Source of the DNA: an uncultured Bacteroides sp.
Lineage (GTDB): Bacteria; Bacteroidota; Bacteroidia; Bacteroidales; Bacteroidaceae
Direction: 5' to 3'
NCBI GenBank assembly: GCA_944322285.1
Contig: CALUOR010000012.1
Coordinates: forward strand, 21,061-85,060
DNA: 64,000 bases
Shown: positions 1 through 64,000 of the stretch, piece after piece
Position numbering within the stretch: the stretch's first letter is position 1
Layout: each line of letters opens with the position of its first letter
The notes under the pieces: model-generated
Databases searched by the model: none
Told to the model about the DNA's origin: nothing
The model's input: the letters and a program-made list of their open reading frames with translations, nothing else
Made by a program: the position numbers and the translations under genes

Positions 1-61
1 AATTATGGTGTAGACGCTTTTTCTCTCTTCGGGAGAAATGGAAGTTTAAACTACTGATGGA

Positions 62-114
62 CACAGATTGAACGGATGTTTACAGATACATTTATCCTAT
101 CCGTGTTATCTGTG
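62..114. repeat. Palindromic intergenic element, copy 1
   Basis: Inverted arms lie at 62-77 (cacagattgaacggat) and 99-114 (atccgtgttatctgtg) and match at most positions. A flank ending in taatttatcattt resembles the outer edge of the other copies in this window (680-850, 31221-31360, 33757-33975, 39490-39626). It sits just upstream of the GNAT gene. Its function is unknown; it may act as a transcript-end hairpin or be a non-autonomous repeat. Confidence 0.6.
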
Positions 115-153
115 GCTAATTTACCACTAATTTATCATTTAAATAGAAATATT

Positions 154-687
154 ATGCTTGAGTTACAACGAATTACCACTGCCGATGTTGATTTATACAA
201 CTTCATGGAAGGGCTGATGAAGCAAGCCTTTCCTTCGGCCGAGTACAGAGACCTGAATGAATTGCGCTTGTACACGGATACGAAGCCGCATTTTTATAAT
301 AACATCATTATGGAGGAAAATCGTCCGATAGGTTTCTTTACTTATTGGGATTTCGATACTTTCTATTATGCCGAGCATTTTGCCGTAGACCCATCTTTGC
401 GTAATGGGGGATATGGCAAGCAGGTATTAGCCTTACTGCGTGATACGCTTTCCCGCCCCATTGTACTTGAAGTGGAAATGCCGGAAGATGAAATGGCACG
501 TCGGCGCATCGGTTTCTACGAACGGAATGGTTTTGTGTTATGGTCCAACGATTATCGTCAACCTCCCTATCGTCCGGGTGATGATTTCTTGCCCATGCGA
601 TTGATGGTGCATGGTGCGTTGGATAGTGAGAAAGATTATGAGTGCGTGAAAGGGCGTATTTATAAGGAAGTGTATAATGTTAAATGA
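154..687 (+). CDS. GNAT family N-acetyltransferase
   Basis: Predicted acyl-CoA-dependent N-acetyltransferase of 177 residues with an unknown acceptor. The acetyl-CoA binding motif is visible as RNGGYGKQ (residues 83-90), preceded by the beta strand EHFAVDP that normally leads into it. A second block, GFYERNGF, near residue 136 is the usual C-terminal GNAT signature. I chose the ATG at 154 because the longer open frame from 76 begins inside a palindromic repeat element and adds a hydrophobic stretch foreign to the fold. It stands alone, with repeat elements on both sides. Family assignment is secure; the substrate is not known. Confidence 0.85.
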   Translation: MLELQRITTADVDLYNFMEGLMKQAFPSAEYRDLNELRLYTDTKPHFYNNIIMEENRPIGFFTYWDFDTFYYAEHFAVDPSLRNGGYGKQVLALLRDTLSRPIVLEVEMPEDEMARRRIGFYERNGFVLWSNDYRQPPYRPGDDFLPMRLMVHGALDSEKDYECVKGRIYKEVYNVK

Positions 688-850
688 TAATTTATCTGTC
701 TCAGGGAACGCAGAAGACGCAGAATACACAGATGAACGCAGACTTATATTTTTTCAGTGCAAATAGGCGAAGCCCTTTATTTTCTGCGAGCCTCTGCGCC
801 CGTCTGCGTAGTCTGCGTTCTCCTAATTCAGCCCGCTAAATTCCCATTTA
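680..850. repeat. Palindromic intergenic element, copy 2
   Basis: A long imperfect inverted repeat has its left arm at about 704-742 and right arm at about 783-823. Each arm is built from repeats of the word acgcaga or its complement tctgcgt. The outer edges read aaatgataattta (left) and ctaaattcccatttat (right), matching the edges of the 31221 and 39490 copies. Together with a -7 box it fills the 301-base gap between the GNAT gene and the TPR gene; I see no other gene in the gap. Confidence 0.65.
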
Positions 851-955
851 TAGTATAAAATATGATTAGTTACTTACTTCTCCTTGTTTTCTTGCCCGAG
901 TATTATTGGTTACTTGGCCATTTATCTAAGGATACTTTTTTGCACAATTTTTGCG

Positions 956-963
956 TATCTTTG
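956..963 (+). promoter_or_regulatory. Candidate -7 box of the TPR regulator gene
   Basis: TATCTTTG fits the Bacteroides -7 consensus TAnnTTTG and lies 25 bases before the ATG at 989. A -33 TTTG at the usual 19-21 base spacing is not obvious, so only the -7 element is supported. Confidence 0.45.
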
Positions 964-988
964 TCCCTGCAAAAACTAAAGACAAATC

Positions 989-2041
989 ATGAAGAAACTC
1001 TATATACTCTTTTTGCTGCTGGCTTTCGCCTCCTGCATCCGTATAGACTACGCCCGCCGTCTGGCCGATGCGGACAGTCTGCTTTATGTCCGTCCGGACA
1101 GTGCCTTAACCCTTTTGCGCAGTATTCCGCCCGATCATCTTCCTTCGGAAGAAGAACGGATGCGTCATGCGTTGCTCACTGTAGAGGCGGAGTGCCGCAA
1201 CCGCGTTCCGCAGCGGGATGACTCGCTGCTACAGGTAGCCGTGGATTATTTCCACCGCACCGATAATGAACGTTGGGAAGCACGGGGTGAATATGCCCGT
1301 GGCTACGTTCTCTATAACTATCTGAAAGAAGGCGGCAAGGCGGTGGAGGCTTATCATCGGGCGGAAGAGTTGGCGCAAGCCGTAGAGGACAAGCGGCTGT
1401 TGGCACATATCTATAACGGAATGGCCTATATCTATCAGTGTGAAGAGCTCAATCAGCAAGCTGATTCTTTATATAATATGGTGGAACAGATGGCTATCCA
1501 ACTGAAAGATACGGTGCTGTGGTTGGAATCCGTAAAGCGACAAAGTATTTATCTGATTGGAAAAGGAAAGTCATACTATAAAGAAGCGGAACAGAAACTG
1601 TTGCGGAACTATGAAATAGCTTCTCGCTACGGTAATCCGATCTACCAATGTAGCAATGCGCTTAACCTAAGCCTGCTCTATAGCTATATGCGCAATGGGG
1701 AGCAAACTTTGCGTTTTGCCAGAAAGGCATTGGAATTACAGCAGGTGGATACTACTATGCTGTCTACAGCCATTTTGCTTACTGGAGAAGGCTTTTATAA
1801 ATTAGGTGTGTATGACTCAGCAGTTTTTTATTTGAGCAAAGTACTTGCATCACCCCAATTTAATATCCGCTCTTCTGCTTATATGCGTCTAAGTGACATT
1901 GCGGAAAAGCAAGGAGATACACAAAAGGCATTGGAATATGAGAAACTACGTATCCGAAATGAGAAATTGTATCAGCAACAATCACAAACAACTGATATTC
2001 AATTAGCAGAACAGGGGTGGAAATACGCACAAAAACAGTGA
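989..2041 (+). CDS. TPR-repeat lipoprotein, N-terminal half of a split membrane regulator
   Basis: A 350-residue protein with a lipoprotein signal (lipobox LAFASC, Cys16) followed by helical tetratricopeptide-type repeats over roughly residues 100-330. It ends at TGA (2039-2041). Only one codon later, in the same frame, an ATG opens a reading frame with a transmembrane helix, a basic juxtamembrane segment and a helix-turn-helix. Bacteroides encode many single-chain regulators laid out as lipoprotein signal, TPR, transmembrane helix, coiled coil and HTH, so this looks like the sensory half of such a protein cut by a nonsense codon, or a natural two-gene version. It lies upstream of the peptide-export genes and may control them; this is inferred from position. 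Confidence 0.75.
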   Translation: MKKLYILFLLLAFASCIRIDYARRLADADSLLYVRPDSALTLLRSIPPDHLPSEEERMRHALLTVEAECRNRVPQRDDSLLQVAVDYFHRTDNERWEARGEYARGYVLYNYLKEGGKAVEAYHRAEELAQAVEDKRLLAHIYNGMAYIYQCEELNQQADSLYNMVEQMAIQLKDTVLWLESVKRQSIYLIGKGKSYYKEAEQKLLRNYEIASRYGNPIYQCSNALNLSLLYSYMRNGEQTLRFARKALELQQVDTTMLSTAILLTGEGFYKLGVYDSAVFYLSKVLASPQFNIRSSAYMRLSDIAEKQGDTQKALEYEKLRIRNEKLYQQQSQTTDIQLAEQGWKYAQKQ

Positions 2042-2044
2042 AAC

Positions 2045-2656
2045 ATGAGACAGATAATTTATGTTTGCTTATGTGTTATTCTATGCTTGTCGGGGACACT
2101 TTGCATTATAACAATACACCGCCACAAAATCCGGAAACGCCGGCAGGTAATTATAAAGATTCTGATGCAGCAATGGATGCACGAACATGCCCGTTTGCTG
2201 CCTGCCCCCTCTTCTCCTGTCGCATGGCTTCAAGCGGAACCTGTTGCAACGGAGGTTGTAGAGGCAAAAGGAAGCCGTTCGTTCGATTTTGACGTGTTGC
2301 AAGTGCGGATACGGGAAACTGAAGTCTATCGCAAGCTGATGCGTATCTTGGACCATTACAAAAAATGCGCCGACTATGAAGAACATTTCACGATGGAAGA
2401 CCGCTATGCGTTCATCGATGTTATTGACGGTTATACCCACGGTTTTACTTCCTACCTGAAACAAACGTGTTCCGCATTGACCGAAGAGGATGTTTATTTC
2501 TGCTGCCTCCACCTGTTGGGACTGAAGGCAAGTCAGATTGCCGTTATCGTGGAGCAGGACCGCAGCAACATCTACAAACGGCAGAAAGCGTTGCTGAAAG
2601 ACAAGTTCAAAATCGCCACTAAAGACAAATTAGAAAATGTGTTGAAGAACATCTAA
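2045..2656 (+). CDS. Membrane-anchored helix-turn-helix protein, C-terminal half of the split regulator
   Basis: This 203-residue protein begins with a transmembrane helix (about residues 3-24), continues with a basic stretch (HKIRKRR) and a charged helical linker, and ends in a helix-turn-helix at about 155-190 (LGLKASQIAVIVEQDRSNIY) resembling LuxR or sigma-region-4 types. It is in the same frame as the preceding TPR gene, separated by a stop plus one codon, and no clear ribosome-binding site precedes its ATG. It therefore looks like the missing half of a membrane TPR regulator. A DNA-binding role is inferred from the HTH. Whether it is translated separately, by stop readthrough or at all cannot be told from sequence. 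Confidence 0.65.
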   Translation: MRQIIYVCLCVILCLSGTLCIITIHRHKIRKRRQVIIKILMQQWMHEHARLLPAPSSPVAWLQAEPVATEVVEAKGSRSFDFDVLQVRIRETEVYRKLMRILDHYKKCADYEEHFTMEDRYAFIDVIDGYTHGFTSYLKQTCSALTEEDVYFCCLHLLGLKASQIAVIVEQDRSNIYKRQKALLKDKFKIATKDKLENVLKNI

Positions 2657-2689
2657 TCGCGCCTTTTCCACAAAAATGCCACAAAAAAA

Positions 2690-2739
2690 GGAGTGGAAAA
2701 GGTGTGGACGCCCTAAAATTCCACACTTTTTCCACACTT
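2690..2739 (+). terminator. Inverted repeat between the regulator and the export locus
   Basis: The left arm gagtggaaaaggtgtgga (about 2691-2708) pairs with tccacactttttccacact (from 2720) around an 11-base loop. T-rich sequence follows. It may terminate the regulator transcript or serve as an operator for the genes starting at 2795. Confidence 0.5.
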
Positions 2740-2757
2740 TCTTTGCTTTCATCCGTC

Positions 2758-2765
2758 TAACTTTG
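2758..2765 (+). promoter_or_regulatory. Candidate -7 box ahead of the peptide-export locus
   Basis: TAACTTTG fits TAnnTTTG and lies 29 bases before the ATG at 2795, directly after the 2690-2739 inverted repeat. A well-spaced -33 box is not evident. Confidence 0.4.
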
Positions 2766-2794
2766 CCGCATCGAAACCCCAAAAGAATGACGTT

Positions 2795-3193
2795 ATGAAA
2801 GCATTAATGATTAGTTTGTTTGCAATGTGGGTAGGCTGTTCACCTATCTATGCGGTTGGCAATAATCTGTCACAAAACACAATGGTCGCTGCGGATGATG
2901 ATGAAGAAAGAGAGATACCATTAAACATAATGACTAGCGATGATATAAAAACTCTGTCAATCTTCCAACCCACCGCCTACGTTACCTTATATAATAAGAT
3001 ACTCAGCGTAGATCTCAGTGAGTTGCCCGAAGATGCCACTGTCACCATTACCCGCACGACTACCGGTGAAGAAGTGCATTCGCAAACCGGTATGGGAAGT
3101 ATGGAGATTGACTTGAGCGCTTGCGGCAAGGGACAATACCAGATTGATGTCGTGTCTGGTGGACTGTGGCTGCAAGGACATTTCTCACTCTAA
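2795..3193 (+). CDS. Small secreted DUF3244-like protein
   Basis: 132 residues with an N-terminal signal peptide (hydrophobic to about residue 20, SPIYA cleavage-like) and a compact beta-rich domain. The strand pattern at the end (TVTITRTTTGEEVHSQ, then GKGQYQIDVVSGG) resembles the small Ig-like or C-terminal sorting-like folds of DUF3244 proteins common in Bacteroides. The acidic segment DDDEERE follows the signal. It is the first gene of the export locus, 15 bases before the VKOR gene, and is probably cotranscribed with it. A role in the system, for instance a periplasmic partner or immunity factor, is speculation from position. The family assignment is by pattern only. Confidence 0.6.
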   Translation: MKALMISLFAMWVGCSPIYAVGNNLSQNTMVAADDDEEREIPLNIMTSDDIKTLSIFQPTAYVTLYNKILSVDLSELPEDATVTITRTTTGEEVHSQTGMGSMEIDLSACGKGQYQIDVVSGGLWLQGHFSL

Positions 3194-3208
3194 CCGATAA
3201 TACTCCGT

Positions 3209-4726
3209 ATGGCTATGACTGACACCGTTTCTTTACTCTATCGCTACCTGCGGTTGCTGTCCGTACAGATAGACCGGGGCACCGTCCACCGCTTGCTGGC
3301 TCATCCGTTGGGTGACAGCCTGCGGGGACTGAGTGATGCGTTAGACACATTAGGAGTAAAGAACGCCGCTTACCAACTGCCTGCGGAGTATCTCGACCAA
3401 GTGGAGGCACCGTTTATTGCGGTGACCTATGAGGAAGCTCATCCGTTCTGCTTGGTGGAGCAACGGACCAAGGAAGGATTTATCATCTTTGCGCAAGGTA
3501 AACGGATGAGTATCAATAGAGAAGCTTTCTTGCAACAATGGAATGGCGGGGTGTTGATAAGCGAAGTAACAGAAGCCACCCGGCAAGACCGATGGTATGC
3601 GGTGAAGAACGGTTGCGACCTATTCGTACGTCACAACCTATTGGTCGTATGTCTCTTCCTGCTCCTTTTGAGTCTGTGGCATACGGAAAGCGTTCTTTGG
3701 TTTTATGACATCACGCTGTGGATGGGCACATTCGCTTCCATCGCCATCCTCTATAAAGAATGGGTGGACGACCGCTTTCTGCACCGCTTCTTCCACATCG
3801 GGCAAGTAGTGAACTGCAATACGGTGTTACGCTCCAAGGGTTCCCGGTTCATGGGTGTAGGCTTGGGCGAACTCAGTCTGTTCTACTTCGCTACGCTGTT
3901 GTTGTTCTGCGGAAGTCGTCCGCAAGGGTTCTACGGACTGGCCGTCTGTTGCGGGATAGCGGCTTTGGCGTTTACCGTTTATTCGGTAGTCTATCAAGTG
4001 TTTGTCGTCCGCAAAGGGTGTATGCTCTGTATGGCGGTGAATGCATCCGTATGGCTGAACGGCCTGGTGTTGTATGGACTCTATTCACGGGAAGGGATGC
4101 AGCTGTCTTTCTCCCTCCCCGACTGGGTGGTATTGGCCCTTTCGGCAGGCATTGTGCTTGGCATCGGGCTGTCCGTCAAGCAGTGGATAAAGACCGAACA
4201 AGCCCACCGCCTGTTACAAGCCCGTTATGCAGAGCTGTTGCAGCCCGATGCATTCCAAGCACTTTTGGCGTTGCAACCCGCATTGGGCATCCTGCCGGAA
4301 AAGGGACTTTGTATGTGCAATGGCGTAGAGGGAACGAATGAGGTGCTGATTGTAACCAATCCCACGTGCAAGAATTGCGCCCGTCTTCATCCGCAACTGC
4401 GTGAACTGGCGGCCCAAGTCCCGGTCTCTTTGCTTCTGTTGACTTTCCCGCAGGACGGCATGGGACAACGGGTAGCGCAGACAGTGCTTGCCGCTTACCG
4501 CACGCAAGGATGGGACAAGGCGTTTGACCTGCTGAGCCAATGGTACGACACGGGCAAACTGCCTGTAGACACCGTACAACCGACAGAGGAAGATGTGGAA
4601 CGCTGGAAACAGCAACAGCTGTATGCCTACCGGCATCAACTGACTCGCACGCCTTCACTGATGGTAGACGGGCATTATGTGCCGGAGGTGTACAAAGTAC
4701 GAGATTTGAGGTATGTATTGACATAA
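3209..4726 (+). CDS. Membrane VKOR-thioredoxin fusion with a degenerate C39-like N-domain
   Basis: A 505-residue polytopic protein. Residues 1-130 resemble a peptidase-C39 fold but lack the catalytic Cys. Several membrane helices follow (about 143-320) with a vitamin K epoxide reductase core: Cys203 in VNCN and the redox pair CMLC (271-274). A thioredoxin/DsbA-like domain follows with NPTCKNC (CXXC at 387-390). VKOR domains pass electrons from thioredoxin-like partners to quinones and so drive disulfide formation. In this setting the likely clients are the two cysteines of the peptide encoded at 4823 and perhaps the TlpA-like protein at 5176. Similar fusions are found beside C39-exporter bacteriocin genes in Bacteroidales; the link to this peptide is inferred from synteny. 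Confidence 0.8.
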   Translation: MAMTDTVSLLYRYLRLLSVQIDRGTVHRLLAHPLGDSLRGLSDALDTLGVKNAAYQLPAEYLDQVEAPFIAVTYEEAHPFCLVEQRTKEGFIIFAQGKRMSINREAFLQQWNGGVLISEVTEATRQDRWYAVKNGCDLFVRHNLLVVCLFLLLLSLWHTESVLWFYDITLWMGTFASIAILYKEWVDDRFLHRFFHIGQVVNCNTVLRSKGSRFMGVGLGELSLFYFATLLLFCGSRPQGFYGLAVCCGIAALAFTVYSVVYQVFVVRKGCMLCMAVNASVWLNGLVLYGLYSREGMQLSFSLPDWVVLALSAGIVLGIGLSVKQWIKTEQAHRLLQARYAELLQPDAFQALLALQPALGILPEKGLCMCNGVEGTNEVLIVTNPTCKNCARLHPQLRELAAQVPVSLLLLTFPQDGMGQRVAQTVLAAYRTQGWDKAFDLLSQWYDTGKLPVDTVQPTEEDVERWKQQQLYAYRHQLTRTPSLMVDGHYVPEVYKVRDLRYVLT

Positions 4727-4749
4727 AAGATATTGTTTTGCGCAGAACG

Positions 4750-4779
4750 ATGGCTGTTACCAGACTACAGCCTTAAAAA
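4750..4779 (+). other. Short hairpin before the peptide gene
   Basis: ggctgt and acagcc form a 6-bp stem (about 4750-4771) followed by ttaaaaaa. It lies between the VKOR gene and the peptide gene and could weaken readthrough or separate transcripts. It is too short to call a terminator. Confidence 0.3.
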
Positions 4780-4822
4780 AGTCGGAAATAAATCAAATTT
4801 TAACTAATAATCGTTTTATATC

Positions 4823-5023
4823 ATGAAACTGAATGATTTTAAGGCATTTGAACTGGGTAAGGCTCAGATGAATGCAATTGCAGGTGGCGTGAAGGAATTT
4901 TACTGCACAGGTGATAACCATCAAAGAGCAACAATAATGGTTGACACTCTTGAACAAGCTCAAGCCGCGGCTGACGCTTCCTTTGTGGGTGGTGCAGTTT
5001 GTGAGGAAGTCATTAAAGGCTAA
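4823..5023 (+). CDS. Double-glycine-leader precursor peptide (bacteriocin-like)
   Basis: A 66-residue precursor. Residues 1-22 (MKLNDFKAFELGKAQMNAIA then GG) form a typical leader for C39 peptidases: hydrophobic residues at regular spacing, a GG cleavage site, and similarity to the GG-Bacteroidales precursor leaders. Cleavage would release a 44-residue core, net acidic, with exactly two cysteines at core positions 6 and 38 and an alanine-rich middle (EQAQAAADA). The neighbouring VKOR-thioredoxin and TlpA-like proteins suggest that the two cysteines form a disulfide. The exporter with the matching peptidase lies 1.3 kb downstream. I recognise the leader class but not the core. Activity could be antibacterial or signalling. 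Confidence 0.8.
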   Translation: MKLNDFKAFELGKAQMNAIAGGVKEFYCTGDNHQRATIMVDTLEQAQAAADASFVGGAVCEEVIKG

Positions 5024-5095
5024 ACCTCCCAATGTTTAGATAGCGAAAATTCCCTATATCTATACATTGTTAAGAAAGTAAAATTGTGAGAAAAA

Positions 5096-5149
5096 GAGGG
5101 CGTGAAAATGAATATGTAAAACCATATATGCGTATTGAAACACGCCCTC
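5096..5149 (+). terminator. Terminator-like hairpin after the peptide gene
   Basis: gagggcgtg (5096-5104) pairs with cacgccctc (5141-5149), preceded by aaaaa and followed by attttaattt, so the stem extends with A-T pairs. It would partly end the short peptide transcript before the TlpA-like gene and give higher peptide expression than export-gene expression, as in many bacteriocin operons. Confidence 0.6.
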
Positions 5150-5175
5150 ATTTTAATTTAAAGCGTATATGATCT

Positions 5176-6369
5176 ATGGATAAAGTGTTTGGTCTTCTAT
5201 TGATTTTTATTTTTTGTTCAATATCGTATTCCTATTCATCAAACTATAGTGTTGAAAAGAAAAATGTAAAAATTTCGGTGCTTTTAGACAAAGATATGAC
5301 AGACGTTGAACAAAAAGTTTATGTATGGTCTTTCATCTCTGGCAATGAACAACGAATATGGGATTCCGCTTATGTAGCCCCTTATACAGATGTTATAGAA
5401 TTGCAAGCATATGCGGCTTCTGATACCAATTTCAAACTTATTTTTGATAAAAAAGGGCCTAAAGGACTATCTATATATGCACTACCGAATGATCATATAA
5501 CCATTCGAGTGGAGAACAAAGACCGGAATACGATATATAAAAAAGCGGAAAAAGGAGATTTCCATAATTATTGCATTGAAAGCATTTTGTCAAAACGTCC
5601 TTATTGGGTTAAAAGGCACGAAGCGAATGAACTAAAAAAGGAAGACAGCTTGGCTTTTTATAATCGCCAATTGATTAAACTTTATAAAAAAGAGATTTAT
5701 CAAGCAGAATACCCTTATATTTCGATTTTTGCTCTTGATATGATAAGTATATATTTTAGAGACATCATCACATCGGACTCTATTCGGTTTTTTAAAGAAT
5801 ATTTAAAGAAAAAATATCCGTACCACCCACGGTTACAATCTAATTATACTCACGAAGCATCCTCTATAGGAATAAAACATGCCCAAAGAATCGCAGAAAT
5901 AGAGATGCAACGCAATATTAATGAAAGTATTTTAAGAAATACCCAAATTGGAAACAAATTGAGCTTGAAACTACGGGACATGAATGGAAAACTTACGTCC
6001 TTAGAAGACTTGCCTGACAATTCATATATCTATATAGATATTTGGGCTAGTTGGTGCAAACCTTGCAGGCGTCAGTTTTCTGCAATAAAAAAAATTATCT
6101 CAAAATATGCTGCTATGGTTACAGTGTATGCCATTTCCATTGACTTGAACCATACGTTATGGAAAGAAGCCATAAAAAAAGACGGAACAGAGCAGTTTAT
6201 ACATGTAATAGGTACTAATAACTTGAGGGAAATTCTGCCGGAAGTTCGTCTGTTAGGATTAGAAAGAATACCAAGGAACTTCTTATTGAATAAGCAAAAA
6301 GAAATTATTGCCATTGATTTGAATACTGATGAATTGGCTGAAACTTTAGATTGTTTAATACACCAATGA
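5176..6369 (+). CDS. TlpA-like thioredoxin-domain protein, secreted
   Basis: 397 residues with an N-terminal signal peptide (about 1-21), a beta-rich and helical region unlike known families to about residue 270, and a C-terminal thioredoxin fold with the active site WASWCKPC (about 292-299) and the cis-Pro loop IPRN. This is the Bacteroidetes TlpA/ResA-like layout, acting on thiols in the periplasm or at the outer membrane. Its stop overlaps the start of the C39 exporter (ATGA at 6366-6369), which implies translational coupling and a job in peptide maturation. Its base composition is clearly more AT-rich than the VKOR gene before it and the exporter after it, suggesting that peptide and partner were exchanged as a unit. 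Confidence 0.8.
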   Translation: MDKVFGLLLIFIFCSISYSYSSNYSVEKKNVKISVLLDKDMTDVEQKVYVWSFISGNEQRIWDSAYVAPYTDVIELQAYAASDTNFKLIFDKKGPKGLSIYALPNDHITIRVENKDRNTIYKKAEKGDFHNYCIESILSKRPYWVKRHEANELKKEDSLAFYNRQLIKLYKKEIYQAEYPYISIFALDMISIYFRDIITSDSIRFFKEYLKKKYPYHPRLQSNYTHEASSIGIKHAQRIAEIEMQRNINESILRNTQIGNKLSLKLRDMNGKLTSLEDLPDNSYIYIDIWASWCKPCRRQFSAIKKIISKYAAMVTVYAISIDLNHTLWKEAIKKDGTEQFIHVIGTNNLREILPEVRLLGLERIPRNFLLNKQKEIIAIDLNTDELAETLDCLIHQ

Positions 6370-8558
6370 ACCCCTTTCCCCACTACACCCAGCACGACCA
6401 AATGGACTGCGGCCCTACCTGCCTGCGGATGATAGCCGCGTGGTATGGCAAACGCTATTCGCTGGAAGGACTACGTGAAAAGAGCTTTCTGACCCGTGAG
6501 GGTGTGTCCATGTTAGGCATCAGCGAGGCGGCGGAACGCATCGGGCTGCGAAGCATGTGCGTACAAGTGGACTATAAGAAGTTATTGGAAGCTCCGTTGC
6601 CTTGCATTGTACACTGGAACCAGCAACACTTCGTGGTGGTGTATCGCATGGACAACAAGCATGTATGGGTGGCAGACCCGGGAGCGGAAAAGCTGAAATA
6701 TACCAAGGAAGAATTCTGTCGGTGCTGGCTCAGTGCCAGAAAGAATGGAGAAGACACGGGCATCGCCTTGCTGCTGGAACCTACACCAGAGTTCTATACG
6801 AAGGAGGATGACGGGGACGAAGGGGAGCGGAACCGGCGGGGGTTGGTGTTTATGTTCTCGTATCTGCGGCCCTACAAGCAACTCATCGGGCAACTGCTGT
6901 TGGGACTGTTGCTGGGCAGTCTTATCCAGCTGCTGCTGCCTTTCCTGACGCAAAGCGTGGTGGACTTCGGCATCAATAACCAGAACATGGGGTTTATCTG
7001 GTTGGTATTGGTGGCGCAACTGACACTGACCTTCAGCAGTTCGGCGGTGGAGTTTATCCGGGGCTGGATACTGCTGCACTTGGGCACACGGGTAAACATT
7101 TCCCTCATATCGGACTTCCTCGCCAAACTGATGCGCCTGCCCATGAGCTATTTCGACACAAAGATGACAGGCGACATCCTGCAACGCATCAACGACCATA
7201 CTCGCATACAGGACTTCTTGACGGGTAGTAGCTTGAGCGTAGTCTTCTCTGCGTTCAATATCGTGGTATTCGGGCTTGTATTGTTGCTCTACAGTCCGGT
7301 GGTGTTCGGCATCTTCATGGTGGGCAGCGCGTTGTACGTAGGCTACGTGTGGCTGTTCATGAAGAAGCGGGCGGAACTGGACCACAAGCGTTTCGCCCAG
7401 CAGAGCGCGAACCAGAGCAGCGTGATGCAACTGGTGACGGGTATGCAGGAAATAAAGCTCAGTGCCTGCGAGCGGCAAAAACGGTGGGAATGGGAACGCA
7501 TTCAGGCACGGCTGTTCAAGGTAAACATCCGGAGCCTAGCACTGAGGCAGTATCAGGACTCGGGAGCGGTGCTCATCAATCAGACGAAGAATGTGCTCAT
7601 CACAGGACTGGTGGCGAGCTTCGTGCTGCAGGGAGACATGACCTTGGGCATGATGATGTCCGTGCAATACATCATCGGGCAGCTGAACAGTCCGGTAAAC
7701 GAACTCATCACCTTTGCCCGCGACATGCAGGATGCCCGCCTGAGCATGAACCGCCTGAGCGAAGTGCGTGACAAACCGGATGAGGAGAATCCGGCCCGGC
7801 AGCCGTTGCAGGAAATTCCGCAAGGAGCGGGACTGCGGCTGGAGGACGTAAGCTTCAAGTACGATCCTTTGGCGGAGACACCGACTCTGGAGCATATTAA
7901 CCTGGACATTGAGGCGGGCAAGCAGACCGCCATCGTAGGCATGAGCGGCAGCGGAAAGACGACCTTGGTGAAGTTGCTGCTTGGTTTTTATCCGTCTGCG
8001 GCGGGACAAATCATGGTAGGAGGCAGCCCGCTGGAACTGTACAGTCCCCGACGATGGAGGCAACGGTGCGGAGTGGTGATGCAGGACGGCTTCATCTTCT
8101 CGGACAGCATAGCGGGCAACATTGCGCCGGGCGTGGAGCGGATAGACCGGGAACGGCTGAGACATGCGGCAAGGGTGGCATGCATAGAGGACTTCATCAA
8201 TGAACTGCCCTTACGCTACGACACAAAGATAGGCAGCGAAGGGCATGGACTGAGCCAGGGACAGAAACAGCGCATCCTGATAGCCCGTGCGGTGTACAAA
8301 GACCCGGCATTCATCTTCTTCGACGAAGCCACCAATGCCCTCGACGCCAATAACGAGCGGCGCATCATGGAGAACCTGGAAACTTTCTTCCGGGGACGAA
8401 CTTCGGTAGTAGTGGCTCACCGGCTGAGTACGGTGCGCCATGCGGACAAGATTGTAGTGATAGACCACGGACGCATTACAGAGGAGGGTACGCACGAGGA
8501 ACTGATAGCGCGGGAAGGACAATATTACAGGCTGGTGAAGAACCAATTGGAGGTGTAA
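6366..8558 (+). CDS. Peptidase-C39 ABC exporter (PCAT)
   Basis: A 730-residue peptidase-containing ABC transporter that cleaves double-glycine leaders and exports the core peptide. The C39 domain (1-135) has Cys15 in QMDCGPTC, His88 in QQHFVVV and Asp104 in VADPG. The membrane domain spans about 160-450. The nucleotide-binding domain shows Walker A GMSGSGKTT (about 522), signature LSQGQKQR (about 630), Walker B FIFFDEATNALD and switch AHRLS. I start at 6366 rather than 6351 because MNPFPHYTQHDQMDCG is the usual N-terminus and its ATG overlaps the preceding stop. It is followed without a gap by the HlyD-like adaptor. The natural substrate is most simply the peptide at 4823. Confidence 0.93.
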   Translation: MNPFPHYTQHDQMDCGPTCLRMIAAWYGKRYSLEGLREKSFLTREGVSMLGISEAAERIGLRSMCVQVDYKKLLEAPLPCIVHWNQQHFVVVYRMDNKHVWVADPGAEKLKYTKEEFCRCWLSARKNGEDTGIALLLEPTPEFYTKEDDGDEGERNRRGLVFMFSYLRPYKQLIGQLLLGLLLGSLIQLLLPFLTQSVVDFGINNQNMGFIWLVLVAQLTLTFSSSAVEFIRGWILLHLGTRVNISLISDFLAKLMRLPMSYFDTKMTGDILQRINDHTRIQDFLTGSSLSVVFSAFNIVVFGLVLLLYSPVVFGIFMVGSALYVGYVWLFMKKRAELDHKRFAQQSANQSSVMQLVTGMQEIKLSACERQKRWEWERIQARLFKVNIRSLALRQYQDSGAVLINQTKNVLITGLVASFVLQGDMTLGMMMSVQYIIGQLNSPVNELITFARDMQDARLSMNRLSEVRDKPDEENPARQPLQEIPQGAGLRLEDVSFKYDPLAETPTLEHINLDIEAGKQTAIVGMSGSGKTTLVKLLLGFYPSAAGQIMVGGSPLELYSPRRWRQRCGVVMQDGFIFSDSIAGNIAPGVERIDRERLRHAARVACIEDFINELPLRYDTKIGSEGHGLSQGQKQRILIARAVYKDPAFIFFDEATNALDANNERRIMENLETFFRGRTSVVVAHRLSTVRHADKIVVIDHGRITEEGTHEELIAREGQYYRLVKNQLEV

Positions 8559-9857
8559 ATGAACCAAGAAAAAGACAATGACATAGAATTACGCAGTGAG
8601 GAAGTGCAGGAGATACTGACCCGGCCGCCTCATGCCTTGGTGCGGTGGGGCATCACCATGTTCTTCAGTGTGCTGGCTGTAGTGTTCATCGGCGGATGTT
8701 TCTTTCAATATCCCGATGTGGTGGATGCCACAGTGACCGTTACCACCGAACGTCCTCCGGTATGGATGGTGGCACGAGGCAGCGGCAAAATAAAAGAAGT
8801 ATATCGGGCAGACTGTGACTCGGTACATGCGGGAGACTTGATAGCCGTACTGGAAAACCCCGCCAACACTATCGATGTGCGGAAACTGAAAGAACTATTG
8901 CAAGCATTCTACCTGACAGACAGTTGCGTACAAACGGTTCATTTTCCTGAAAAGCCTTCCTTGGGAAGCGTACAAACTGCCTATGCCGCTTTCCTAAGAA
9001 GCTTGACTGATTACCGCAACTACTTGGAACTGAATCTGTACGACCGGCAGATTAAAGCGACTGAGGAAGAACTGGAGGAATACGGGCATTACATCACTCA
9101 CCTGGAACGGCAGATTGTACTGGACGGCAAACTGATGGAAATAGCGGAAACCGTACACCAACGGGAAAAAAGCTTGTATGAAGAAGGGTTGACGGCCAAA
9201 GCGGAATATGAGGAAGCCCAACAGGCACTACTGTCCCAACAACAAAGCACGGAACAACTGATGACCTCGCTTTCCAATGCTCGCATCCAACAGGCTCAGT
9301 TGAAACAGACAATCCTGCAAACCCACATGGAACAGGAGCGGGAAGCCAATACGCTGCGTACCGCCCTGCAAACCGCCTGTAATGAGCTGAAAACAAGCAT
9401 CGGTGATTGGGAGCTGGCTTATCTTTTTGTCAGCCCGGCCGATGGCATCCTGTCCTACAACGATGTGTGGCAAAAGAACCAGAACGTGAACAGCGGTGAC
9501 AAGGTATTCTCTGTGGTAGCCAAAGATATGGGAGCCATTATCGGCAAGATAAAGCTGCCTACGGGAGGCTCGGGAAAAGTGAAACCCGGACAACGGGTAA
9601 ACATCAGCGTAACGGGTTACCCATATATGGAGTTCGGCTTCCTGACCGGTACGGTGCAATCCATCTCATTGTTGGCTGATGAAGAAAACATGTATACTGT
9701 CACCGTCAGTTTGCCGCAAGACTTGCGCACTTCCTACGGCAAGTCGTTGCACTTCAACGGCGAATTGTCCGGTACAGCTCAGGTGCTGACCGATGAACGA
9801 AGTGTAACCGCACGGTTGCTGAGTCCGTTGCGCTACGTGTGGGAAAAGTATCTTTGA
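8559..9857 (+). CDS. HlyD-family periplasmic adaptor of the peptide exporter
   Basis: 432 residues. A single inner-membrane helix lies at about 28-48, followed by a beta-barrel/lipoyl half (GSGKIKEVYRADCDSVHAGD), a long coiled coil (about 110-280, rich in Glu, Gln and Leu) and the second lipoyl half plus beta-barrel (SPADGILSYNDVWQKNQNVN, then PGQRVNISVTGYP). This is the membrane fusion protein that links a C39 ABC exporter to an outer-membrane channel, giving type I secretion across both membranes. It starts directly after the exporter stop. No TolC-like gene is in the locus, so a housekeeping outer-membrane factor is probably used. Confidence 0.9.
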   Translation: MNQEKDNDIELRSEEVQEILTRPPHALVRWGITMFFSVLAVVFIGGCFFQYPDVVDATVTVTTERPPVWMVARGSGKIKEVYRADCDSVHAGDLIAVLENPANTIDVRKLKELLQAFYLTDSCVQTVHFPEKPSLGSVQTAYAAFLRSLTDYRNYLELNLYDRQIKATEEELEEYGHYITHLERQIVLDGKLMEIAETVHQREKSLYEEGLTAKAEYEEAQQALLSQQQSTEQLMTSLSNARIQQAQLKQTILQTHMEQEREANTLRTALQTACNELKTSIGDWELAYLFVSPADGILSYNDVWQKNQNVNSGDKVFSVVAKDMGAIIGKIKLPTGGSGKVKPGQRVNISVTGYPYMEFGFLTGTVQSISLLADEENMYTVTVSLPQDLRTSYGKSLHFNGELSGTAQVLTDERSVTARLLSPLRYVWEKYL

Positions 9858-9968
9858 TTAGGACTTTGGACGTATTTGACAAATTGTTATAATTGGAATG
9901 AAAAAATACGCTCTTTCTTGTTTGTTTTCTCGACATTTTTTCGGATATTTGCCGTAAATCCAATCTCT

Positions 9969-10889
9969 ATGAAACCGATACGAAACTTTACCCAGTTGAC
10001 TGAGCACTTGAAAAGTCTGAACCGCCGGAAACGCATCGCGGTGGTTTGCGCCAACGACCCCAATACGGAGTACGCCATCGCCCGCGCCTTGGAAGAAGGC
10101 ATTGCCGAGTTTTTGATGTTGGGCAATCCTGCCATCCTGCATAAGTATCCTACCTTGCGGCGTTATCCGGAATATGTGAAAATTGTCCCCATCGACAATC
10201 CCGATGAAGCGGCGCGTGAGGCCGTGCGCATGGCGCGCGAGGGCGAAGCGGATATTCTGATGAAAGGCATCATCAACACAGACAACCTGCTTCATGCCGT
10301 GCTGGACAAGGAGTGTGGGCTTTTGCCTCGCGGCAAGGTACTGACCCATCTGGCCGTGATGCAGATTCCTACGTATCACAAGTTGCTGTTCTTCTCCGAT
10401 GCGGCGGTCATCCCCCGGCCCACTTTGCAACAACGCATCGAGATGATACAATACGCCATCCGCACGTGTCGCCATTTTGGCATCGGCCGTCCCCGCATCG
10501 CGTTGATACACTGCACGGAGAAGGTCAGCGCCAAATTCCCCCATTCGTTGGATTATGTGAACATCGTAGAGCTGGCCGAAGCGGGCGAGTTTGGCGATGT
10601 GATTATCGACGGTCCGCTGGACGTGAAGACCGCTTGCGAGAAGACGAGCGGAGAAATCAAAGGCATTGTTTCTCCCATCGACGGGGAAGCCGATGTGCTC
10701 ATCTTTCCCAATATCGAGTCCGGCAATGCCTTCTATAAGGCCATGACCGTCTTTGCCTATGCCGAGATGGCGGGGCTGTTGCAAGGCCCTGTCTGCCCCG
10801 TGGTGCTTCCTTCGCGTAGCGATAGCGGGCTGTCTAAATATTATAGTATGGCTATGGCTTGTCTCACTTCTAATGATTTGGACGAATGA
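9969..10889 (+). CDS. ptb: Phosphate butyryltransferase
   Basis: 306 residues of the phosphate acetyl/butyryltransferase family, converting acyl-CoA plus phosphate to acyl-phosphate plus CoA. The C-terminal half carries the family pattern with SPIDGEADVLIFPNIESGN and a conserved PSRSDS near the end. I start at the ATG at 9969 (MKPIRNFTQLTEHL); the frame upstream to 9876 lacks homologous character. It overlaps the butyrate kinase gene by ATGA, so the two are translationally coupled. In Bacteroides the pair more likely acts on butyryl-, isobutyryl- or isovaleryl-CoA from amino-acid breakdown than in classical butyrate fermentation; this is inference. Confidence 0.88.
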   Translation: MKPIRNFTQLTEHLKSLNRRKRIAVVCANDPNTEYAIARALEEGIAEFLMLGNPAILHKYPTLRRYPEYVKIVPIDNPDEAAREAVRMAREGEADILMKGIINTDNLLHAVLDKECGLLPRGKVLTHLAVMQIPTYHKLLFFSDAAVIPRPTLQQRIEMIQYAIRTCRHFGIGRPRIALIHCTEKVSAKFPHSLDYVNIVELAEAGEFGDVIIDGPLDVKTACEKTSGEIKGIVSPIDGEADVLIFPNIESGNAFYKAMTVFAYAEMAGLLQGPVCPVVLPSRSDSGLSKYYSMAMACLTSNDLDE

Positions 10890-11968
10890 AAATATTGGTT
10901 ATCAATCCCGGCTCTACTTCCACCAAGATGGCGGTTTACGAAGACGAGCGTGCCGTGTTTGTCAAGACCTTGCGCCATCCCGTGGACGACCTGATGCGTT
11001 ATCCCCGCATCATCGACCAGTTTGAGTTTCGTAAGAACTTGGTGCTCGACGAGTTGCAACGCGAAGGCATCCCTTTCCGCTTCGACGCCATCATCGGCCG
11101 GGGCGGCTTGCTGAAGCCCATTCCCGGCGGAGTGTACGAGGTGAACGATGCCATGCTGGACGACATTATGCACGCCATGCGTACCCATGCCTGCAACTTG
11201 GGGTGCCTGATTGCTTCCGAACTGGCTCATGCCTTGCCCGGTTGCCGCGCTTTCATAGCCGACCCCGGCGTGGTGGACGAACTGGACGAAGTGGCGCGCG
11301 TCACCGGTTCACCGCTTATGCCGCGTATCGTCATCTGGCATGCACTGAACCAACGCGCCATTGCCCGGCGTTATGCCGCCGAACAGACCGCCTTGCATCC
11401 CGCTCAGCCCGTGCGTTATGAAGACTTGGACTTGATTGTATGCCATTTGGGCGGAGGAATTTCCGTGGGGACTCACCACAAAGGCCGTTGCGTCGACGTG
11501 AACAATGCGTTGGATGGTGAAGGACCTTTCTCGCCCGAGCGGGCCGGGACATTGCCTGCGGGCGATTTGATAGACTTGTGCTTCTCCGGTAAGTTGTCGC
11601 AGGCGGAATTGAAGAAACGCATCTCCGGACGTGCCGGATTGGCCGCCCATCTGGGCACGACCGATGTGCGCGAGGTGGAGCGGCGGATTGCGGAAGGAGA
11701 CGAACACGCCCGCTTAGTGCTGGATGCCATGATTTACCAGATAGCCAAAAGCATCGGGGCGGCTTCGGTCGTGCTCTACGGTCGGGTAGATGCCATTCTG
11801 CTTACAGGCGGCATCGCCCATTCCGATTATATTGTTTCCCGTTTGCGCAAGCGCGTTTCCTTCCTGGCGCCCGTGCATGTCTATCCCGGTGAGGACGAAC
11901 TGGAGGCTTTGGCGCTGAACGCGTTAGGAGCTTTGCGGGGAGAACTGGAAATCTTGATTTATCGCTGA
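10886..11968 (+). CDS. buk: Butyrate kinase
   Basis: 360 residues of the acetokinase family, making butyrate (or a branched-chain acid) plus ATP from the acyl-phosphate. Visible motifs are the N-terminal phosphate loop INPGSTSTK, GRGGLLKPIPGGVYEVND, the second phosphate motif HLGGGISVGTH and GRVDAILLTGGIAHS in the adenosine motif. Its start overlaps the ptb stop (ATGA at 10886-10889). Length and motif order match the family. The two genes give a short route for substrate-level phosphorylation and may link to the indolepyruvate-type oxidoreductase at 40425-42617. Confidence 0.93.
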   Translation: MKILVINPGSTSTKMAVYEDERAVFVKTLRHPVDDLMRYPRIIDQFEFRKNLVLDELQREGIPFRFDAIIGRGGLLKPIPGGVYEVNDAMLDDIMHAMRTHACNLGCLIASELAHALPGCRAFIADPGVVDELDEVARVTGSPLMPRIVIWHALNQRAIARRYAAEQTALHPAQPVRYEDLDLIVCHLGGGISVGTHHKGRCVDVNNALDGEGPFSPERAGTLPAGDLIDLCFSGKLSQAELKKRISGRAGLAAHLGTTDVREVERRIAEGDEHARLVLDAMIYQIAKSIGAASVVLYGRVDAILLTGGIAHSDYIVSRLRKRVSFLAPVHVYPGEDELEALALNALGALRGELEILIYR

Positions 11969-12061
11969 TTGATTATATAAACAACACAAAAGTGATATAG
12001 ATTTCAACAAAACTTAAAGTGTAAGGGGATGGAGGTGAAACGTTGAATGGAAAGATTTTAG

Positions 12062-12069
12062 TATCTTTG
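12062..12069 (+). promoter_or_regulatory. Candidate -7 box of the hybrid sensor gene
   Basis: TATCTTTG fits TAnnTTTG and lies 30 bases before the ATG at 12100. A TTG at 12043-12045 precedes it at about 16 bases, shorter than the usual spacing. Confidence 0.45.
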
Positions 12070-12099
12070 CCTGCTGAACAAAAACAGAATTAAGATACT

Positions 12100-15000
12100 A
12101 TGACACGTTTTCATGCATTGCTATGTTTTATTGGAGCTATTTGTTGCAGCCTGTTTGTATCGAGTCATATTCATGCGCAAATTCAAGAGCTTTCGGGCAT
12201 TCATTTCACCCATATCGGCATAGAGGACGGATTGTCCCAAAACATTGTGTATGCCATTGCGCAGGATGAACGTGGCAACATGTGGTTTGCCACTCAAAAT
12301 GGACTTAACAAATATGATGGCTATGATTTTACCGTTTATCATCACGATGACAATGACCCGCACAGCATAGTGGATGACATTGTGCGTATCTGCACGATAG
12401 ACGGTCGGGGGCGACTGTGGATAGGTACAGCCAATGGACTATCCCTTTATAATGCCAGTTTGGACAATTTTGACTCTTATCCTATCCCTAATAAAATAAA
12501 AAGAGGCATTGAAAATGTAGTAGAAGTGAATGATTCTCTTCTATTATTATATACAGAGAATAAATCTTTGCTGGCTTTTAACTCTCGGACCTGTCAGTAT
12601 TCTGACTCAATTCCGCTTTCTATTCCCTCAACGATAGCCCCGACTTCGATAGATAAACAGGGAGACCATATTTATATAGGTACCCGTGCCGGCATATATG
12701 ACTACTCCGTATCACAAGATGAAGGCGCGTATATTTTATCCGAACAGTTGGAAGGCATGCAGATATTTTCTGTATTGAGGCAATCTCCTTCCCGGATATG
12801 GATAGCTACGGAAGGACACGGACTGTTTGCATACCATCCGCAGACCGGAGAACTTGCGCGCTATGCTCATTCCCGGCAGGAGAGAGCCGGGAAGTCCATA
12901 GGGTCCGACTATGTTCGTGTTCTTACGTTGGATAATCATAATCGCTTATGGGTAGGCACGCTTAACTCGCTCAATATCTATGATGAAGAGAACGACCGTT
13001 TTATAGATTATGCTCAAATGGGGCACAACGAAAGTCTCCATAATTTTTCCGTGCGCGATATTTATGCCGATACGCAAGGCGGTATGTGGCTTGCCACTTA
13101 CTATGGAGGCGTTTATTACTATCATCCGTTGAGAAACCGTTTCCGGAATTTGCATACCGAGAGCTTTCCTTGTCCGTTAAGTTCTAATATCATCAATTGT
13201 ATGCAGACGGATGCACATGGCGAAGTATGGATAGGGACAAACCGTGGCGGAGTGAACCGCTATAATCCGCAAAACCACACCATAACTTATTATACCCAGA
13301 AAGACGGGCTAAGGTCGAATGACATTAAATCCTTTCTTTTTGACGAAGAAAAGGGGCTTGTTTACATCGGAACTCATACGGGTGGACTAAGCATCTTAGA
13401 GCGAAGGTCAGGACGTGTCACAACCGTTAATGACAGCTTGATGAAAAACTGCTATGCGCTTAAGGAGGATAAAGATGGTGATTATTTAGTTAGTGGTATT
13501 GACAATCTGTATCGTTTTTATACATCGACTCGCAAAGTCGGATTTATTGAGGGAAAATCGGCTTTAAGTGACGATTTCGAAAGAGTAACTGATATTCAAC
13601 GCGACAGGAGAGGCAGACTATGGCTTGTCAGTGAAGTGGGTTTGTCTACTTATATGGAGGAAAAAGGACGTCTAAAACAGTGCCGGGTGTTACCCGCTTC
13701 CTCTCCGCTTTATCATCTTTATATTAATTGTTTGTATGAAGGAAAGGATGGCATGTTTTGGATAGGAACCCGGAACGGATTGTATTGTTTTGATGAGAAA
13801 CAACAAAACATCAAGCATTATACCACCGCCAATGGCTTGTCCAATAATGTAGTGCAGAGCATTCAAGAGGACAGTTACGGACGGTTGTGGATTGCTACAG
13901 ATAGAGGGCTTTGCTCTTTTCATCCACGTTCTGAACGTTTTCGGCGTTATTCCAATGACGAATTACAAAATAGTCAGTTCTCGCCTAATGCTTCCTGTCA
14001 GACTCCTGACGGAACCATGTATTTTGGCGGAATGAATGGAGTCGTTATTTTTAATCCGGACAAACTTACGGATAATCCTTACATTCCTCCGGTGGTTATC
14101 AATCGTTTAGAGTTGTTCAATAAGCCGGTCGTTCCCGGAGACGAGACCGGCATATTGACTCAAAGTATCAGCGAGACGCAAAGCATTACTTTGGAGGCCG
14201 GTCAGAGCATGTTTTCTATTCAGTTCGTTGTATCAAATTATGTGTCGGGCAACCATAACACGTTTGCTTACAAGCTGGACGGATATGATAAAGAATGGTA
14301 TTATACAGACACGCGCCGTACGGCTTTCTACTCCAATCTTCCGCATGGTACATATCGTTTCTTAGTAAAAGCCGCTAACAATGATGGAAAGTGGAACGAT
14401 ACGCCAACGGAATTGGAAATAACCATCTTACCCGTATGGTATAAAACTTGGTGGGCTACCTTGTTATTCATTATTGCTTTTATTGGAGTCTCGGTCTTTG
14501 TATTCCGTTACTTCTGGATTCGGAAAACCATGAAGACACAAATAGAAATGGAACGTATTGACAAGGAGAGGCAGAAAGAGGTCAATGAGATGAAATTGCG
14601 TTTCTTTATCAACATTTCCCACGAACTGCGTACACCGCTTACGCTTATTATCTCGCCTTTGCAAGAAATACTGGCCAAAGTCAGCGACCGTTGGATTCAT
14701 GGCCAGTTGGAGATGGTGCAGCGCAATGCCAACCGTCTGTTACATTTGGTAAACCAGTTAATGGACTATCGGCGTGCTGAATTGGGCGTTTTCAGCTTAA
14801 AGGTTAAGCCGGTTCCCATTCATCGGATCATTGAAAAAGATTTCCAGTTTTATGAACGGGTGGCGCAACATAAAAAGATAGCATACAATTTCCATTCCGA
14901 TTTAGCGGATAAGCTGGTGTTGTGTGACCCTCATTATTTGGAGCTGATAGTCAATAATCTGTTGTCGAATGCATTCAAGTATACGGGGGAAGGAAAGAGC

Positions 15001-16173
15001 ATTACGCTTACCCTGCAAGAGAAAGACCATACTTTATTGCTTCAGGTGGCGGATACCGGCAATGGTATTCCTATTGACAAGCAAGGAAAAATATTCGAAC
15101 GATTCTATCAAGTAGACAACGAACATCCGGGTAGCGGTATCGGACTTTCATTGGTACAACGATTGGTCGAACTTCATCACGGTCGCATCGAGTTGGAAAG
15201 TACGGAAGGTGTGGGTAGCTCTTTTTCTATTTATTTGCCTACAGATGAGCAGTCATATAAACCGGAGGAACATGCCGGTGCCAGCGCGGACGAACGTCAA
15301 TATACCACTAATGCCCCGATGATGTACACATTGGATACTGATGCAGAACAGAAAGAAATGATTTCAATGGATGATAGTGAATGTGGCGTGGAGAATCATG
15401 ATTCTTCAAAACGAGAACATATTTTAGTGGTAGAAGACAATGTGGATATCCGTCATTATCTGGCAGCGGAACTGGGCCGATATTTTTGGGTGAACGAAGC
15501 GGCCAATGGGGATGAAGCCCTTGCAATATTAAAAGAACAAGAAGATATTGAACTTATTTTAACGGATGTCATGATGCCCGGAACCGATGGCATTCAGCTC
15601 TGCAAACGAGTGAAACAGAATTTGCAGACCAGCCATATTCCTGTCATTATTTTATCCGCCAAGACTGAAATCAAAGAGCAATTGGAAGGGCTGCAAGTCG
15701 GTGCGGATGATTATATTCCCAAACCTTTCGCCATGCCGGTGGTATTGGCAAAAATACGAAACCTGTTCCGCATGCGTTATTTGATTCGTCAACGATACGC
15801 TCAGTCTCAAGAAGTGGAACCGGAAAAAATCGCTCTCAATACATTGGATCAGGAGTTGCTGGAGAAGGCCATCCACATAGTAGAAACTCATTTGGACGAT
15901 GTGGACTTCTCAACCGAATTGTTTGCCCGTGAGATGTGCATGAGCCGTTCCGGCTTGCATACGAAGTTGAAGGCGCTAACCGGTGAGTCGGCCAACGATT
16001 TTATTCGTAAGATTCGTTTCAATCGGGCTGCCCAATTGCTGAAAGAAGGACGTTATACAGTAGCCGAAATCAGTATGATGGTAGGTTACAATACTCCGTC
16101 CTATTTTGCCAGCAGTTTTAAGAAACATTTCGGCTGCCAGCCATCGGAATATGGAAAGAAACCTCAAGATTAA
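12100..16173 (+). CDS. Hybrid two-component system sensor/regulator (HTCS) of the polysaccharide locus
   Basis: 1357 residues, one-protein sensor and regulator. Order: signal peptide (1-26); a periplasmic two-bladed propeller sensor made of Reg_prop repeats (many G-x-LWIGT and MWFAT units, about 35-690); a Y_Y_Y domain; a membrane helix near 785-808; a histidine kinase with H-box NISHELRTPLTLI (His near 841) and ATPase boxes DTGNGIP and GSGIGLSL; a receiver domain (VVEDNVDI, phospho-acceptor in LILTDVMMPG near 1155); and an AraC-type HTH at 1260-1355. HTCS proteins bind an oligosaccharide in the periplasm and activate the adjacent susC/susD genes. It lies directly before the lyase and GH88 genes and is the obvious regulator of 16264-31226. 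Confidence 0.95.
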   Translation: MTRFHALLCFIGAICCSLFVSSHIHAQIQELSGIHFTHIGIEDGLSQNIVYAIAQDERGNMWFATQNGLNKYDGYDFTVYHHDDNDPHSIVDDIVRICTIDGRGRLWIGTANGLSLYNASLDNFDSYPIPNKIKRGIENVVEVNDSLLLLYTENKSLLAFNSRTCQYSDSIPLSIPSTIAPTSIDKQGDHIYIGTRAGIYDYSVSQDEGAYILSEQLEGMQIFSVLRQSPSRIWIATEGHGLFAYHPQTGELARYAHSRQERAGKSIGSDYVRVLTLDNHNRLWVGTLNSLNIYDEENDRFIDYAQMGHNESLHNFSVRDIYADTQGGMWLATYYGGVYYYHPLRNRFRNLHTESFPCPLSSNIINCMQTDAHGEVWIGTNRGGVNRYNPQNHTITYYTQKDGLRSNDIKSFLFDEEKGLVYIGTHTGGLSILERRSGRVTTVNDSLMKNCYALKEDKDGDYLVSGIDNLYRFYTSTRKVGFIEGKSALSDDFERVTDIQRDRRGRLWLVSEVGLSTYMEEKGRLKQCRVLPASSPLYHLYINCLYEGKDGMFWIGTRNGLYCFDEKQQNIKHYTTANGLSNNVVQSIQEDSYGRLWIATDRGLCSFHPRSERFRRYSNDELQNSQFSPNASCQTPDGTMYFGGMNGVVIFNPDKLTDNPYIPPVVINRLELFNKPVVPGDETGILTQSISETQSITLEAGQSMFSIQFVVSNYVSGNHNTFAYKLDGYDKEWYYTDTRRTAFYSNLPHGTYRFLVKAANNDGKWNDTPTELEITILPVWYKTWWATLLFIIAFIGVSVFVFRYFWIRKTMKTQIEMERIDKERQKEVNEMKLRFFINISHELRTPLTLIISPLQEILAKVSDRWIHGQLEMVQRNANRLLHLVNQLMDYRRAELGVFSLKVKPVPIHRIIEKDFQFYERVAQHKKIAYNFHSDLADKLVLCDPHYLELIVNNLLSNAFKYTGEGKSITLTLQEKDHTLLLQVADTGNGIPIDKQGKIFERFYQVDNEHPGSGIGLSLVQRLVELHHGRIELESTEGVGSSFSIYLPTDEQSYKPEEHAGASADERQYTTNAPMMYTLDTDAEQKEMISMDDSECGVENHDSSKREHILVVEDNVDIRHYLAAELGRYFWVNEAANGDEALAILKEQEDIELILTDVMMPGTDGIQLCKRVKQNLQTSHIPVIILSAKTEIKEQLEGLQVGADDYIPKPFAMPVVLAKIRNLFRMRYLIRQRYAQSQEVEPEKIALNTLDQELLEKAIHIVETHLDDVDFSTELFAREMCMSRSGLHTKLKALTGESANDFIRKIRFNRAAQLLKEGRYTVAEISMMVGYNTPSYFASSFKKHFGCQPSEYGKKPQD

Positions 16174-16238
16174 TAACAGCTTATACAAATCTTGAATGAA
16201 TTTGCACAAAAGTGAAAACTTGCAATCTTTCATCTTGC

Positions 16239-16246
16239 TATTTTTG
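16239..16246 (+). promoter_or_regulatory. Candidate -7 box of the lyase/GH88 transcript
   Basis: TATTTTTG matches TAnnTTTG 17 bases before the ATG at 16264. A TTG at 16220-16222 is 16 bases upstream. It is placed as expected for an HTCS-controlled promoter. Confidence 0.45.
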
Positions 16247-16263
16247 CAGGAAAAAGATAGACA

Positions 16264-18768
16264 ATGAACAGACTGTTACTTATTCTTACGGTATGTGTTT
16301 GGCCACAACTTTTTCTGCAAGCCCAATTGGCTGGCGGCATTCACGAGAATGAACGTCAGACTCCTTATCCGCAGGAATGGCATACACTTTATGTCAACCC
16401 GGCTCCGTTATTAGTGCCGGCTTCCATGAAAGAATCGGATTACTTGCAGTTCAATCTTTCACGTGACAAAGACTTTGAGTCTCCTAATGCGATTCTTTCT
16501 AAACCTGTGCCATGGCTGATGTTCAATCCACACCGCATTCTTGAAAGCGGAACGTGGTATTGGCGCGTACGTTCAGTTAGCAAGGAAGGAGAAACTATGC
16601 CTTGGAGTAAGACTTATTCATTTCAGGTAAGGGAAGATACACCTCAGTTTGTTACTCCTCCTTTTGAGCAATTCCTTAGTCGCATACCTGCCGGACATCA
16701 CCGTATCTATTGTTTTTTGCAAGACTCTTTGGAAAGTTCCCGTTGCCGTATGCGTAATCATCCCGACTTTGAGCCTATGATAACCGAATCGCGCGAAGCA
16801 TTGGCCATGGATTATCGCACGGATAAATGTCCTTACCGGAAAATATCGTTGATGTACATTCATACAGACTATCTGAATACCGCCTATACGATGTTTCAGC
16901 GTGATGTTTACGCTGACAAAATGGTGCAGAATGTACGTTGTCTTCTTGCACAGGAGCCTGAACAGCAGGTCCTTGACAACGACTTCCAGGCAGGTGAGTT
17001 GGCTTACGTACTGGCTTGTACTTACGAAACCTGCTACGACCGCCTGACTTTGGGAGAGCGTACGCAGATAGAAAACATTATTCTGCGCATCCTGCATCAG
17101 TACACGCCCCACATTGTGGGTAAAGAAGAAGTGCATATCTTCGACAATCATTTTTGGCAGTTCACGTTCCGGCATTTTTTACAAGCCTCGCTTGCCATTT
17201 ATGATAAATATCCCGAAGTGAAAGATTATTTGGAATATAGTTATGAACTTTGGACCTCCCGTGCACCGGCTTCCGGTTTCAATCGCGATGGCAATTGGCA
17301 TAATGGCACATCTTATTTCAGTGCGAATGCAGTGTCTTTGTATTATGTCTCAGCTTTATTTTCTTATTTGACAGGGACTGATTTCTTTCAGCATCCTTAT
17401 TTTCAGAACGCAGGCATAGGATTGTCGTACAGTTGGCTTCCCGGATCCATGGCAGCGGGATTTGGAGATGGACACGAACAAATGAATCCTAAGCCACTCC
17501 GTATCCGCAGCGCTTTTGCTGATTTGTTGGCTCGTACAACGGGCGACCCCTATGCAGCTTGGTATTCATCACTTAACAGCCGTTATCTTGACGAATACGA
17601 GACTCGACTCTATCGGTTGGCAAGTGGCAAACAACGTCCGGCTTCAGATGCTCTTCCTGTCAATGCGCCTAAAGCCGTGTGGTTTAAAGACAGTGGCGAG
17701 ATGATGGTGAATACAAATTTGCGAGATTTGAAACACAATCTTAGTCTGAGTTTTCATTCAAGTCCTTATGGCTCGGGCAGTCACACTCACTCCAATCAGA
17801 ATGCTTTCAATTTGCATTATGGCGGGAAACCTATCTATCGGGCTGTAGGCCATTATATGAATTTTTCTGATGCCCACAATTTGTTGTCCTATCGCAACAC
17901 GCGGGCTTATAACACCATATTGGTGGATAGTGTCGGGCAACCGTTCACGATTCGTGCCTATGGGCAGATAACCCGTATGTTTAACGGCGATCATATTTCC
18001 TATGCGTTGGGTGATGCCTCTTACGCTTATTGTGGCATCAGCGAGTATCCCATGTGGGAAAAGAATTTTGCCAATCAACAGTTGGAACAATCACGTGAAA
18101 ACGGATTCGGCGAAACTCCGTTGAAAAAATATCGCCGGCATATTTTTCTGTTGCATCCCGACAAGGTGGTTGTCTACGATGAACTGGAAGCTGACAAGGC
18201 TGTACATTGGGATTGGTTGTTGCATAGTCCGGTGAAGTTTTCTATCGATGGGGCTCATGCAACATTGGTTACGGAATATCCGGAAGCAGGCGTACGTTCC
18301 ATAGCTCGTTTGTTTTGCGAACAAGATTGCAACATTACCCAAACAGATCAATATGCGGCTGCTCCTAACATAAAGAATGCTGTACGGGGTGAAGACTTTA
18401 GCCCGGAATGGTCACTTAATGTCCGATTCTCTTCCTGCAAAGTAACCCGCATTCTTACCATCATCCAAATAGAGGCTGATGGTTACAAATCTGCAGAGGT
18501 TGTCCGCGACGGAAACCGTTTCCGTTATGGAGATTGGGTGATTGAAGCAGAATTGGATGCCAAGCGTCCTGCGGCACTTCATATTAATAATGGAAATAAC
18601 GGAGTTGTTTTTAGCTACGGAGAGAAAAAAATCAATATAGCAGGAAAAGAATATGCTTGTAAACGTTCTGATGCTTCTGTTCTATATGATCAGGTTAATG
18701 GAAGTTGGCAAATGCAGGAAATGACTGATTGTTTGCCACAACTCACCGGGAAAGAACTAAAACACTAA
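16264..18768 (+). CDS. Heparinase II/III-family polysaccharide lyase with N-terminal DUF4962-type region
   Basis: 834 residues with a signal peptide (cleavage after FLQA, about 20). The N-terminal 125 residues form a fibronectin-like beta domain (YWRVRSVSKEGE). The body is an alpha/alpha toroid followed by a beta sandwich, as in heparinase II/III and alginate lyases. Likely active-site blocks are DNHFWQ (294-299), DGNWHNGTSYF (342-352, candidate Tyr/His) and GSGSHTHSNQNAFNL (503-517, candidate His and metal ligands). It should cleave uronic-acid glycosidic bonds by beta-elimination in the periplasm, feeding the GH88 enzyme encoded 26 bases downstream. The precise polysaccharide-lyase family and substrate cannot be fixed by eye. 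Confidence 0.82.
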   Translation: MNRLLLILTVCVWPQLFLQAQLAGGIHENERQTPYPQEWHTLYVNPAPLLVPASMKESDYLQFNLSRDKDFESPNAILSKPVPWLMFNPHRILESGTWYWRVRSVSKEGETMPWSKTYSFQVREDTPQFVTPPFEQFLSRIPAGHHRIYCFLQDSLESSRCRMRNHPDFEPMITESREALAMDYRTDKCPYRKISLMYIHTDYLNTAYTMFQRDVYADKMVQNVRCLLAQEPEQQVLDNDFQAGELAYVLACTYETCYDRLTLGERTQIENIILRILHQYTPHIVGKEEVHIFDNHFWQFTFRHFLQASLAIYDKYPEVKDYLEYSYELWTSRAPASGFNRDGNWHNGTSYFSANAVSLYYVSALFSYLTGTDFFQHPYFQNAGIGLSYSWLPGSMAAGFGDGHEQMNPKPLRIRSAFADLLARTTGDPYAAWYSSLNSRYLDEYETRLYRLASGKQRPASDALPVNAPKAVWFKDSGEMMVNTNLRDLKHNLSLSFHSSPYGSGSHTHSNQNAFNLHYGGKPIYRAVGHYMNFSDAHNLLSYRNTRAYNTILVDSVGQPFTIRAYGQITRMFNGDHISYALGDASYAYCGISEYPMWEKNFANQQLEQSRENGFGETPLKKYRRHIFLLHPDKVVVYDELEADKAVHWDWLLHSPVKFSIDGAHATLVTEYPEAGVRSIARLFCEQDCNITQTDQYAAAPNIKNAVRGEDFSPEWSLNVRFSSCKVTRILTIIQIEADGYKSAEVVRDGNRFRYGDWVIEAELDAKRPAALHINNGNNGVVFSYGEKKINIAGKEYACKRSDASVLYDQVNGSWQMQEMTDCLPQLTGKELKH

Positions 18769-18794
18769 TAAATAACCATTTAAATAGAATTTTC

Positions 18795-20051
18795 ATGAAA
18801 AAGAATTTTGCCCTATTCGCTACAGTTGCTGCCTTAGGTATGACTGCCTGTACCGAGGCTCCGAAAGAAAATTGGACGGACTGTGTTTTGGACGTAGCCG
18901 CCTGTCAGTTGAAGCAAACGGCTATAGAACTGACCGACTCTACTGCCATGCCGATGCCCCGTTGTACATGGACGGGATATGATGTGGATTTTCTGAAACG
19001 CCAATTGGAGGCCGATGTCAATGTTGATTCTCTACACCCTGTTCCTGGCCCGGAACGTTTGGGCAAACGGCGCTTGTGTGGCATTGTGGATTGGACAAGC
19101 GGCTTCTTCCCCGGTAGTCTGTGGTATGCTTACGAACTGACAGGTGATGAAGAATTGAAAGCGCAGGCCGTCCGCTATACGAATTTGTTATATCCTATTC
19201 GTCAGTTGACTGGCACTCACGATTTGGGCTTCATGATAAATTGTGCCTATGGAAATGCCCTTCGCTTGGCTCCCAATGACACCATTGCCGATGTATTGAT
19301 AGAGACAGCGGAAACCCTCAGCAAACGGTTTGACCCGCAGATAGGCTGTATCCGTTCGTGGGATTTCGGCAAGTGGAATTATCCGGTCATTATTGATAAC
19401 ATGATGAACCTTGACCTCTTATTCAATGCCAGCAAACTGAGTGGCAACAAAAAGTATTATGACATTGCCGTACAGCATGCCCGCACTACGATGAAAAATC
19501 ACTTCCGCCCGGACTATACTTGTTACCATGTTGTCAGCTATAACAATGATGGTACGGTAGAGAGTCGCGGTACTCATCAAGGTAAGAATGATGAATCATC
19601 TTGGTCGCGTGGACAAGGCTGGGCGGTTTATGGCTATACATTATGCTATCGTGAAACCAAGGAAACCGATTTCCTACAACAAGCTATTCATGTAGCCGAC
19701 ATGATTATGAGTCGTGTGCAGACGAACGACAGCATTCCTTATTGGGATTATGATGTTCCCGCTGCCGCTGAAACTCCCCGCGATGCTTCTGCTGCGGCCG
19801 TTGCGGCTTCTGCCATGTTGGAACTAAGTACATTGGCACCTGATGGACAGAAATACTATCGATATGCCGAACGTTTGCTTAAGAATCTGTCCGGCAAGAA
19901 TTATCTGGCAGAAAAAGGCACTAATAATGGGTATGTGCTGATGCATTCTACCGGTTCCTTGCCTCATGGGTCAGAAATCGACACGCCCATTAATTATGCC
20001 GATTACTATTATTTAGAGGCAATGAAACGCTACCTGGATATGCAGAAGTAG
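18795..20051 (+). CDS. GH88 unsaturated glucuronyl hydrolase, lipoprotein
   Basis: 418 residues with lipobox MTAC (Cys19). It removes the 4,5-unsaturated uronic acid left at the non-reducing end by polysaccharide lyases. The family's two catalytic aspartates are visible as THDLGF (Asp143) and MMNLDLLF (Asp207), and the aromatic block SSWSRGQGWAVYG lies near 268-280. I start at 18795, giving MKKNFALF and a clean lipoprotein signal; the frame from 18729 overlaps the preceding gene. It is in an operon with the lyase at 16264, which produces its kind of substrate. Preference for sulfated or unsulfated disaccharides is not evident. Confidence 0.92.
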   Translation: MKKNFALFATVAALGMTACTEAPKENWTDCVLDVAACQLKQTAIELTDSTAMPMPRCTWTGYDVDFLKRQLEADVNVDSLHPVPGPERLGKRRLCGIVDWTSGFFPGSLWYAYELTGDEELKAQAVRYTNLLYPIRQLTGTHDLGFMINCAYGNALRLAPNDTIADVLIETAETLSKRFDPQIGCIRSWDFGKWNYPVIIDNMMNLDLLFNASKLSGNKKYYDIAVQHARTTMKNHFRPDYTCYHVVSYNNDGTVESRGTHQGKNDESSWSRGQGWAVYGYTLCYRETKETDFLQQAIHVADMIMSRVQTNDSIPYWDYDVPAAAETPRDASAAAVAASAMLELSTLAPDGQKYYRYAERLLKNLSGKNYLAEKGTNNGYVLMHSTGSLPHGSEIDTPINYADYYYLEAMKRYLDMQK

Positions 20052-20144
20052 ATGCTATTTTGAAATGCATACTATATAAATAAAGTGCTTCTGTCACTGA
20101 GAGGCTCTTGTTCGTCGCTCAGTGCAATCACGACATATTGATGC

Positions 20145-20180
20145 AGAGCCGGGGCGATATGTACGCGTATCCCCGGCTCT
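20145..20180 (+). terminator. Strong hairpin after GH88
   Basis: agagccgggg (20145-20154) pairs perfectly with ccccggctct (20171-20180) around a 16-base loop. It is placed to end the lyase-GH88 transcript before the AAA gene; a T run is lacking. A weaker hairpin (cactga/tcagtg, about 20096-20124) precedes it. Confidence 0.55.
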
Positions 20181-20262
20181 TCCGTTATCATAGCAGGAGG
20201 TTTTCTGTTCATTTGCACATTGATTTATTGAGGGAAACTCTTTCTTCCTCGAATATTTTTAG

Positions 20263-20270
20263 TACTTTTG
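20263..20270 (+). promoter_or_regulatory. Candidate -7 box of the AAA/nuclease-like gene
   Basis: TACTTTTG fits TAnnTTTG, 20 bases before the ATG at 20290, with TTTC at 20241-20244 at near-normal -33 spacing. It gives this gene its own promoter inside the polysaccharide locus. Confidence 0.45.
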
Positions 20271-20289
20271 TAAAAAATAGCATTGACTT

Positions 20290-21837
20290 ATGAGCAAAAA
20301 AATCTATCCCATCGGCATACAGAACTTTAAGAGTCTTCGAAAGGACGGTTATTTCTATGTGGACAAGACCGCATTGGTTTATCAATTGGTTCGTACTGGT
20401 CGTTATTACTTCCTGAGTCGTCCCCGTCGATTCGGTAAGAGTTTGTTGCTGTCTACCATAGAGGCATATTTGCTAGGGAAGAAAGAACTGTTTGAAGGAT
20501 TGGCGATAGAAAAATTGGAAAAGGATTGGATACAATATCCCATCTTGCATTTGGATTTAAACGCCCGTAAGTATGACACACCCCAATCGCTATTGGACGA
20601 GCTGAACAAGCATCTGGAGTTTTGGGAACAGAAATACCATAGTCCTTACGGTGACCGTGCTCCCGAAGAGCGTTTCTATCACATTGTCCGCCTGGCTTAC
20701 GAACAGACCGGTCAACGGGTGGTTGTTTTGGTGGACGAGTATGACAAACCCATGCTGCAGGCCATTGGCAATAAGGCGTTACAGGATGAGTTTCGCAATA
20801 CGCTGAAACCTTTTTACGGCGTGCTGAAGACGATGGACGGCTGCATCAAGTTTGCCATGCTGACAGGCGTGACCAAGTTCGGCAAGGTTAGCGTATTCAG
20901 CGATTTGAACAACCTGAAAGATATTTCGATGGATAAAAGGTATGTCAGCTTGTGTGGTATGACAGAACAAGAAATTCACCGTGATTTTGAGGAGGATTTG
21001 ATGGAATTGGCCGAAACGCAGGGAATGACTTATGAGGAGGTCTGCAACAAACTGAAAGAATGGTATGACGGTTACCATTTCGCTCCGAACACGGAAGGCA
21101 TTTACAATCCGTTCAGCCTATTGAATACATTCGACTCCATGACGTTCGGCAACTATTGGTTCGAGACGGGTACGCCCACTTATCTGGTGGAGTTGCTGAA
21201 AAGGAGCAACTACGACTTGGAAACAATGTCCCGTGCCGTAACTAGTGCAGACGTGCTTAACAGCATCTATGGGGATGACGAACCCTTGCCGGTTATCTTC
21301 CAAAGCGGTTATTTGACGATTAAGGATTATGATGAGGAGTTTGGTGATTATACATTGGGTTATCCGAATAAGGAAGTGGAAGAAGGTTTCGTAAAATTCT
21401 TGCTTCCCTACTACGCGTCGGTTCAGAAAGTGAGAGAAGATTCGGAAATAAAGAATCTTGTTCGTGAGGTTCGCGGTGGTGCTCCCGATGCTTTCCTTCA
21501 TCGTTTGCAAAGTTTCTTCGCCGACACACCTTACGAGTTGATACGCGACCAGGAGCTCCATTACCAGAATGTGCTTTACATCGTTTTCCGTCTCATCGGC
21601 TTCTACGTGAAAGCGGAGTATCATACTTCCCAAGGCCGCATCGATTTGGTGTTGCAGACGGACAAGTACGTTTATGTGATGGAGTTCAAGCTGGAAGGTA
21701 CGGCCGAGGAAGCCTTACGGCAAATAGAAGAGAAGCAGTATGCCCTGCCATTCGCTTCGGACAGCCGCAAGTTATTCAAGATAGGCGTGAATTTCAGCGC
21801 ACAGACAAGGAACATAGAGAAATGGCTCATCGCATAA
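20290..21837 (+). CDS. AAA-ATPase-like protein with C-terminal PD-(D/E)XK nuclease-like domain
   Basis: 515 residues. The N-terminus has the family start IGIQNFKSLRKDGYFYVDKT and a P-loop SRPRRFGKSLLLST (about 38-51); VVVLVDEYDKPM near 145 is the Walker B region. The C-terminus has a nuclease-like core GRIDLVL and VMEFKL (about 452-476), matching the D-(E)xK pattern of the PD-(D/E)XK superfamily. This is the AAA-ATPase_like plus PDDEXK_9 pairing, which is repeated many times in Bacteroides genomes and has no settled function; defence or element maintenance are guesses. It sits between GH88 and GH29 without relation to glycan use. A second member is at 51524-53263. Confidence 0.85.
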   Translation: MSKKIYPIGIQNFKSLRKDGYFYVDKTALVYQLVRTGRYYFLSRPRRFGKSLLLSTIEAYLLGKKELFEGLAIEKLEKDWIQYPILHLDLNARKYDTPQSLLDELNKHLEFWEQKYHSPYGDRAPEERFYHIVRLAYEQTGQRVVVLVDEYDKPMLQAIGNKALQDEFRNTLKPFYGVLKTMDGCIKFAMLTGVTKFGKVSVFSDLNNLKDISMDKRYVSLCGMTEQEIHRDFEEDLMELAETQGMTYEEVCNKLKEWYDGYHFAPNTEGIYNPFSLLNTFDSMTFGNYWFETGTPTYLVELLKRSNYDLETMSRAVTSADVLNSIYGDDEPLPVIFQSGYLTIKDYDEEFGDYTLGYPNKEVEEGFVKFLLPYYASVQKVREDSEIKNLVREVRGGAPDAFLHRLQSFFADTPYELIRDQELHYQNVLYIVFRLIGFYVKAEYHTSQGRIDLVLQTDKYVYVMEFKLEGTAEEALRQIEEKQYALPFASDSRKLFKIGVNFSAQTRNIEKWLIA

Positions 21838-21924
21838 GCTTCATGTAAGGCTCCGTTTCCCCTTTTTGTTCTTTTACAGCTTCCCCACTGATATAGCTTC
21901 CCAATATAACTGCTATTTCGATAC

Positions 21925-21993
21925 GATTAATAATTGTATTGCATGACGATTGTTAATCGTATCGCGTGACGATTAATAATCGTGCTGCCGGAG
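21925..21993. repeat. Three tandem 23-bp repeats with internal palindromes, upstream of GH29
   Basis: Units start at 21925, 21948 and 21971. Each begins GATT and holds a palindrome-like core; unit 3 carries acgattaataatcgt (7-1-7 palindrome) and unit 2 acgattgttaatcgt. Together with the GH29 promoter they occupy the 399-base gap 21838-22236, in which I see no gene. Confidence 0.75.
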
Positions 21994-22194
21994 CAGTGTA
22001 TCTTATGCCGAAAAGGTCATTGCTATTTTTCTCTTTTTTCTGTAGTGGGATTTGGTAAGAGACAAGCTTCTTTTCGTCATAGAATAATATTCAGATTCCT
22101 AAAAAATAGGCTTTATAGGGCCTTCTGTTGGCATTTCGCACAATTTTGCAACTCATATCTACAAAAGTGTAAACACGCATTAGCTTTATTCGCC

Positions 22195-22202
22195 TACTTT
22201 TG
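22195..22202 (+). promoter_or_regulatory. Candidate -7 box of the GH29-susCD transcript
   Basis: TACTTTTG fits TAnnTTTG, 35 bases before the ATG at 22237. No clear -33 box at normal spacing, as is common for activator-dependent (HTCS-driven) promoters. Confidence 0.45.
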
Positions 22203-22236
22203 CAGTGTTGAATTAAAAACATCATTAATCAATATC

Positions 22237-23652
22237 ATGAAAATGAAAAAAATTATTGTACTCGTTTTTTTATTTATGGGGCTTGTCTCAAGTACAGCTT
22301 ACGCTCAAAAGAATTTTGCGACAGAAGCCAATGGCTATGTGCATCAAAAGTCAAAAACGTATGAATGGCCTACCGATCCGGCCGTATTGGAAAAGCTTGA
22401 CCAATGGCAGGATTTAAAATTCGGCATTATGTTTCATTGGGGTGTTTATTCCATACCGGGCATTACGGAATCATGGTTGCTTTGTTCGGAAGACCGTTTT
22501 AGCGAACGTCGTAGAAAAGTTTGCGATGGCATGAATTATGAGGAATTTAAACAATGGTACTGGAATTTGGACAGATTGTTCAATCCTGTACAATTTAACC
22601 CTTCTAAGTGGGCGGATATTATGCAGGATGCGGGATGTAAATACCTCATCTTTACAACTAAACACCATGATGGTTTTTGTCTGTTCGATACTCAGCAAAC
22701 AGACTATAAAGTAACGAATACACCTTATAAAAATGGAGAGTATAGCAATATAGCTTATCATGTATTTGATGCTTTCCGTCAAAAAGGTTTTATGATAGGA
22801 GCTTATTTCTCAAAACCGGACTTCCATTGTTCAGATTATTGGGATCCTTTTTGGGCAACACCTGATAGGAATCCTAATTATGACCTTGCTAAATATCCTG
22901 AGAAATGGGATAACTTTAAGAAATTCACCGCTGCTCAGATTGATGAACTAATGAGCAATTATGGTTCTATAGATATATTGTGGTTGGATGGAGGCCAAGT
23001 CCGTCCTCCAAAGTATGACATTGGTCTGAATGATATTATAGATAATGCACGAAAAAAACAACCGGGGTTGCTGGCAGTTGATCGCACTGTGCCCGGTCGT
23101 AATGAGAATTATCAAACGCCAGAGCAATCGATCCCAAAAGAGCAATTACCCAATCCATGGGAAAGTTGTCTGACGTTGGGGAAGACATGGGGATGGGCGC
23201 CCAATACCATTTATAAATCGTCTGCATGGGTTGTCAATGTACTTAGTGAGATAACGGCCAAAGGTGGCTGCCTGGCATTGAATGTAGGACCTACTCCACA
23301 AGGAACCATCGAAGATGCAGCCATCTGTGTGTTAAAAGAAGTTGGTGCATGGCTCCGTCAGAACGGAGAAGCCATATACGCAACCCGCACTACCCCTAAT
23401 TATAATAGTGGTAATACATGGTTTACCGCCAATAAGGATGGTGAAACGCTGTATGCAATTTATGCTTTGCCGGAAGGGGAAGAACTGCCCGCTATCATAG
23501 AATGGGAAGGAAATAATCCCACAGGAAGTATGATACTATTGCAGAATGGCAAACAGGTAAAGTATAGCATTCAAGGAAACACAGTGAAAGTAAAGGTGCC
23601 ACATGGCATTAAGCAAGAAGCATTGGTATTTAAATTTGAAGTTAAGAAATAA
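22237..23652 (+). CDS. GH29 alpha-L-fucosidase-family protein, secreted
   Basis: 471 residues with a signal peptide (cleavage after AYA, about 23). GH29 landmarks are FGIMFHWGVYS (62-72), KYLIFTTKHHDGFCLFD (about 135-151) and DILWLDGGQ (246-254), where Asp251 is the candidate nucleophile. A small C-terminal beta domain follows. It would release alpha-L-fucose by retention, although the family also holds other specificities. The ATG at 22237 is chosen because it gives a normal signal peptide; the open frame from 21982 runs through the repeat-bearing leader. It is 22 bases before susC and probably shares its transcript, suggesting that the target glycan carries fucose-like branches. Confidence 0.87.
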   Translation: MKMKKIIVLVFLFMGLVSSTAYAQKNFATEANGYVHQKSKTYEWPTDPAVLEKLDQWQDLKFGIMFHWGVYSIPGITESWLLCSEDRFSERRRKVCDGMNYEEFKQWYWNLDRLFNPVQFNPSKWADIMQDAGCKYLIFTTKHHDGFCLFDTQQTDYKVTNTPYKNGEYSNIAYHVFDAFRQKGFMIGAYFSKPDFHCSDYWDPFWATPDRNPNYDLAKYPEKWDNFKKFTAAQIDELMSNYGSIDILWLDGGQVRPPKYDIGLNDIIDNARKKQPGLLAVDRTVPGRNENYQTPEQSIPKEQLPNPWESCLTLGKTWGWAPNTIYKSSAWVVNVLSEITAKGGCLALNVGPTPQGTIEDAAICVLKEVGAWLRQNGEAIYATRTTPNYNSGNTWFTANKDGETLYAIYALPEGEELPAIIEWEGNNPTGSMILLQNGKQVKYSIQGNTVKVKVPHGIKQEALVFKFEVKK

Positions 23653-23674
23653 TGTTCTTTTAATTTTTTAAACT

Positions 23675-26600
23675 ATGAATAAACAACAAAAAGATCGCAT
23701 GAAGCGAACCTTTATGGTTTCGTTTATGGTCGGTGCATGTTGTCTACCGGGATATGCCGGCAATTCCGCACCATCCTTCTTGGCAGGAAATCATTCCGTA
23801 GAGAATATCCTGCAAAGTAAAAAAATCACAGGTGTAGTTAAGGACAATTTTGGTCCGGTCATTGGTGCCAATGTCTCCGTAAAAGGAACAACCATCGGTG
23901 CTATTACGGACATGGATGGTAAGTTTAGTTTTGAAGCTCCCGATGACGGAATCTTGGTGGTTTCTTTCATCGGATATACCACACAGGAGATTCCATTGAA
24001 AGGAAAAACGGATTTCAATATTACATTGAGTGAAGACAACGAAATGTTGGATGAAGTAGTTGTAGTCGGTTACGGCGTTCAAAAGAAAGTAAATCTTTCC
24101 GGATCTGTCGCAGCCATAGATGGTGAACAAATTGCCGCCAAGCCTGCTACAGACGCTCTTTCTGCTTTGCAGGGAGAAATGCCGGGTGTTACTATTACTC
24201 GTGGAGGTGGTCAACCAGGTTCGGAAGGAGCTGCAATACAAATTCGTGGGTACTCTTCGGTGAATGATGCTGAGGCTCTTGTTTTAATTGATGGTGTAGA
24301 AGGAAATATGGCTTTATTGAATTCAGAAGATATAGAATCTATTTCTGTATTGAAAGACGCCGCTTCTTGTGCCATTTATGGTGCCCGTGCTGCAGCTGGT
24401 GTTGTACTGATTACTACTAAAAGTGGTGTAGCAGGAAAACCAAAGGTTACTTATAATGGTTATGTTTCGTTCAACTTTCCAGGTAATATGCCAGAACGTG
24501 TTCCAGCGTGGGAAGAGCAGGAATTTATCAACCAATCTCGCATACCGGTAGGAGGCCCTGAATGGAATGCGGAAAAATCGTCATGGGTAGGAAATCCAAA
24601 TTTTGATTATCGCCCATTGTCTAATGGCCGTTGGGACTTGTTTTATAGTGTAGATTGGTTGGGTGAAGGAACAAAGAATTTCACGATGCAACATAATCAC
24701 TCTGTTTCTGTCAGTGGTGGAAGTGAAAAAATGAATTATATGCTTTCTGCTAATTATTATTATAAGAATGGTTTGTTGGCGTATGGCCCCGATGATTATA
24801 AACGCTATAATCTGATGGCCAAGCTGAATGCTAATCTGAACAAGTATGTGGACTTAGGAATTAATATTCAATATAGTGGGGATGATCAAGAAACTACTTC
24901 TTATGGAGCCGAGAATATTTTGAAGCTGTTGTATGAAAATCGAGGTCGCCAACCTATCTATCAACCTGAAGGAGAAAATTATCCAAGTATTTGGAATGGC
25001 GATTTGCAGGAGAATCCCATAGACATTATGAAGAATGGCGGTGTGCAAACCACCAAATATGAATCGTTTATGGGAAAAGCTTCATTGACGATTAAGGATT
25101 TTATTAAAAACTTGCGTATCAACTTGAGCGCATCACGTCGTGCGGGTTATTATTCTCAACAACGAAATAAGCGTACTCTCTATTATTACAATTACATAGG
25201 AGATGTACGTAGGACAACAAATCCTGCTAACGAATTGTATAAGGCAAAAAATCAGGAGTATCATGATGTATTGGAAGCTACCGTCAATTACACATTTGAC
25301 TTGAATGACCGTACGCATAACTTCGGTATTTTGGCTGGTACTTCCTACGAGAATTATAAAGTAGACCATATAGATGGTACGGCTCGTAACATGATATCTA
25401 ACGATTTCTTTTCATTTAATTATTATGATACCTCTTTGGCTACCAATAGTACGTTGCATGACAATATTGAGACGTGGGCGATGATGTCCTATTTCGGTCG
25501 TCTCAACTATAACTACAAAGAGAAATATTTGTTCGAGGCTAATGTTCGTTACGATGGAAGTTCGCGCTTGGCACCATCCAAACGCTGGAAGGCCTTCCCC
25601 TCTGTATCTGCCGCATGGCGTATGAGCGAAGAGAATTGGTTCGGCGTAGATTGGATTAGCAGCCTGAAGTTGAGAGCTTCTTGGGGACAGTTAGGTAACG
25701 GTGCTGTATTGGGTTTGTACGACTACATTCCTTTGATAGTCTATTCTCACGGTAGTGATCCTGCTACTTACCTTGGTGAGAAATGGTTCTATCAACAAAG
25801 TATGGCTTCTACAGACAAAACGTGGGAAACTGTAGAAACGACCAATTTAGGTGTGGATTTTGGCTTCTTCAATAATCGCTTGACCGGTAGTTTTGAATAT
25901 TATTGGAAATTTAATAATGATATGTTGGCTTCTTTACAATTACCGAGTCAAATAGGTATTTCAGTACCCAACATGAACGTAGGCAAGCTGAAAACATGGG
26001 GTTGGGACTTCAACATCAGTTGGCAAGACCAAATTAAAGATTTTACTTATCAAATAGGATTTAATATTTCTGATAGTAAAAATAAATTGTTACGTTATGA
26101 CGGTGCAAGTGTAGTAGGAGAAGGTGTTGTTCGATTATTGGAAGGTTATCCCATTAATACTATTTGGGGGTATGAAACGGATGGTTTTTGGTCGAGTCGA
26201 GAAGAATATCTGCAATATAAAGCAGATCATCCTGGATATGTCTCTTTTAATGATGGTATAGTTAGTGGAGGTGATGTAAAATATGTGGCACAAGGGGAAG
26301 CTGATCACACTATTGGGGTTGGTGGTGGTAAGCCTGGAGACTCAGGTGATTTAGTATTGCTTGGGAATACTACACCACGTTATATTTATGGAATTAACTT
26401 GGCTGCCCAATGGAAAGGTTTTGATTTATCTGTAATGTTTCAAGGCGTAGGAAAACGTGACCTTGTATTGAATGACCGTATGTTCCCATTGTGGGGAGAT
26501 ACTGATATGCCATGGACAATCCATCGTGATTATTGGAGAGAAGATAATCAAGACGCTTATTGGCCTCGTTTGTTACAGAAAAGTGGAATTATGAATTCTA

Positions 26601-26842
26601 AACCTTCTGATCGTTGGATACAAGATGCTTCTTACCTACGTTTGAAAAACATAACATTAGGGTATACTATTCCTGTTGCGCAGAAATATGTACAAAAGCT
26701 GAGAGTATATCTTACAGGGCAAGACTTGTTTGAAATTTCAAATATGTTAGAAGTTTTGGATCCTGAAGTAGAGAATCAAGCCGCTAAAGGTGTATATCCC
26801 TTCTTCCGTAGTTGGACTTTTGGTGTAAATGTAACATTCTAA
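23675..26842 (+). CDS. SusC-family TonB-dependent outer-membrane transporter
   Basis: 1055 residues. After the signal peptide comes a carboxypeptidase-D-like regulatory domain (ITGVVKDNFGPVIGANVSVK, about 50-125), a TonB-box region DEVVVVGYG (about 126-134), the plug with IQIRGYSSVND and VLKDAASCAIYGARAAAGVV, and a 22-strand barrel ending in the aromatic C-terminus FGVNVTF. It imports oligosaccharides in concert with the SusD lipoprotein encoded next. An alternative ATG at 23699 would shorten the N-terminus by eight residues. The pair marks the locus as a polysaccharide-utilisation locus; specificity is carried by the loops and cannot be read directly. Confidence 0.97.
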   Translation: MNKQQKDRMKRTFMVSFMVGACCLPGYAGNSAPSFLAGNHSVENILQSKKITGVVKDNFGPVIGANVSVKGTTIGAITDMDGKFSFEAPDDGILVVSFIGYTTQEIPLKGKTDFNITLSEDNEMLDEVVVVGYGVQKKVNLSGSVAAIDGEQIAAKPATDALSALQGEMPGVTITRGGGQPGSEGAAIQIRGYSSVNDAEALVLIDGVEGNMALLNSEDIESISVLKDAASCAIYGARAAAGVVLITTKSGVAGKPKVTYNGYVSFNFPGNMPERVPAWEEQEFINQSRIPVGGPEWNAEKSSWVGNPNFDYRPLSNGRWDLFYSVDWLGEGTKNFTMQHNHSVSVSGGSEKMNYMLSANYYYKNGLLAYGPDDYKRYNLMAKLNANLNKYVDLGINIQYSGDDQETTSYGAENILKLLYENRGRQPIYQPEGENYPSIWNGDLQENPIDIMKNGGVQTTKYESFMGKASLTIKDFIKNLRINLSASRRAGYYSQQRNKRTLYYYNYIGDVRRTTNPANELYKAKNQEYHDVLEATVNYTFDLNDRTHNFGILAGTSYENYKVDHIDGTARNMISNDFFSFNYYDTSLATNSTLHDNIETWAMMSYFGRLNYNYKEKYLFEANVRYDGSSRLAPSKRWKAFPSVSAAWRMSEENWFGVDWISSLKLRASWGQLGNGAVLGLYDYIPLIVYSHGSDPATYLGEKWFYQQSMASTDKTWETVETTNLGVDFGFFNNRLTGSFEYYWKFNNDMLASLQLPSQIGISVPNMNVGKLKTWGWDFNISWQDQIKDFTYQIGFNISDSKNKLLRYDGASVVGEGVVRLLEGYPINTIWGYETDGFWSSREEYLQYKADHPGYVSFNDGIVSGGDVKYVAQGEADHTIGVGGGKPGDSGDLVLLGNTTPRYIYGINLAAQWKGFDLSVMFQGVGKRDLVLNDRMFPLWGDTDMPWTIHRDYWREDNQDAYWPRLLQKSGIMNSKPSDRWIQDASYLRLKNITLGYTIPVAQKYVQKLRVYLTGQDLFEISNMLEVLDPEVENQAAKGVYPFFRSWTFGVNVTF

Positions 26843-26859
26843 CCTTAAAAATGATTATA

Positions 26860-28539
26860 ATGAAAAAGATATTTTTATTACTTATTAGTGCTATGTCGTG
26901 TTTCGGTGGTTGCTCTTTGGACAGAGAACCAGAAACGACTTTGAGCGATGTGAATTTTTGGCGTTCAGAAGCGGACTTGCGAGGGGCTTGTAACCGTTTG
27001 TATATAGACTTGCCGGGCTTTCTTACGGGAACTGCGCATGATTTTCGTTCTGAAGAACTAATTGGAAATGCACCGGATCCCATTTCATCGGGGAATAGAA
27101 CCGTTCCGGAAACATCTACTGATTGGTCTGGTCCATATGATAAAATAGGTGTTTGCAATAATATTATTGCAAAGGGAGGAAAAGCTCCTTTGGATGAGGC
27201 TGCTCGTAATCGTTGGTTGGCAGAGGCTTATTTTTTCCGTGCTTACTATTATTTTGATTTGGTGAAAAAGTATGGAGATGTTCCTTTAATATTGAAGGTC
27301 TTTGATAATACAACAGATCCTGAAATTACGAAAGGGCGAGACTCTCGTGAGACAGTTATTCAACAATGCTATTCTGATTTGAATTTTGCTTCGACATGGC
27401 TTCCGGATATTGATGAATTGTCTGGTGACAGTGATTGGGGGCGTGTCTCGCGTTCTGCCGCTTTGGGAATGTTGGTGCGTATTGGATTGTATGAAGGTAC
27501 CTATGTCAAATATCATAACTTGACTGAAGGAGACAGCAAAAGTCATCTTAAAATAGCCATTGATGCCGCAGAAATGATGATTGAAGAAGGAAGTCATGAC
27601 CTCTATCCTGATTTTCAGCGACTGTTCTATTTTGATGGTGAAGGACGGCAAAATCCGGAAAATGTATTTGTAAAAGTCTATGGTCCTAATGGAGCAGACA
27701 ATGCTATAATATATCATAACCAAAGTGGAAGCAAAAGCACGCAGGTTACTATTACAAGACAATTTATCGATAATTTCCTCTATATGGATGGATTACCTAA
27801 AGATAAGCATCCAGGGTATCAACCTGACATAAATTATGATGATATCTTTAAAGACCGTGATCCAAGGTTAAGCATGACAGTTTTTGCTTATCGTGAGAAG
27901 TCTTATGGCGATTCTCCTTATATACCTTTTGATAATGTAACGCATGGAGGTTACGGTTATCCGGTTAAAAAAGGGTACCTGAAGTCTGAGGCGGATACGC
28001 AGGGTAAGGAAACTGTAGATAAGATGATTATTCGTTATGCGGAGGTTTTGTTGTCATATGCGGAGGCTTTATATGAATATAATGGAAATATTACAGATTC
28101 TCAGTTAGATGCTACGGTAAATAAAGTTAGAAGCCGTGCTGGTTTCAATGCAAAATTAAGCAATGCTTTTGTTGAAATGCATCAACTGGATATGCTTGGA
28201 GAAATCCGGAGAGAGCGTATGGTTGAATTTGTCGATGAGAATATTCATTATGATGATATTATTAGATGGAAAACGGCCGAGCAGGTATTGCCGCAGGCCA
28301 TGTTAGGTGAAGTATTCAATCCTGATGAGAGTGCTAAGAGTGAAAAAGAATTGAATTATAAATTAACTGACGAAAATGGTTTTTATAATGGAGTTAAGGT
28401 ATATGATGAACCTAATGTCTATGTAATAGAAGAAGCTTCCAGTCGTAAATTTGATCCGGAACGTGATTATCTGTATCCGATACCTTCGTATGAGATTTCA
28501 ACTTCGAATGGCAATATTAAACAAAATCCTAATTGGTAA
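26860..28539 (+). CDS. SusD/RagB-family glycan-binding lipoprotein
   Basis: 559 residues with lipobox FGGC (Cys about 14-16) and the SusD helical TPR scaffold. Family blocks are WLAEAYFFRAYYYFDLVKKY (about 125-144), IIRYAEVLLSYAEALY (about 390-405), LDATVNKVRSRAGF and EIRRERMVEFVDEN, plus the C-terminal LYPIPSYEI. It caps the SusC barrel and binds glycan at the surface. I start at 26860 because MKKIFLLLISAM is a proper signal; an ATG at 26851 is also possible. The gene is markedly more AT-rich than the lyase genes on either side, as often seen for the specificity partner of SusC. Confidence 0.95.
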   Translation: MKKIFLLLISAMSCFGGCSLDREPETTLSDVNFWRSEADLRGACNRLYIDLPGFLTGTAHDFRSEELIGNAPDPISSGNRTVPETSTDWSGPYDKIGVCNNIIAKGGKAPLDEAARNRWLAEAYFFRAYYYFDLVKKYGDVPLILKVFDNTTDPEITKGRDSRETVIQQCYSDLNFASTWLPDIDELSGDSDWGRVSRSAALGMLVRIGLYEGTYVKYHNLTEGDSKSHLKIAIDAAEMMIEEGSHDLYPDFQRLFYFDGEGRQNPENVFVKVYGPNGADNAIIYHNQSGSKSTQVTITRQFIDNFLYMDGLPKDKHPGYQPDINYDDIFKDRDPRLSMTVFAYREKSYGDSPYIPFDNVTHGGYGYPVKKGYLKSEADTQGKETVDKMIIRYAEVLLSYAEALYEYNGNITDSQLDATVNKVRSRAGFNAKLSNAFVEMHQLDMLGEIRRERMVEFVDENIHYDDIIRWKTAEQVLPQAMLGEVFNPDESAKSEKELNYKLTDENGFYNGVKVYDEPNVYVIEEASSRKFDPERDYLYPIPSYEISTSNGNIKQNPNW

Positions 28540-28559
28540 TTATAAAAGAAATGAACATC

Positions 28560-29135
28560 ATGAAGACTTTTATTCATAAAATATCCTTGTTATGTCTATT
28601 CTCCCTCTGTCTCTTGGGGGGTTGTAGCAATGATCATCCGGAATGGGAAGAGGGTGATCCGGCATTAGCGCATGTGTATTACTATTGTTTTGAGAAATGG
28701 GGTACAATTCCTGGTGGAAATGATGTCACGTACACGGTAAGGCAAGGCGAGACACTTGCCGTGCCCACCCAATTCTATAGCAGTTTTGTCCGCACTTATA
28801 GTCCGGAAGTTTATTATTATACGACTCCGGATCCTGAAGCGGCCGATGCGTTGGAATGCGGCACAGACTATGTTGTAGTGGACGAAAGTGGAAACACACT
28901 GACACCGGATGCCTCTGGAGCATATACGATGACATGGCCTAATGCCGAAAAGGGGGTTCAGAATATTTACATTAAAGCCTTGAATGGTAAAAAGGGGTCT
29001 ATCCGCGTTCTTACTTTCGACCCAAGCCGGACGATGGATGTAACAGATGTAAGCACCACTTCTATTATTAAGACAAGCGAATATGAAGTACGCGCTATAT
29101 CTGAGAACTATTATGTCACTGTATTTATCCAATAA
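28560..29135 (+). CDS. Small surface lipoprotein of the polysaccharide locus (possible glycan-binding protein)
   Basis: 191 residues with lipobox LGGC (Cys near 22). The mature part is beta-rich and aromatic (HVYYYCFEKWG, PEVYYYTTPDPE) with an Ig-like feel (GVQNIYIKALNGKKGSIRV). I do not recognise the family. Its position right after susC-susD is where surface glycan-binding proteins (SusE/F-position) are normally found, though it is shorter than most of those. Start at 28560 gives MKTFIHKISLL; an in-frame ATG at 28551 is an alternative. A role in binding the same glycan is inferred from context only. Confidence 0.7.
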   Translation: MKTFIHKISLLCLFSLCLLGGCSNDHPEWEEGDPALAHVYYYCFEKWGTIPGGNDVTYTVRQGETLAVPTQFYSSFVRTYSPEVYYYTTPDPEAADALECGTDYVVVDESGNTLTPDASGAYTMTWPNAEKGVQNIYIKALNGKKGSIRVLTFDPSRTMDVTDVSTTSIIKTSEYEVRAISENYYVTVFIQ

Positions 29136-29222
29136 AAAGTGGCTTTTCAATAGGTATATTATATTGGTCAGGGGGATGTACAAATGCGATGCGATGTGCA
29201 TCCCCTTTTTTAAAGAGTAAAA

Positions 29223-31226
29223 ATGAAACATATACAAATCTTTTTTTTATCTGCCGTCCTTTCTTTGTGGGGAATAACTCTATATGCCCAGACCTTGAAC
29301 AAGGACGTTTTCCGGTTAATAAACTTGGATTATCCGGGATTGGCTGAGGTAAAGAACGCTTGTACGCAAGGTGATACCATAAAGGCCGCCTATGCGTTGC
29401 TGGACTATTATCGTAACCGTACGAATGTGAAACAACCGGAAATAGACATGGAGCATATTACGGTGTCCGACAAAGAACGTCAGATGGCCGATGAGGCGTT
29501 GTCGCATATTCTGTATGCGCATGAAGGTTATCAACCTTCTTTTTATTATGGAAAAGATATAGACTGGACGTATTGGCCGGTTCAAGACAATGAATTGCGC
29601 TGGCATTTGCATCGTCATGGTTGGTTTGTCCCGATGGGGAAAATGTATTATACGACCCACGATGAGAAATACGCCAAAGAATGGACTTCCCAGTTTATAG
29701 ATTGGATTAAGAAAAATCCGTGTGTGGATGTGACAAAGGAAGAGTTTGAACTGACTAGTACGGGCGAGGTGAGAGATGTAGCTGAGAATGCTCGCTTCGC
29801 TTGGCGTCCCCTGGAGATTTCTACTCGCATGGAGAATCAGATACCTCAATTTATGCTTTTCCGCAACTCTCCTTCGTTTACTCCTGAGTTTTTAAGCGAA
29901 TTCTTGGTGAACTATCACAAACACGCTGATTACGTGATACGTCATTATTCTGATGGTGGAAATCATTTGCTGTTTGAGGCGCAGCGGGTGTTCTACGGAG
30001 GCACATTCTTTCCCGAATTCGAGGATGCTTCCGCATGGCGTAAGAGTGGCATTGATGTGTTGGCACGTGAAATAAAAAAGCAAGTATATGACGATGGGGG
30101 ACAATTTGAACTTGACCCTCTTTACCACATGGCCAGTATCGAGATTTTCTGCAAAGCATTACTGATGGCGGACATGAACGGGTTGCGTAATGAATTTCCG
30201 CAAGAATTTTTGGATACGGTGGAGAAGATGATCGTGTTCTATTACAATATTTGTTATCCGGATTATACGAATCCTTGTTTCAGTGATGCCAAGCGCAGAG
30301 GAAAAGACCGCAAGCTGGTGAATTACCGCATTTGGGCGCAGTTGTTTCCTGAGAATGAGCAGATACGCTACTTCATGACCGAAGGACGTGAAGGTAAAAA
30401 GCCGGAGAACCTGTCTAAAGGATTCCTGACATCGGGATTCTTCACTTTTCGTAATGGATGGGGACCTGAAGCTACTGTCATGGTTCTAAAAGCCGGTCCG
30501 ATGGGTGGATGGCATAACCAACCGGACAACGGTACGTTTGAATTGTGGTTCAACGGTACAAACTTGTTCCCTGATTCGGGCTTTTATGTATATGCCGGAG
30601 ATGAGAAAATCATGAAATTGCGCAATTGGTTCCGGCAGACTAGTGTGCACAAAACGCTGACTTTGGATGACAAGGATATCCGTCGCAATGCTTCGGTGAC
30701 CCGTTTGTGGAAAGAAGACGGTAAGACACCGATATTGGTGACGGAGAATCAAGGGTATGAAGGGCTGAAACATCGCCGTTCAGTATTCTTTGTTAATCAG
30801 ACTTATTTCGTGATTGTAGATGAGGCTGTCGGTGATGCTACGGGTACCGTTAATCTGCACTATCAGATGAATGCGGGCAACGTAAATATTGACCCGAAGA
30901 ACTTTACGCTGACTTCGGATTATGGAGTACAGAGCGATGCCAAGTTACAATGTTTTGCTCCAGAAGGAACTACGCTGGAAGAAGAGGAAGGTTGGCAAGC
31001 CACACTTTATCTAGTGCGTGAGAAACGTACTGCCGTTGCGTTTAATACGGAAAAGAAAGATAATATGCCTGTGCGTTATATCACCATCATCTATCCTACA
31101 AAGAATATTAAAAATGCTCCACGAATGGAAGCCCGATTCATTACTCCTCAATTCGATGAAAATAAATTGGAGATAGAAGTGACTTTGGACGGAAAGAAAG
31201 AAAAATTGGGGTATGAACTAAAATGA
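29223..31226 (+). CDS. PL12-like heparinase III family polysaccharide lyase
   Basis: 667 residues with a signal peptide (about 1-22), an alpha/alpha toroid and a C-terminal beta sandwich. Active-site positions are evident: Asn247 in DGGNHLL, Tyr301 in LDPLYHMAS and His431 in GGWHNQPDNGT. Their spacing (54 and 130 residues) equals that of Asn240, Tyr294 and His424 of Pedobacter heparinase III as I recall them. PL12 enzymes cleave low-sulfated or unsulfated GlcNAc/GlcA segments of heparan sulfate or heparosan. It closes the locus and is followed by a palindromic element and a strong terminator. Together with GH88 it points to a GlcA-containing substrate. Confidence 0.9.
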   Translation: MKHIQIFFLSAVLSLWGITLYAQTLNKDVFRLINLDYPGLAEVKNACTQGDTIKAAYALLDYYRNRTNVKQPEIDMEHITVSDKERQMADEALSHILYAHEGYQPSFYYGKDIDWTYWPVQDNELRWHLHRHGWFVPMGKMYYTTHDEKYAKEWTSQFIDWIKKNPCVDVTKEEFELTSTGEVRDVAENARFAWRPLEISTRMENQIPQFMLFRNSPSFTPEFLSEFLVNYHKHADYVIRHYSDGGNHLLFEAQRVFYGGTFFPEFEDASAWRKSGIDVLAREIKKQVYDDGGQFELDPLYHMASIEIFCKALLMADMNGLRNEFPQEFLDTVEKMIVFYYNICYPDYTNPCFSDAKRRGKDRKLVNYRIWAQLFPENEQIRYFMTEGREGKKPENLSKGFLTSGFFTFRNGWGPEATVMVLKAGPMGGWHNQPDNGTFELWFNGTNLFPDSGFYVYAGDEKIMKLRNWFRQTSVHKTLTLDDKDIRRNASVTRLWKEDGKTPILVTENQGYEGLKHRRSVFFVNQTYFVIVDEAVGDATGTVNLHYQMNAGNVNIDPKNFTLTSDYGVQSDAKLQCFAPEGTTLEEEEGWQATLYLVREKRTAVAFNTEKKDNMPVRYITIIYPTKNIKNAPRMEARFITPQFDENKLEIEVTLDGKKEKLGYELK

Positions 31227-31360
31227 TAATTTAGCGAGTTGTTTTTAGGCACGGATTACACGGATTAGTCACGGATTTCTTTTGCCATCCGTAAGCGAAA
31301 CCACTTTTAATCTGTGAAATCCGTGTAATCCGTGCCTAAAAATAAATTCCCATTTATCAT
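31221..31360. repeat. Palindromic intergenic element, copy 3
   Basis: Arms at about 31243-31279 (word cacggatta repeated) and 31309-31341 (aatccgtgcctaaaa end) make a long imperfect hairpin. Outer edges are aaatgataattta and aaattcccatttat. The sequence from ttttaggcacgg to attcccatttat is essentially identical to the copy at 39490-39626. Confidence 0.75.
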
Positions 31361-31381
31361 ATAAACCAACAGATGAGATAA

Positions 31382-31422
31382 AAAAGAGGATATGTCCCGT
31401 CAGTCAGGACATATCCTCTTTT
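31382..31422. terminator. Bidirectional terminator between convergent genes
   Basis: A perfect 16-bp stem: aaaagaggatatgtcc (31382-31397) pairs with ggacatatcctctttt (31407-31422) around a nine-base loop. Flanking A and T runs make it work from both sides, ending the polysaccharide-locus transcript and the - strand operon that ends at 31446. Confidence 0.9.
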
Positions 31423-31445
31423 GGGTTTTGATAGATAACTTTGAA

Positions 31446-32423
31446 TTACTCGTGCGAAGCAAAGTACTTCAAGAACTGTGTGCGCTCGAAGGTGTTTACA
31501 CCCTGTACGTCAGCTGCGTTCAGGCGGCCTTTGAATTGGGCGATGTTTTCCATTCCTTTGCTTTCCATCCATCCTTGCAGGAACTGATTGAACTCGTTGA
31601 TGACCTCGGCCGACTTCTGGTAAATGGCACTGCATACTTCCACGGCCGACGCACCGGCGAGGATGGCCTTCACAACGCCTTCGCCCGAATGAATGCCTCC
31701 GGAGATGGCATAATCGATGCGGGGAACAGCCGCTGAGGCAATACCCGTCCAGCGGAGTGAACGTGAAAGGTCTGCTTCGTTGCTGAATACATTGCCGGTG
31801 GTCTGCTTCATTGTCGCGATGTTGATGTCCGGCTGATAGAAGCGGTTGAACAGAACCACGCCGGCCGCACCGTTGGCATAAAGCTGGTCGATAAGGGCTA
31901 CCGGATTGGTTAGGTTCCCACCCAACTTCATAATGACAGGTATCTGCACAGTCTTCTTGATGTGGCGCAGGATGTCGATGTGCTTTTGTTCGAATGAGCC
32001 GTATTTGTAGTCCGTATCGGTCTGCAAGGCCAGAATATTGATTTCCAAGGCATCGGCTCCTGCCTGCTCTATCTGCTTGGCGAAGTCAATCCATTCGGCG
32101 TCCCGGTAGCAGTTGATGCTGGCAATGACGGGAATGTCGCATACTTTCTTGCTCTCTCTGACGAGGCTGAGGTATTCATTCAGCTTGTGGTGGCGGATGT
32201 AGACGGCCAGTTTGTCGCTTCCTTCCGAGTGCAGAGTGGGGTCATCGTGCTGGTAGACTTCCATCATGATTTGCTCCTCAAAGAGCGATTTCAGTACGAT
32301 AGCGCCGGCGCCGGCCTCACACAGCTTTTGGTTCTTGTCGGCATTGTCGGTCAAGCCGGAACTGCTGACGATAATCGGGTTCTTCAATGCGAGTCCCGCA
32401 AAAGTAGTCTGTAAAGTTGTCAT
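31446..32423 (-). CDS. Dihydroorotate dehydrogenase-like FMN protein
   Basis: 325 residues of the DHOD-like TIM-barrel family. FMN-binding blocks are NPIIVSSSGLTDN (15-27), IPVIASINCYRDAEW, ADALEINI, IPVIMKLGGNLTN and AISGGIHSGEGVVKAILAGA. Such second PyrD-like proteins occur in addition to true PyrD in Bacteroides; whether this one oxidises dihydroorotate or another substrate is open. It is the last gene of a three-gene - strand set (DUF4494, YggS-like, this) with 18 bases to the gene before it, and none of the others is a pyrimidine gene. Confidence 0.85.
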   Translation of the reverse strand: MTTLQTTFAGLALKNPIIVSSSGLTDNADKNQKLCEAGAGAIVLKSLFEEQIMMEVYQHDDPTLHSEGSDKLAVYIRHHKLNEYLSLVRESKKVCDIPVIASINCYRDAEWIDFAKQIEQAGADALEINILALQTDTDYKYGSFEQKHIDILRHIKKTVQIPVIMKLGGNLTNPVALIDQLYANGAAGVVLFNRFYQPDINIATMKQTTGNVFSNEADLSRSLRWTGIASAAVPRIDYAISGGIHSGEGVVKAILAGASAVEVCSAIYQKSAEVINEFNQFLQGWMESKGMENIAQFKGRLNAADVQGVNTFERTQFLKYFASHE

Positions 32424-32441
32424 AATATATAGCTTTTAAAA

Positions 32442-33107
32442 TTAATAGATTCGTTCTCCAAAGATATGAGTGCCGATGCGCACCAGCGTACTGCCTTCGG
32501 CAATGGCTTCGTGGTAGTCGTGGGACATGCCTATGGATACCTCTCGGAAAGAAGGTTCATCCTTGAACCACGTTTCTTTCACCTCGCGGAAGAAGTCGCT
32601 CAGCGAGCGGAATTCGGCTTTCACCTGCTCCATGTTGTCCGTGTTGGTGGCCATGCCCATCAGTCCGCAGATGCGTACATGATGCAGGTTGCGCCATTCG
32701 CCTGCGGCCAGCATCTCCCGGCATTCGTCAAAACTGAAGCCGAACTTGGTTTCCTCCCGGGCGATGTGTTGCTGCAACAGGCAGTCCACCCGCCGGTTCA
32801 CCTTCTCGGCCTGCTTGTTTAGCTCAGCCAGCAGTTTGTAGCTGTCTATGCCGTGGATGAGCGACACGTAGGGCACGATGTACTTCACCTTGTTGGTCTG
32901 CAGGTGTCCGATGAAGTGCCACTCGATGTCCTTGGGCAAGGCTTCGTGTTTGCCGGTCATTTCCTGCACCTTGCTTTCGCCGAAGATGCGTTGGCCTGCA
33001 TCGTAGGCTTCGCGGATGGCTTCGGCCGGATGGAACTTGGATACGGCAACCAGGCGGACGCCCGCAGGAAGCTCACTCCATACTTGTCTGATGTTTTCTG
33101 CTATCAT
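32442..33107 (-). CDS. YggS/PLPBP-family pyridoxal-phosphate-binding protein
   Basis: 221 residues forming a PLP-binding TIM barrel related to alanine racemase fold III. The Schiff-base lysine is Lys24 in AVSKFHP; GESKVQEM, WHFIGHLQTNK and the C-terminal SIGMSHDYHEAI with VRIGTHIFGERIY are family signatures (phosphate binding). YggS-type proteins are not enzymes as far as known but keep PLP and amino-acid pools balanced. Length and motif order are normal. It is 11 bases from the DUF4494 gene upstream and 18 from the DHOD-like gene downstream. Confidence 0.93.
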   Translation of the reverse strand: MIAENIRQVWSELPAGVRLVAVSKFHPAEAIREAYDAGQRIFGESKVQEMTGKHEALPKDIEWHFIGHLQTNKVKYIVPYVSLIHGIDSYKLLAELNKQAEKVNRRVDCLLQQHIAREETKFGFSFDECREMLAAGEWRNLHHVRICGLMGMATNTDNMEQVKAEFRSLSDFFREVKETWFKDEPSFREVSIGMSHDYHEAIAEGSTLVRIGTHIFGERIY

Positions 33108-33118
33108 TTTTGTATGTA

Positions 33119-33583
33119 TTATACTTCGGGTTTGTCATCCGGCTCGGCTCTGTAAGGATATACATCCATCAGGGCGGTCTCGGCTACGGAGGCTATCTGG
33201 TAATCGGCCATGGTGCCCTTCATGCCTTCGTCCAGTTTCTTTATCGCGTCGCGCAAGTCGGCAGCCTGTACCAACACCAATGTAGACGTCTTCTTCTCCA
33301 CTCCGCTCTTCTCATCGATGGTGATAAACAACAGTTTGCACTTAAACCAGCGGTCGGCGGCTTCCTCGTCCGAGGGAAACAGTTCACTGTAGTTGGCCCG
33401 TTTGATGTCCGATACGGTGAACTCGCCCGTGATGAACGGAGTCATTTCCTCGATGATGCGTGCCTCAGCCTCGGTAAAGCTCAGCGCGTCCACTAAGTAA
33501 GGTTCCGTCACCTTCTTGTTCATACCGTTCTCCATTGTCTTTTCGTACCGTATCTTGCATTCAAACCATGTATGCATTGCCAT
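33119..33583 (-). CDS. DUF4494 domain-containing protein
   Basis: 154 residues without signal or membrane segment. The start HTWFECKIRYEKTMENG, then VTEPYLVDALSFTEAEARI and WFKCKLLFITIDEKSGVEKK, match the DUF4494 family of Bacteroidetes. The function is unknown. It is the first gene of a - strand set with the YggS-like and DHOD-like genes. A candidate -7 box, the complement of caaaggta (33637-33644, TACCTTTG on the - strand), lies about 54 bases before its start. Confidence 0.85.
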   Translation of the reverse strand: MAMHTWFECKIRYEKTMENGMNKKVTEPYLVDALSFTEAEARIIEEMTPFITGEFTVSDIKRANYSELFPSDEEAADRWFKCKLLFITIDEKSGVEKKTSTLVLVQAADLRDAIKKLDEGMKGTMADYQIASVAETALMDVYPYRAEPDDKPEV

Positions 33584-33636
33584 AATTCTTCTTGTTTTTA
33601 AGTAGGTTAATTTATTATTCTGTTAACTTTATGAAG

Positions 33637-33644
33637 CAAAGGTA
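33637..33644 (-). promoter_or_regulatory. Candidate -7 box of the DUF4494-yggS-DHOD operon
   Basis: caaaggta on the + strand reads TACCTTTG on the - strand, fitting TAnnTTTG, 54 bases before the ATG at 33583. A divergent TAATTTTG at 33728-33735 on the + strand could serve the AraC gene. Confidence 0.4.
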
Positions 33645-33756
33645 ATACAAAAAAGTGAGATACCGGACAAATCGCAGAAACTTTAAATATATATCGCTCA
33701 AATATTCTGAATAACGGAAAAACCTTGTAATTTTGCATGGGCATAAGGGCCTTTAG

Positions 33757-33975
33757 TAATGGGAATTTAGTTTTAGGCACGGATTACACGGATTTTACAG
33801 AGATTTTAATTATTTGCTACGTCTCTGTCACCCCGAGCGTAGCCGAGGGGTCTCACATCATGCTTTCCCATGCGCTACGTGAGATGTCTCGACAAGCTCG
33901 ACATGACAGGGATACCTTGAGTAAATCCGTGACCAATCCGTGTAATCCGTGCCTAAAAACAGCCCGCTAAATTAA
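33757..33975. repeat. Palindromic intergenic element, copy 4, with a second palindrome nested inside
   Basis: Outer arms contain ttttaggcacggattacacgg (shown in part) at about 33771 and its complement at about 33940-33960, and the edges read taatgggaattta and ctaaatta. The centre (about 33825-33915) carries a different palindrome whose arms read gtcaccccgagcgtagccg and gtctcgacaagctcgacatg. It accounts for most of the 403-base gap 33584-33986, where I see no gene. Confidence 0.65.
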
Positions 33976-33986
33976 AATTTGAAACA

Positions 33987-35114
33987 ATGGATTATACTCA
34001 ATATGAATATTCATTAGGCATCGCCTTGGCGCTGATGCTGTTTTTCGCCTTCTATTTCCTGCTGGCAAAGACGCCGGAGAAACCTATCTACGCCAACTAT
34101 TTACGTTCGCGCCGCCTCATGGGTGTGGCCTTGCTGGCTTTGTCCGCCAACTATTTGGTCCATTTGTTTGGAGGCGTACGGTTTCTCTATCCGGATGCGG
34201 CCATCCAGATGAACCTTTCCACCTACTTCCTGGCCTATTGGCTGTTCAGTTCGGCACTCACCTCGCTGCTCGACCGCTTCTATCTCACCCGGAAACGCTT
34301 TGTGCGGCATATTCTGTATTGGCTCGTGTTCACCGCCCTTTCCGGCGTTATCCTCATTGTCTTGCCGAAGGGGACGGCGCAGCATGTCGGACTTCTCCTC
34401 ATGGCTATGTGGCTGCTTGCCTACGGCGTCTTTCTGTCCCGCCGGCTCATCCTGACCTACCGCCGTGCCGTCCGCCTGTTCGACGATACCCACTCCGAGC
34501 ACATCGCTGCCTACATTCGCTGGATGTCCGTCTTTACCTGGTGGGCGGTCATCTACGGAATCAGTTGCGGGTTGCTGACCTTCCTGCCGGATCGTTATGT
34601 ATGGATTTGGATTGCTTCTTCCATACCTTTTTATGTTTATTTGTATTGTTCCTACATAAACTACCTGTTGTTCTACGAGCAAGTGGAGAGCATCCTGGAG
34701 AAGGAAGCCCCGGCAGAGGAGCCGGAAGAAGTCGGCCTCCCTGTGGAAGAAGTGCCCGGCGACACTCCCGCCTATCACGCCAACATCGAGAAGCGGCTAA
34801 TCGTCTGGATAGATACAAACGCCTATACCCGCCCGGGGCTGACCATCGAGGAACTGGCCGCTTCCCTTGGCACCAACCGCACTTACCTGTCCGCCTACAT
34901 CAAGGCCACTTATCACATGCCGTTCCGCGAGTGGGTGGCAGGGCTTCGCATCGAGTATGCCAAGCGGATGCTGATGCAACATCCCGAAATGACCGTATCG
35001 GCCATCTCCGAGGCTTCTGGCTTCCTGTCGCTGAGTTATTTTACCCGAATCTTTACAGAGAAGGAAGCCTGCTCCCCCGCCCGGTGGAGGAAATTAGGCA
35101 CTCCCAAGGACTGA
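33987..35114 (+). CDS. Membrane-bound AraC-family regulator
   Basis: 375 residues. About six to seven hydrophobic helices occupy residues 8-230, followed by an acidic linker (EKEAPAEEPEEVGLPVEE) and an AraC-type double HTH at about 270-370 (LTIEELAASLGTNRTYLS; second helix MTVSAISEASGFLSLSYFTR). Bacteroides have many such membrane-anchored AraC proteins, which sense an unknown cue and bind DNA near their own gene. It is directly upstream of the lipoprotein gene at 35394, and 15-bp direct repeats with 19-bp spacing lie between the two; it may control that gene. Confidence 0.85.
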   Translation: MDYTQYEYSLGIALALMLFFAFYFLLAKTPEKPIYANYLRSRRLMGVALLALSANYLVHLFGGVRFLYPDAAIQMNLSTYFLAYWLFSSALTSLLDRFYLTRKRFVRHILYWLVFTALSGVILIVLPKGTAQHVGLLLMAMWLLAYGVFLSRRLILTYRRAVRLFDDTHSEHIAAYIRWMSVFTWWAVIYGISCGLLTFLPDRYVWIWIASSIPFYVYLYCSYINYLLFYEQVESILEKEAPAEEPEEVGLPVEEVPGDTPAYHANIEKRLIVWIDTNAYTRPGLTIEELAASLGTNRTYLSAYIKATYHMPFREWVAGLRIEYAKRMLMQHPEMTVSAISEASGFLSLSYFTRIFTEKEACSPARWRKLGTPKD

Positions 35115-35121
35115 TACCTTT

Positions 35122-35198
35122 TTGCTCTATCCACAAAAAATTGCTCTATCCACAATTCCGTTTTTGTCATCACAACAATTTTTTTGCTGTATCGGCAA
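35122..35198. repeat. Direct repeats ahead of the lipoprotein gene, candidate AraC sites
   Basis: ttgctctatccacaa occurs exactly at 35122-35136 and 35141-35155 (19-bp period) and in degenerate form at 35184-35198 (ttgctgtatcggcaa). AraC-type proteins often bind direct repeats about two helical turns apart. It lies in the 279-base gap between the AraC gene and the lipoprotein gene. Confidence 0.5.
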
Positions 35199-35393
35199 AA
35201 GTTGTTGTCCGCCCCTGCCCCCGGTGTTGGATTATTCTTTTTTGTGCTTACTTTGTAGAGCGGCATTTGCTGTTACAGTCATCAAAGGATACATTTTTTA
35301 GTATGAAACGATGCCCCCTCAGCTTAGGCAGATAAGGAGTTCTGCTGCCTGAACCCTGAGTTTAACAATCCCAAGAACTCACCTTATATTATT

Positions 35394-36920
35394 ATGAAAA
35401 AGACTCATTTCTTCCGCTACCTGCTTTGCGGCGCGATTCTGCTGTCGGGGCTCTCCTGCAGCGATGATGAGAATGGTTACGACCCTAACAACGTGAACGA
35501 CCCCGAGAAGCTGACTGAACCCTGTCCCACAACGGACGAGTTGGAGGTGACGCACGCCAACAGCCTTTATTATCTTTCGGCCTGGAGCGAAGGCGTCCAT
35601 ACGCTGAGTGACAACATGGTGAACCGCTATCAGGAGACCGTGCCCTATACGTCCGATGTGCTCGACCGGATGCAGACGGGCGACGCCTTCCTGTTCAGCA
35701 GCAACGACATCGCCAAGATGCAATCTGATGCCGAACTGCTGACTGCCATGAAGAGCATGGTGGATGAGAAAGGCATCATCATGATGATGGAGGGCGGTAC
35801 AAATGAAGACTTCCACACCGTCTGCACCCTGCTTGATGTATTCAACCCCTATGGCGAAACATCGGAGGAAGAAGCAGACGCGCAGTCCGATGCGTTGCCC
35901 TTGTGGGTGTTCTCGGGCGAACTGCCGGGATCCAGCGGCTTTTTCGCCAAACTTGTAAACCCCGACAATAATAATGATATGGGACTGGAAGGCAGCGAAG
36001 CGGCCGAGACCGTGATGGATGAGCACGGGCAAGGCGTCAAATGCGACATGGCAAGCCTAAGCCTGCAAGAGGCCCTGGAACATAAACCCTTGCAAAGTGG
36101 CAGCTCGAACCTAACCGACTTGGTGAACGCTTATATTGTTACTTGGCAGGATTCATTTACATTAAAACAAAAAGGGACGGATAAACCTAGGGAAGGAACA
36201 GGTCACTACCAATTGCAAGCAAAAATATGGAATGCTTACAGTATAGGGCAGCAGAGGCAGTTCTACTTGGTCAATTATGGGTTTATCTGTGATGCTGGAC
36301 ACACATTCTTTGGGGAATGGCATGACAATAGACCTGATTGGCTTGAAGACCCATATAAATGTTATGGCTATTGTCTGACAAATGTACATCTTACTCTCCA
36401 ACCCGAAAAAAAGGAATACCAAACCATTCTTTACGAATATGCCCCGCAAACCACACAAAACCAGTCGACTTATACCAGCAGTGTATCATTTGAGTTGGGT
36501 GGAGAGGTTAGTGTAGAGGGGCCAAGCATATCGGGAGGATTGACCATCTCCAACACCCATACGGAAACCATCAACGATATAGAAGTCATTGACGGATGTG
36601 TACCCAGCAACCAACCGATCATGATTTGGGATTTTAAACTGAAAGAGCCGGAAGGAAAGTTTAATGCGTTCTCCTGGGCATCGGTTGATGTAGTCAAAGG
36701 AGCGTCAGCCGGAATTTCCACATTCAGTCTGTCCACAGATTTTATAATTTCGGTATCCGCTCAGACAGAGAAACCTCGGTTCGTTGCGTCTCTGGATCAG
36801 CAATATACACAATTCCGCTTTTTTGATGTTTTTGGTGCCTACAGAGCGGAAAGAGAAACAGAGAATCGAGGAATAAAAGGTAAAGCAATAACCTTTCCGA
36901 CAGTGAAATTGACTGAATAG
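35394..36920 (+). CDS. Large lipoprotein with leukocidin-like stem segment
   Basis: 508 residues with lipobox GLSC (Cys about 19). Residues 40-260 are mixed, with an EEEADAQSD acidic patch. The C-terminal half is beta-rich: CYGYCLTNVHLTLQPEKK, then a Ser/Thr/Gly-rich amphipathic stretch at about 360-395 (SVSFELGGEVSVEGPSISGG and LTISNTHTE), then a beta rim with WDFKLKEP and FSLSTDFIISVSA. A central glycine/serine amphipathic hairpin between beta modules is how leukocidin/hemolysin pore-formers encode their stem, so a surface-anchored pore-forming or toxin-like role is possible. I see no clear family signature, and an adhesin or inert beta protein is also possible. It follows a membrane AraC regulator. 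Confidence 0.5.
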   Translation: MKKTHFFRYLLCGAILLSGLSCSDDENGYDPNNVNDPEKLTEPCPTTDELEVTHANSLYYLSAWSEGVHTLSDNMVNRYQETVPYTSDVLDRMQTGDAFLFSSNDIAKMQSDAELLTAMKSMVDEKGIIMMMEGGTNEDFHTVCTLLDVFNPYGETSEEEADAQSDALPLWVFSGELPGSSGFFAKLVNPDNNNDMGLEGSEAAETVMDEHGQGVKCDMASLSLQEALEHKPLQSGSSNLTDLVNAYIVTWQDSFTLKQKGTDKPREGTGHYQLQAKIWNAYSIGQQRQFYLVNYGFICDAGHTFFGEWHDNRPDWLEDPYKCYGYCLTNVHLTLQPEKKEYQTILYEYAPQTTQNQSTYTSSVSFELGGEVSVEGPSISGGLTISNTHTETINDIEVIDGCVPSNQPIMIWDFKLKEPEGKFNAFSWASVDVVKGASAGISTFSLSTDFIISVSAQTEKPRFVASLDQQYTQFRFFDVFGAYRAERETENRGIKGKAITFPTVKLTE

Positions 36921-37206
36921 CATGGAAAGCGGCAACACCATGGTACTCCATGAAGAAACAATAAGCTGTTTGGCTATTGGTATAAACGCGAGGTTTTGGT
37001 AACGTAGATCGTGGTCTGATAGTCTTCCCCAGGGTAATCCCGACAGAATAAGAAGATAGAAGATTCATGGGAGCAAATCGGAATATAAACGAAACCGAGA
37101 TGAATTAACTATATGTGTAACCCGTCTTTTTGTCAAGAAACAGTCATGCGCGCGGGCGGCCGGGGATGTGCCGTTTTCCCGTGGGGGACCGACGGAATTC
37201 CCGTCA
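36921..37206. other. Non-coding stretch before the HU repeat array
   Basis: I see no gene, RNA or strong hairpin here. GC content rises sharply near 37140, where the sequence changes to the G-rich repeat array. The whole gap to the HU gene is 438 bases. Confidence 0.5.
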
Positions 37207-37294
37207 GGGTTTAACGAGGCCCTCGTGGGGGTTTAACGGGGAGGTCGTGAGGGTTTAACGAGACCCTCGTGGGGGTTTAACGACGACCTCCTGA
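37207..37294. repeat. Four tandem 22-bp repeats upstream of an HU-family gene
   Basis: Units start at 37207, 37229, 37251 and 37273, each beginning gggtttaacg and followed by a variable GC-rich half; units 1 and 3 contain palindromes cgaggccctcg and cgagaccctcg. The array ends 64 bases before the HU gene ATG. There are no spacers, so it is not a CRISPR array. Confidence 0.85.
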
Positions 37295-37358
37295 AAATCA
37301 ATCGGTTACAACCGCGCCCGACTATGGACGGACAAAAAGACCTAAAACCAGAAATGTC

Positions 37359-37850
37359 ATGATTTTTTGGAAACGTGTAAAGCAAGCGGTCAACGACCTG
37401 TGGTATCCGCGCTGCGTCACCGTGGGACTGCCCGTGGAGACGCAGGAACTGGCCAACCGCATCGCCCGCGAGAGCACCGTCTCGCCCGCCGACACCCACG
37501 CCGTGCTGCGCGCCCTGCCCAACATCATGGCCGACTTCATGAAGGAGAGCCGCGCCGTGCATCTGGAAGGAGTGGGCTGGTTCCGCTACACCATCAACGC
37601 CATGGGCAAAGGCGTGGCGACGGAAGAGGAAGTGAGCGACAAGCAGATTAAAGGCCTGCGCGTGCAGTTCACCCCCGACCGCGCCCGCAATGCCGAAGGC
37701 GGCTACACCCGCGCCCTAGTGCCCACCGAAGGCTTCACCTACATGGAGTGGCTGGGCAAGGAGAGCGACGAGACCCAAATCCCCGACGATGACGAGGAAG
37801 AAGGCGGCACCACCCCGGGCGAGGAGGATACGGACGACCCGCTGGCATAA
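37359..37850 (+). CDS. HU-family DNA-binding protein (HU-HIG type)
   Basis: 163 residues. The N-terminal 105 residues show the HU/IHF-like fold used by the Bacteroides HU-HIG family: VETQELANRIARESTVSPAD (helices), THAVLRALPNIMADFMKESR, HLEGVGWFRYTINAMGKG (saddle) and LRVQFTPDRA. An acidic, low-complexity tail follows, ending DDPLA. The same tail ending occurs in the paralogue at 53462. Such proteins may bend DNA or bind specific sites; the tandem 22-bp array immediately upstream is a possible binding site. Its last codons and terminator are duplicated at 38704-38850 around a toxin-antitoxin insert. Confidence 0.8.
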   Translation: MIFWKRVKQAVNDLWYPRCVTVGLPVETQELANRIARESTVSPADTHAVLRALPNIMADFMKESRAVHLEGVGWFRYTINAMGKGVATEEEVSDKQIKGLRVQFTPDRARNAEGGYTRALVPTEGFTYMEWLGKESDETQIPDDDEEEGGTTPGEEDTDDPLA

Positions 37851-37964
37851 GTAAAACGAAGAACGAAAGGACGAGGAATGAAGAGCCGGACGCCTCCCCC
37901 ACGGGCACAGCGGGCTCTGCGTTCCTCGTCCTCTTCATTTTAGGGGAATTGTGTTGGATATTAA
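37818..37964. repeat. 147-bp direct repeat, left copy
   Basis: It covers the last codons of the HU gene, its terminator hairpin and the sequence to gtgttggatattaa. About 90% matches the copy at 38704-38850. The two copies bracket the toxin-antitoxin genes. Confidence 0.85.
37869..37931 (+). terminator. Terminator hairpin of the HU gene
   Basis: ggacgaggaa (37869-37878) pairs with ttcctcgtcc (37922-37931), with further pairing of gagcc/ggctc inside and a T-rich tail (tcttcatttta). A diverged copy lies at about 38755-38815. Confidence 0.7.
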
Positions 37965-37983
37965 AGGAAAAAGTCCGAATATG

Positions 37984-38015
37984 GTTGTATTATTGTACAA
38001 CTTTTCATACCTTTG
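37984..38015 (+). promoter_or_regulatory. Promoter and operator of the toxin-antitoxin pair
   Basis: A TTG at 37985-37987 and TACCTTTG at 38008-38015 are about 20 bases apart, matching the Bacteroides -33/-7 layout. An inverted repeat GTTGTA-N6-TACAAC (37984-38001) lies across the -33 box and spacer, where an antitoxin could repress. The ATG at 38020 follows the -7 box by only five bases, so the transcript is nearly leaderless. Confidence 0.65.
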
Positions 38016-38019
38016 CCCC

Positions 38020-38364
38020 ATGAGAAAGATAATCGCATACAAGAACTATTTCAGTGACTTTTTAGAAAAACTTCCGGTTCAAGAAAAGGCAAAGTTGCTG
38101 CGCTCATTGGACTTGCTTACAACGGAAGATAAAATTCCACACCATTACGTTAAGTTTATCCGTGATGGTATATACGAATTTCGTTCAAATTACGGTAATA
38201 CGGAATTTAGAGTATTCTTTATTAATGATGGAAATAGAATTGTGGTTTTGTTCAATGCGTTCAAGAAAAAGACACAAAAGACACCTGAAAGTGAAATAAA
38301 GAAAGCAATAAAATTAAAGGAGGAATATTATGCAACTAAAGGAAATCAGCAAGGACATTTATGA
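38020..38364 (+). CDS. RelE/HigB (gp49-like) toxin
   Basis: 114 residues of the RelE-superfamily, phage gp49-like branch: GIYEFRSNYGNTEFRVFF (about 49-66), VVLFNAFKKKTQKTPESEI (about 73-91) and a C-terminal lysine-rich helix. These proteins usually cleave mRNA at the ribosome. I start at 38020 (MRKIIAYKNYF), next to the -7 box; the longer frame from 37951 runs through the promoter. The toxin gene precedes and overlaps the antitoxin by 35 bases, as in higBA modules. Confidence 0.88.
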   Translation: MRKIIAYKNYFSDFLEKLPVQEKAKLLRSLDLLTTEDKIPHHYVKFIRDGIYEFRSNYGNTEFRVFFINDGNRIVVLFNAFKKKTQKTPESEIKKAIKLKEEYYATKGNQQGHL

Positions 38365-38635
38365 TGTCAGCGCAATGCTTGACGAAGTTTTGGGAGCGGA
38401 AGGAACTCCTGAACGTGAGAAAAACCGTGAGAAGGCATGGGAGGAATATAATGCCCAAATATTATTGGAAGCACGCAAAAACGCACATCTTACGCAAGCG
38501 GAACTCGCCAAGCGTATCGGTGCGGACAAAGGGTACATATCAAGGATTGAACGTGGATTGACCGTGCCTACTGTAGCCACCCTTTATAAAATAGCCTCTG
38601 CAATGGGATTGACAGTAGAATTGCGTCCAATCTAA
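38330..38635 (+). CDS. HigA-like XRE-family antitoxin
   Basis: 101 residues with an XRE helix-turn-helix at about 45-97 (LTQAELAKRIGADKGYISRI, then VPTVATLYKIASAMG). The N-terminal 40 residues are acidic and probably wrap the toxin. It overlaps the toxin gene and is expected to repress the promoter at 37984-38015. Length and order fit higBA-type modules. Confidence 0.9.
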   Translation: MQLKEISKDIYDVSAMLDEVLGAEGTPEREKNREKAWEEYNAQILLEARKNAHLTQAELAKRIGADKGYISRIERGLTVPTVATLYKIASAMGLTVELRPI

Positions 38636-38703
38636 GTAAAGCGGTAAAATTTCCCGTCAAGGGTGTATCATAATGTAAAGTCACTATCATTTTGTCGCCC
38701 CCC

Positions 38704-38850
38704 GGCGAGGAGGATACGGACGACCCGCTGGCATAAGGAAAACGAAGAACGAAAGGACGAGGAATGAAGAGCCGGGCGCCTCCCCCACAGGCATGACGGG
38801 TGCTGCCTTCCTCGTTCTCTTCATTTTAGGGGAATTGTGTTGGATATTAA
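38704..38850. repeat. 147-bp direct repeat, right copy
   Basis: Duplicates the HU 3' end (from ggcgaggagg), its stop and terminator, diverged mainly in the hairpin loop. It marks the right edge of the toxin-antitoxin insert (37965-38703). It codes for only the tail of the HU protein and has no start, so it is a relic. Confidence 0.85.
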
Positions 38851-38871
38851 GGGGAAAATTAAATCCGTGGT

Positions 38872-39477
38872 CTATCTAAATCCCCGTCCCATTAACTTAA
38901 GAAAATGTTCTATAACGTCCGGAATATCCTCCCGAGAGTGATACCCGCTCCAAATATCCCCCAGAAAAGCGGCACCTCCGAAGCCCAATGAGGCTAAATA
39001 AGGCAACTTATCCGCCGTTACTCCCCCCAAAGCAATCGTCTTTTCATTAATAATGCCTTGCTCCGCCGCCTGGCGCAGTTGTTGCTCAGTGAAGCCGGCA
39101 CGATAGCCCTGCTTGGAGATGCTGTCGAAGATGGGGCTCAGGAAATAGTAATCAGTCAGCGGAGCGTAACGAGCTGCTTCTCCTAAGGTGTGGCACGAAC
39201 GACTGATCAAGCCTTGAAAACCAGCGGGAACATCGGGGTTGCGGCTGTTCAAGTGGATGCCTCCCAAACGGTAACGGGCCTGTAGCGGGGAATGGTCGTG
39301 CAGGCTGATGCGGGAGTAATAGACAGGCGGCAGTTGCCGGATGAGCGCATCAAGCTCTGCTTCCGTACAGCCGGGTTTGCGCAGGTGCAGACGGTAGAGG
39401 CCGTGGCTGAGGAGAGCGGTCAGCGCTTCGGCTTCATCGGGCAGAAAATTCGGGGTGGTGAGGATGATTAAATTCAT
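38872..39477 (-). CDS. thiE: Thiamine phosphate synthase / TenI family protein
   Basis: 201 residues of the ThiE/TenI TIM-barrel family: LHLRKPG, RISLHDHSPLQARYRLGGIH, SRSCHTLGEA, YYFLSPIFDSISKQGY and IALGGVTADKLP. ThiE couples HMP-PP with thiazole phosphate; TenI is a thiazole tautomerase. The substitution of the usual ThiE PIFPTxTK block by PIFDSISK is closer to TenI-like members, so the exact reaction is uncertain. The ATG at 39477 gives a start directly at the first strand (MNLIILTT). It is near thiD, separated by a palindromic element, and probably transcribed from upstream of it. Confidence 0.8.
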   Translation of the reverse strand: MNLIILTTPNFLPDEAEALTALLSHGLYRLHLRKPGCTEAELDALIRQLPPVYYSRISLHDHSPLQARYRLGGIHLNSRNPDVPAGFQGLISRSCHTLGEAARYAPLTDYYFLSPIFDSISKQGYRAGFTEQQLRQAAEQGIINEKTIALGGVTADKLPYLASLGFGGAAFLGDIWSGYHSREDIPDVIEHFLKLMGRGFR

Positions 39478-39489
39478 AAATCGCTTGGG

Positions 39490-39626
39490 TAAATGATAAT
39501 TTATCGAGTTAATTTTAGGCACGGATTACACGGATTAGTCACGGATTTCTTTTGCCATCCGTAAGCGAAACCACTTTTAATCTGTGAAATCCGTGTAATC
39601 CGTGCCTAAAAATAAATTCCCATTTA
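39490..39626. repeat. Palindromic intergenic element, copy 5
   Basis: Essentially identical over about 115 bases to the copy at 31221-31360, 8 kb away, with the same outer edges. It lies between thiD and the thiE-like gene on the same strand and reaches the last bases of thiD. Confidence 0.8.
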
Positions 39627-40421
39627 TATAATTAAATCCCTAAAATGACAAAGAGGCCCTTGCCCCTTGCCGATGTGCCAACATCTGGCGGCTTGAATGG
39701 CTTTGTCCATGTATAGCTTGGCTTGACGGACGGCTTCTTGTAACTCAAATCCGTGTCCCAAGAGAGTGGCGATGGCGGAAGAGAGCGTACAGCCGGTGCC
39801 GTGCAGGTTGCGTGTCTCGATACGAGGACTGGTGAAGCGGTAGAGTTGCCGGTCGTACAAGATGTCCGTCATGGCTCCGCCTTCCAAGTGTCCGCCTTTC
39901 AGCAGGAAAGCGCATCCGTAGCGGGCGGATAGTTCGATGGCTGCCGCTTCCATCTCTTCCGGCGTATGGAGGGGACGTTGCAGCAGGCAGGCGGCTTCGT
40001 TCAGATTAGGTGTCACCAGACGACAAAGGGGAAACAAGTCGGTGCAAAGTGCGTCCACGGCTTCCGGCTCGGTCAGCGGGTGACCGCTGGTGGACAGCAT
40101 GACGGGGTCGAGCACAACGGGCGTATCGGAATAGTTGGCGATGACTCCGGCAATGGCTTTTATGATGTCCGCACGTCCGGTCATGCCAATTTTGAGAGCG
40201 GCGGGACGCAAATCCTCCATTACGGCTTCTATCTGGGCAGACACAAGGTTGGCCGATAGGAAGTCTACAGCCTTCACCCCTACGGTGTTTTGCACAGTGA
40301 TGGCCGTGACGACCGCCGCGGCATATCCCTGCAACGCCGATATGGTTTTGATGTCAGCTTGAATACCGGCTCCTCCCGATGGGTCGGAGCCGGCTATGGA
40401 CAGGATGACGGGAGGAGTCAT
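39624..40421 (-). CDS. thiD: Hydroxymethylpyrimidine/phosphomethylpyrimidine kinase
   Basis: 265 residues of the ribokinase fold. It phosphorylates HMP twice to HMP-PP for thiamine synthesis. Motifs are ILSIAGSDPSGGAGIQAD (6-23), QNTVGV (44-49), the anion-hole block NLHGTGCTLSSAIA (about 224-237) and LDPVMLSTSG. Length and motif positions are standard. Three bases separate it from iorB upstream, so it is likely in one transcript with iorBA, although their products are not functionally linked beyond TPP, the cofactor of IorA. Confidence 0.95.
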   Translation of the reverse strand: MTPPVILSIAGSDPSGGAGIQADIKTISALQGYAAAVVTAITVQNTVGVKAVDFLSANLVSAQIEAVMEDLRPAALKIGMTGRADIIKAIAGVIANYSDTPVVLDPVMLSTSGHPLTEPEAVDALCTDLFPLCRLVTPNLNEAACLLQRPLHTPEEMEAAAIELSARYGCAFLLKGGHLEGGAMTDILYDRQLYRFTSPRIETRNLHGTGCTLSSAIATLLGHGFELQEAVRQAKLYMDKAIQAARCWHIGKGQGPLCHFRDLII

Positions 40422-40424
40422 TGG

Positions 40425-41006
40425 CTACATTCGTTGTTCGGCAATCTCCTTACCCGCCTGCAAGGCTTTCAGGTTCATCTCTACGATGGCTTCGCCTTTG
40501 CGACCGAAGATGTCGCGGATGCTTTCCTGCACATGAGCATAGTCGATGCCGAGGAAAGGAACTGTAGCGCCCAGCAACACGATGTTTGCCACACGGGGCG
40601 AACCTACGTTCTTGGCCACTTCGTTCACATTCAGCACAATCTTGTGGGGCAGAGCATCGAGTGCGGCGTTCAGTTCTCCCTCCGAAGGGTAATGGGGGAT
40701 GTTGACGAACGGCACGCTATTGGTAACCAGCCAGCCTTCGGGGCTGAGATAAGGCAGATAGCGCAAGGCTTCCATCGGCTCCAAAGAGATGATGAGATCG
40801 CACTTGCCTGTAGGTATAAGGTCGGACGCGATGGGGCTGTCGCTGATGCGTAGGTTGGACTGCACGTCTCCGCCGCGTTGGCTCATGCCGTGCACCTCGG
40901 CTTGCTTCATGTAGAAACCGCTTTTCAAGGCAGCTTGTCCGATGACCGTCGCGATGGAGAGGATGCCTTGGCCTCCCACACCGGATAATATGATGTCTTT
41001 CTTCAT
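40425..41006 (-). CDS. iorB: Indolepyruvate:ferredoxin oxidoreductase, beta subunit
   Basis: 193 residues of the 2-oxoacid:ferredoxin oxidoreductase gamma-type domain: ILSGVGGQGILSIATVIGQA, EVHGMSQRGGDVQSNLRI and VNEVAKNVGSPRVANIVLLG. With IorA it oxidatively decarboxylates aryl-pyruvates (from Trp, Phe, Tyr) to aryl-acetyl-CoA and reduced ferredoxin. It follows iorA by 12 bases on the same strand. Length is normal for the subunit. Confidence 0.93.
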   Translation of the reverse strand: MKKDIILSGVGGQGILSIATVIGQAALKSGFYMKQAEVHGMSQRGGDVQSNLRISDSPIASDLIPTGKCDLIISLEPMEALRYLPYLSPEGWLVTNSVPFVNIPHYPSEGELNAALDALPHKIVLNVNEVAKNVGSPRVANIVLLGATVPFLGIDYAHVQESIRDIFGRKGEAIVEMNLKALQAGKEIAEQRM

Positions 41007-41018
41007 GGCTTTTTCCTT

Positions 41019-42617
41019 TTATTTGTTTCTTTTCTTGCGTGCCAGGGTCTGGATGCATTCACGTCGGGGAATGATGACCGACACGCCCGGATAATTGATT
41101 TCTTCACGGATGATTTGCTTCATCTCCTCGTAGTTCTTCTTCAAAGGAACGACTACGCGGATGTGTTCGGGCGCCACACCGATGCCGGCGCAGATGGACT
41201 CAAGGCGTCCCGTCCCGGCAGAGTCTTGTCCGCCTGTCATGGCAGTGGTCTCATTGTCGGAGATGACAATGGTGACGTTGGCATTCTCGTTGACGCAATC
41301 CAACAGACCCGTCATGCCGGAGTGGGTAAAGGTGGAATCGCCTATGACCGCTACGGCCGGATGCAAGCCCGCGTCCGAAGCGCCCTTGGCCATGGTGATG
41401 GAAGCGCCCATGTCCACACAAGAGTTGATGGCATAGAAAGGTGCGTTTGCTCCCAACGTGTAGCAACCGATGTCGCCGAAGACCTTGTGGGCGGGATATT
41501 CCTCATTGAGCACCTGCGTCAAGGCGGTGTACATGTCACGGTGTCCGCATCCTTCGCACAAAGCGGGTGGACGCATCTCCACCAAGGAGGGCACGGCGAA
41601 TATCGCTTTGTTCTCACGCCCTACGGCATGTGCCACACTGTCGGGGGTCAGTTCTCCGTCTTGCGAAAGCGTTCCGTCCAAGCGGCCTTTCACCCGGATG
41701 CCCCGTCCTAAATAGCCTTTCACCAGTTTCTCCACGAAAGGTTGCCCGTCTTCCAATACAAGGATTTCCTCGCAACTATCCACTAATTGTGCAAGCTGCT
41801 TCTTGGGCAGAGGATATTGGCCAATCTTCAAGACGGGATATTCGCATCCTTCGGGATAGTTCTCCATCAGGTAGTTATAGCCGATGCCACAGGCGATGAT
41901 GCCCAACTTTTTATTCGGTCCGTCTATATATCGGTTATAAGGTGAAGCCTCGGAGGCTTGGATAAAGTCGGCCTGATGCTCTAATAAGGCTTTGTAGCGT
42001 CGGCGGGCAATGCCGGGCAGCAGGACGAATTGCCTGGGGTCCTCACTGAAGGAAAGCTCGTTTGGCGTTTGTTCAGCCTTACGCTCTACGCCGGAGCGGG
42101 AGTGAGCCAGGCGGGTCACGATGCGGAGCAGGACAGGCAAGCCCATCTGTTCGGAGAAGGCAAAGCCGTTGTACACCATGTCGTACGCCTCTTGCTGGTT
42201 GCTCGGCTCGTACATGGGCATCAGGGCAAAATCTCCGTAGAAACGGCTATCCTGTTCGTTTTGCGAAGAGTGCATGCTGGGGTCATCGGCGGCCACTACA
42301 ATCATGCCACCTTTTACGCCCGTGATGGCGGAGTTGATGAAACAATCGGCGGCTACATTCATGCCCACGTGCTTCATGCACACCAAGGAACGTTTCCCGG
42401 CAAAGGACATGCCTAAGGCGGCTTCCATGGCTGTCTTCTCGTTGGCGCACCAATGATTGTGAATGCGGCGCACGGGAGTCACCGGAGCGGCCTGTATGTA
42501 TTCGGTTATCTCAGTAGAGGGAGTGCCGGGGTAGGCATACACGCCTGAAAGGCCGGCATCGAGCGCGGCTTGGGCTATCGCCTCATCGCCTAATAAGAGT
42601 TGTTTGCTCATTTTCAT
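41019..42617 (-). CDS. iorA: Indolepyruvate:ferredoxin oxidoreductase, alpha subunit (no ferredoxin domain seen)
   Basis: 532 residues. The N-terminal pyrimidine-binding domain has YAYPGTPSTEI; the TPP-binding half has CEGCGHRDMYTAL (about 355-367), GDIGCYTLGANAP and VIGDSTFTHSGMTGL with the metal-binding pattern. Many IorA proteins end with an 8-Cys ferredoxin domain; here the chain ends after SVIIPRRECIQTLARKKRNK without a CxxCxxC motif, so electrons must leave by another carrier or cluster. The start may be 42617 or two codons later (42611, MSKQLLLG). The -33/-7 promoter at 42693-42722 lies 76 bases upstream. Confidence 0.92.
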   Translation of the reverse strand: MKMSKQLLLGDEAIAQAALDAGLSGVYAYPGTPSTEITEYIQAAPVTPVRRIHNHWCANEKTAMEAALGMSFAGKRSLVCMKHVGMNVAADCFINSAITGVKGGMIVVAADDPSMHSSQNEQDSRFYGDFALMPMYEPSNQQEAYDMVYNGFAFSEQMGLPVLLRIVTRLAHSRSGVERKAEQTPNELSFSEDPRQFVLLPGIARRRYKALLEHQADFIQASEASPYNRYIDGPNKKLGIIACGIGYNYLMENYPEGCEYPVLKIGQYPLPKKQLAQLVDSCEEILVLEDGQPFVEKLVKGYLGRGIRVKGRLDGTLSQDGELTPDSVAHAVGRENKAIFAVPSLVEMRPPALCEGCGHRDMYTALTQVLNEEYPAHKVFGDIGCYTLGANAPFYAINSCVDMGASITMAKGASDAGLHPAVAVIGDSTFTHSGMTGLLDCVNENANVTIVISDNETTAMTGGQDSAGTGRLESICAGIGVAPEHIRVVVPLKKNYEEMKQIIREEINYPGVSVIIPRRECIQTLARKKRNK

Positions 42618-42692
42618 ATACTAAAAAATCAATGTTTTACATACTTTCTTTGTTCTTAAACATGGTGATTGCCAAATCCACTTAAAAACGCA

Positions 42693-42722
42693 CAAATATA
42701 AGCATTCCTTTTTATGTGTCAA
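42693..42722 (-). promoter_or_regulatory. Promoter of the iorA-iorB-thiD operon
   Basis: On the - strand, TTG (42722-42720) is followed after 19 bases by TATATTTG (42700-42693). Both boxes and spacing fit the Bacteroides -33/-7 consensus. It is the best promoter match in the window. The rest of the 417-base gap 42618-43034 holds no gene I can support. Confidence 0.65.
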
Positions 42723-43034
42723 TGGCTGAACAAAAAAATAAGGCACAAAAAGAAGGGTTATTCCTTGCACATTTGGCGATGTTTGGGGAGAGCCTTTGAG
42801 GACAAGGTAGAATGAGATTATAAGGTAAGATTGATAGAAGTAGGATATCATGTATAAAAAAATCTCCCTACGATCTCTATCGCAGAGAGAATAAGTTACA
42901 TTACACCATGCTTTATATGGAGTAATTAAAGGCTAACGCATGACGTTCATAATTCTTTTCTACTAGTTTGGGCTTGTTATCCTGAAAATATTATAGATGT
43001 CATACGTTAATTTAATTTTTTCGCTAATTATTTT

Positions 43035-43472
43035 TTACTCATCAATATCTATCAATTCTCCTTTCTTGTTGAATGTCAGTTCTAGGCCGTTGTTTAGTTC
43101 CACTTCTACTTCGCCCCGGTCGCGCTCAATCTTGTGGTAGGTCACACCTGGATATTGGGCTTCTACGAATTGTCTGATGTAGTCTGGCACCAAAACTTCA
43201 GGTATGATGTTGCGTTTGCCGTCCACTTCTTCCCAGTTTCCTTTTCCGTCAAATTCTATCTTTGTGCGGTCGGTCATGACTACTTCGTACTTCTTGGACA
43301 GAAACTCACTCTCCACCTTTATGTAGGAAATCTGTTTGTCGCTGAAATACTGCTTCAGGAAAGTTTGTGCCGCGGCAGGCAGTTCCTTGGGATTCATAGT
43401 TATCACATCGCGGGCACACGACATTTGTACAGCTACCACCATTGCTACTAACGCTACAATAATCTTCTTCAT
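43035..43472 (-). CDS. PepSY-like (DUF2874) secreted protein
   Basis: 145 residues with a signal peptide (about 1-20). Two related halves follow, each with a PepSY-like beta/alpha unit: LPAAAQTFLKQYFSDKQI, YEVVMTDRTKIEFDGKGNWE, then VPDYIRQFVEAQYPGVTY and VEVELNNGLELTFNKKGELI. This is the PF11396/DUF2874 pattern, related in fold to beta-lactamase-inhibitor proteins. Function unknown; periplasmic location is inferred from the signal. It stands alone. Confidence 0.85.
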   Translation of the reverse strand: MKKIIVALVAMVVAVQMSCARDVITMNPKELPAAAQTFLKQYFSDKQISYIKVESEFLSKKYEVVMTDRTKIEFDGKGNWEEVDGKRNIIPEVLVPDYIRQFVEAQYPGVTYHKIERDRGEVEVELNNGLELTFNKKGELIDIDE

Positions 43473-43596
43473 ATTTTCAGTGTTTTTAAAGTGTTATCGT
43501 AGTGCAAAGGTAGGGGGGTAATTTGGGAATAAAATGGGAAAAACGGGACAATGCGCCCCGTCTTTCCTCCATTTTAACTTTTTGTAAGAATGGGCT

Positions 43597-45588
43597 TTAC
43601 AGCGGTATATATTCCACGAAGGCTTCCATGGCTTCGTAGCTGGCCAAGCCCAATTTATTGTAGAGGTTGGCGGTGCCGCGGTTGCGGTCCTCGCTGCGTT
43701 GCCAGAAGAGGCGCTCGTCGTTACCCAGGAAGGGAGCGCTTTCCATTTGGCTCTGGTGCTTCAGGATGGCGTTACGCTTGGCGCGGAGTTCTTCGGGGCT
43801 GATGGGAACGGCCATTTCGATGTTTTCTATTTCCCACTCGGCCCATGCGCCGCGGTACATCCAGATGCGGCAGTCTTTCAGCCATTCGGCACCTTCTTCC
43901 TTCTCCAAGTCGATGGCGGCAAATACGGCGTCGGTGCAGACGCGGTGCGTACCGTGCGGGTCGGCCAGGTCGCCGGCCACGAATATCTGGTGCGGGCGTA
44001 CTTCGCGCATCAGGTTGCGCACAATCTCCACATCGGCTTCGCTGATGGGATTCTTCTTTATTTTACCGGTCTCGTAGAAAGGCAAGTCGAGGAAGTGGCA
44101 GTGGTCCAATGGGATGTTGTTGTACGTGCAGGCGGTTCGTGCCTCGCCGCGACGTATCAAGCCTTTGATGGTCAGGATGTCGCGGGTGTCCATGTCGCCG
44201 TCTTTCTTCTCACGGAGATATTTGCGTATCTCGGCATACTTGTTCTTGATGACTTCATCGGCGTTGTCGTTGAACAACTGGTTGAAGCCGTTGATGAAGT
44301 GCAGGAAGCGTACGACCTCTTCATCGCCCACGGCAATGTTTCCGCTGGTCTCGTAGGCGACATGCACATCGTGCCCTTGTTCAACCAGACGGCGGATGGT
44401 GCCACCCATGGAGATAACATCGTCATCGGGATGAGGCGAGAATACAATGACGCGTTTGGGGTAAGGCGTGGCACGTTCGGGACGGTAAGTGTCATCTGCA
44501 TTCGGCTTGCCGCCCGGCCATCCGGTAATGGTATGTTGCAGGTCGTTGAATATCTTGATGTTGACGTTGTAGGCCGAGCCGTAGAGTGCCAACAGTTCAC
44601 TCAAACCGTTCTCGTTATAGTCCTTGTTAGTCAGTTTCAAGATGGGCTTTCCCGTCAGTTGGCACAGCCATACGATGGCACTGCGGATCAGTTTGTCGTT
44701 CCATTCGCACGAAGTCACCAGCCAGGGACGCTGGATGCGGGTCAGATTGGCGGCGGCCGAGAGGTCTACCACGATGTGGGCGTTATTGTGCGTTTGCAGG
44801 TAAGAGGCGGGGATGGTGTCGGTGATGTTGCCTTCCACACATTCTTTAATCATTTGCGCTTTTTCCTCGCCCCATGCCATCAGGAACACTTTCTTGGCCG
44901 CCAGGATGGTAGATACGCCCATGGTGATGGAACTGATGGGAGTGGCGTCGATGGTACCGAAGAGTTTGGCGGCGTCGTTACGTGAGTCGTTGTCCAGCAG
45001 GATGAGGCGGGTCGTGGAGTTCAGGCGCGAGCCCGGTTCGTTGAAACCGATGTTGCCCAGCCGTCCGATGCCAAGCAGGGCGATGTCAATTCCTCCGAAG
45101 CTCTCGATGCGTTGCTCGTAGAGACGGCAGTATTCGAAGATGGTATCCTTGGCGATGGTCCCGTCCGGTGAGAATATGTTTTGCCGGTCAATGTCCACAT
45201 GGTCCAACAGCATTTCCTTCAGTGCGTTGAGATTGCTGTTCACGGCATCAGGTGCTAAAGGATAGTATTCGTATAGGTTGAAGATGATGACATTGCGGAA
45301 GCTCAATCCTTCTTCTTGATGCATGCGTATCAGGGCGGAGTAGACATTGCGCGGGGAGTTGCCTCCGGGTAGGGCCAGCACGCAGAATCGTCCGGCTTTC
45401 TGCTTGTCGCGTATGGTTTGGGCAATTTCGCGCGCTATTTGGTCGGCTCCTTCTTCCGGTGTTTCGTAGATGTCGGTGGGAACTTTTTCCAGTCTTGTCA
45501 ATACGGAACGCTCGAAGGCATTCTCTGGCCGGTAATAGCGGGTTGATACCCGGTTCAGCGTGATTTGGGAACTTAAATTGGTTTTCAT
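43597..45588 (-). CDS. nagB: NagB-like / PIG-L deacetylase fusion protein
   Basis: 663 residues. Residues 55-300 follow the glucosamine-6-phosphate deaminase fold (LALPGGNSPRNVYSALIRMH, NIGFNEPGS, ITMGVSTILAAKKVF). The C-terminal half (about 370-640) is a PIG-L/LmbE zinc deacetylase with PHPDDD and DPHGTH metal ligands. Compared with E. coli NagB, Asp72 (MDEY) is Tyr (LYEY), Asp141 and His143 (NDGHI) are Leu and Asn (RLGNI), and only Glu148 is kept, so deaminase activity is doubtful. The fusion is seen in other Bacteroides. It is divergent from two nagA genes and probably acts on an amino-sugar phosphate or GlcNAc conjugate. Confidence 0.85.
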   Translation of the reverse strand: MKTNLSSQITLNRVSTRYYRPENAFERSVLTRLEKVPTDIYETPEEGADQIAREIAQTIRDKQKAGRFCVLALPGGNSPRNVYSALIRMHQEEGLSFRNVIIFNLYEYYPLAPDAVNSNLNALKEMLLDHVDIDRQNIFSPDGTIAKDTIFEYCRLYEQRIESFGGIDIALLGIGRLGNIGFNEPGSRLNSTTRLILLDNDSRNDAAKLFGTIDATPISSITMGVSTILAAKKVFLMAWGEEKAQMIKECVEGNITDTIPASYLQTHNNAHIVVDLSAAANLTRIQRPWLVTSCEWNDKLIRSAIVWLCQLTGKPILKLTNKDYNENGLSELLALYGSAYNVNIKIFNDLQHTITGWPGGKPNADDTYRPERATPYPKRVIVFSPHPDDDVISMGGTIRRLVEQGHDVHVAYETSGNIAVGDEEVVRFLHFINGFNQLFNDNADEVIKNKYAEIRKYLREKKDGDMDTRDILTIKGLIRRGEARTACTYNNIPLDHCHFLDLPFYETGKIKKNPISEADVEIVRNLMREVRPHQIFVAGDLADPHGTHRVCTDAVFAAIDLEKEEGAEWLKDCRIWMYRGAWAEWEIENIEMAVPISPEELRAKRNAILKHQSQMESAPFLGNDERLFWQRSEDRNRGTANLYNKLGLASYEAMEAFVEYIPL

Positions 45589-45698
45589 AATGTATAATTT
45601 ATATTGTATCTGTTTGCAAATATACTATTTTTTCCTTTTTGCAAAGCTTTTCTACCGGGATAATTTGCCGTGTTTCAATGTTGAAGTATAGCTTATGG

Positions 45699-45763
45699 CA
45701 ATGCGAGACTTTGTCCGTGTCAATGCGAGACTTTGTCCGTGTCAATGCGAAGCTTTGTGCCTT
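45699..45763. repeat. Three tandem 22-bp repeats between nagB and nagA
   Basis: Units caatgcgagactttgtccgt plus gt start at 45699 and 45721, exact copies; a third, diverged unit starts at 45743. It sits mid-way in the 325-base divergent gap 45589-45913, which otherwise holds promoters and no gene. Confidence 0.85.
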
Positions 45764-45863
45764 GCTTCTCCACGTTGTTTTGTCTTGTGGATATTTTGTA
45801 ATAATTAACTCTTCCCGACCAATTTTATCGGATTGCAGAATGAATACTTCATGAGTTATTCTG

Positions 45864-45871
45864 TAATTTTG
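45864..45871 (+). promoter_or_regulatory. Candidate -7 box of the nagA genes
   Basis: TAATTTTG fits TAnnTTTG, 43 bases before the ATG at 45914. No -33 box at the normal distance is evident. Confidence 0.45.
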
Positions 45872-45913
45872 CGGCAAAATAGAGAAACAATAAATCTTCA
45901 TCTAATAATATAT

Positions 45914-47080
45914 ATGTTGACACAAATCTTTAACGCTCGTATTCTTACTCCTCAAGGCTGGCTCAAGAATGGTTCTGTCCTGATAAGAGACAATAAAATT
46001 CTTGAAGTGACCAATTGCGATCTGCCTGTCGTGGGAGCTACGCTGATAGACGCGCAGGGAATGTACATTGTTCCCGGTGGAGTGGAAATTCATGTACACG
46101 GAGGCGGAGGCCGTGACTTTATGGAAGGCAGTGAAGACGCTTTCCGCGCAGCCATCAAGGCACACATGCAGCATGGCACGACCAGTATTTTCCCCACTTT
46201 GTCCTCGTCCACCATACCGATGATAAGGGCCGCCGCGGCCACTACCGAGAAGCTGATGGCAGAGCCGGATACTCCCGTGCTGGGACTTCACTTGGAGGGA
46301 CATTATTTTAATATGAAAATGGCCGGCGGACAGATGCCGGAGAATATCAAGGACCCCGACCCGGAGGAATACATTCCCTTGTTGGAGGAGACCCATTGCA
46401 TCAAGCGTTGGGACGCCGCTCCGGAGTTGCCGGGTGCCATGCAGTTTGCCAAATATGTTACCTCCAAAGGTGTGCTGGCTGCTGCTGGACATACGCAGGC
46501 CGAATTTGAGGACATCTATACAGGATATTATGCGGGATATACTCATGCCACTCATTTCTATAACGCCATGCCCGGATTCCATAAGCGCCGCGGATATAAG
46601 TACGAAGGCACGGTGGAAAGCATTTACCTCATGGAAGACATGACGGTGGAAGTGGTTGCCGACGGAATACACGTGCCGCCGACAATCCTGAAGCTCGTAT
46701 ATAAAATAAAAGGTGTGGAGAAGACCGCGCTGATTACCGATGCGTTGGCTTGTGCCGCAAGTGACAGCAAAGAGGCGTTCGACCCGCGTGTCATCATCGA
46801 AGACGGCGTTTGTAAGTTGGCCGACCGCTCGGCATTGGCCGGAAGCATCGCCACGATGGACCGTCTGATACGCACCATGGTTCAGAAGGCCGAAATACCT
46901 TTGGAAGATGCCGTGCGTATGGCTTCGGAGACTCCGGCACGCATTATGGGTGTGGCCGACCGGAAGGGTACGCTGGAGAAAGGAAAGGATGCCGATATTC
47001 TTGCATTGGACGATGACTTGAATGTACGCGCCGTATGGGCAATGGGCAAGATAGTAGAAGGCACCAATACATTATTCTAA
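45914..47080 (+). CDS. nagA: N-acetylglucosamine-6-phosphate deacetylase, copy 1
   Basis: 388 residues of the amidohydrolase family, removing acetate from GlcNAc-6-P. Metal and catalytic blocks are EIHVHGGGGRDF (His pair), LHLEGHYFN (Glu ligand), AAAGHTQAEF and YTHATHFYNAMPGFHKR (His ligands), and ALITDAL (catalytic Asp). The usual LEGP is LEGH here. It begins at the ATG at 45914 (MLTQIFNARI); the open frame from 45833 extends into the promoter. A second, similar nagA follows after 21 bases. The divergent NagB-like fusion lies upstream; together they suggest amino-sugar catabolism or recycling. Confidence 0.92.
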   Translation: MLTQIFNARILTPQGWLKNGSVLIRDNKILEVTNCDLPVVGATLIDAQGMYIVPGGVEIHVHGGGGRDFMEGSEDAFRAAIKAHMQHGTTSIFPTLSSSTIPMIRAAAATTEKLMAEPDTPVLGLHLEGHYFNMKMAGGQMPENIKDPDPEEYIPLLEETHCIKRWDAAPELPGAMQFAKYVTSKGVLAAAGHTQAEFEDIYTGYYAGYTHATHFYNAMPGFHKRRGYKYEGTVESIYLMEDMTVEVVADGIHVPPTILKLVYKIKGVEKTALITDALACAASDSKEAFDPRVIIEDGVCKLADRSALAGSIATMDRLIRTMVQKAEIPLEDAVRMASETPARIMGVADRKGTLEKGKDADILALDDDLNVRAVWAMGKIVEGTNTLF

Positions 47081-47101
47081 GAACAATAAATGCGAAAGAT
47101 T

Positions 47102-48271
47102 ATGCTGACACAAATCATAAACGGTCATATCCTTACGCCGCAGGGCTGGCTGAAAGACGGCTCTGTCCTTATCAGTGACGGGAAAATACTGGAAGTAACC
47201 AACAGCGACCTCGCCGTTATCGGCGCAAAGGTCATCGATGCAAAGGGAATGTTCATCGTTCCGGGATTCATATCCATGCACAGTCACGGAGGAGGTGGAC
47301 GCGATTTTACCGAAGCGACTCCCGATGCCTTTGAAACCATTGTGCAGGCCCATCTGAAGCATGGTGCCACTACGATATTCCCAACGTTGTCATCCACTAC
47401 CTTTGACGTGCTCCGACAGGCGGTAGTCACGTGTGACGAACTGATGAAACAACCGGACAGCATCGTGCAGGGAATCCATATCGAAGGCCCTTATTTGAAT
47501 AAGAACATGGCAGGTGCCCAGTGGGGGGATTATCTGAAAGACCCAGATGCGGAAGAATATATTCCTCTGCTGGAAAGCACACGTTGCATCAAGCGGTGGG
47601 ACATCAGCCCGGAACTTCCCGGTGCGCATGACTTCGCTCGTTATACCTCTTCGCATGGAGTGCTGACCGCCATCACGCATACCGAAGCGGAATTTCCCGA
47701 AATAAAGGCGGCTTTTGAAGCCGGATTTACTCATGCGGCTCATTTCTATAACGCCATGCCGGGCTTCCACAAGCGTCGTGAATATAAATATGAAGGGACG
47801 GTGGAGAGTGTTTACCTGATGGATGACATGAGTGTGGAGGTCATTGCCGATGGTGTACATCTTCCCGCCACCATCTTGAAGCTGGTCTACCGACTGAAAG
47901 GCGTGGAGCGGACTTGCCTGGTTACAGATGCGTTGAAATATGCCGCTTATGAAGGTGGAGCCATTGATGACCCGCGCTATGTGATTGAAGACGGTGTATG
48001 TAAGCTGGCCGACCATCAGTCGTTGGCCGGAAGCATCGCCACCATGGACAAGCTGGTGCAGACCGTAGTAAAGAAAGCGGGCATACCATTGGCCGATGCT
48101 GTGCGTATGGCATCCGAAACTCCGGCACGGATTATTGGTGTGGCCGACCGCAAAGGAACGCTTCAGAAGAGGAAAGACGCAGACATTGTGATTCTGGACA
48201 ACGATACGAACGTGCGTTGTGTATTCTCATACGGAAAGATTGTAGAAGGAACAAACACGATGATTCACTAA
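47102..48271 (+). CDS. nagA: N-acetylglucosamine-6-phosphate deacetylase, copy 2
   Basis: 389 residues, about two-thirds identical to the preceding nagA over its whole length by inspection, so a tandem duplication. Blocks: SMHSHGGGGRDF, IHIEGPYLN, AITHTEAEFPE, FTHAAHFYNAMPGFHKR and CLVTDAL. It keeps the standard IEGP, unlike copy 1. I start at 47102 to match the start of copy 1 (MLTQI); the ATG at 47090 would add four residues. Ends just before a perfect bidirectional terminator. Confidence 0.92.
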   Translation: MLTQIINGHILTPQGWLKDGSVLISDGKILEVTNSDLAVIGAKVIDAKGMFIVPGFISMHSHGGGGRDFTEATPDAFETIVQAHLKHGATTIFPTLSSTTFDVLRQAVVTCDELMKQPDSIVQGIHIEGPYLNKNMAGAQWGDYLKDPDAEEYIPLLESTRCIKRWDISPELPGAHDFARYTSSHGVLTAITHTEAEFPEIKAAFEAGFTHAAHFYNAMPGFHKRREYKYEGTVESVYLMDDMSVEVIADGVHLPATILKLVYRLKGVERTCLVTDALKYAAYEGGAIDDPRYVIEDGVCKLADHQSLAGSIATMDKLVQTVVKKAGIPLADAVRMASETPARIIGVADRKGTLQKRKDADIVILDNDTNVRCVFSYGKIVEGTNTMIH

Positions 48272-48294
48272 TAATAAAAGAACCCTATAATAGC

Positions 48295-48335
48295 GGAAAA
48301 GGTCATTTGCTTACATACGGCAAATGACCTTTTCC
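48295..48335. terminator. Bidirectional terminator between nagA and lipA
   Basis: ggaaaaggtcatttgc (48295-48310) pairs perfectly with gcaaatgaccttttcc (48320-48335), 16 bp with a nine-base loop, between convergent genes. Confidence 0.92.
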
Positions 48336-48340
48336 TGTTT

Positions 48341-49210
48341 CTATGATGTCTTATCTGTTAGTTTCCTGAACGATTGGTCGGCATGGTAGGAGGAGCGCAC
48401 CAATGGTCCGCTCTCCACTTGCTCGAATCCTTTCTGCAATCCTATTTCCTTGTATCGCCGGAATTGTTCCGGTGTGACATATTCAGCCACTGGGTAATGA
48501 CGGTGCGAGGGTTGCAGATATTGGCCGATGGTCATAATTTGACAACCGGCTTGCAGGAGATCGTCCATCAATTCCTCTACTTCTGCGGGAGTCTCACCCA
48601 ATCCGACCATGATGCCCGACTTGGTCTTGATGCCGCTTTCGGCTATCTGTTGAAGTACTTTGAGGCTGGTATCATAACGGGCGGCACTGCGCACCAGCGG
48701 ACTGATGCGGCGTATGGTCTCCATGTTGTGCGCTATGATGTCCGGACTGGCTTCTATGACTTGTGCTATTAGTGCGGCACGACCTTGGAAGTCGGGAATG
48801 AGTACTTCGATGGTAGTATCCGGATTCATGCGCCTTACTTCTTGTATAGTGCTTGCCCAGTGTGAAGCACCCAAGTCGGGCAGGTCGTCACGGTCTACGG
48901 AGGTAATGACGGCATGCGAGAGCTTCATCAGTCGTACAGATTCGGCAACATGTGCCGGTTCCTTGGGATCGAGTGGCAGGGGACGCCCGGTAGGTGTGTT
49001 GCAGAACTTACAACTACGGGTGCAGATGCCTCCACCTATCATAAAAGTGGCGGTGCCCCGTCCCCAGCATTCGCCCATGTTGGGGCAACGCCCACTGCTG
49101 CAAATGGTGTGCAGGCAGTGGGACTCTACGATGCGTTTGGTCTCGGTGTAACGCTCGTTGGCGCCAATGTTTATCTTCAGCCATTCGGGCTTGCGTACTC
49201 TTTCTGCCAT
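48341..49210 (-). CDS. lipA: Lipoyl synthase
   Basis: 289 residues, radical-SAM enzyme inserting two sulfurs into octanoyl groups bound to lipoyl domains. The auxiliary cluster motif CSSGRCPNMGEC (CX4CX5C), the SAM cluster motif CTRSCKFC (CX3CX2C) and the C-terminal RSSYHA are all present. Length and motif order are canonical. It is four bases downstream of the DPP-IV-like gene on the same strand and ends at the shared terminator. Confidence 0.97.
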   Translation of the reverse strand: MAERVRKPEWLKINIGANERYTETKRIVESHCLHTICSSGRCPNMGECWGRGTATFMIGGGICTRSCKFCNTPTGRPLPLDPKEPAHVAESVRLMKLSHAVITSVDRDDLPDLGASHWASTIQEVRRMNPDTTIEVLIPDFQGRAALIAQVIEASPDIIAHNMETIRRISPLVRSAARYDTSLKVLQQIAESGIKTKSGIMVGLGETPAEVEELMDDLLQAGCQIMTIGQYLQPSHRHYPVAEYVTPEQFRRYKEIGLQKGFEQVESGPLVRSSYHADQSFRKLTDKTS

Positions 49211-49214
49211 TGTG

Positions 49215-51431
49215 CTATTTCAATTGTGTGTTGAAGAAGTCTGTCAGGCGAGTGTACAGATGCAGTCGCGTATTGCCGCCGAAGATGCTGTGGTTTCGGT
49301 TGGTGTATACCTGCATGTCGAATTGCTTGCCCAGTTGGACCAGATGCTCGGCATACTCGGCGCAGTTCTGGTAGTGCACATTGTCATCGGCCATGCCATG
49401 TACCAACAGCAGCCGACCATGCAGCTTGTCGGCGCGGGTGAAGGCCGATGAAGACTGATAGCCATCCGCATTCTCCTGCGGCGTGCGCATAAACCGTTCG
49501 CCATAGATGGTGTCGTAATAGTTCCAGTCGGTTACGGCCGCTACGGCCACGCCTGCCTTGAATACGGGTGTTCCCTCGCTCATGCTCATGATGGTCATGT
49601 ATCCGCCAAAGCTCCATCCCCAGATGCCGATGCGGTTTTTGTCCACGTAAGGCTGGCTGCCCATGTAGAGGGCTGTCTCCACCTGGTCGCGGGCTTCCTT
49701 GACTCCTAAGTTCAGGTAAGTGCACTTCTCGAAGTCGGCGCCACGTCCTCCGGTACCCCGTCCGTCCACACATACGATGATGTATCCTTGCGAGGCCATA
49801 TAGGTCTCCCAGCTGATACTGAAATTGTCCAGTACCTGTTGCGAGCCAGGTCCGCTGTATTGGTATTGGATGACAGGATATTTCTTGTCGGGAGTGAAGT
49901 TGGCTGGTTTCATCATCCACCCATTCAGTGTAGTACCGTCGGATGTCTGGAAGCTAAACAGCTCTTTTTGAGGCATGTCGTATGCCGCTAGTTTCTGCTT
50001 CAGTGCCTGATTGTCTTCCAGGGTAGTAAGCACTTCTCCTTTGCTGTTGTTCAGGGTGATAATCAGCGGCTCGTTCAGTGAGGTATAGCGGTTGAGGTAA
50101 TACTTCAGGTTGCTGCTGAACTGGGCGCTGTTTGTGCCTTGATTGGTGGATAGCTTGGTTTGCCGGCCTTTGCGGTCTGTTTTGTAGACGGCAGTGTACT
50201 GCGGCCCTTCAGCGTTGGCGGTGTAGTAGAAAGAGCCGTCCTTGGGGTCGTAGCCTAAGAAGCTCTTTACTTCGTAGTTGCCCGAAGTGATTTGCTTGGC
50301 CAGACTGCCCGTCATGTTATACCAGTAGAGGTGATTGAAGCCGCTCCGTTCGCTGACAAAGCTGAAGTGGTCCTCGTAGAAGATGATTTCATCGAACGTG
50401 CTTTCCTTGATGTACTTGTCGCTCTCATCGCGCAACATCAGTTTACATACCGTGCTGCGCGGATTGGCAAAGTACAGGTCGAGACGGTTCTGATGGCGGT
50501 TCAGTGTCAGGATGGCCAGTTTTTCGGGGTCCTTGGTGAAACGGATGCGGGGGATGTAACCGTCCTTGTCCATGGGCACGTCTATTTGGCGGGTTACTTT
50601 GCTCTTGATGTCGAACGTATGCACGCTGACTTGGGAGTTTCTTTCGCCCGTCTTCGGATACTTATAGGTGTAGGAACCCGGATATTTGGCGTAAGCCTCT
50701 ATACGTGGAGCATCGCCTGCAAATACCGGGAAGGTGTAGGAAGGCACTTCGCTTTCGTCCCAACGCACATAGGCCAGCATTTTGCTGTCCGCGCTGAACT
50801 CCAGGGCGCGGTTGTAGGCAAACTCTTCTTCATACACCCAGTCGGGGATGCCGTTCAGCACCTTGTTGCGCTCGCCGTCCTTGGTCACCTGACTCTCGCT
50901 GTTGCCATAGAGCAGCTTCACAAGGAAAATGTTGTTGTCACGCACAAAGGCCACCATGTTGCCATCGGGCGAGAATACCGGCACTTGCTGCGGCCCGCCG
51001 TCCGACAGGCGTTCCACCACGTTGTTTATTTTACCTTCGGAGTTACGCTTCAGGCTATATATATAATGTATGGCCGTATAGGAACGCCGGTAGATGGGGG
51101 TGGTCTCCGTAGCGATAAGCAGCTTGGAGCCATCGGGGGCAAAGCTGTAGCTGTCGAAGCGTTTGAAGGGGCAGTCGCGTGCGGTAGCCGCATCGAACAG
51201 CACTTCCACTTGTTTCCCTGTCTTGTAGGAGTACTTGATGACCTGTGTGCCTTGGGCGTTCATTTGGGAGTAATGTTCCCCGTCGCCCGGTATGGGGATG
51301 ACACCATATATATTATGTACACGGAAGCCTCCGGATACCACTTCTTTTAACGTCAGTTGTTGCTTGCCGCCTTGCGCGTACATCGTTAGGGTGAGCAGGC
51401 AGCAGAATAGGGTAAGAGTTATCTGTTTCAT
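49215..51431 (-). CDS. S9B dipeptidyl-peptidase IV-family protein, secreted
   Basis: 738 residues with a signal peptide (about 1-19). An eight-bladed propeller (about 40-470) includes the DPP-IV double-Glu motif DWVYEEEFAYNR. The alpha/beta hydrolase domain has the nucleophile Ser in GIWGWSFGGYM, Asp in HGMADDNVHYQN and His in NRNHSIFGG. It should remove X-Pro or X-Ala dipeptides in the periplasm or outside. Gut Bacteroides DPP-IV enzymes of this type have been reported to act on host peptides such as GLP-1. Length and catalytic order are normal. It lies four bases upstream of lipA on the - strand and probably shares its transcript. Confidence 0.95.
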   Translation of the reverse strand: MKQITLTLFCCLLTLTMYAQGGKQQLTLKEVVSGGFRVHNIYGVIPIPGDGEHYSQMNAQGTQVIKYSYKTGKQVEVLFDAATARDCPFKRFDSYSFAPDGSKLLIATETTPIYRRSYTAIHYIYSLKRNSEGKINNVVERLSDGGPQQVPVFSPDGNMVAFVRDNNIFLVKLLYGNSESQVTKDGERNKVLNGIPDWVYEEEFAYNRALEFSADSKMLAYVRWDESEVPSYTFPVFAGDAPRIEAYAKYPGSYTYKYPKTGERNSQVSVHTFDIKSKVTRQIDVPMDKDGYIPRIRFTKDPEKLAILTLNRHQNRLDLYFANPRSTVCKLMLRDESDKYIKESTFDEIIFYEDHFSFVSERSGFNHLYWYNMTGSLAKQITSGNYEVKSFLGYDPKDGSFYYTANAEGPQYTAVYKTDRKGRQTKLSTNQGTNSAQFSSNLKYYLNRYTSLNEPLIITLNNSKGEVLTTLEDNQALKQKLAAYDMPQKELFSFQTSDGTTLNGWMMKPANFTPDKKYPVIQYQYSGPGSQQVLDNFSISWETYMASQGYIIVCVDGRGTGGRGADFEKCTYLNLGVKEARDQVETALYMGSQPYVDKNRIGIWGWSFGGYMTIMSMSEGTPVFKAGVAVAAVTDWNYYDTIYGERFMRTPQENADGYQSSSAFTRADKLHGRLLLVHGMADDNVHYQNCAEYAEHLVQLGKQFDMQVYTNRNHSIFGGNTRLHLYTRLTDFFNTQLK

Positions 51432-51523
51432 GGTTTAAAGTTTTTTGTTATGGCCGCAAAGATACGATTTCTCTGTTATATTCATTCAGCATTTACAGGC
51501 AAAATAAGGAAATCGTCCTTGGT

Positions 51524-53263
51524 TTATAGAATATTTGTCGTCTCCCACACCTTGCAAGCCTTTCCTGCCGCGATGTAAACCACATACGTCTTCGTCCTGT
51601 ATTTGGGAAATTGGGCAAGAATGTCCCGCGCATAACCGTTCACCTGCTCAATATCTTCCTGAACAGGAGCCTCCAGGCTTTCTACGATAGCCGTGTCCTT
51701 CGCCTTGTAATACTTGAATTCCACCACCCGGCAGTCGTTATGGAAGTCCGTGCCCGGTATGCCGGTCAATACCAGGTCCGCACGTCCGGAAGGCAGATTC
51801 ATTTCCAAGGCGAACGTGAAGCACTGGCTCAGGTAACGACTCATCAGTTCATAGAACGAGCAGCGGATGAAGTTCTCGTTAATCTTGTCAAACGCCTGGG
51901 CGGGAAACAGCTTTAGGTATTCCTTGAAATAATTCTCCACTAACGGCTCGAAGCGACGGTCCTGCGTGAAACGCTGATAAGCACGGGCATAGCGTCGGGC
52001 ATCATCCGTAATCTGATGCAGGCTGTTGTAGTAGTCCATGTAGATGCTGCGCATGGTCAGGTTGGGCAGTCGCATGGTATAGGCATCCACCAGAGTCGTC
52101 ATGCCCAGATAGTACAGGCTGACGGGATAGAAGCGTTTCTCGAAGAACTTGCGCTTGTTGAACTTGCTTCGTAGGTCCGATTGCGAGTAAATCAGCTCAT
52201 TGTCTATAATCAGCGCATCCAGCATCTCTTTGGCGTTCTCCTGTGTCTGGGTCAGGCGGCGAAGCCAGCCGATGTCCGTGCGCAGGTTCTCGTCTACCAT
52301 CTCGTTGGGAATCTCGCCTTTATTGACAGCGAACTTCTTGAAGAAATAAGTCAGTATGGTCGAGTTGAACAAAGGTTCCGCCTTGGGCAGAAAGCGGTAT
52401 CCGTCATAGTTATTGAGCAGCAGGCTCCAGATTTCCTCGAAGGTGCTGCCTTGCCTGTCATACTTCTGTAGGACATAATGCAGATATGCTGTCGTCTCTT
52501 CATGGGTAAAGCCCAACATGCTGACAAACTCCGGTTCCAGCGTCAGTATCTCGGCTATGTTGTAGCCGCTGGTCAGGTCGTCCATGGTGACGGGTAATAC
52601 GCCCGTGCAGAAGCAGGAACGGATGCTTCCCTCGCCGATGCCGCTCTTGATGACCTTGAAGAAGGTGCGCAGGAAACTATCGCCTGTGGTTACTTCCTCA
52701 TACAACGGGTCGTTGAAGGCGGTCAACAGTTGGTTGGTGAAGTTGTCGTACTCGTCAATCAAGATATAAAGTGGAGGAAGATTGTGATTGCTAATATAAC
52801 TCACGATGTTACTCAGCATAACGGTAACATCTTTATCGTCACTGAACGTAAAATCCTTAAGAAAACGTGCATATCGGTAAGAACTTTCCGCAAAGCCTTT
52901 TAAGTCGGGAGCAAATATCTTGTTGAAGTTCCTCTCCAATTCTTTCAGATTGTCCGCTACCACCATCTTGGAAAAGTCCAGCCGCAACACCATATACTTG
53001 TTCTGCTCTCCGGTAGGATGGCTGCCGATGTAAGTGCCACCGAATAGCGAGTCGAAACGTCCCGCCTCGTTGAGGTCATAGTAATAAGCCAGGGTAGAGA
53101 TGAACAGGCTCTTCCCGAAACGGCGCGGACGCAGGAATACGGGGGCTTTATAGCGTGACAAATCGGGAATATATTGCGTCTTGTCTACGTAATAATATTG
53201 TTGCTCACGCAATTCTGCGAAATCTGCTATCGCATAGGGGATGGTAATGTCTGCTTGTCGCAT
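51524..53263 (-). CDS. AAA-ATPase-like protein with PD-(D/E)XK nuclease-like domain, second copy
   Basis: 579 residues, same architecture as the gene at 20290: start FAELREQQYYYVDKT, P-loop LRPRRFGKSLFIST (about 43-56), Walker B region LYILIDEYDNFTNQ and a C-terminal core GRADLVL with VVEFKYYK. The two are clearly paralogous in domain order but diverged in sequence, longer here in the middle helical part. Function unknown. Its neighbours are a DPP-IV gene and a palindromic element, so it has no conserved partner in view. Confidence 0.85.
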   Translation of the reverse strand: MRQADITIPYAIADFAELREQQYYYVDKTQYIPDLSRYKAPVFLRPRRFGKSLFISTLAYYYDLNEAGRFDSLFGGTYIGSHPTGEQNKYMVLRLDFSKMVVADNLKELERNFNKIFAPDLKGFAESSYRYARFLKDFTFSDDKDVTVMLSNIVSYISNHNLPPLYILIDEYDNFTNQLLTAFNDPLYEEVTTGDSFLRTFFKVIKSGIGEGSIRSCFCTGVLPVTMDDLTSGYNIAEILTLEPEFVSMLGFTHEETTAYLHYVLQKYDRQGSTFEEIWSLLLNNYDGYRFLPKAEPLFNSTILTYFFKKFAVNKGEIPNEMVDENLRTDIGWLRRLTQTQENAKEMLDALIIDNELIYSQSDLRSKFNKRKFFEKRFYPVSLYYLGMTTLVDAYTMRLPNLTMRSIYMDYYNSLHQITDDARRYARAYQRFTQDRRFEPLVENYFKEYLKLFPAQAFDKINENFIRCSFYELMSRYLSQCFTFALEMNLPSGRADLVLTGIPGTDFHNDCRVVEFKYYKAKDTAIVESLEAPVQEDIEQVNGYARDILAQFPKYRTKTYVVYIAAGKACKVWETTNIL

Positions 53264-53374
53264 GGTGTATTTACATCTTCTGGTTTAACAAGCACAAATA
53301 TAATGAAAGTATCGGTAATAAAGGCAAAGCAGACAGGAGATTTTTGTTACAATGCAATTGGTAGCCGGCATAAA

Positions 53375-53437
53375 ACACAGAGACACAAAGAGAATCTATC
53401 TGTGAACTGATAAATAAGAAACTCTGTGTCTCTGTGT
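53375..53437. repeat. Palindromic intergenic element, copy 6 (short)
   Basis: acacagagacacaaagag (53375-53392) pairs imperfectly with ctctgtgtctctgtgt (53422-53437). Arms are again tandem words (acacagag). It sits between the convergent ends of no genes but between the start of the AAA gene and the end of the HU gene, both - strand, and may terminate HU transcription. Confidence 0.6.
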
Positions 53438-53461
53438 GCTAAGTTATTTCAGCATGCTACC

Positions 53462-53872
53462 TTATGCCAGCGGGTCGTCCGTCTCCTCGCCGCCCTCTTC
53501 TTCTCCGCCGGGGGTGGGGGTGACGCCGGGAACATCCACGGGCTTTACGCGGTCCACGCTGAGCTGTACTTCATTGGCGGCGTCGCGCATCTTCTGCTTG
53601 GGGGTGAAGACAATTTTGGGCGTCTTCAGCGCCTTGGCCACCGTCACATCGTCCGGCGAGTCCATCATCTTCGAGGGGACGATGAGGCGGAACGAGCCAA
53701 GCTCGGCGAGGTCCACGCTCATGCCCAGCGTCATGGCATCGCAGACTATGTTACTTAAACTAATCAAGGCGTTGCTCACATCGCCTTCGGACAAAGATGT
53801 TTCGCGCACGATGCGCTCAATAACCATTTCATTCGTCAGCTTCTGCTGCGACTTGGGATAGGCATAATACAC
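53462..53872 (-). CDS. HU-family DNA-binding protein (HU-HIG type), start uncertain
   Basis: 136 residues from a GTG at 53872. HU-like blocks: LTNEMVIERIVRETSLSEGD, ALISLSNIVCDAMTLGM, VDLAELGSFRLIVPSKM and KIVFTPKQKMRDA, then an acidic, proline-rich tail ending DDPLA as in the paralogue at 37359. In the same frame upstream of the GTG the sequence reads VITIGNRKGQT without a stop until 53941 and looks like protein, yet contains no ATG; the real start may be an ATT or similar codon, or the start has been mutated. A 23-bp tandem array lies 99 bases upstream. Role: nucleoid-type or site-specific DNA binding. Confidence 0.75.
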   Translation of the reverse strand: MYYAYPKSQQKLTNEMVIERIVRETSLSEGDVSNALISLSNIVCDAMTLGMSVDLAELGSFRLIVPSKMMDSPDDVTVAKALKTPKIVFTPKQKMRDAANEVQLSVDRVKPVDVPGVTPTPGGEEEGGEETDDPLA

Positions 53873-53970
53873 CGTCTGTCCCTTACGGTTACCAATGGTA
53901 ATTACTCTAGATTTAATCTCGTGTTCAATTATATCTGTTTATTTTTTAAGAGTTAATAATTCGCTTCTTA

Positions 53971-54096
53971 AAGGGTCACTGTGACTGTTCGTCAAGGGTC
54001 ACTGTGACTGTTCGTCAAGGGTCACTGTGACTGTCAGCAAAGGGTCACTGTGACTCTTCATCAGTGTTCTATGTGACTGTCCCTCAAGGGTCATTG
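53971..54096. repeat. Tandem 23-bp repeats (about 5.5 units) upstream of the second HU gene
   Basis: Units start at 53971, 53994, 54017, 54040, 54063 and 54086 (partial). The core GTCACTGTGAC is a perfect 5-1-5 palindrome in four units; unit 5 is diverged. No spacers, so not CRISPR. Located between the LRR gene end and the HU gene start. Confidence 0.9.
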
Positions 54097-54154
54097 TTGT
54101 TCTTTTCGTTCAATCTCCGTCCCGGCGGATGACATATCCGCCGGGACAGAATGT

Positions 54155-56094
54155 TTAGATACCTTCCGATATTTCTTTGATTTTATCTGCGTACTGACTC
54201 CAATTGCTCTTGTACGTCTCTACCGATTCAGCGGGGACGTAGATGGCGGTCAGGTCATCGCAGCCGTAGAAAGCGTTCACCCCCAATGTAGGTGGTGTTA
54301 CCGCCTGGCAGGTGACGGTGGTCAGGTCACTGCAGTCTCTGAATGCGTTGACATCGATGCTTGTCAGCCCTTCCGGCAGGTTGATGGAGGTCAGGGCACT
54401 GCAGTTATAGAATGCGTTGACTTCGATGCTTTTCAGCCCTTCCGGCAGGTTGATGGAGGTCAGGGCACTGCAGTTATAGAATGCCTGGACTCCGATGCTT
54501 GTCAGCCCTTCCGGCAGGGTGATGGATGCCAGGGAACTGCAGTTATAGAATGCGCTGACTCCGATGCTTTTCAGCCCTTCCGGCAGGTTGATGGAGGTCA
54601 GGTCACTGCAGCCCCAAAATGTCCCGCCTCCGATGCTTGTCACCCCGTTCGGCAGGGTGATGGATGCCAGGTCACTGCAGTCTCTGAATGCCAGGTTTCC
54701 GATGCTTGTTACCCCTTCCGGCAGGTTGATGGAGGTCAGGTCACTGCAGCCTTTAAATGCGCTGACTCCGAGTCCCGTGATTCCCTGCGGTAACTTGACT
54801 TTTTCAAGTGGTAGGCCAGTCGTGCCATTAGAATATACCAGGTTGGCCTCCCCCGTATAGGTGGCTCCCCCGAGGTCGAGGTAGAGGAGTGCGGCCTTGC
54901 TCTGTAGGATGGCTGTCCAGTCGGTGCTATTGAGCGTGCCGCTTGTTACGGTGATGGAGGTCAGGTCGGTACGGCTGCCTATCGCCGTGGCGAGTTCACC
55001 GGCTTGGAGATTTACTGCGGTCAGCTCGGTGCCATTTATGGCACTATTAGCGGCTGTCACCTTGATGCGCCCGATGGTGGTGTTGCCCTGCCCGTTGTCC
55101 AGCAGTACGAGTATTTCGCCGGAGGCTGCGGCTGTGCCTGCGGTCACTTGTTTATTGCCGGGGGCGGTGACGGTCAGGGTGAAGGCGGTGCTTGGTAGGG
55201 CACGGGTCTGGGCTGCTATGGAGGCTTCCCAGCCATTGGGGGCTATGAGGAAGAGGTTGTCCGGGGTGAAGCTGTCGCTACCCTCGGCGGTGAAGTTGAC
55301 GGTCTCTGTATCGCCATAGACTAATGAGATGGAGCTTTGTGTGCCAAAGTCCAGCTTGATGCCTGTGTAGAGGGGGATGGAGAAGGTGGTGCCATTCGCC
55401 AGGGTGAATACGGCATCGTTTCCTGCTATCTTCACGTCCTTAAAGAAGCTGTCGCCGTCAGCGCCTGCGGGTCCCCTGGAGCCGGTGTTTCCCTTGTCGC
55501 CTTGCTCGCCTTTGTCACCCTTCTCACCCGTCACGCGGTACCACGTCTCGCCTCCGTCCACGCTGAGGTAGGCGATGTCGGTGGTGATGGCATTGCCTTG
55601 GGCATCGGTCTTAATGCCGCTATCCTGCAAGGCCTTGCCGGTGGAGAGTTGTGGGGCGGCGGCGTCCTGTCCGTTGGCGGGGATGGGGGTGCCGTCCGGC
55701 GTGGTCAGCACTTCGCCATCCAGCGTCCAGAGCCAGTTGCCCTCCTCGTCCTGCGTAATGCCAATCTGCGAGGTGGTGCCGTTGTAGATGGATAGGGGGT
55801 TGGATTGATAAAAGTTGATGGTGTAACCAATGGTATCATTGGCCTGCATGATGGGGGCTACGGAGGTGATGTAGTCCATCGTGTTGACGAGTGTCTGCAA
55901 GGCGTTGAGGTTGTTGTCGGTGGTCTTTTGCCACTCCTCGAGGGCGGCGATGCGCTCCTCCAGTCCGTTTACCTTGTTCCACAGCCCGGTGTCGTCATAG
56001 TCGTCGCACGAGGCAAGGCACAAGGCTGCAAAGATAATCAGAATATTAACGTTTATTAACGGGGGGGGGTAAACCCCTTTCTAAATTTTTTCAT
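54155..56094 (-). CDS. Collagen-like and BspA-type leucine-rich-repeat lipoprotein, frameshifted at a C9 tract (likely phase-variable)
   Basis: The main reading frame (54155-56023 and some codons above) encodes a surface protein: Cys in LCLASC, a coiled coil, a collagen-like GXY run (GEKGDKGEQGDKGNTGSRGP), two beta domains, and a C-terminal block of seven or eight 23-residue BspA-like LRR units. It has no proper ATG in frame. An ATG at 56094 starts MKKFRKGFT and runs into nine C residues (56061-56069, G on the + strand), after which the frame hits TAA. With ten C residues it would read MKKFRKGFTPPP and LINVNILIIFAALCLASC, a good lipoprotein signal. Hence it looks switched off in this sequence by slippage, unless the count is an assembly error. 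Likely an adhesin. Confidence 0.8.
54350..54765 (-). repeat. 69-bp coding repeats (LRR units)
   Basis: About six near-identical 69-bp units encode LRR modules of the form SINLPEGLKSI and NAFYNCSAL. Neighbouring units differ by few bases, which favours copy-number change by recombination. Confidence 0.8.
56061..56069 (-). other. Homopolymer tract (nine C on the coding strand) in the LRR signal peptide
   Basis: Nine G on the + strand between gtttattaac and taaacccc. The tract interrupts the signal-peptide codons of the LRR lipoprotein, and one added base restores the frame. Tracts of this length are prone to slipped-strand mispairing. Confidence 0.8.
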
Positions 56095-56124
56095 AATAAT
56101 AAGTTGATGTTTATGAGTTAGTAA

Positions 56125-56451
56125 TTAAATGTTATTCATGTTGTCGGCTTGGGTATGGGGCTCGCGGCGGGTGTCCCATAGGGCGGCGATGTAGATGAGT
56201 TGCTTGGCCTCGTCTATGTAGTACACCAGCTTGTAATGCTCATGAATGACAAGGCTACGGAACTGAAGGCTCCGGCCTTGCAACAGAGGCTCCACCTTGC
56301 CGATGAGGGGAAACTTGGCCAACCTCTCCACTTCAGCCTTGATGTGCAGGCGCATTTTCCGTGCGGCGTTTTTACCCCACGTCCGGCTGCCGTATGCCAA
56401 TATATCTCGCTGGTTTTGGCGGGCTAGTTCGTCCCATGTCACTTTAACCAT
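56125..56451 (-). CDS. RelE/ParE-family toxin
   Basis: 108 residues of the ParE/RelE fold: VTWDELARQNQRDILAYGSR, KMRLHIKAEVERLAKFPLIG, LQFRSLVIHEHYKLVYYID and IYIAALWDTRREP, the typical ending of ParE-like toxins. It overlaps the antitoxin gene by 13 bases (56439-56451), antitoxin first. Target (gyrase or ribosome) cannot be told. The pair lies directly upstream of the LRR lipoprotein on the same strand. Confidence 0.88.
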   Translation of the reverse strand: MVKVTWDELARQNQRDILAYGSRTWGKNAARKMRLHIKAEVERLAKFPLIGKVEPLLQGRSLQFRSLVIHEHYKLVYYIDEAKQLIYIAALWDTRREPHTQADNMNNI

Positions 56452-56684
56452 GGCATTTCCTCCAGCAGTTCTTCTTCAACTTCCTCGTTACTGAGGCCTG
56501 GATCGCCTTGCAGTATGCGTGTTTCCACTTGTAACAGGCGTTGCCGCATTTCTTCAGCGGTGTATTGACAGGGAGCTTCTTCACGGCTTTCTTCAATCAG
56601 CCTTTCTCCCAGCCAGCGTTTGTTGTCCGCGCTGAGGGACTGCGCCAGGTGCCATAGTTGGTTTACTGATAAGTTCGCGTTCAT
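56439..56684 (-). CDS. Antitoxin of the ParE-like module
   Basis: 81 residues, acidic and helical, with LSVNQLWHLAQSLSADNKRW resembling the N-terminal part of small ParD/RelB-like antitoxins and the Glu-rich end NEEVEEELLEEMPWL that probably covers the toxin. It is translated just ahead of and overlapping the toxin. A candidate -7 box (complement of caaaggta, 56735-56742) lies 51 bases upstream. Confidence 0.8.
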   Translation of the reverse strand: MNANLSVNQLWHLAQSLSADNKRWLGERLIEESREEAPCQYTAEEMRQRLLQVETRILQGDPGLSNEEVEEELLEEMPWLK

Positions 56685-56808
56685 AACTGGGTATATTATG
56701 GCATGTTATTTTCCGTTATTATAAGTTGTTGCGCCAAAGGTACGCATTTTATCGGACATCGGGCATAGGTAGCATCAATTTTTTTATAGGAATTTAGCGG
56801 TTTAGTAG

Positions 56809-57357
56809 TTAGTACAGCAACAGTCCCGCCACGCCGCACGCCACAATCATCCCGATGGGATTGAGCTTGTACTTGCGTGTGCCGATGAAAGCTACGAGGA
56901 AGATGAGGACGCTGATGAGGAACGAGCGGGTGTCCTCGGTGGGCGAACCGAAGTTCTCCACATTCATCAGTACCAAGGCCGCCGAAGCCAGCAGGCCCAC
57001 TACCGCCGGACGCAATCCGCTGAACACGGCTTCCACCGCCGGATGCTTCTGGTACTTCAGGAAGAAGCGGCTGATGGTGAGCATCAGGATGAACGAGGGC
57101 AGCACGACGGCAAAGGTGGCGATGATGGCTCCCCAAACGTTGCCCGTAGCGGTGAAGCCTACGTAGGTGGCCGAGTTGATGCCGATAGGGCCGGGCGTCA
57201 TCTGACTGATGGCCACAATGTCCGTAAACTCCTGTGACGTGAGCCAGCCGTAGCGGGTCACCACTTCGCCCTGTATCATGGAAAGCATGGCGTAACCTCC
57301 GCCGAAGCCGAACAGGCCAATCTTGAAGAAGGTATAGAATAAATGCAGATAAATCAT
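56809..57357 (-). CDS. Chromate-transporter family protein, half-size subunit 2
   Basis: 182 residues with about six membrane helices and the CHR signature FGFGGGYAM (16-24), plus QMTPGPIGINSATYVG. Short-chain CHR proteins are encoded as pairs that together equal one full ChrA. Chromate efflux is the classical role, but in anaerobic gut Bacteroides the true substrate (perhaps sulfate or another oxyanion) is open. It follows its partner after a 129-base gap filled by a palindromic element. Confidence 0.9.
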   Translation of the reverse strand: MIYLHLFYTFFKIGLFGFGGGYAMLSMIQGEVVTRYGWLTSQEFTDIVAISQMTPGPIGINSATYVGFTATGNVWGAIIATFAVVLPSFILMLTISRFFLKYQKHPAVEAVFSGLRPAVVGLLASAALVLMNVENFGSPTEDTRSFLISVLIFLVAFIGTRKYKLNPIGMIVACGVAGLLLY

Positions 57358-57359
57358 AA

Positions 57360-57498
57360 TTAATGTGTTAATGTGCTAATGTGTTAATGTGCTGATGCGT
57401 TAATGTGTCAATGTGTTGATTGACTCTGTGTTTATAATAATGCGCATTCATACCGCAGGGCATTGGCACATTGGCACATCAGCACATTAGCACATTCT
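57360..57498. repeat. Palindromic element made of tandem words, copy 7
   Basis: The left arm holds four or five copies of taatgtgtt/taatgtgct (from 57361); the right arm (about 57461-57497) holds ggcacattggcacatcagcac and related words, the complement. It lies between the two CHR genes, and its right arm includes the stop and last codons of the first one. Confidence 0.75.
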
Positions 57499-58029
57499 CT
57501 TCATTTTTCCCCAAATGTATCCTCCTACGCCTGCCCCTATGATAATCCAGATGGGGGAGAAGCCCAGCAGCCAGATAAGCAAGGCCGACACAATGGGAAT
57601 CCATATATTATATTTATTGATTTTAGCTGACTTCGCCATGCTGAACGTAGGGGCGGCGATGAGGGCTACCACCGCCGGGCGGATGCCTTTGAAGATGCTT
57701 TCCACCACGTGGTTGTCCTTGAAGTTGCGGAAGAAGAGCGCCACTGCCAAGATGACAAAGAACGAGGGAAGTATCGTTCCTAATGCGGACGCGATACTTC
57801 CCCGTACACCGCGCAACCGGTACCCGATGAAGATGGCAATGTTCACGGCAAAGATGCCGGGAGTGGACTGGGCGATGGCCATAAGGTCGATGAAGTCCTC
57901 TTTGGCCACCCATTTCCGTTTTTCTATCAGCTCGTCTTCTATCAGGGGCACCATGGCGTAACCTCCGCCGATGGTGAACATACCGATTTTGCAGAAGATG
58001 GCGAATAACTTGAAATAGATATTCATCAT
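57487..58029 (-). CDS. Chromate-transporter family protein, half-size subunit 1
   Basis: 180 residues, about six membrane helices, with FTIGGGYAMVPLIEDELI (18-35) and AQSTPGIFAVNIAIFIGYR. It pairs with the gene at 56809. It starts four bases after the purL stop on the same strand. Its final two or three codons lie in the arm of a palindromic element, suggesting that the element inserted at or extended into the gene end without loss. Confidence 0.9.
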   Translation of the reverse strand: MMNIYFKLFAIFCKIGMFTIGGGYAMVPLIEDELIEKRKWVAKEDFIDLMAIAQSTPGIFAVNIAIFIGYRLRGVRGSIASALGTILPSFFVILAVALFFRNFKDNHVVESIFKGIRPAVVALIAAPTFSMAKSAKINKYNIWIPIVSALLIWLLGFSPIWIIIGAGVGGYIWGKMKRMC

Positions 58030-58033
58030 CCTC

Positions 58034-61000
58034 TTATCGTTTCTTCTCCTCTATCCACTTGCGTGCGTTGACAAACGCCTCAATCCATGGTGTCACCTCG
58101 TCGTGCTTGCGTCCGGCGGGATAGTAAGCGTTCTGCCACGGGAAGATGGCGCGCTCCAAGTGGGGCATGATGGCCAGGTGACGTCCGTCCGGACTGGCGA
58201 TGCCGGCTACGGAGTAATCCGAACCGTTCGGGTTGCCGGGATATTCGTCATACGTATATTGGGCTACTATATTATAATGGTCTTCATCGTAAGGCAACGA
58301 GAACTTGCCCTCACCGTGAGCCACCCAGATGCCCAGCTTGCTTCCGCTCAACGAACCGAACATCACGCTGCGGTTGGTCGGGATGATGACGCCCAAGAAG
58401 CGGCTTTCGAACTTGTGTGAGTCGTTGTGCAACATGCGTCCGCGCTTCTCGTCCGTGGGGTTGATGAGGTTCAGCTCCATCATCAGCTGGCAACCGTTGC
58501 ATACGCCCAGTGACAAGGTGTCCTCACGAGCATAATACTTGTCCAATGCCTCTTTTGCCTTGGGGTTGAAGAGGAAGGCGCCTGCCCAACCTTTGGCCGA
58601 ACCCAATACGTCGGAGTTGGAGAATCCGCCGCAGAAGACAATCATATTCACGTCTTCCAATGTTTCGCGCCCGCTTACGAGGTCGGTCATGGTCACGTCC
58701 TTCACATCGAAGCCCGCCAAGTAGAGCGAGTAGGCCATCTCACGTTCGCCGTTCGTACCTTTCTCGCGGATAATGGCGGCACGGATGCCGGTCGGCGTGC
58801 GGCGGTCGGGGCTGATGCCGTATTGCGAGAGCTTGCCCGTGAAGCCCGGCATGAAGGCGAGGTCCATGGGCTGCATCTTGTAGTTCTCAAAGCGCTTCTT
58901 GGCGCAGCCGTTCATGCTCTGCTTGCGGTCGAGCAGGTAGGAGGTGGAGTACCACACGTCGCGCATGTAGTCGATGCCGAACTGGTAGGTGGCTCCGTCT
59001 TTTTCCACGAGGATGTGGCGTTCGTCCGTTGGCTTGCCTAATTTCACGTAACCGATGCCCGCGTCTTCGAGTGTCTTTTTCACTTCGGCCTTATGCTTGT
59101 CGCTCACCTGGATGACGATGCCCGGATTTTCGGCAAACAATATCTTCACCAAGTCGTCTTCCTTTATCTTGTCGAGGTTGATTTCCATGCCGCCCTCCAT
59201 GTTGGAGAAGCACATTTCAAGCAGCGTTGTGATGAGACCGCCCGCCGAGATGTCGTGTCCGGCCAGAATGAGTCCTTTGTTCACCAACTCTTGTACGGCT
59301 AAGAAGGCGTCACGGAAGTATTCGGGATTCTGTACCGTAGGCACTTCGTCGCCCACCTTGCCTAAGGATTGCGCGAAGGTCGAGCCGCCCAGCTTCAGCG
59401 TGTCGAAACTGAAGTCGATGTGGTAGATGGTTGTCTTGGGGTCGTTCACTAAGACCGGCGAAACCACCTTCTTTACATCGCTGACTTCGCCTCCCGCCGA
59501 AACAATGACCGTGCCCGGAGAGATGACCTTGCTTCCGTCGGGATATTTCTGCGTCATGGAGAGGGAGTCTTTGCCCGTGGGCACGTTGATTTGCAGGGCG
59601 CAGCAGAAGTCGCTCAATGCCTTGACGGCGGTGTAGAGGCGCGCGTCCTCACCCTCCTGTGAGCGGCAAGGCCACATCCAGTTGGCGGAGAGCGACACGC
59701 TGTCCAGTCCTTCGGCCAGCGGCGCCCACACTAAGTTGGTCAACGCCTCGCTCACGGAGAGTACCGATCCGGCGGCGGGATTGGCCAAGGCGGCTTGCGG
59801 GGCATGGCCCAGCGAAGTGGCGATGCCTTTCACGCCCCGGTAGTCGAGGGCTACCACACCGCAATCGCTCAACGGCAATTGCAGTTCGCCCACACATTGC
59901 TGGCGGGCTATCTTGCCCGTCACCGAGCGATCCACCTTGTTGGTCAGCCAGTCTTTGCAGGCCACGGCTTCCAGTTGGAGCACGTTGGTGAGATATTCGT
60001 GCAGTTTGGAGAGTTCGTAAGTGGGCATGGAGTAGTGGTGTTCCACCGTCTTGTCCACCATGTAAGTCTTGGGCGAAGAACCGAACATTTGGCTGACAGC
60101 CAAGTCAAAAGGACGTACCCCGTCCGCTTGCTCAAAAGCAAAGCGATGGTCGCCCGTCGTTTCGCCCACCACGTACATCGGGGCGCGTTCGCGTTCGGCT
60201 ATCTTGGCCACGTGTTCGATGGCTTCTTCCTTAATAAGGAGACCCATGCGCTCCTGGCTTTCGTTGGCGATGATTTCCTTGGCGGAGAGCGTCTTGTCGC
60301 CGATGGGCAGCTTGCTCATGTCGATGAGTCCGCCGCAGTCTTCCACCAATTCCGAGAGGCAGTTCACGTGGCCCGCCGAGCCGTGGTCGTGGATGGAAAC
60401 CACTGGATTGACATCCTCCTCGCAGAGGGCGCGTACCACGTTGTAGGCGCGCTTCTGCATTTCGGCGTTGGCACGCTGCACGGCGTTCAGCTCGATGCCG
60501 CTGCTATACCGGCCCGTGTCTACGGACGATACCGAACCGCCACCCAGACCGATGCGGTAGTTGTCGCCGCCCATCACCACAATCTTGTTGCCGGCTTCGG
60601 GTTTGCCTTTCAGGCAATCGCGTTTCGTCCCGTAGCCCACGCCTCCGGCCAGCATGATGACCTTGTCGTAACCATACATCGGGTCGGAAGCGTTTTCTTG
60701 ATGCTCGAACGTCAGTACCGAACCGCAGATAAGCGGCTGGCCGAACTTGTTGCCGAAGTCACTCGCGCCGTTCGAAGCCTTGATGAGGATTTGCTCGGGC
60801 GTCTGGTAAAGCCACTTGCGTACGGGCAGCAGTTCTTCCCATTCGCGTCCTTCGTCCGTGCGGGGATAGGAAGTCATGTAGACGGCCGTACCCGCGATGG
60901 GCCACGAGCCTTTGCCTCCGCCCATACGGTCGCGGATTTCACCGCCCGTGCCCGTCGATGCGCCGTTGAACGGTTCCACCGTGGTGGGGAAGTTGTGCGT

Positions 61001-61741
61001 CTCGGCCTTGAGGGAGATGACGCTCTCGATGTCCGTCACTCGGAAATAGTCGGGCTTGGAGTGGTCGGCGGGAGCGAACTGCTCGATGACCGGACCTTGG
61101 GCAAAGGCCACATTGTCCTTGTAGGCCGATATGATTTTGTTGGGATTCTCCTGCGTGGTCTTCTTAATCATCTGGAAGAGGGACGATTCCTTCTCTTCGC
61201 CGTCGATGATGAACGTCCCGCCGAAGATTTTGTGGCGGCAATGTTCGGAGTTGATTTGGGCGAAACCGAAGACTTCGGAGTCGGTCAGCAGGCGTCCCAA
61301 GTCTTTTTCCACTTTCTTCAGGTATTCTATCTCTTCCTTGGAGAGGGCCAGGCCTTCCTGCTCGTTGTAAGCCTCCAAGTCTTCGATGTAGACGATGGGT
61401 TCGGGCTTGCGGTTGGTGGTAAACACCTGCTGGTCCAGTCCCTTGTACATGCGTTGCAGCATGGGGTCGTACTCGGCGTTCTCGTCGGGCACGGGGAAAT
61501 ATTCCTCGATGCGCTGGATACCCTGGAGGCCCATGTTTTGGGTAATCTCCACGGCGTTGGTGCTCCAGGGGGTAATCATCTCGCGGCGCGGGCCCACGAA
61601 ACAGCCTTTCAGGTTTTCTTCACTTTCGGGTACGGCTTCTCCAAAAAGCCAGCAGAGCTTGTCATTGTCTGCCTGTGAGAGAGCGTGTTCGCACGCTACG
61701 GCAATCACGCTTTTCTGAGGTGTTCTGTAAAAAGCAATCAT
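58034..61741 (-). CDS. purL: Phosphoribosylformylglycinamidine synthase, large single-chain type
   Basis: 1235 residues, fourth step of purine synthesis (FGAR plus glutamine and ATP to FGAM). N-terminal PurS-like and linker part, then two AIRS-like ATPase halves (SKAETHNFPTTVEPFNGAST, GGGSVSSVDTGRYSSGIEL, KDSLSMTQK), then a glutaminase domain with the nucleophile Cys in GVCNGCQLMMEL and a C-terminal PHLERAIFPW. The start at 61741 (MIAFYRTPQKSV) matches the family; the frame upstream to 61837 is not conserved-looking. The CHR pair follows after four bases. Bacteroides, like Proteobacteria, use this long form. Confidence 0.96.
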   Translation of the reverse strand: MIAFYRTPQKSVIAVACEHALSQADNDKLCWLFGEAVPESEENLKGCFVGPRREMITPWSTNAVEITQNMGLQGIQRIEEYFPVPDENAEYDPMLQRMYKGLDQQVFTTNRKPEPIVYIEDLEAYNEQEGLALSKEEIEYLKKVEKDLGRLLTDSEVFGFAQINSEHCRHKIFGGTFIIDGEEKESSLFQMIKKTTQENPNKIISAYKDNVAFAQGPVIEQFAPADHSKPDYFRVTDIESVISLKAETHNFPTTVEPFNGASTGTGGEIRDRMGGGKGSWPIAGTAVYMTSYPRTDEGREWEELLPVRKWLYQTPEQILIKASNGASDFGNKFGQPLICGSVLTFEHQENASDPMYGYDKVIMLAGGVGYGTKRDCLKGKPEAGNKIVVMGGDNYRIGLGGGSVSSVDTGRYSSGIELNAVQRANAEMQKRAYNVVRALCEEDVNPVVSIHDHGSAGHVNCLSELVEDCGGLIDMSKLPIGDKTLSAKEIIANESQERMGLLIKEEAIEHVAKIAERERAPMYVVGETTGDHRFAFEQADGVRPFDLAVSQMFGSSPKTYMVDKTVEHHYSMPTYELSKLHEYLTNVLQLEAVACKDWLTNKVDRSVTGKIARQQCVGELQLPLSDCGVVALDYRGVKGIATSLGHAPQAALANPAAGSVLSVSEALTNLVWAPLAEGLDSVSLSANWMWPCRSQEGEDARLYTAVKALSDFCCALQINVPTGKDSLSMTQKYPDGSKVISPGTVIVSAGGEVSDVKKVVSPVLVNDPKTTIYHIDFSFDTLKLGGSTFAQSLGKVGDEVPTVQNPEYFRDAFLAVQELVNKGLILAGHDISAGGLITTLLEMCFSNMEGGMEINLDKIKEDDLVKILFAENPGIVIQVSDKHKAEVKKTLEDAGIGYVKLGKPTDERHILVEKDGATYQFGIDYMRDVWYSTSYLLDRKQSMNGCAKKRFENYKMQPMDLAFMPGFTGKLSQYGISPDRRTPTGIRAAIIREKGTNGEREMAYSLYLAGFDVKDVTMTDLVSGRETLEDVNMIVFCGGFSNSDVLGSAKGWAGAFLFNPKAKEALDKYYAREDTLSLGVCNGCQLMMELNLINPTDEKRGRMLHNDSHKFESRFLGVIIPTNRSVMFGSLSGSKLGIWVAHGEGKFSLPYDEDHYNIVAQYTYDEYPGNPNGSDYSVAGIASPDGRHLAIMPHLERAIFPWQNAYYPAGRKHDEVTPWIEAFVNARKWIEEKKR

Positions 61742-61860
61742 TACGTATGATTTGAGTATGTTACTAAATTTCATGAAATCGTTGTGCAAAGATAGTGCAA
61801 ATCGTTGGATATTTGTGCATGCTTTTAGGAAAAACAAGTTTTTACCAAGTAACTTTCCTG

Positions 61861-62232
61861 CTATATTTCCAATACTTCACGTTCCTTTTTGGGGAGCGAG
61901 GCGAGGACAAGGCGATATGACTCGCAAACTAACTCACGAATCATCGCATCGGAGACGTCTTGGTTGAAATATACATCATTCCAATGGCGTTTGTTCATGT
62001 GCCATGCCGGGCGGATGCCATTGTAACGCGTCCGTAGCTCTTCTGCTATGTCAGGGTTAGACTTGAGGCAGCAACGGTCGAACACCTCGATGTTTACGTA
62101 GCAGAACCATTTGCTGCCGATGTAAAAGCAGAGCACATTGCGGCTATAAGGGTCTTTCACCGTTGTGAATGGCATCTTCTCCGTCACATGAGGCAGGGAG
62201 AGGCAATAGTTTCTGAAATCTTCAATATTCAT
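61861..62232 (-). CDS. MmcQ/YjbR family protein
   Basis: 123 residues. MNIEDFRNYCLSLPHVTEKM, FYIGSKWFCYVNIEVFDRCC, RPAWHMNKRHWNDVYF and the C-terminal LVCESYRLVLASLPKKER are the family pattern (CyaY-like fold, sometimes called DNA-binding). Its function is unknown. It stands 120 bases from the purL start on the same strand. Confidence 0.92.
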   Translation of the reverse strand: MNIEDFRNYCLSLPHVTEKMPFTTVKDPYSRNVLCFYIGSKWFCYVNIEVFDRCCLKSNPDIAEELRTRYNGIRPAWHMNKRHWNDVYFNQDVSDAMIRELVCESYRLVLASLPKKEREVLEI

Positions 62233-62284
62233 GTTAATCGGATTTTGTCTGATGCGAAGATAAGAAATATCGCACGCAAAACAA

Positions 62285-62734
62285 TTAGGCTAACTTCATT
62301 TCCAAAATAGGAAACGGATTGCCTTCGCTGTCGCATTCGTTGCGCTTGAAAGTCTTGAACCCCATCCGCATGTAAAACTTGGCGGCATCGGGATTCTGTT
62401 CGTTGACATCCACGTATTCCACATGCAAGTTGCGGAACGCATGCTCCACGAGCATCTTGCCCCATCCCTTGCGAAAATAGTCGGGATGAAGGAAGAGCAT
62501 CTCTATCTTGCGTTCCTGCACGCCCATGAAACCGGCGGGGCGTTGTTCGTCTTCCATCACCCATAAAGTCTCGATGTACCGCAAAGCATTTTCGGCTTGC
62601 GGAGTCAGCCGGATAATGTCCGCTTCCGTCAGAAAATGATGGCTGGCTCGGACAGATACTTCCCAGATTTCCAATAACTTGCCGATGAGTATCGGGCTTC
62701 GTTGGCCTTTCTCAATCGTTGTAATGTTCATCAT
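62285..62734 (-). CDS. GNAT family N-acetyltransferase
   Basis: 149 residues. Motif A is FLHPDYFRKGWGKMLVEHA (about 80-98) with the acetyl-CoA loop RKGWGK; the C-terminal strand FYMRMGFKTF is also typical. Substrate unknown; similar to the YafP/YjaB-like group. The second residue is also Met, so the start may be 62731. It is the last chromosomal gene before the recombinase. Confidence 0.92.
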   Translation of the reverse strand: MMNITTIEKGQRSPILIGKLLEIWEVSVRASHHFLTEADIIRLTPQAENALRYIETLWVMEDEQRPAGFMGVQERKIEMLFLHPDYFRKGWGKMLVEHAFRNLHVEYVDVNEQNPDAAKFYMRMGFKTFKRNECDSEGNPFPILEMKLA

Positions 62735-63177
62735 AATTGTTCTGAATTTTGTGCAAAGTTAATGGATTTCCGGCATTATCCGCAAAAACGGCAAAAAAGG
62801 CGGGCGTTTTTTTCTCCCGTTTCGCGGAAATTGTTTACCTTTGGTGCGTTGTTGGGGTGGGTTCCCCATAAAATGAACGCGATGAGCAGGAACAGTTTTA
62901 ACAGGAAAGAAGATATATGGCAAAGGAGACAAGGGCATATTATGGCGCATTGGCATCCGTCCCGTCCGGGCCGGGTTCCCGCCTCGTGCCGTTTCCCGAT
63001 GCGGGTTTCCTGCTGTCCGGCTATCCGCGTCCCCCGATAGCATCCAGTAGAAAATACAGCGTTCCCCTGCGTTCCCAAGAACGGGGCGGAACGGAAGTCT
63101 TGTCCGGCGACATTCATCCGACGGGTTTCCCGTGCCTGAATGCCGCCGGATTCTGTTCATACCCCAAACGGATTGTT
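62735..63177. other. 443-base gap leading to the recombinase
   Basis: It holds a candidate -7 box TACCTTTG (62836-62843, + strand). From 62917 an ATG opens a frame without stops that joins the recombinase at 63178, but the 87 codons (rich in Pro, Ser and Gly) do not look like a folded protein. Composition shifts to GC-rich from about 62940. I see no other gene. Confidence 0.5.
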
Positions 63178-64000
63178 ATGGAAACATACCGAGCAAAACC
63201 CCGAATCAGGCTTTCGCCTACCGTCAGGTACGGCAGGAAGTTCATCGAAGTAGCCTTCGACCACGACGGCCTGCGCCTGCCCTTGTCGAAGGAGGAAGGC
63301 GCGCAGCTTGTCGGCGGCAAGGCTTATCTGCCCGAAGAGAGCTTCGTGCTTGCGGAGTTCTTCGACCGCTATGTGAAGATGGCGTTCATCGACTATTCCG
63401 CCATAAAAGGATACATGGGCCGGAAAGAAAAGGAGGACAGCCGTCCGCCGCTTCCCGAAGGCTATCTGGAGAAACTCCGGCAGGTGCGCTACAGCGACCA
63501 CACGGTGAGGGTATATACCGCTTACTTCCGGGATTTCCAACAGCATTTCGAGGGGCGGAATGTAAAGACCGTCACGCCCGACGAGATAAACGGCTACCTG
63601 CTGCATCTCATCCGCGAGCGGAACATATCCTCGTGCCAGCAGAACCAGCGCATCAATGCCATCAAGTTCTACTACGAGAAAGTGCTCGGACAGGAACGGC
63701 GGTGTTACAGGGTGAACCGTGCCAAGCGCGAGAAGACCCTGCCCGACGTGCTGGGCAAGGATGAAATCAAGCGGATACTCGACGTGGCGGCGAAAGACCT
63801 GCGCTTCTTCTGCATCTTCTCCATCCTCTACTCCGCCGGCCTGCGCATCAGCGAACTGCTGGAACTGAAGCCCGGCGACATCAACGAGTCCCGCAACCTG
63901 ATACGGGTGCGGCAGGGCAAGGGCAGGAAAGACCGCTACACGCTGCTGTCGAGGCCGCTGATGAAGAAGCTGGCGGAATACAACCGGCTGTACAGGCCTC
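63178..64000 (+). CDS. Tyrosine recombinase/integrase, cut by the window end
   Basis: At least 274 residues, running off the window. After an N-terminal arm-type region (METYRAKPRIRLSP) comes the SAM-like core-binding domain (YLEKLRQVRYSDHTVRVYTA, about 97-117) and the catalytic domain with SAGLRISELLEL (first catalytic Arg, about 222) and GKGRKDRYTLL (Lys). The remaining His-x-x-Arg and Tyr lie outside. XerD-like recombinases with such arms in Bacteroides belong to integrative elements or shufflon-type switches. The high GC relative to nearby genes supports recent transfer. No attachment site is recognisable on this side. Confidence 0.85.
   Translation, partial: METYRAKPRIRLSPTVRYGRKFIEVAFDHDGLRLPLSKEEGAQLVGGKAYLPEESFVLAEFFDRYVKMAFIDYSAIKGYMGRKEKEDSRPPLPEGYLEKLRQVRYSDHTVRVYTAYFRDFQQHFEGRNVKTVTPDEINGYLLHLIRERNISSCQQNQRINAIKFYYEKVLGQERRCYRVNRAKREKTLPDVLGKDEIKRILDVAAKDLRFFCIFSILYSAGLRISELLELKPGDINESRNLIRVRQGKGRKDRYTLLSRPLMKKLAEYNRLYRP

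Follow-up and report, generated by a model that had tools for sequence, protein, structure and literature searches.

Organization of the Locus

The window, a stretch of 64,000 nucleotides from the 90% complete draft genome of an uncultured gut Bacteroides sp., contains the following features:

989..2041, + strand: TPR protein, first part, ending at an in-frame TGA (TPR_12, 7.4e-7, just below cut-off)
2045..2656, + strand: second part of the TPR gene, same frame (BT3442_fam, 5.8e-6, below cut-off)
2795..3193, + strand: DUF3244 protein, predicted secreted (Pfam PF11589, 1.9e-10; PDB 3sd2, 3.5e-8)
3209..4726, + strand: fusion of an apparently dead C39-like domain, VKOR and a thioredoxin-like part, 505 aa (Pfam, profile comparison)
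4716..4797, + strand: conserved element 5' of the peptide gene (model R1, 65.9 bits)
4752..4785, + strand: predicted H-type pseudoknot (stem 1, 4752-4757/4767-4772; stem 2, 4763-4766/4780-4783)
4823..5023, + strand: GG-leader peptide, 66 aa, with a leader of 22 and a core of 44 residues, Cys28 and Cys60 (ORF; homologues at loci L091, L092 and L093)
5176..6369, + strand: TlpA-like thioredoxin of 397 aa with the motif WCKPC, predicted to be secreted, paired with the peptide in the cassette; GC of the gene 32.9% (Thioredoxin_8, 5.3e-10)
6366..8558, + strand: C39 peptidase-ABC exporter, 730 aa (Peptidase_C39, 2e-35; ABC_membrane; ABC_tran)
8559..9857, + strand: HlyD-type adaptor, 432 aa (HlyD_3, 1.4e-11)

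The six genes from DUF3244 to HlyD were recovered as open reading frames on one strand at the positions given in a preliminary description, and the motifs recorded there were all borne out, from the exporter triad and the CXXC pairs to the GG leader and the overlap at ATGA: the exporter ATG stands at 6366 and the TlpA TGA ends at 6369, while the HlyD gene opens with an ATG at 8559, directly after the exporter stop codon (8556-8558). Pfam searches likewise recovered the proposed C39, VKOR, HlyD and TlpA thioredoxin domains, with the exception of the thioredoxin part of the VKOR protein, which fell below the cut-off (Thioredoxin_4, E 0.0026) and whose best relatives, all weak, are DsbC proteins (NCBIfam E 0.0003, far below cut-off; PDB E 0.016). 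The exporter combines an ABC transporter with a C39 domain bearing a Cys/His/Asp triad, as is characteristic of PCATs, and Cys15, His88 and Asp104 are kept in all 37 exporters of at least 700 aa (window included). In its exporter and adaptor families (C39 ABC and HlyD), intact triad and GG leader the locus resembles PCAT type I secretion as set out in excerpts of PMC8277102; it differs in adding a linked VKOR fusion and TlpA, and no outer-membrane channel was recognised within the locus.

Upstream lies a TPR gene whose division by the in-frame TGA was absent from the preliminary description, and which is undivided in L002 (556 aa) and L003 (580 aa). Its product may be read as a membrane regulator with membrane and HTH-like parts, and the second part gave no domain match for either.

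The same order of TPR protein, DUF3244 protein, VKOR fusion, peptide with TlpA (one or two), C39 ABC and HlyD recurs in relatives. Among 68 distinct VKOR fusions of at least 460 aa (window included), a strict GG-leader ORF lies within 5 kb on the same strand in 52, versus 2/68 in an antisense control, a C39 ABC lies within 12 kb in 44, and one or the other is nearby in 53. Neither is near the remaining 15, some of which lie by contig ends, and at least seven fusions (L095-L098, L100, L101 and L106) are accompanied only by the TPR and DUF3244 genes.

A Predicted Oxidase Fused to a Peptidase-Like Domain

Assignment of the fusion to the VKOR family follows from a PF07884 match of 33.9 bits against a cut-off of 27.5 (E 4e-8). 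Bacterial VKOR-thioredoxin fusions consist of a VKOR core with a CXXC motif and a thioredoxin domain, and the window protein shares this composition; unlike them, its type has an additional N-terminal C39-like domain, is accessory and occurs mostly near GG peptides, and the window copy is one loop cysteine short. Both CXXC motifs, that of the VKOR core and that of the thioredoxin part, are present in 68/68 fusions. A loop cysteine at position 195 is kept in 67 of the 68, the sole exception being the window copy, which has Phe195 and retains Cys203, whereas two loop cysteines are typical of VKOR. This substitution, on which the preliminary description is silent, speaks against full VKOR activity in the window copy, such that oxidation in this genome may be weak or proceed by a different path. 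The draft genome yielded one VKOR match and no DsbB match, the DsbB control being positive in 6/14. Within the genus, VKOR was found in 38 of 158 genomes and is thus an accessory gene.

The N-terminal domain, which the preliminary description did not include, spans residues 33-118 (Pfam Peptidase_C39, 2.8e-8) and aligns with the C39 domain of the exporter over 83 columns that begin past the catalytic cysteine (hhalign E 5.4e-13). Consistent with this starting point, the Pfam match begins only at profile position 42, the window protein has no cysteine ahead of residue 81, and across the 68 fusions no column in that stretch holds one in more than 30%. Judged by its sequence, the domain is a predicted dead peptidase, related to the leader-cutting domain of the exporter. 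A precedent is the C39-like domain (CLD) of HlyB, which, according to excerpts of PMC8277102, has lost catalysis and tethers cargo; the window domain likewise is without the catalytic cysteine, but it is joined to a VKOR oxidase, whereas the CLD is joined to a transporter, and cargo binding by the window domain is putative. A structure model of the fusion (three sequences) reached a pLDDT of 45 and was unusable.

The Leader Peptide and a Probable Exchangeable Cassette

Homologues of the 66-aa peptide occupy the same position at L091, L092 and L093 (51, 49 and 48% identity), and loci of this type hold 65 unique strict GG-leader ORFs on the sense strand versus 3 on the antisense strand. By both the positional homologues and the strand excess, the peptide is more than a chance ORF. 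Even numbers of core cysteines are found in 59 of the 65 unique peptides, odd numbers in five and none in one, a pattern that supports predicted disulfides in these cores. The peptide model (mean pLDDT 69.9) has a strand-strand-helix-strand core; a fold search with it against the PDB gave no match at E 0.001, and the peptide profile drew from the PDB a weak match to carnobacteriocin B2 alone (E 0.67).

Comparison of the window with its nearest relative, L087, revealed unequal conservation. The ABC exporters are 95% identical (626 residues, to the contig end) and the VKOR fusions 79%, while the TlpA proteins are 27 and 22% and the peptides 28 and 36% identical. At the DNA level, BLASTN returned only the blocks 988-4873 and 6365-8245, such that similarity ends within the peptide leader and restarts at the exporter start. 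GC content is 33% in the TlpA gene versus 53-56% in the VKOR and ABC genes. AT-rich TlpA genes are also seen in many relatives, so low GC by itself is no proof of import.

The closest exporters (L087, L088, L089 and L126; 89-95%) pair with different GG-leader peptides having 2, 4 or 6 core cysteines. Over 16 loci with window-like exporters, where the mean core distance is 0.78, peptide distance follows TlpA (r 0.73) and barely the exporter (r 0.20); over all 33 loci it also follows the exporter (r 0.56), phylogeny and linkage being ignored in all three values. Among 40 listed TlpA genes, 29 have a GG peptide within 700 nt upstream and 11 do not. At loci with a nearly identical exporter, the peptide core and TlpA vary as one block. 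Given that among the closest relatives the exporters stay 89-95% identical and the peptide diverges strongly together with its thiol-protein partner, the genes probably form a constant secretion line into which different cargo can be fitted. The preliminary description had counted invariable pairing of the exporter with a different substrate elsewhere against its own proposal, and on this point the outcome is divided: the peptides do differ, yet all have GG leaders and even cysteines.

Coevolution of VKOR with the peptide core was considered and is not claimed, as it is seen over all loci and lost within one VKOR type (12 loci), where r is 0.26 for VKOR and peptide and 0.08 for VKOR and core (p 0.22). 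Most of the VKOR-peptide correlation stems from the division of the fusions into two VKOR types.

A Conserved Element Upstream of the Peptide Gene

The peptide genes of such loci are preceded by a conserved element, of which the preliminary description made no mention and which contains a covarying hairpin. Model R1, built from sequences that include the window, matches this genome once. The hairpin is likely part of a pseudoknot, as modelled with a home-made stacking score applied to 20 hand-chosen upstream stretches out of 66 peptide genes, a set that left out L092, L099 11196, the type-B loci and all other loci. For thirteen of the 20 stretches the rank among 40 shuffles is 0-2, with the structure 29-40 nt away from the start codon; of the other seven, one has rank 2 but lies at 45 nt, and six have rank 3 or a poorer one. 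Stem 1 is backed by both this score and a hairpin pair count, and stem 2 by the score. The pair count used a structure derived from the same sequences, and two of its five measures were not unusual (reached by 31 and 484 of 500 shuffles). Simple folding of three sequences of the element gave no significant result (z -1.56, -0.36 and 0.15), and Rfam returned nothing at 4500-5300 up to E 1. If the element is an RNA switch, it would constitute a second novelty of the locus.

A Candidate Line for Export and Disulfide Formation

The most likely interpretation of these data is a line in which a leader guides the export and disulfide bonding of a variable secreted peptide. That the locus is a dedicated line, exporting the GG peptide and closing its one predicted disulfide, is given a probability of roughly 0.6. 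The earlier interpretation holds in part: its portrayal of an export locus complete in itself, thiol proteins included, is supported by the gene order, the even cysteines, and the presence of one VKOR and no recognised DsbB in the genome. By analogy with the respective families, the C39 domain of the exporter would cut after Gly22, the 44-residue core would pass the ABC protein, HlyD and an unlinked outer-membrane channel, and, once across the inner membrane, its Cys28 and Cys60 would be oxidised by the VKOR-thioredoxin protein. The dead C39-like domain may bind this GG leader as well, much as the HlyB domain tethers its substrate, and would thereby aim the VKOR oxidase at its cargo. The TlpA encoded here could serve as a cargo-specific thiol partner in proof-reading or reduction. 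That TlpA-type WCxPC proteins are often reducing counts against a disulfide-forming line. A more tentative proposal, to which we give somewhat less than even odds, is that of a leader-guided oxidase: the dead leader-reading domain of the VKOR protein would let one GG leader address both exporter and oxidase, while every cargo would bring along its TlpA and 5' pseudoknot as a plug-in unit.

In this genome the peptide line may be weakened, given that the upstream regulator is cut by a stop and the VKOR is without its loop cysteine. A stronger version, in which the locus is in decay and no mature peptide is formed, appeals to the same two lesions, the TPR gene being intact in L002 and L003 and the cysteine lost in the window copy alone; we regard it as unlikely. 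Values of dN/dS versus L087 (VKOR 0.19, ABC 0.03, TPR parts 0.14 and 0.17) indicate constraint until recently, the frames of the peptide, TlpA, exporter and HlyD are open, and errors in a draft sequence could explain both the TPR stop and the VKOR change.

Alternative Readings of the Product

The preliminary description likened the product to the bacteroidetocins, proposed class IIf bacteriocins (PMC6671954 and PMC8546649, in excerpt), and an antibacterial peptide of this kind is a rival reading that we hold to be rather improbable. As far as the available portions of PMC6671954 describe them, bacteroidetocins share with the window a GG leader, a core of similar length (42-53 residues, versus 44 in the window), two or more cysteines, a C39 ABC, a local thiol oxidoreductase and a Bacteroidetes host, and the variability of the cargo suits peptides of competition. 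Membership of the group is nevertheless not supported. Bacteroidetocin leaders comprise 15-16 residues, versus 22 here, and the first two members carry net charges of +6 and +2, versus a calculated -4.2 for the window core and negative charges in 20/20 checked cores with 2 or 4 cysteines (16 loci). Their described gene set consists of genes for a 5-TM protein, the peptide, a thiol oxidoreductase and an ABC transporter, with no HlyD named in those portions; the window, compared with it by description, has the C39 ABC and thiol proteins (a C39-like-VKOR-thioredoxin fusion and TlpA), no separate 5-TM gene, and HlyD and DUF3244 in addition. No immunity gene was recognised at the locus. Membership was rejected on leader length and charge, relative to the published description rather than to sequences. 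Less probable still is a signalling role for the peptide, with the upstream TPR protein as its sensor, provided that the latter is a membrane regulator. The TPR gene stands first at many loci, and peptide distance follows TPR distance (r 0.61, or 0.68 given ABC; 11 loci, window excluded, phylogeny and linkage ignored), but over 11 loci TPR distance tracks DUF3244 (0.88) and ABC (0.73) above the peptide, the gene also occurs with DUF3244 and VKOR where no peptide was recognised (L095-L098), and in this genome it is cut by a stop.

Two further readings were rejected. It is very improbable that the peptide is a TIGR04149-type RiPP modified by a radical SAM enzyme, with incidental thiol genes: the leaders resemble those of that family and 18/20 aligned peptides match (E up to 0.5, best 1.6e-5), but the window peptide scores 16.8 bits versus a cut-off of 25 over residues 2-34, mostly leader, and unlike TIGR04149 peptides the cores are mostly even-cysteine and the locus is without a recognised radical SAM partner (no match among nine locus proteins scanned). 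A TIGR04148 search of this genome gave three sub-cut-off proteins, all on other contigs. Action of VKOR and TlpA on the DUF3244 protein instead of the peptide is suggested by the position of the DUF3244 gene directly upstream of VKOR even where no peptide was recognised; this can be given next to no credence, as DUF3244 cysteines are not conserved across 29 relatives and are missing altogether in some.

With regard to the preferred reading of an export and disulfide line, general disulfide-formation machinery is said to be lacking in Bacteroides (excerpts of PMC6671954, citing Dutton 2008). A literature search conducted mostly outside subscription journals found no paper uniting VKOR, C39 and Bacteroides peptides, and a word search of PMC10352776, on RiPP mining in Bacteroidales, found VKOR, thioredoxin and disulfide absent from the text. 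Through a peptide line that includes a VKOR of its own, which a dead peptidase domain apparently directs to its target, a Bacteroides route to disulfide-bonded secreted peptides would become testable, and the plug-in layout of the line may serve as a search rule for many undescribed cysteine peptides in gut bacteria. The predicted monoisotopic mass of the window core is 4671.20 reduced and 4669.19 oxidised.

The locus and its predicted disulfide oxidase

The individual parts of the locus are ordinary, while their combination is unusual: a disulfide oxidase carries a dead leader-reading domain, and upstream of a nearly constant exporter the peptide-TlpA blocks differ. A literature search, with most subscription journals outside its reach, found no description of this combination. 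ORF calls and profile searches placed all six genes of the peptide maturation and export locus proposed in the preliminary description where they had been reported, with matches to the families named. The locus comprises:

989-2656, (+) strand, TPR gene
2795-3193, (+) strand, DUF3244 gene
3209-4726, (+) strand, VKOR fusion (505 aa: C39-like, VKOR and thioredoxin-like (Trx) domains)
4716-4797, conserved element upstream of the peptide gene (5' element)
4823-5023, (+) strand, peptide gene
5176-6369, (+) strand, TlpA gene
6366-8558, (+) strand, exporter gene (C39 ABC)
8559-9857, (+) strand, HlyD gene

The finer claims also held: the peptide leader consists of 22 residues ending in GG, the ATGA overlap joins the TlpA stop to the exporter start, HlyD begins immediately after the exporter, and the exporter has the triad Cys15/His88/Asp104 (numbered from the ATG at 6366). 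This triad is kept in all 37 exporters of at least 700 aa, window included. An in-frame TGA at 2039-2041 interrupts the TPR gene, whose product is read as a membrane regulator; L002 and L003, two of the stretches used for comparison, have it as a single ORF, and both window parts are under constraint. Downstream of the locus, 9969-11968 encodes, by reading of the sequence, a putative phosphotransbutyrylase and butyrate kinase.

Overlooked previously was a match of Pfam Peptidase_C39 to residues 33-118 of the VKOR fusion (E 2.8e-8). When a profile of 68 VKOR-fusion N-termini was aligned by hhalign with that of 37 exporter C39 domains, similarity extended over 83 columns (E 5.4e-13), beginning after the catalytic cysteine of the exporter. 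In the window fusion the first 80 residues are free of cysteine, and across the 68 fusions Cys does not exceed 30% in any column of that region; 2 of 68 have His in the histidine column (residue 78), and profile alignment places Ala at the aspartate position of the window protein. Because the catalytic positions are not kept, the N-terminal domain is, as judged from sequence, related to C39 peptidases but devoid of their triad. The HlyB C39-like domain, described as tethering its cargo uncut (PMC8277102), is a comparable case.

A census of 68 distinct VKOR fusions of at least 460 aa, window included, found the VKOR CXXC (271/274) and Trx CXXC (387/390) in every protein. Loop Cys203 occurs in 67 of 68, the remaining residue being unread, and position 195 is Cys in 67 of 68 and Phe in the window alone. 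Since loop cysteines of known VKORs carry electrons between the partner and the CXXC, the window copy may be impaired. Compared with L087, a related locus, its dN/dS of 0.19 indicates constraint. This draft genome (90% complete, 99 contigs) contains one VKOR match, the locus copy, and a search of it for DsbB gave no match.

Related loci and probable exchange of peptide-TlpA blocks

VKOR relatives were detected in 28 of the 399 family genomes (E <=1e-5) and in 37 of the 158 genus genomes (E <=1e-10), with VKOR Pfam family matches in 38 of the latter 158. Among 68 retrieved stretches, the recurrent order around window-type loci is TPR gene, DUF3244, VKOR fusion, peptide plus TlpA (once or twice), C39 ABC and HlyD. 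Of the 68 fusions, 52 lie within 5 kb of a same-strand strict GG-leader ORF (antisense control, 2/68), 44 lie within 12 kb of a C39 ABC and 30 within 5 kb of a TlpA; 29 of 40 TlpA genes have a GG peptide no more than 700 nt upstream. Neither peptide nor ABC lies near 15 of 68 fusions, a few of them close to contig ends, and at least one locus scored as lacking a peptide (L037) has one overlooked by the strict pattern. At least seven loci, several closely related (L095, L096, L097, L098, L100, L101, L106), combine the fusion with a TPR gene and DUF3244, with no recognised peptide or exporter nearby (downstream sequence was read for six such loci); these count against a strict VKOR-peptide bond.

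The portion that looks exchangeable is visible in comparison with L087. Identity is 95% for the ABC (626 residues, to the contig end), 79% for VKOR and 67% for DUF3244, versus 27 and 22% for its two TlpAs and 28 and 36% for its peptides; BLASTN similarity spans 988-4873, ending in peptide codon 17, and resumes at 6365. Likewise, exporters of L088, L089 and L126 are 94, 89 and 95% identical to that of the window, their TlpAs 27, 28 and 23%. A closer match to the window TlpA (42-44%) is one TlpA in each of the loci L091-L094, where exporters are 80% identical. L126 also keeps HlyD (85%) and DUF3244 (64%), with a VKOR of another type (24%) and three different peptides. GC content is 32.9% in TlpA, 53.3% in VKOR and 55.5% in the ABC, AT-rich TlpA genes being common among relatives too. 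As a separate observation, a second VKOR type (about 532 aa) adjoins the same exporter type in L052, L102, L105 and L126, where peptides bear WCCDSC-like C-terminal motifs and mostly six cysteines.

Across 33 loci, peptide distance correlated alike with ABC (r 0.56) and VKOR (r 0.61). In the 16 of these with TlpA and an exporter at least 65% like that of the window, r was 0.73 with TlpA, 0.59 with VKOR and a weak 0.20 with ABC (p 0.03; 0.03 given VKOR). For 12 loci sharing one VKOR type (type-B loci excluded, near-copy L092 dropped), values were 0.49 for TlpA (p 0.002), 0.26 for VKOR (p 0.035) and 0.27 for ABC (p 0.03); for the core, 0.37 with TlpA (p 0.014) and 0.08 with VKOR (p 0.22). In 11 loci with all genes, a set that does not include the window, TPR distance tracks DUF3244 (0.88) and ABC (0.73) more than peptide (0.61). 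Peptide-TlpA pairing is the robust outcome of these sequence-based correlations, all uncorrected for phylogeny or linkage.

The peptide product

Strict GG-leader ORFs, picked blind to cysteine content, numbered 65 unique on the sense strand versus 3 antisense. Of the 65 cores, 59 have an even, non-zero cysteine count, 5 an odd count and 1 none (binomial p 5e-13, calculated for the 64 cores that contain cysteines, relatedness uncorrected); among the six exceptions, three (L048, L118, L119) resemble chance ORFs, yet were kept in the count. The window core has 44 residues, with Cys28 and Cys60 at core positions 6 and 38, and at pH 7 its predicted charge is -4.2; negative charge is shared by all 20 two- or four-Cys cores checked across 16 loci. 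By contrast, the first two bacteroidetocins are cationic (+6 and +2), according to PMC6671954. An AlphaFold model from four sequences gave a strand-strand-helix-strand core (mean pLDDT 69.9), for which a PDB fold search returned no match. Given the charge of the cores and a model without PDB match, the product is labelled an acidic peptide, predicted to be secreted and likely to hold one disulfide. Away from the locus, at 67746-72002 of contig C5 of this genome (L133, L128, L137), a C39 domain lies close to a radical-SAM match below the cut-off and to a weak TIGR04149 match.

A conserved 5' element

The 4716-4797 element is conserved upstream of other peptides in the window's group, and an Rfam search with it gave no match. 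In 11 sequences, 98.2% of hairpin cells are paired, with both-side changes at 2/5 pairs. The covariation score was reached by 1 of 500 shuffles and all slid versions scored lower, the structure being derived from the same 11 sequences; of the five measures taken, two are not unusual against shuffles. A downstream strand is predicted to pair with the hairpin loop, giving an H-type pseudoknot with an A-rich linker; this fold is predicted for 13 of the 20 upstream stretches chosen by hand, at 29-40 nt from the start. For the role of the element, the simplest guess is control of translation or attenuation.

Run against the window plus 32 loci (608,546 bases), a covariance model gave 16 matches at E <=1, comprising the 11 building sequences and five others. 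Of these five, three (E 8e-6, 8e-6, 0.002) precede TlpA or exporter, with no GG peptide there in the three frames read; the other two, in L099 and L108, are weak (E 0.15, 0.53) and lie upstream of peptides. This genome yielded one match at E <=1 (150 of 1732 candidates scored). In L103, similar elements (1767-1848 and 10221-10298) stand directly upstream of TlpA genes that have no recognised peptide. In L088, HlyD is followed by a second GG peptide gene (7502-7690; two Cys in the core), which has a separate copy of the element and is succeeded by a 306-aa ORF in place of TlpA.
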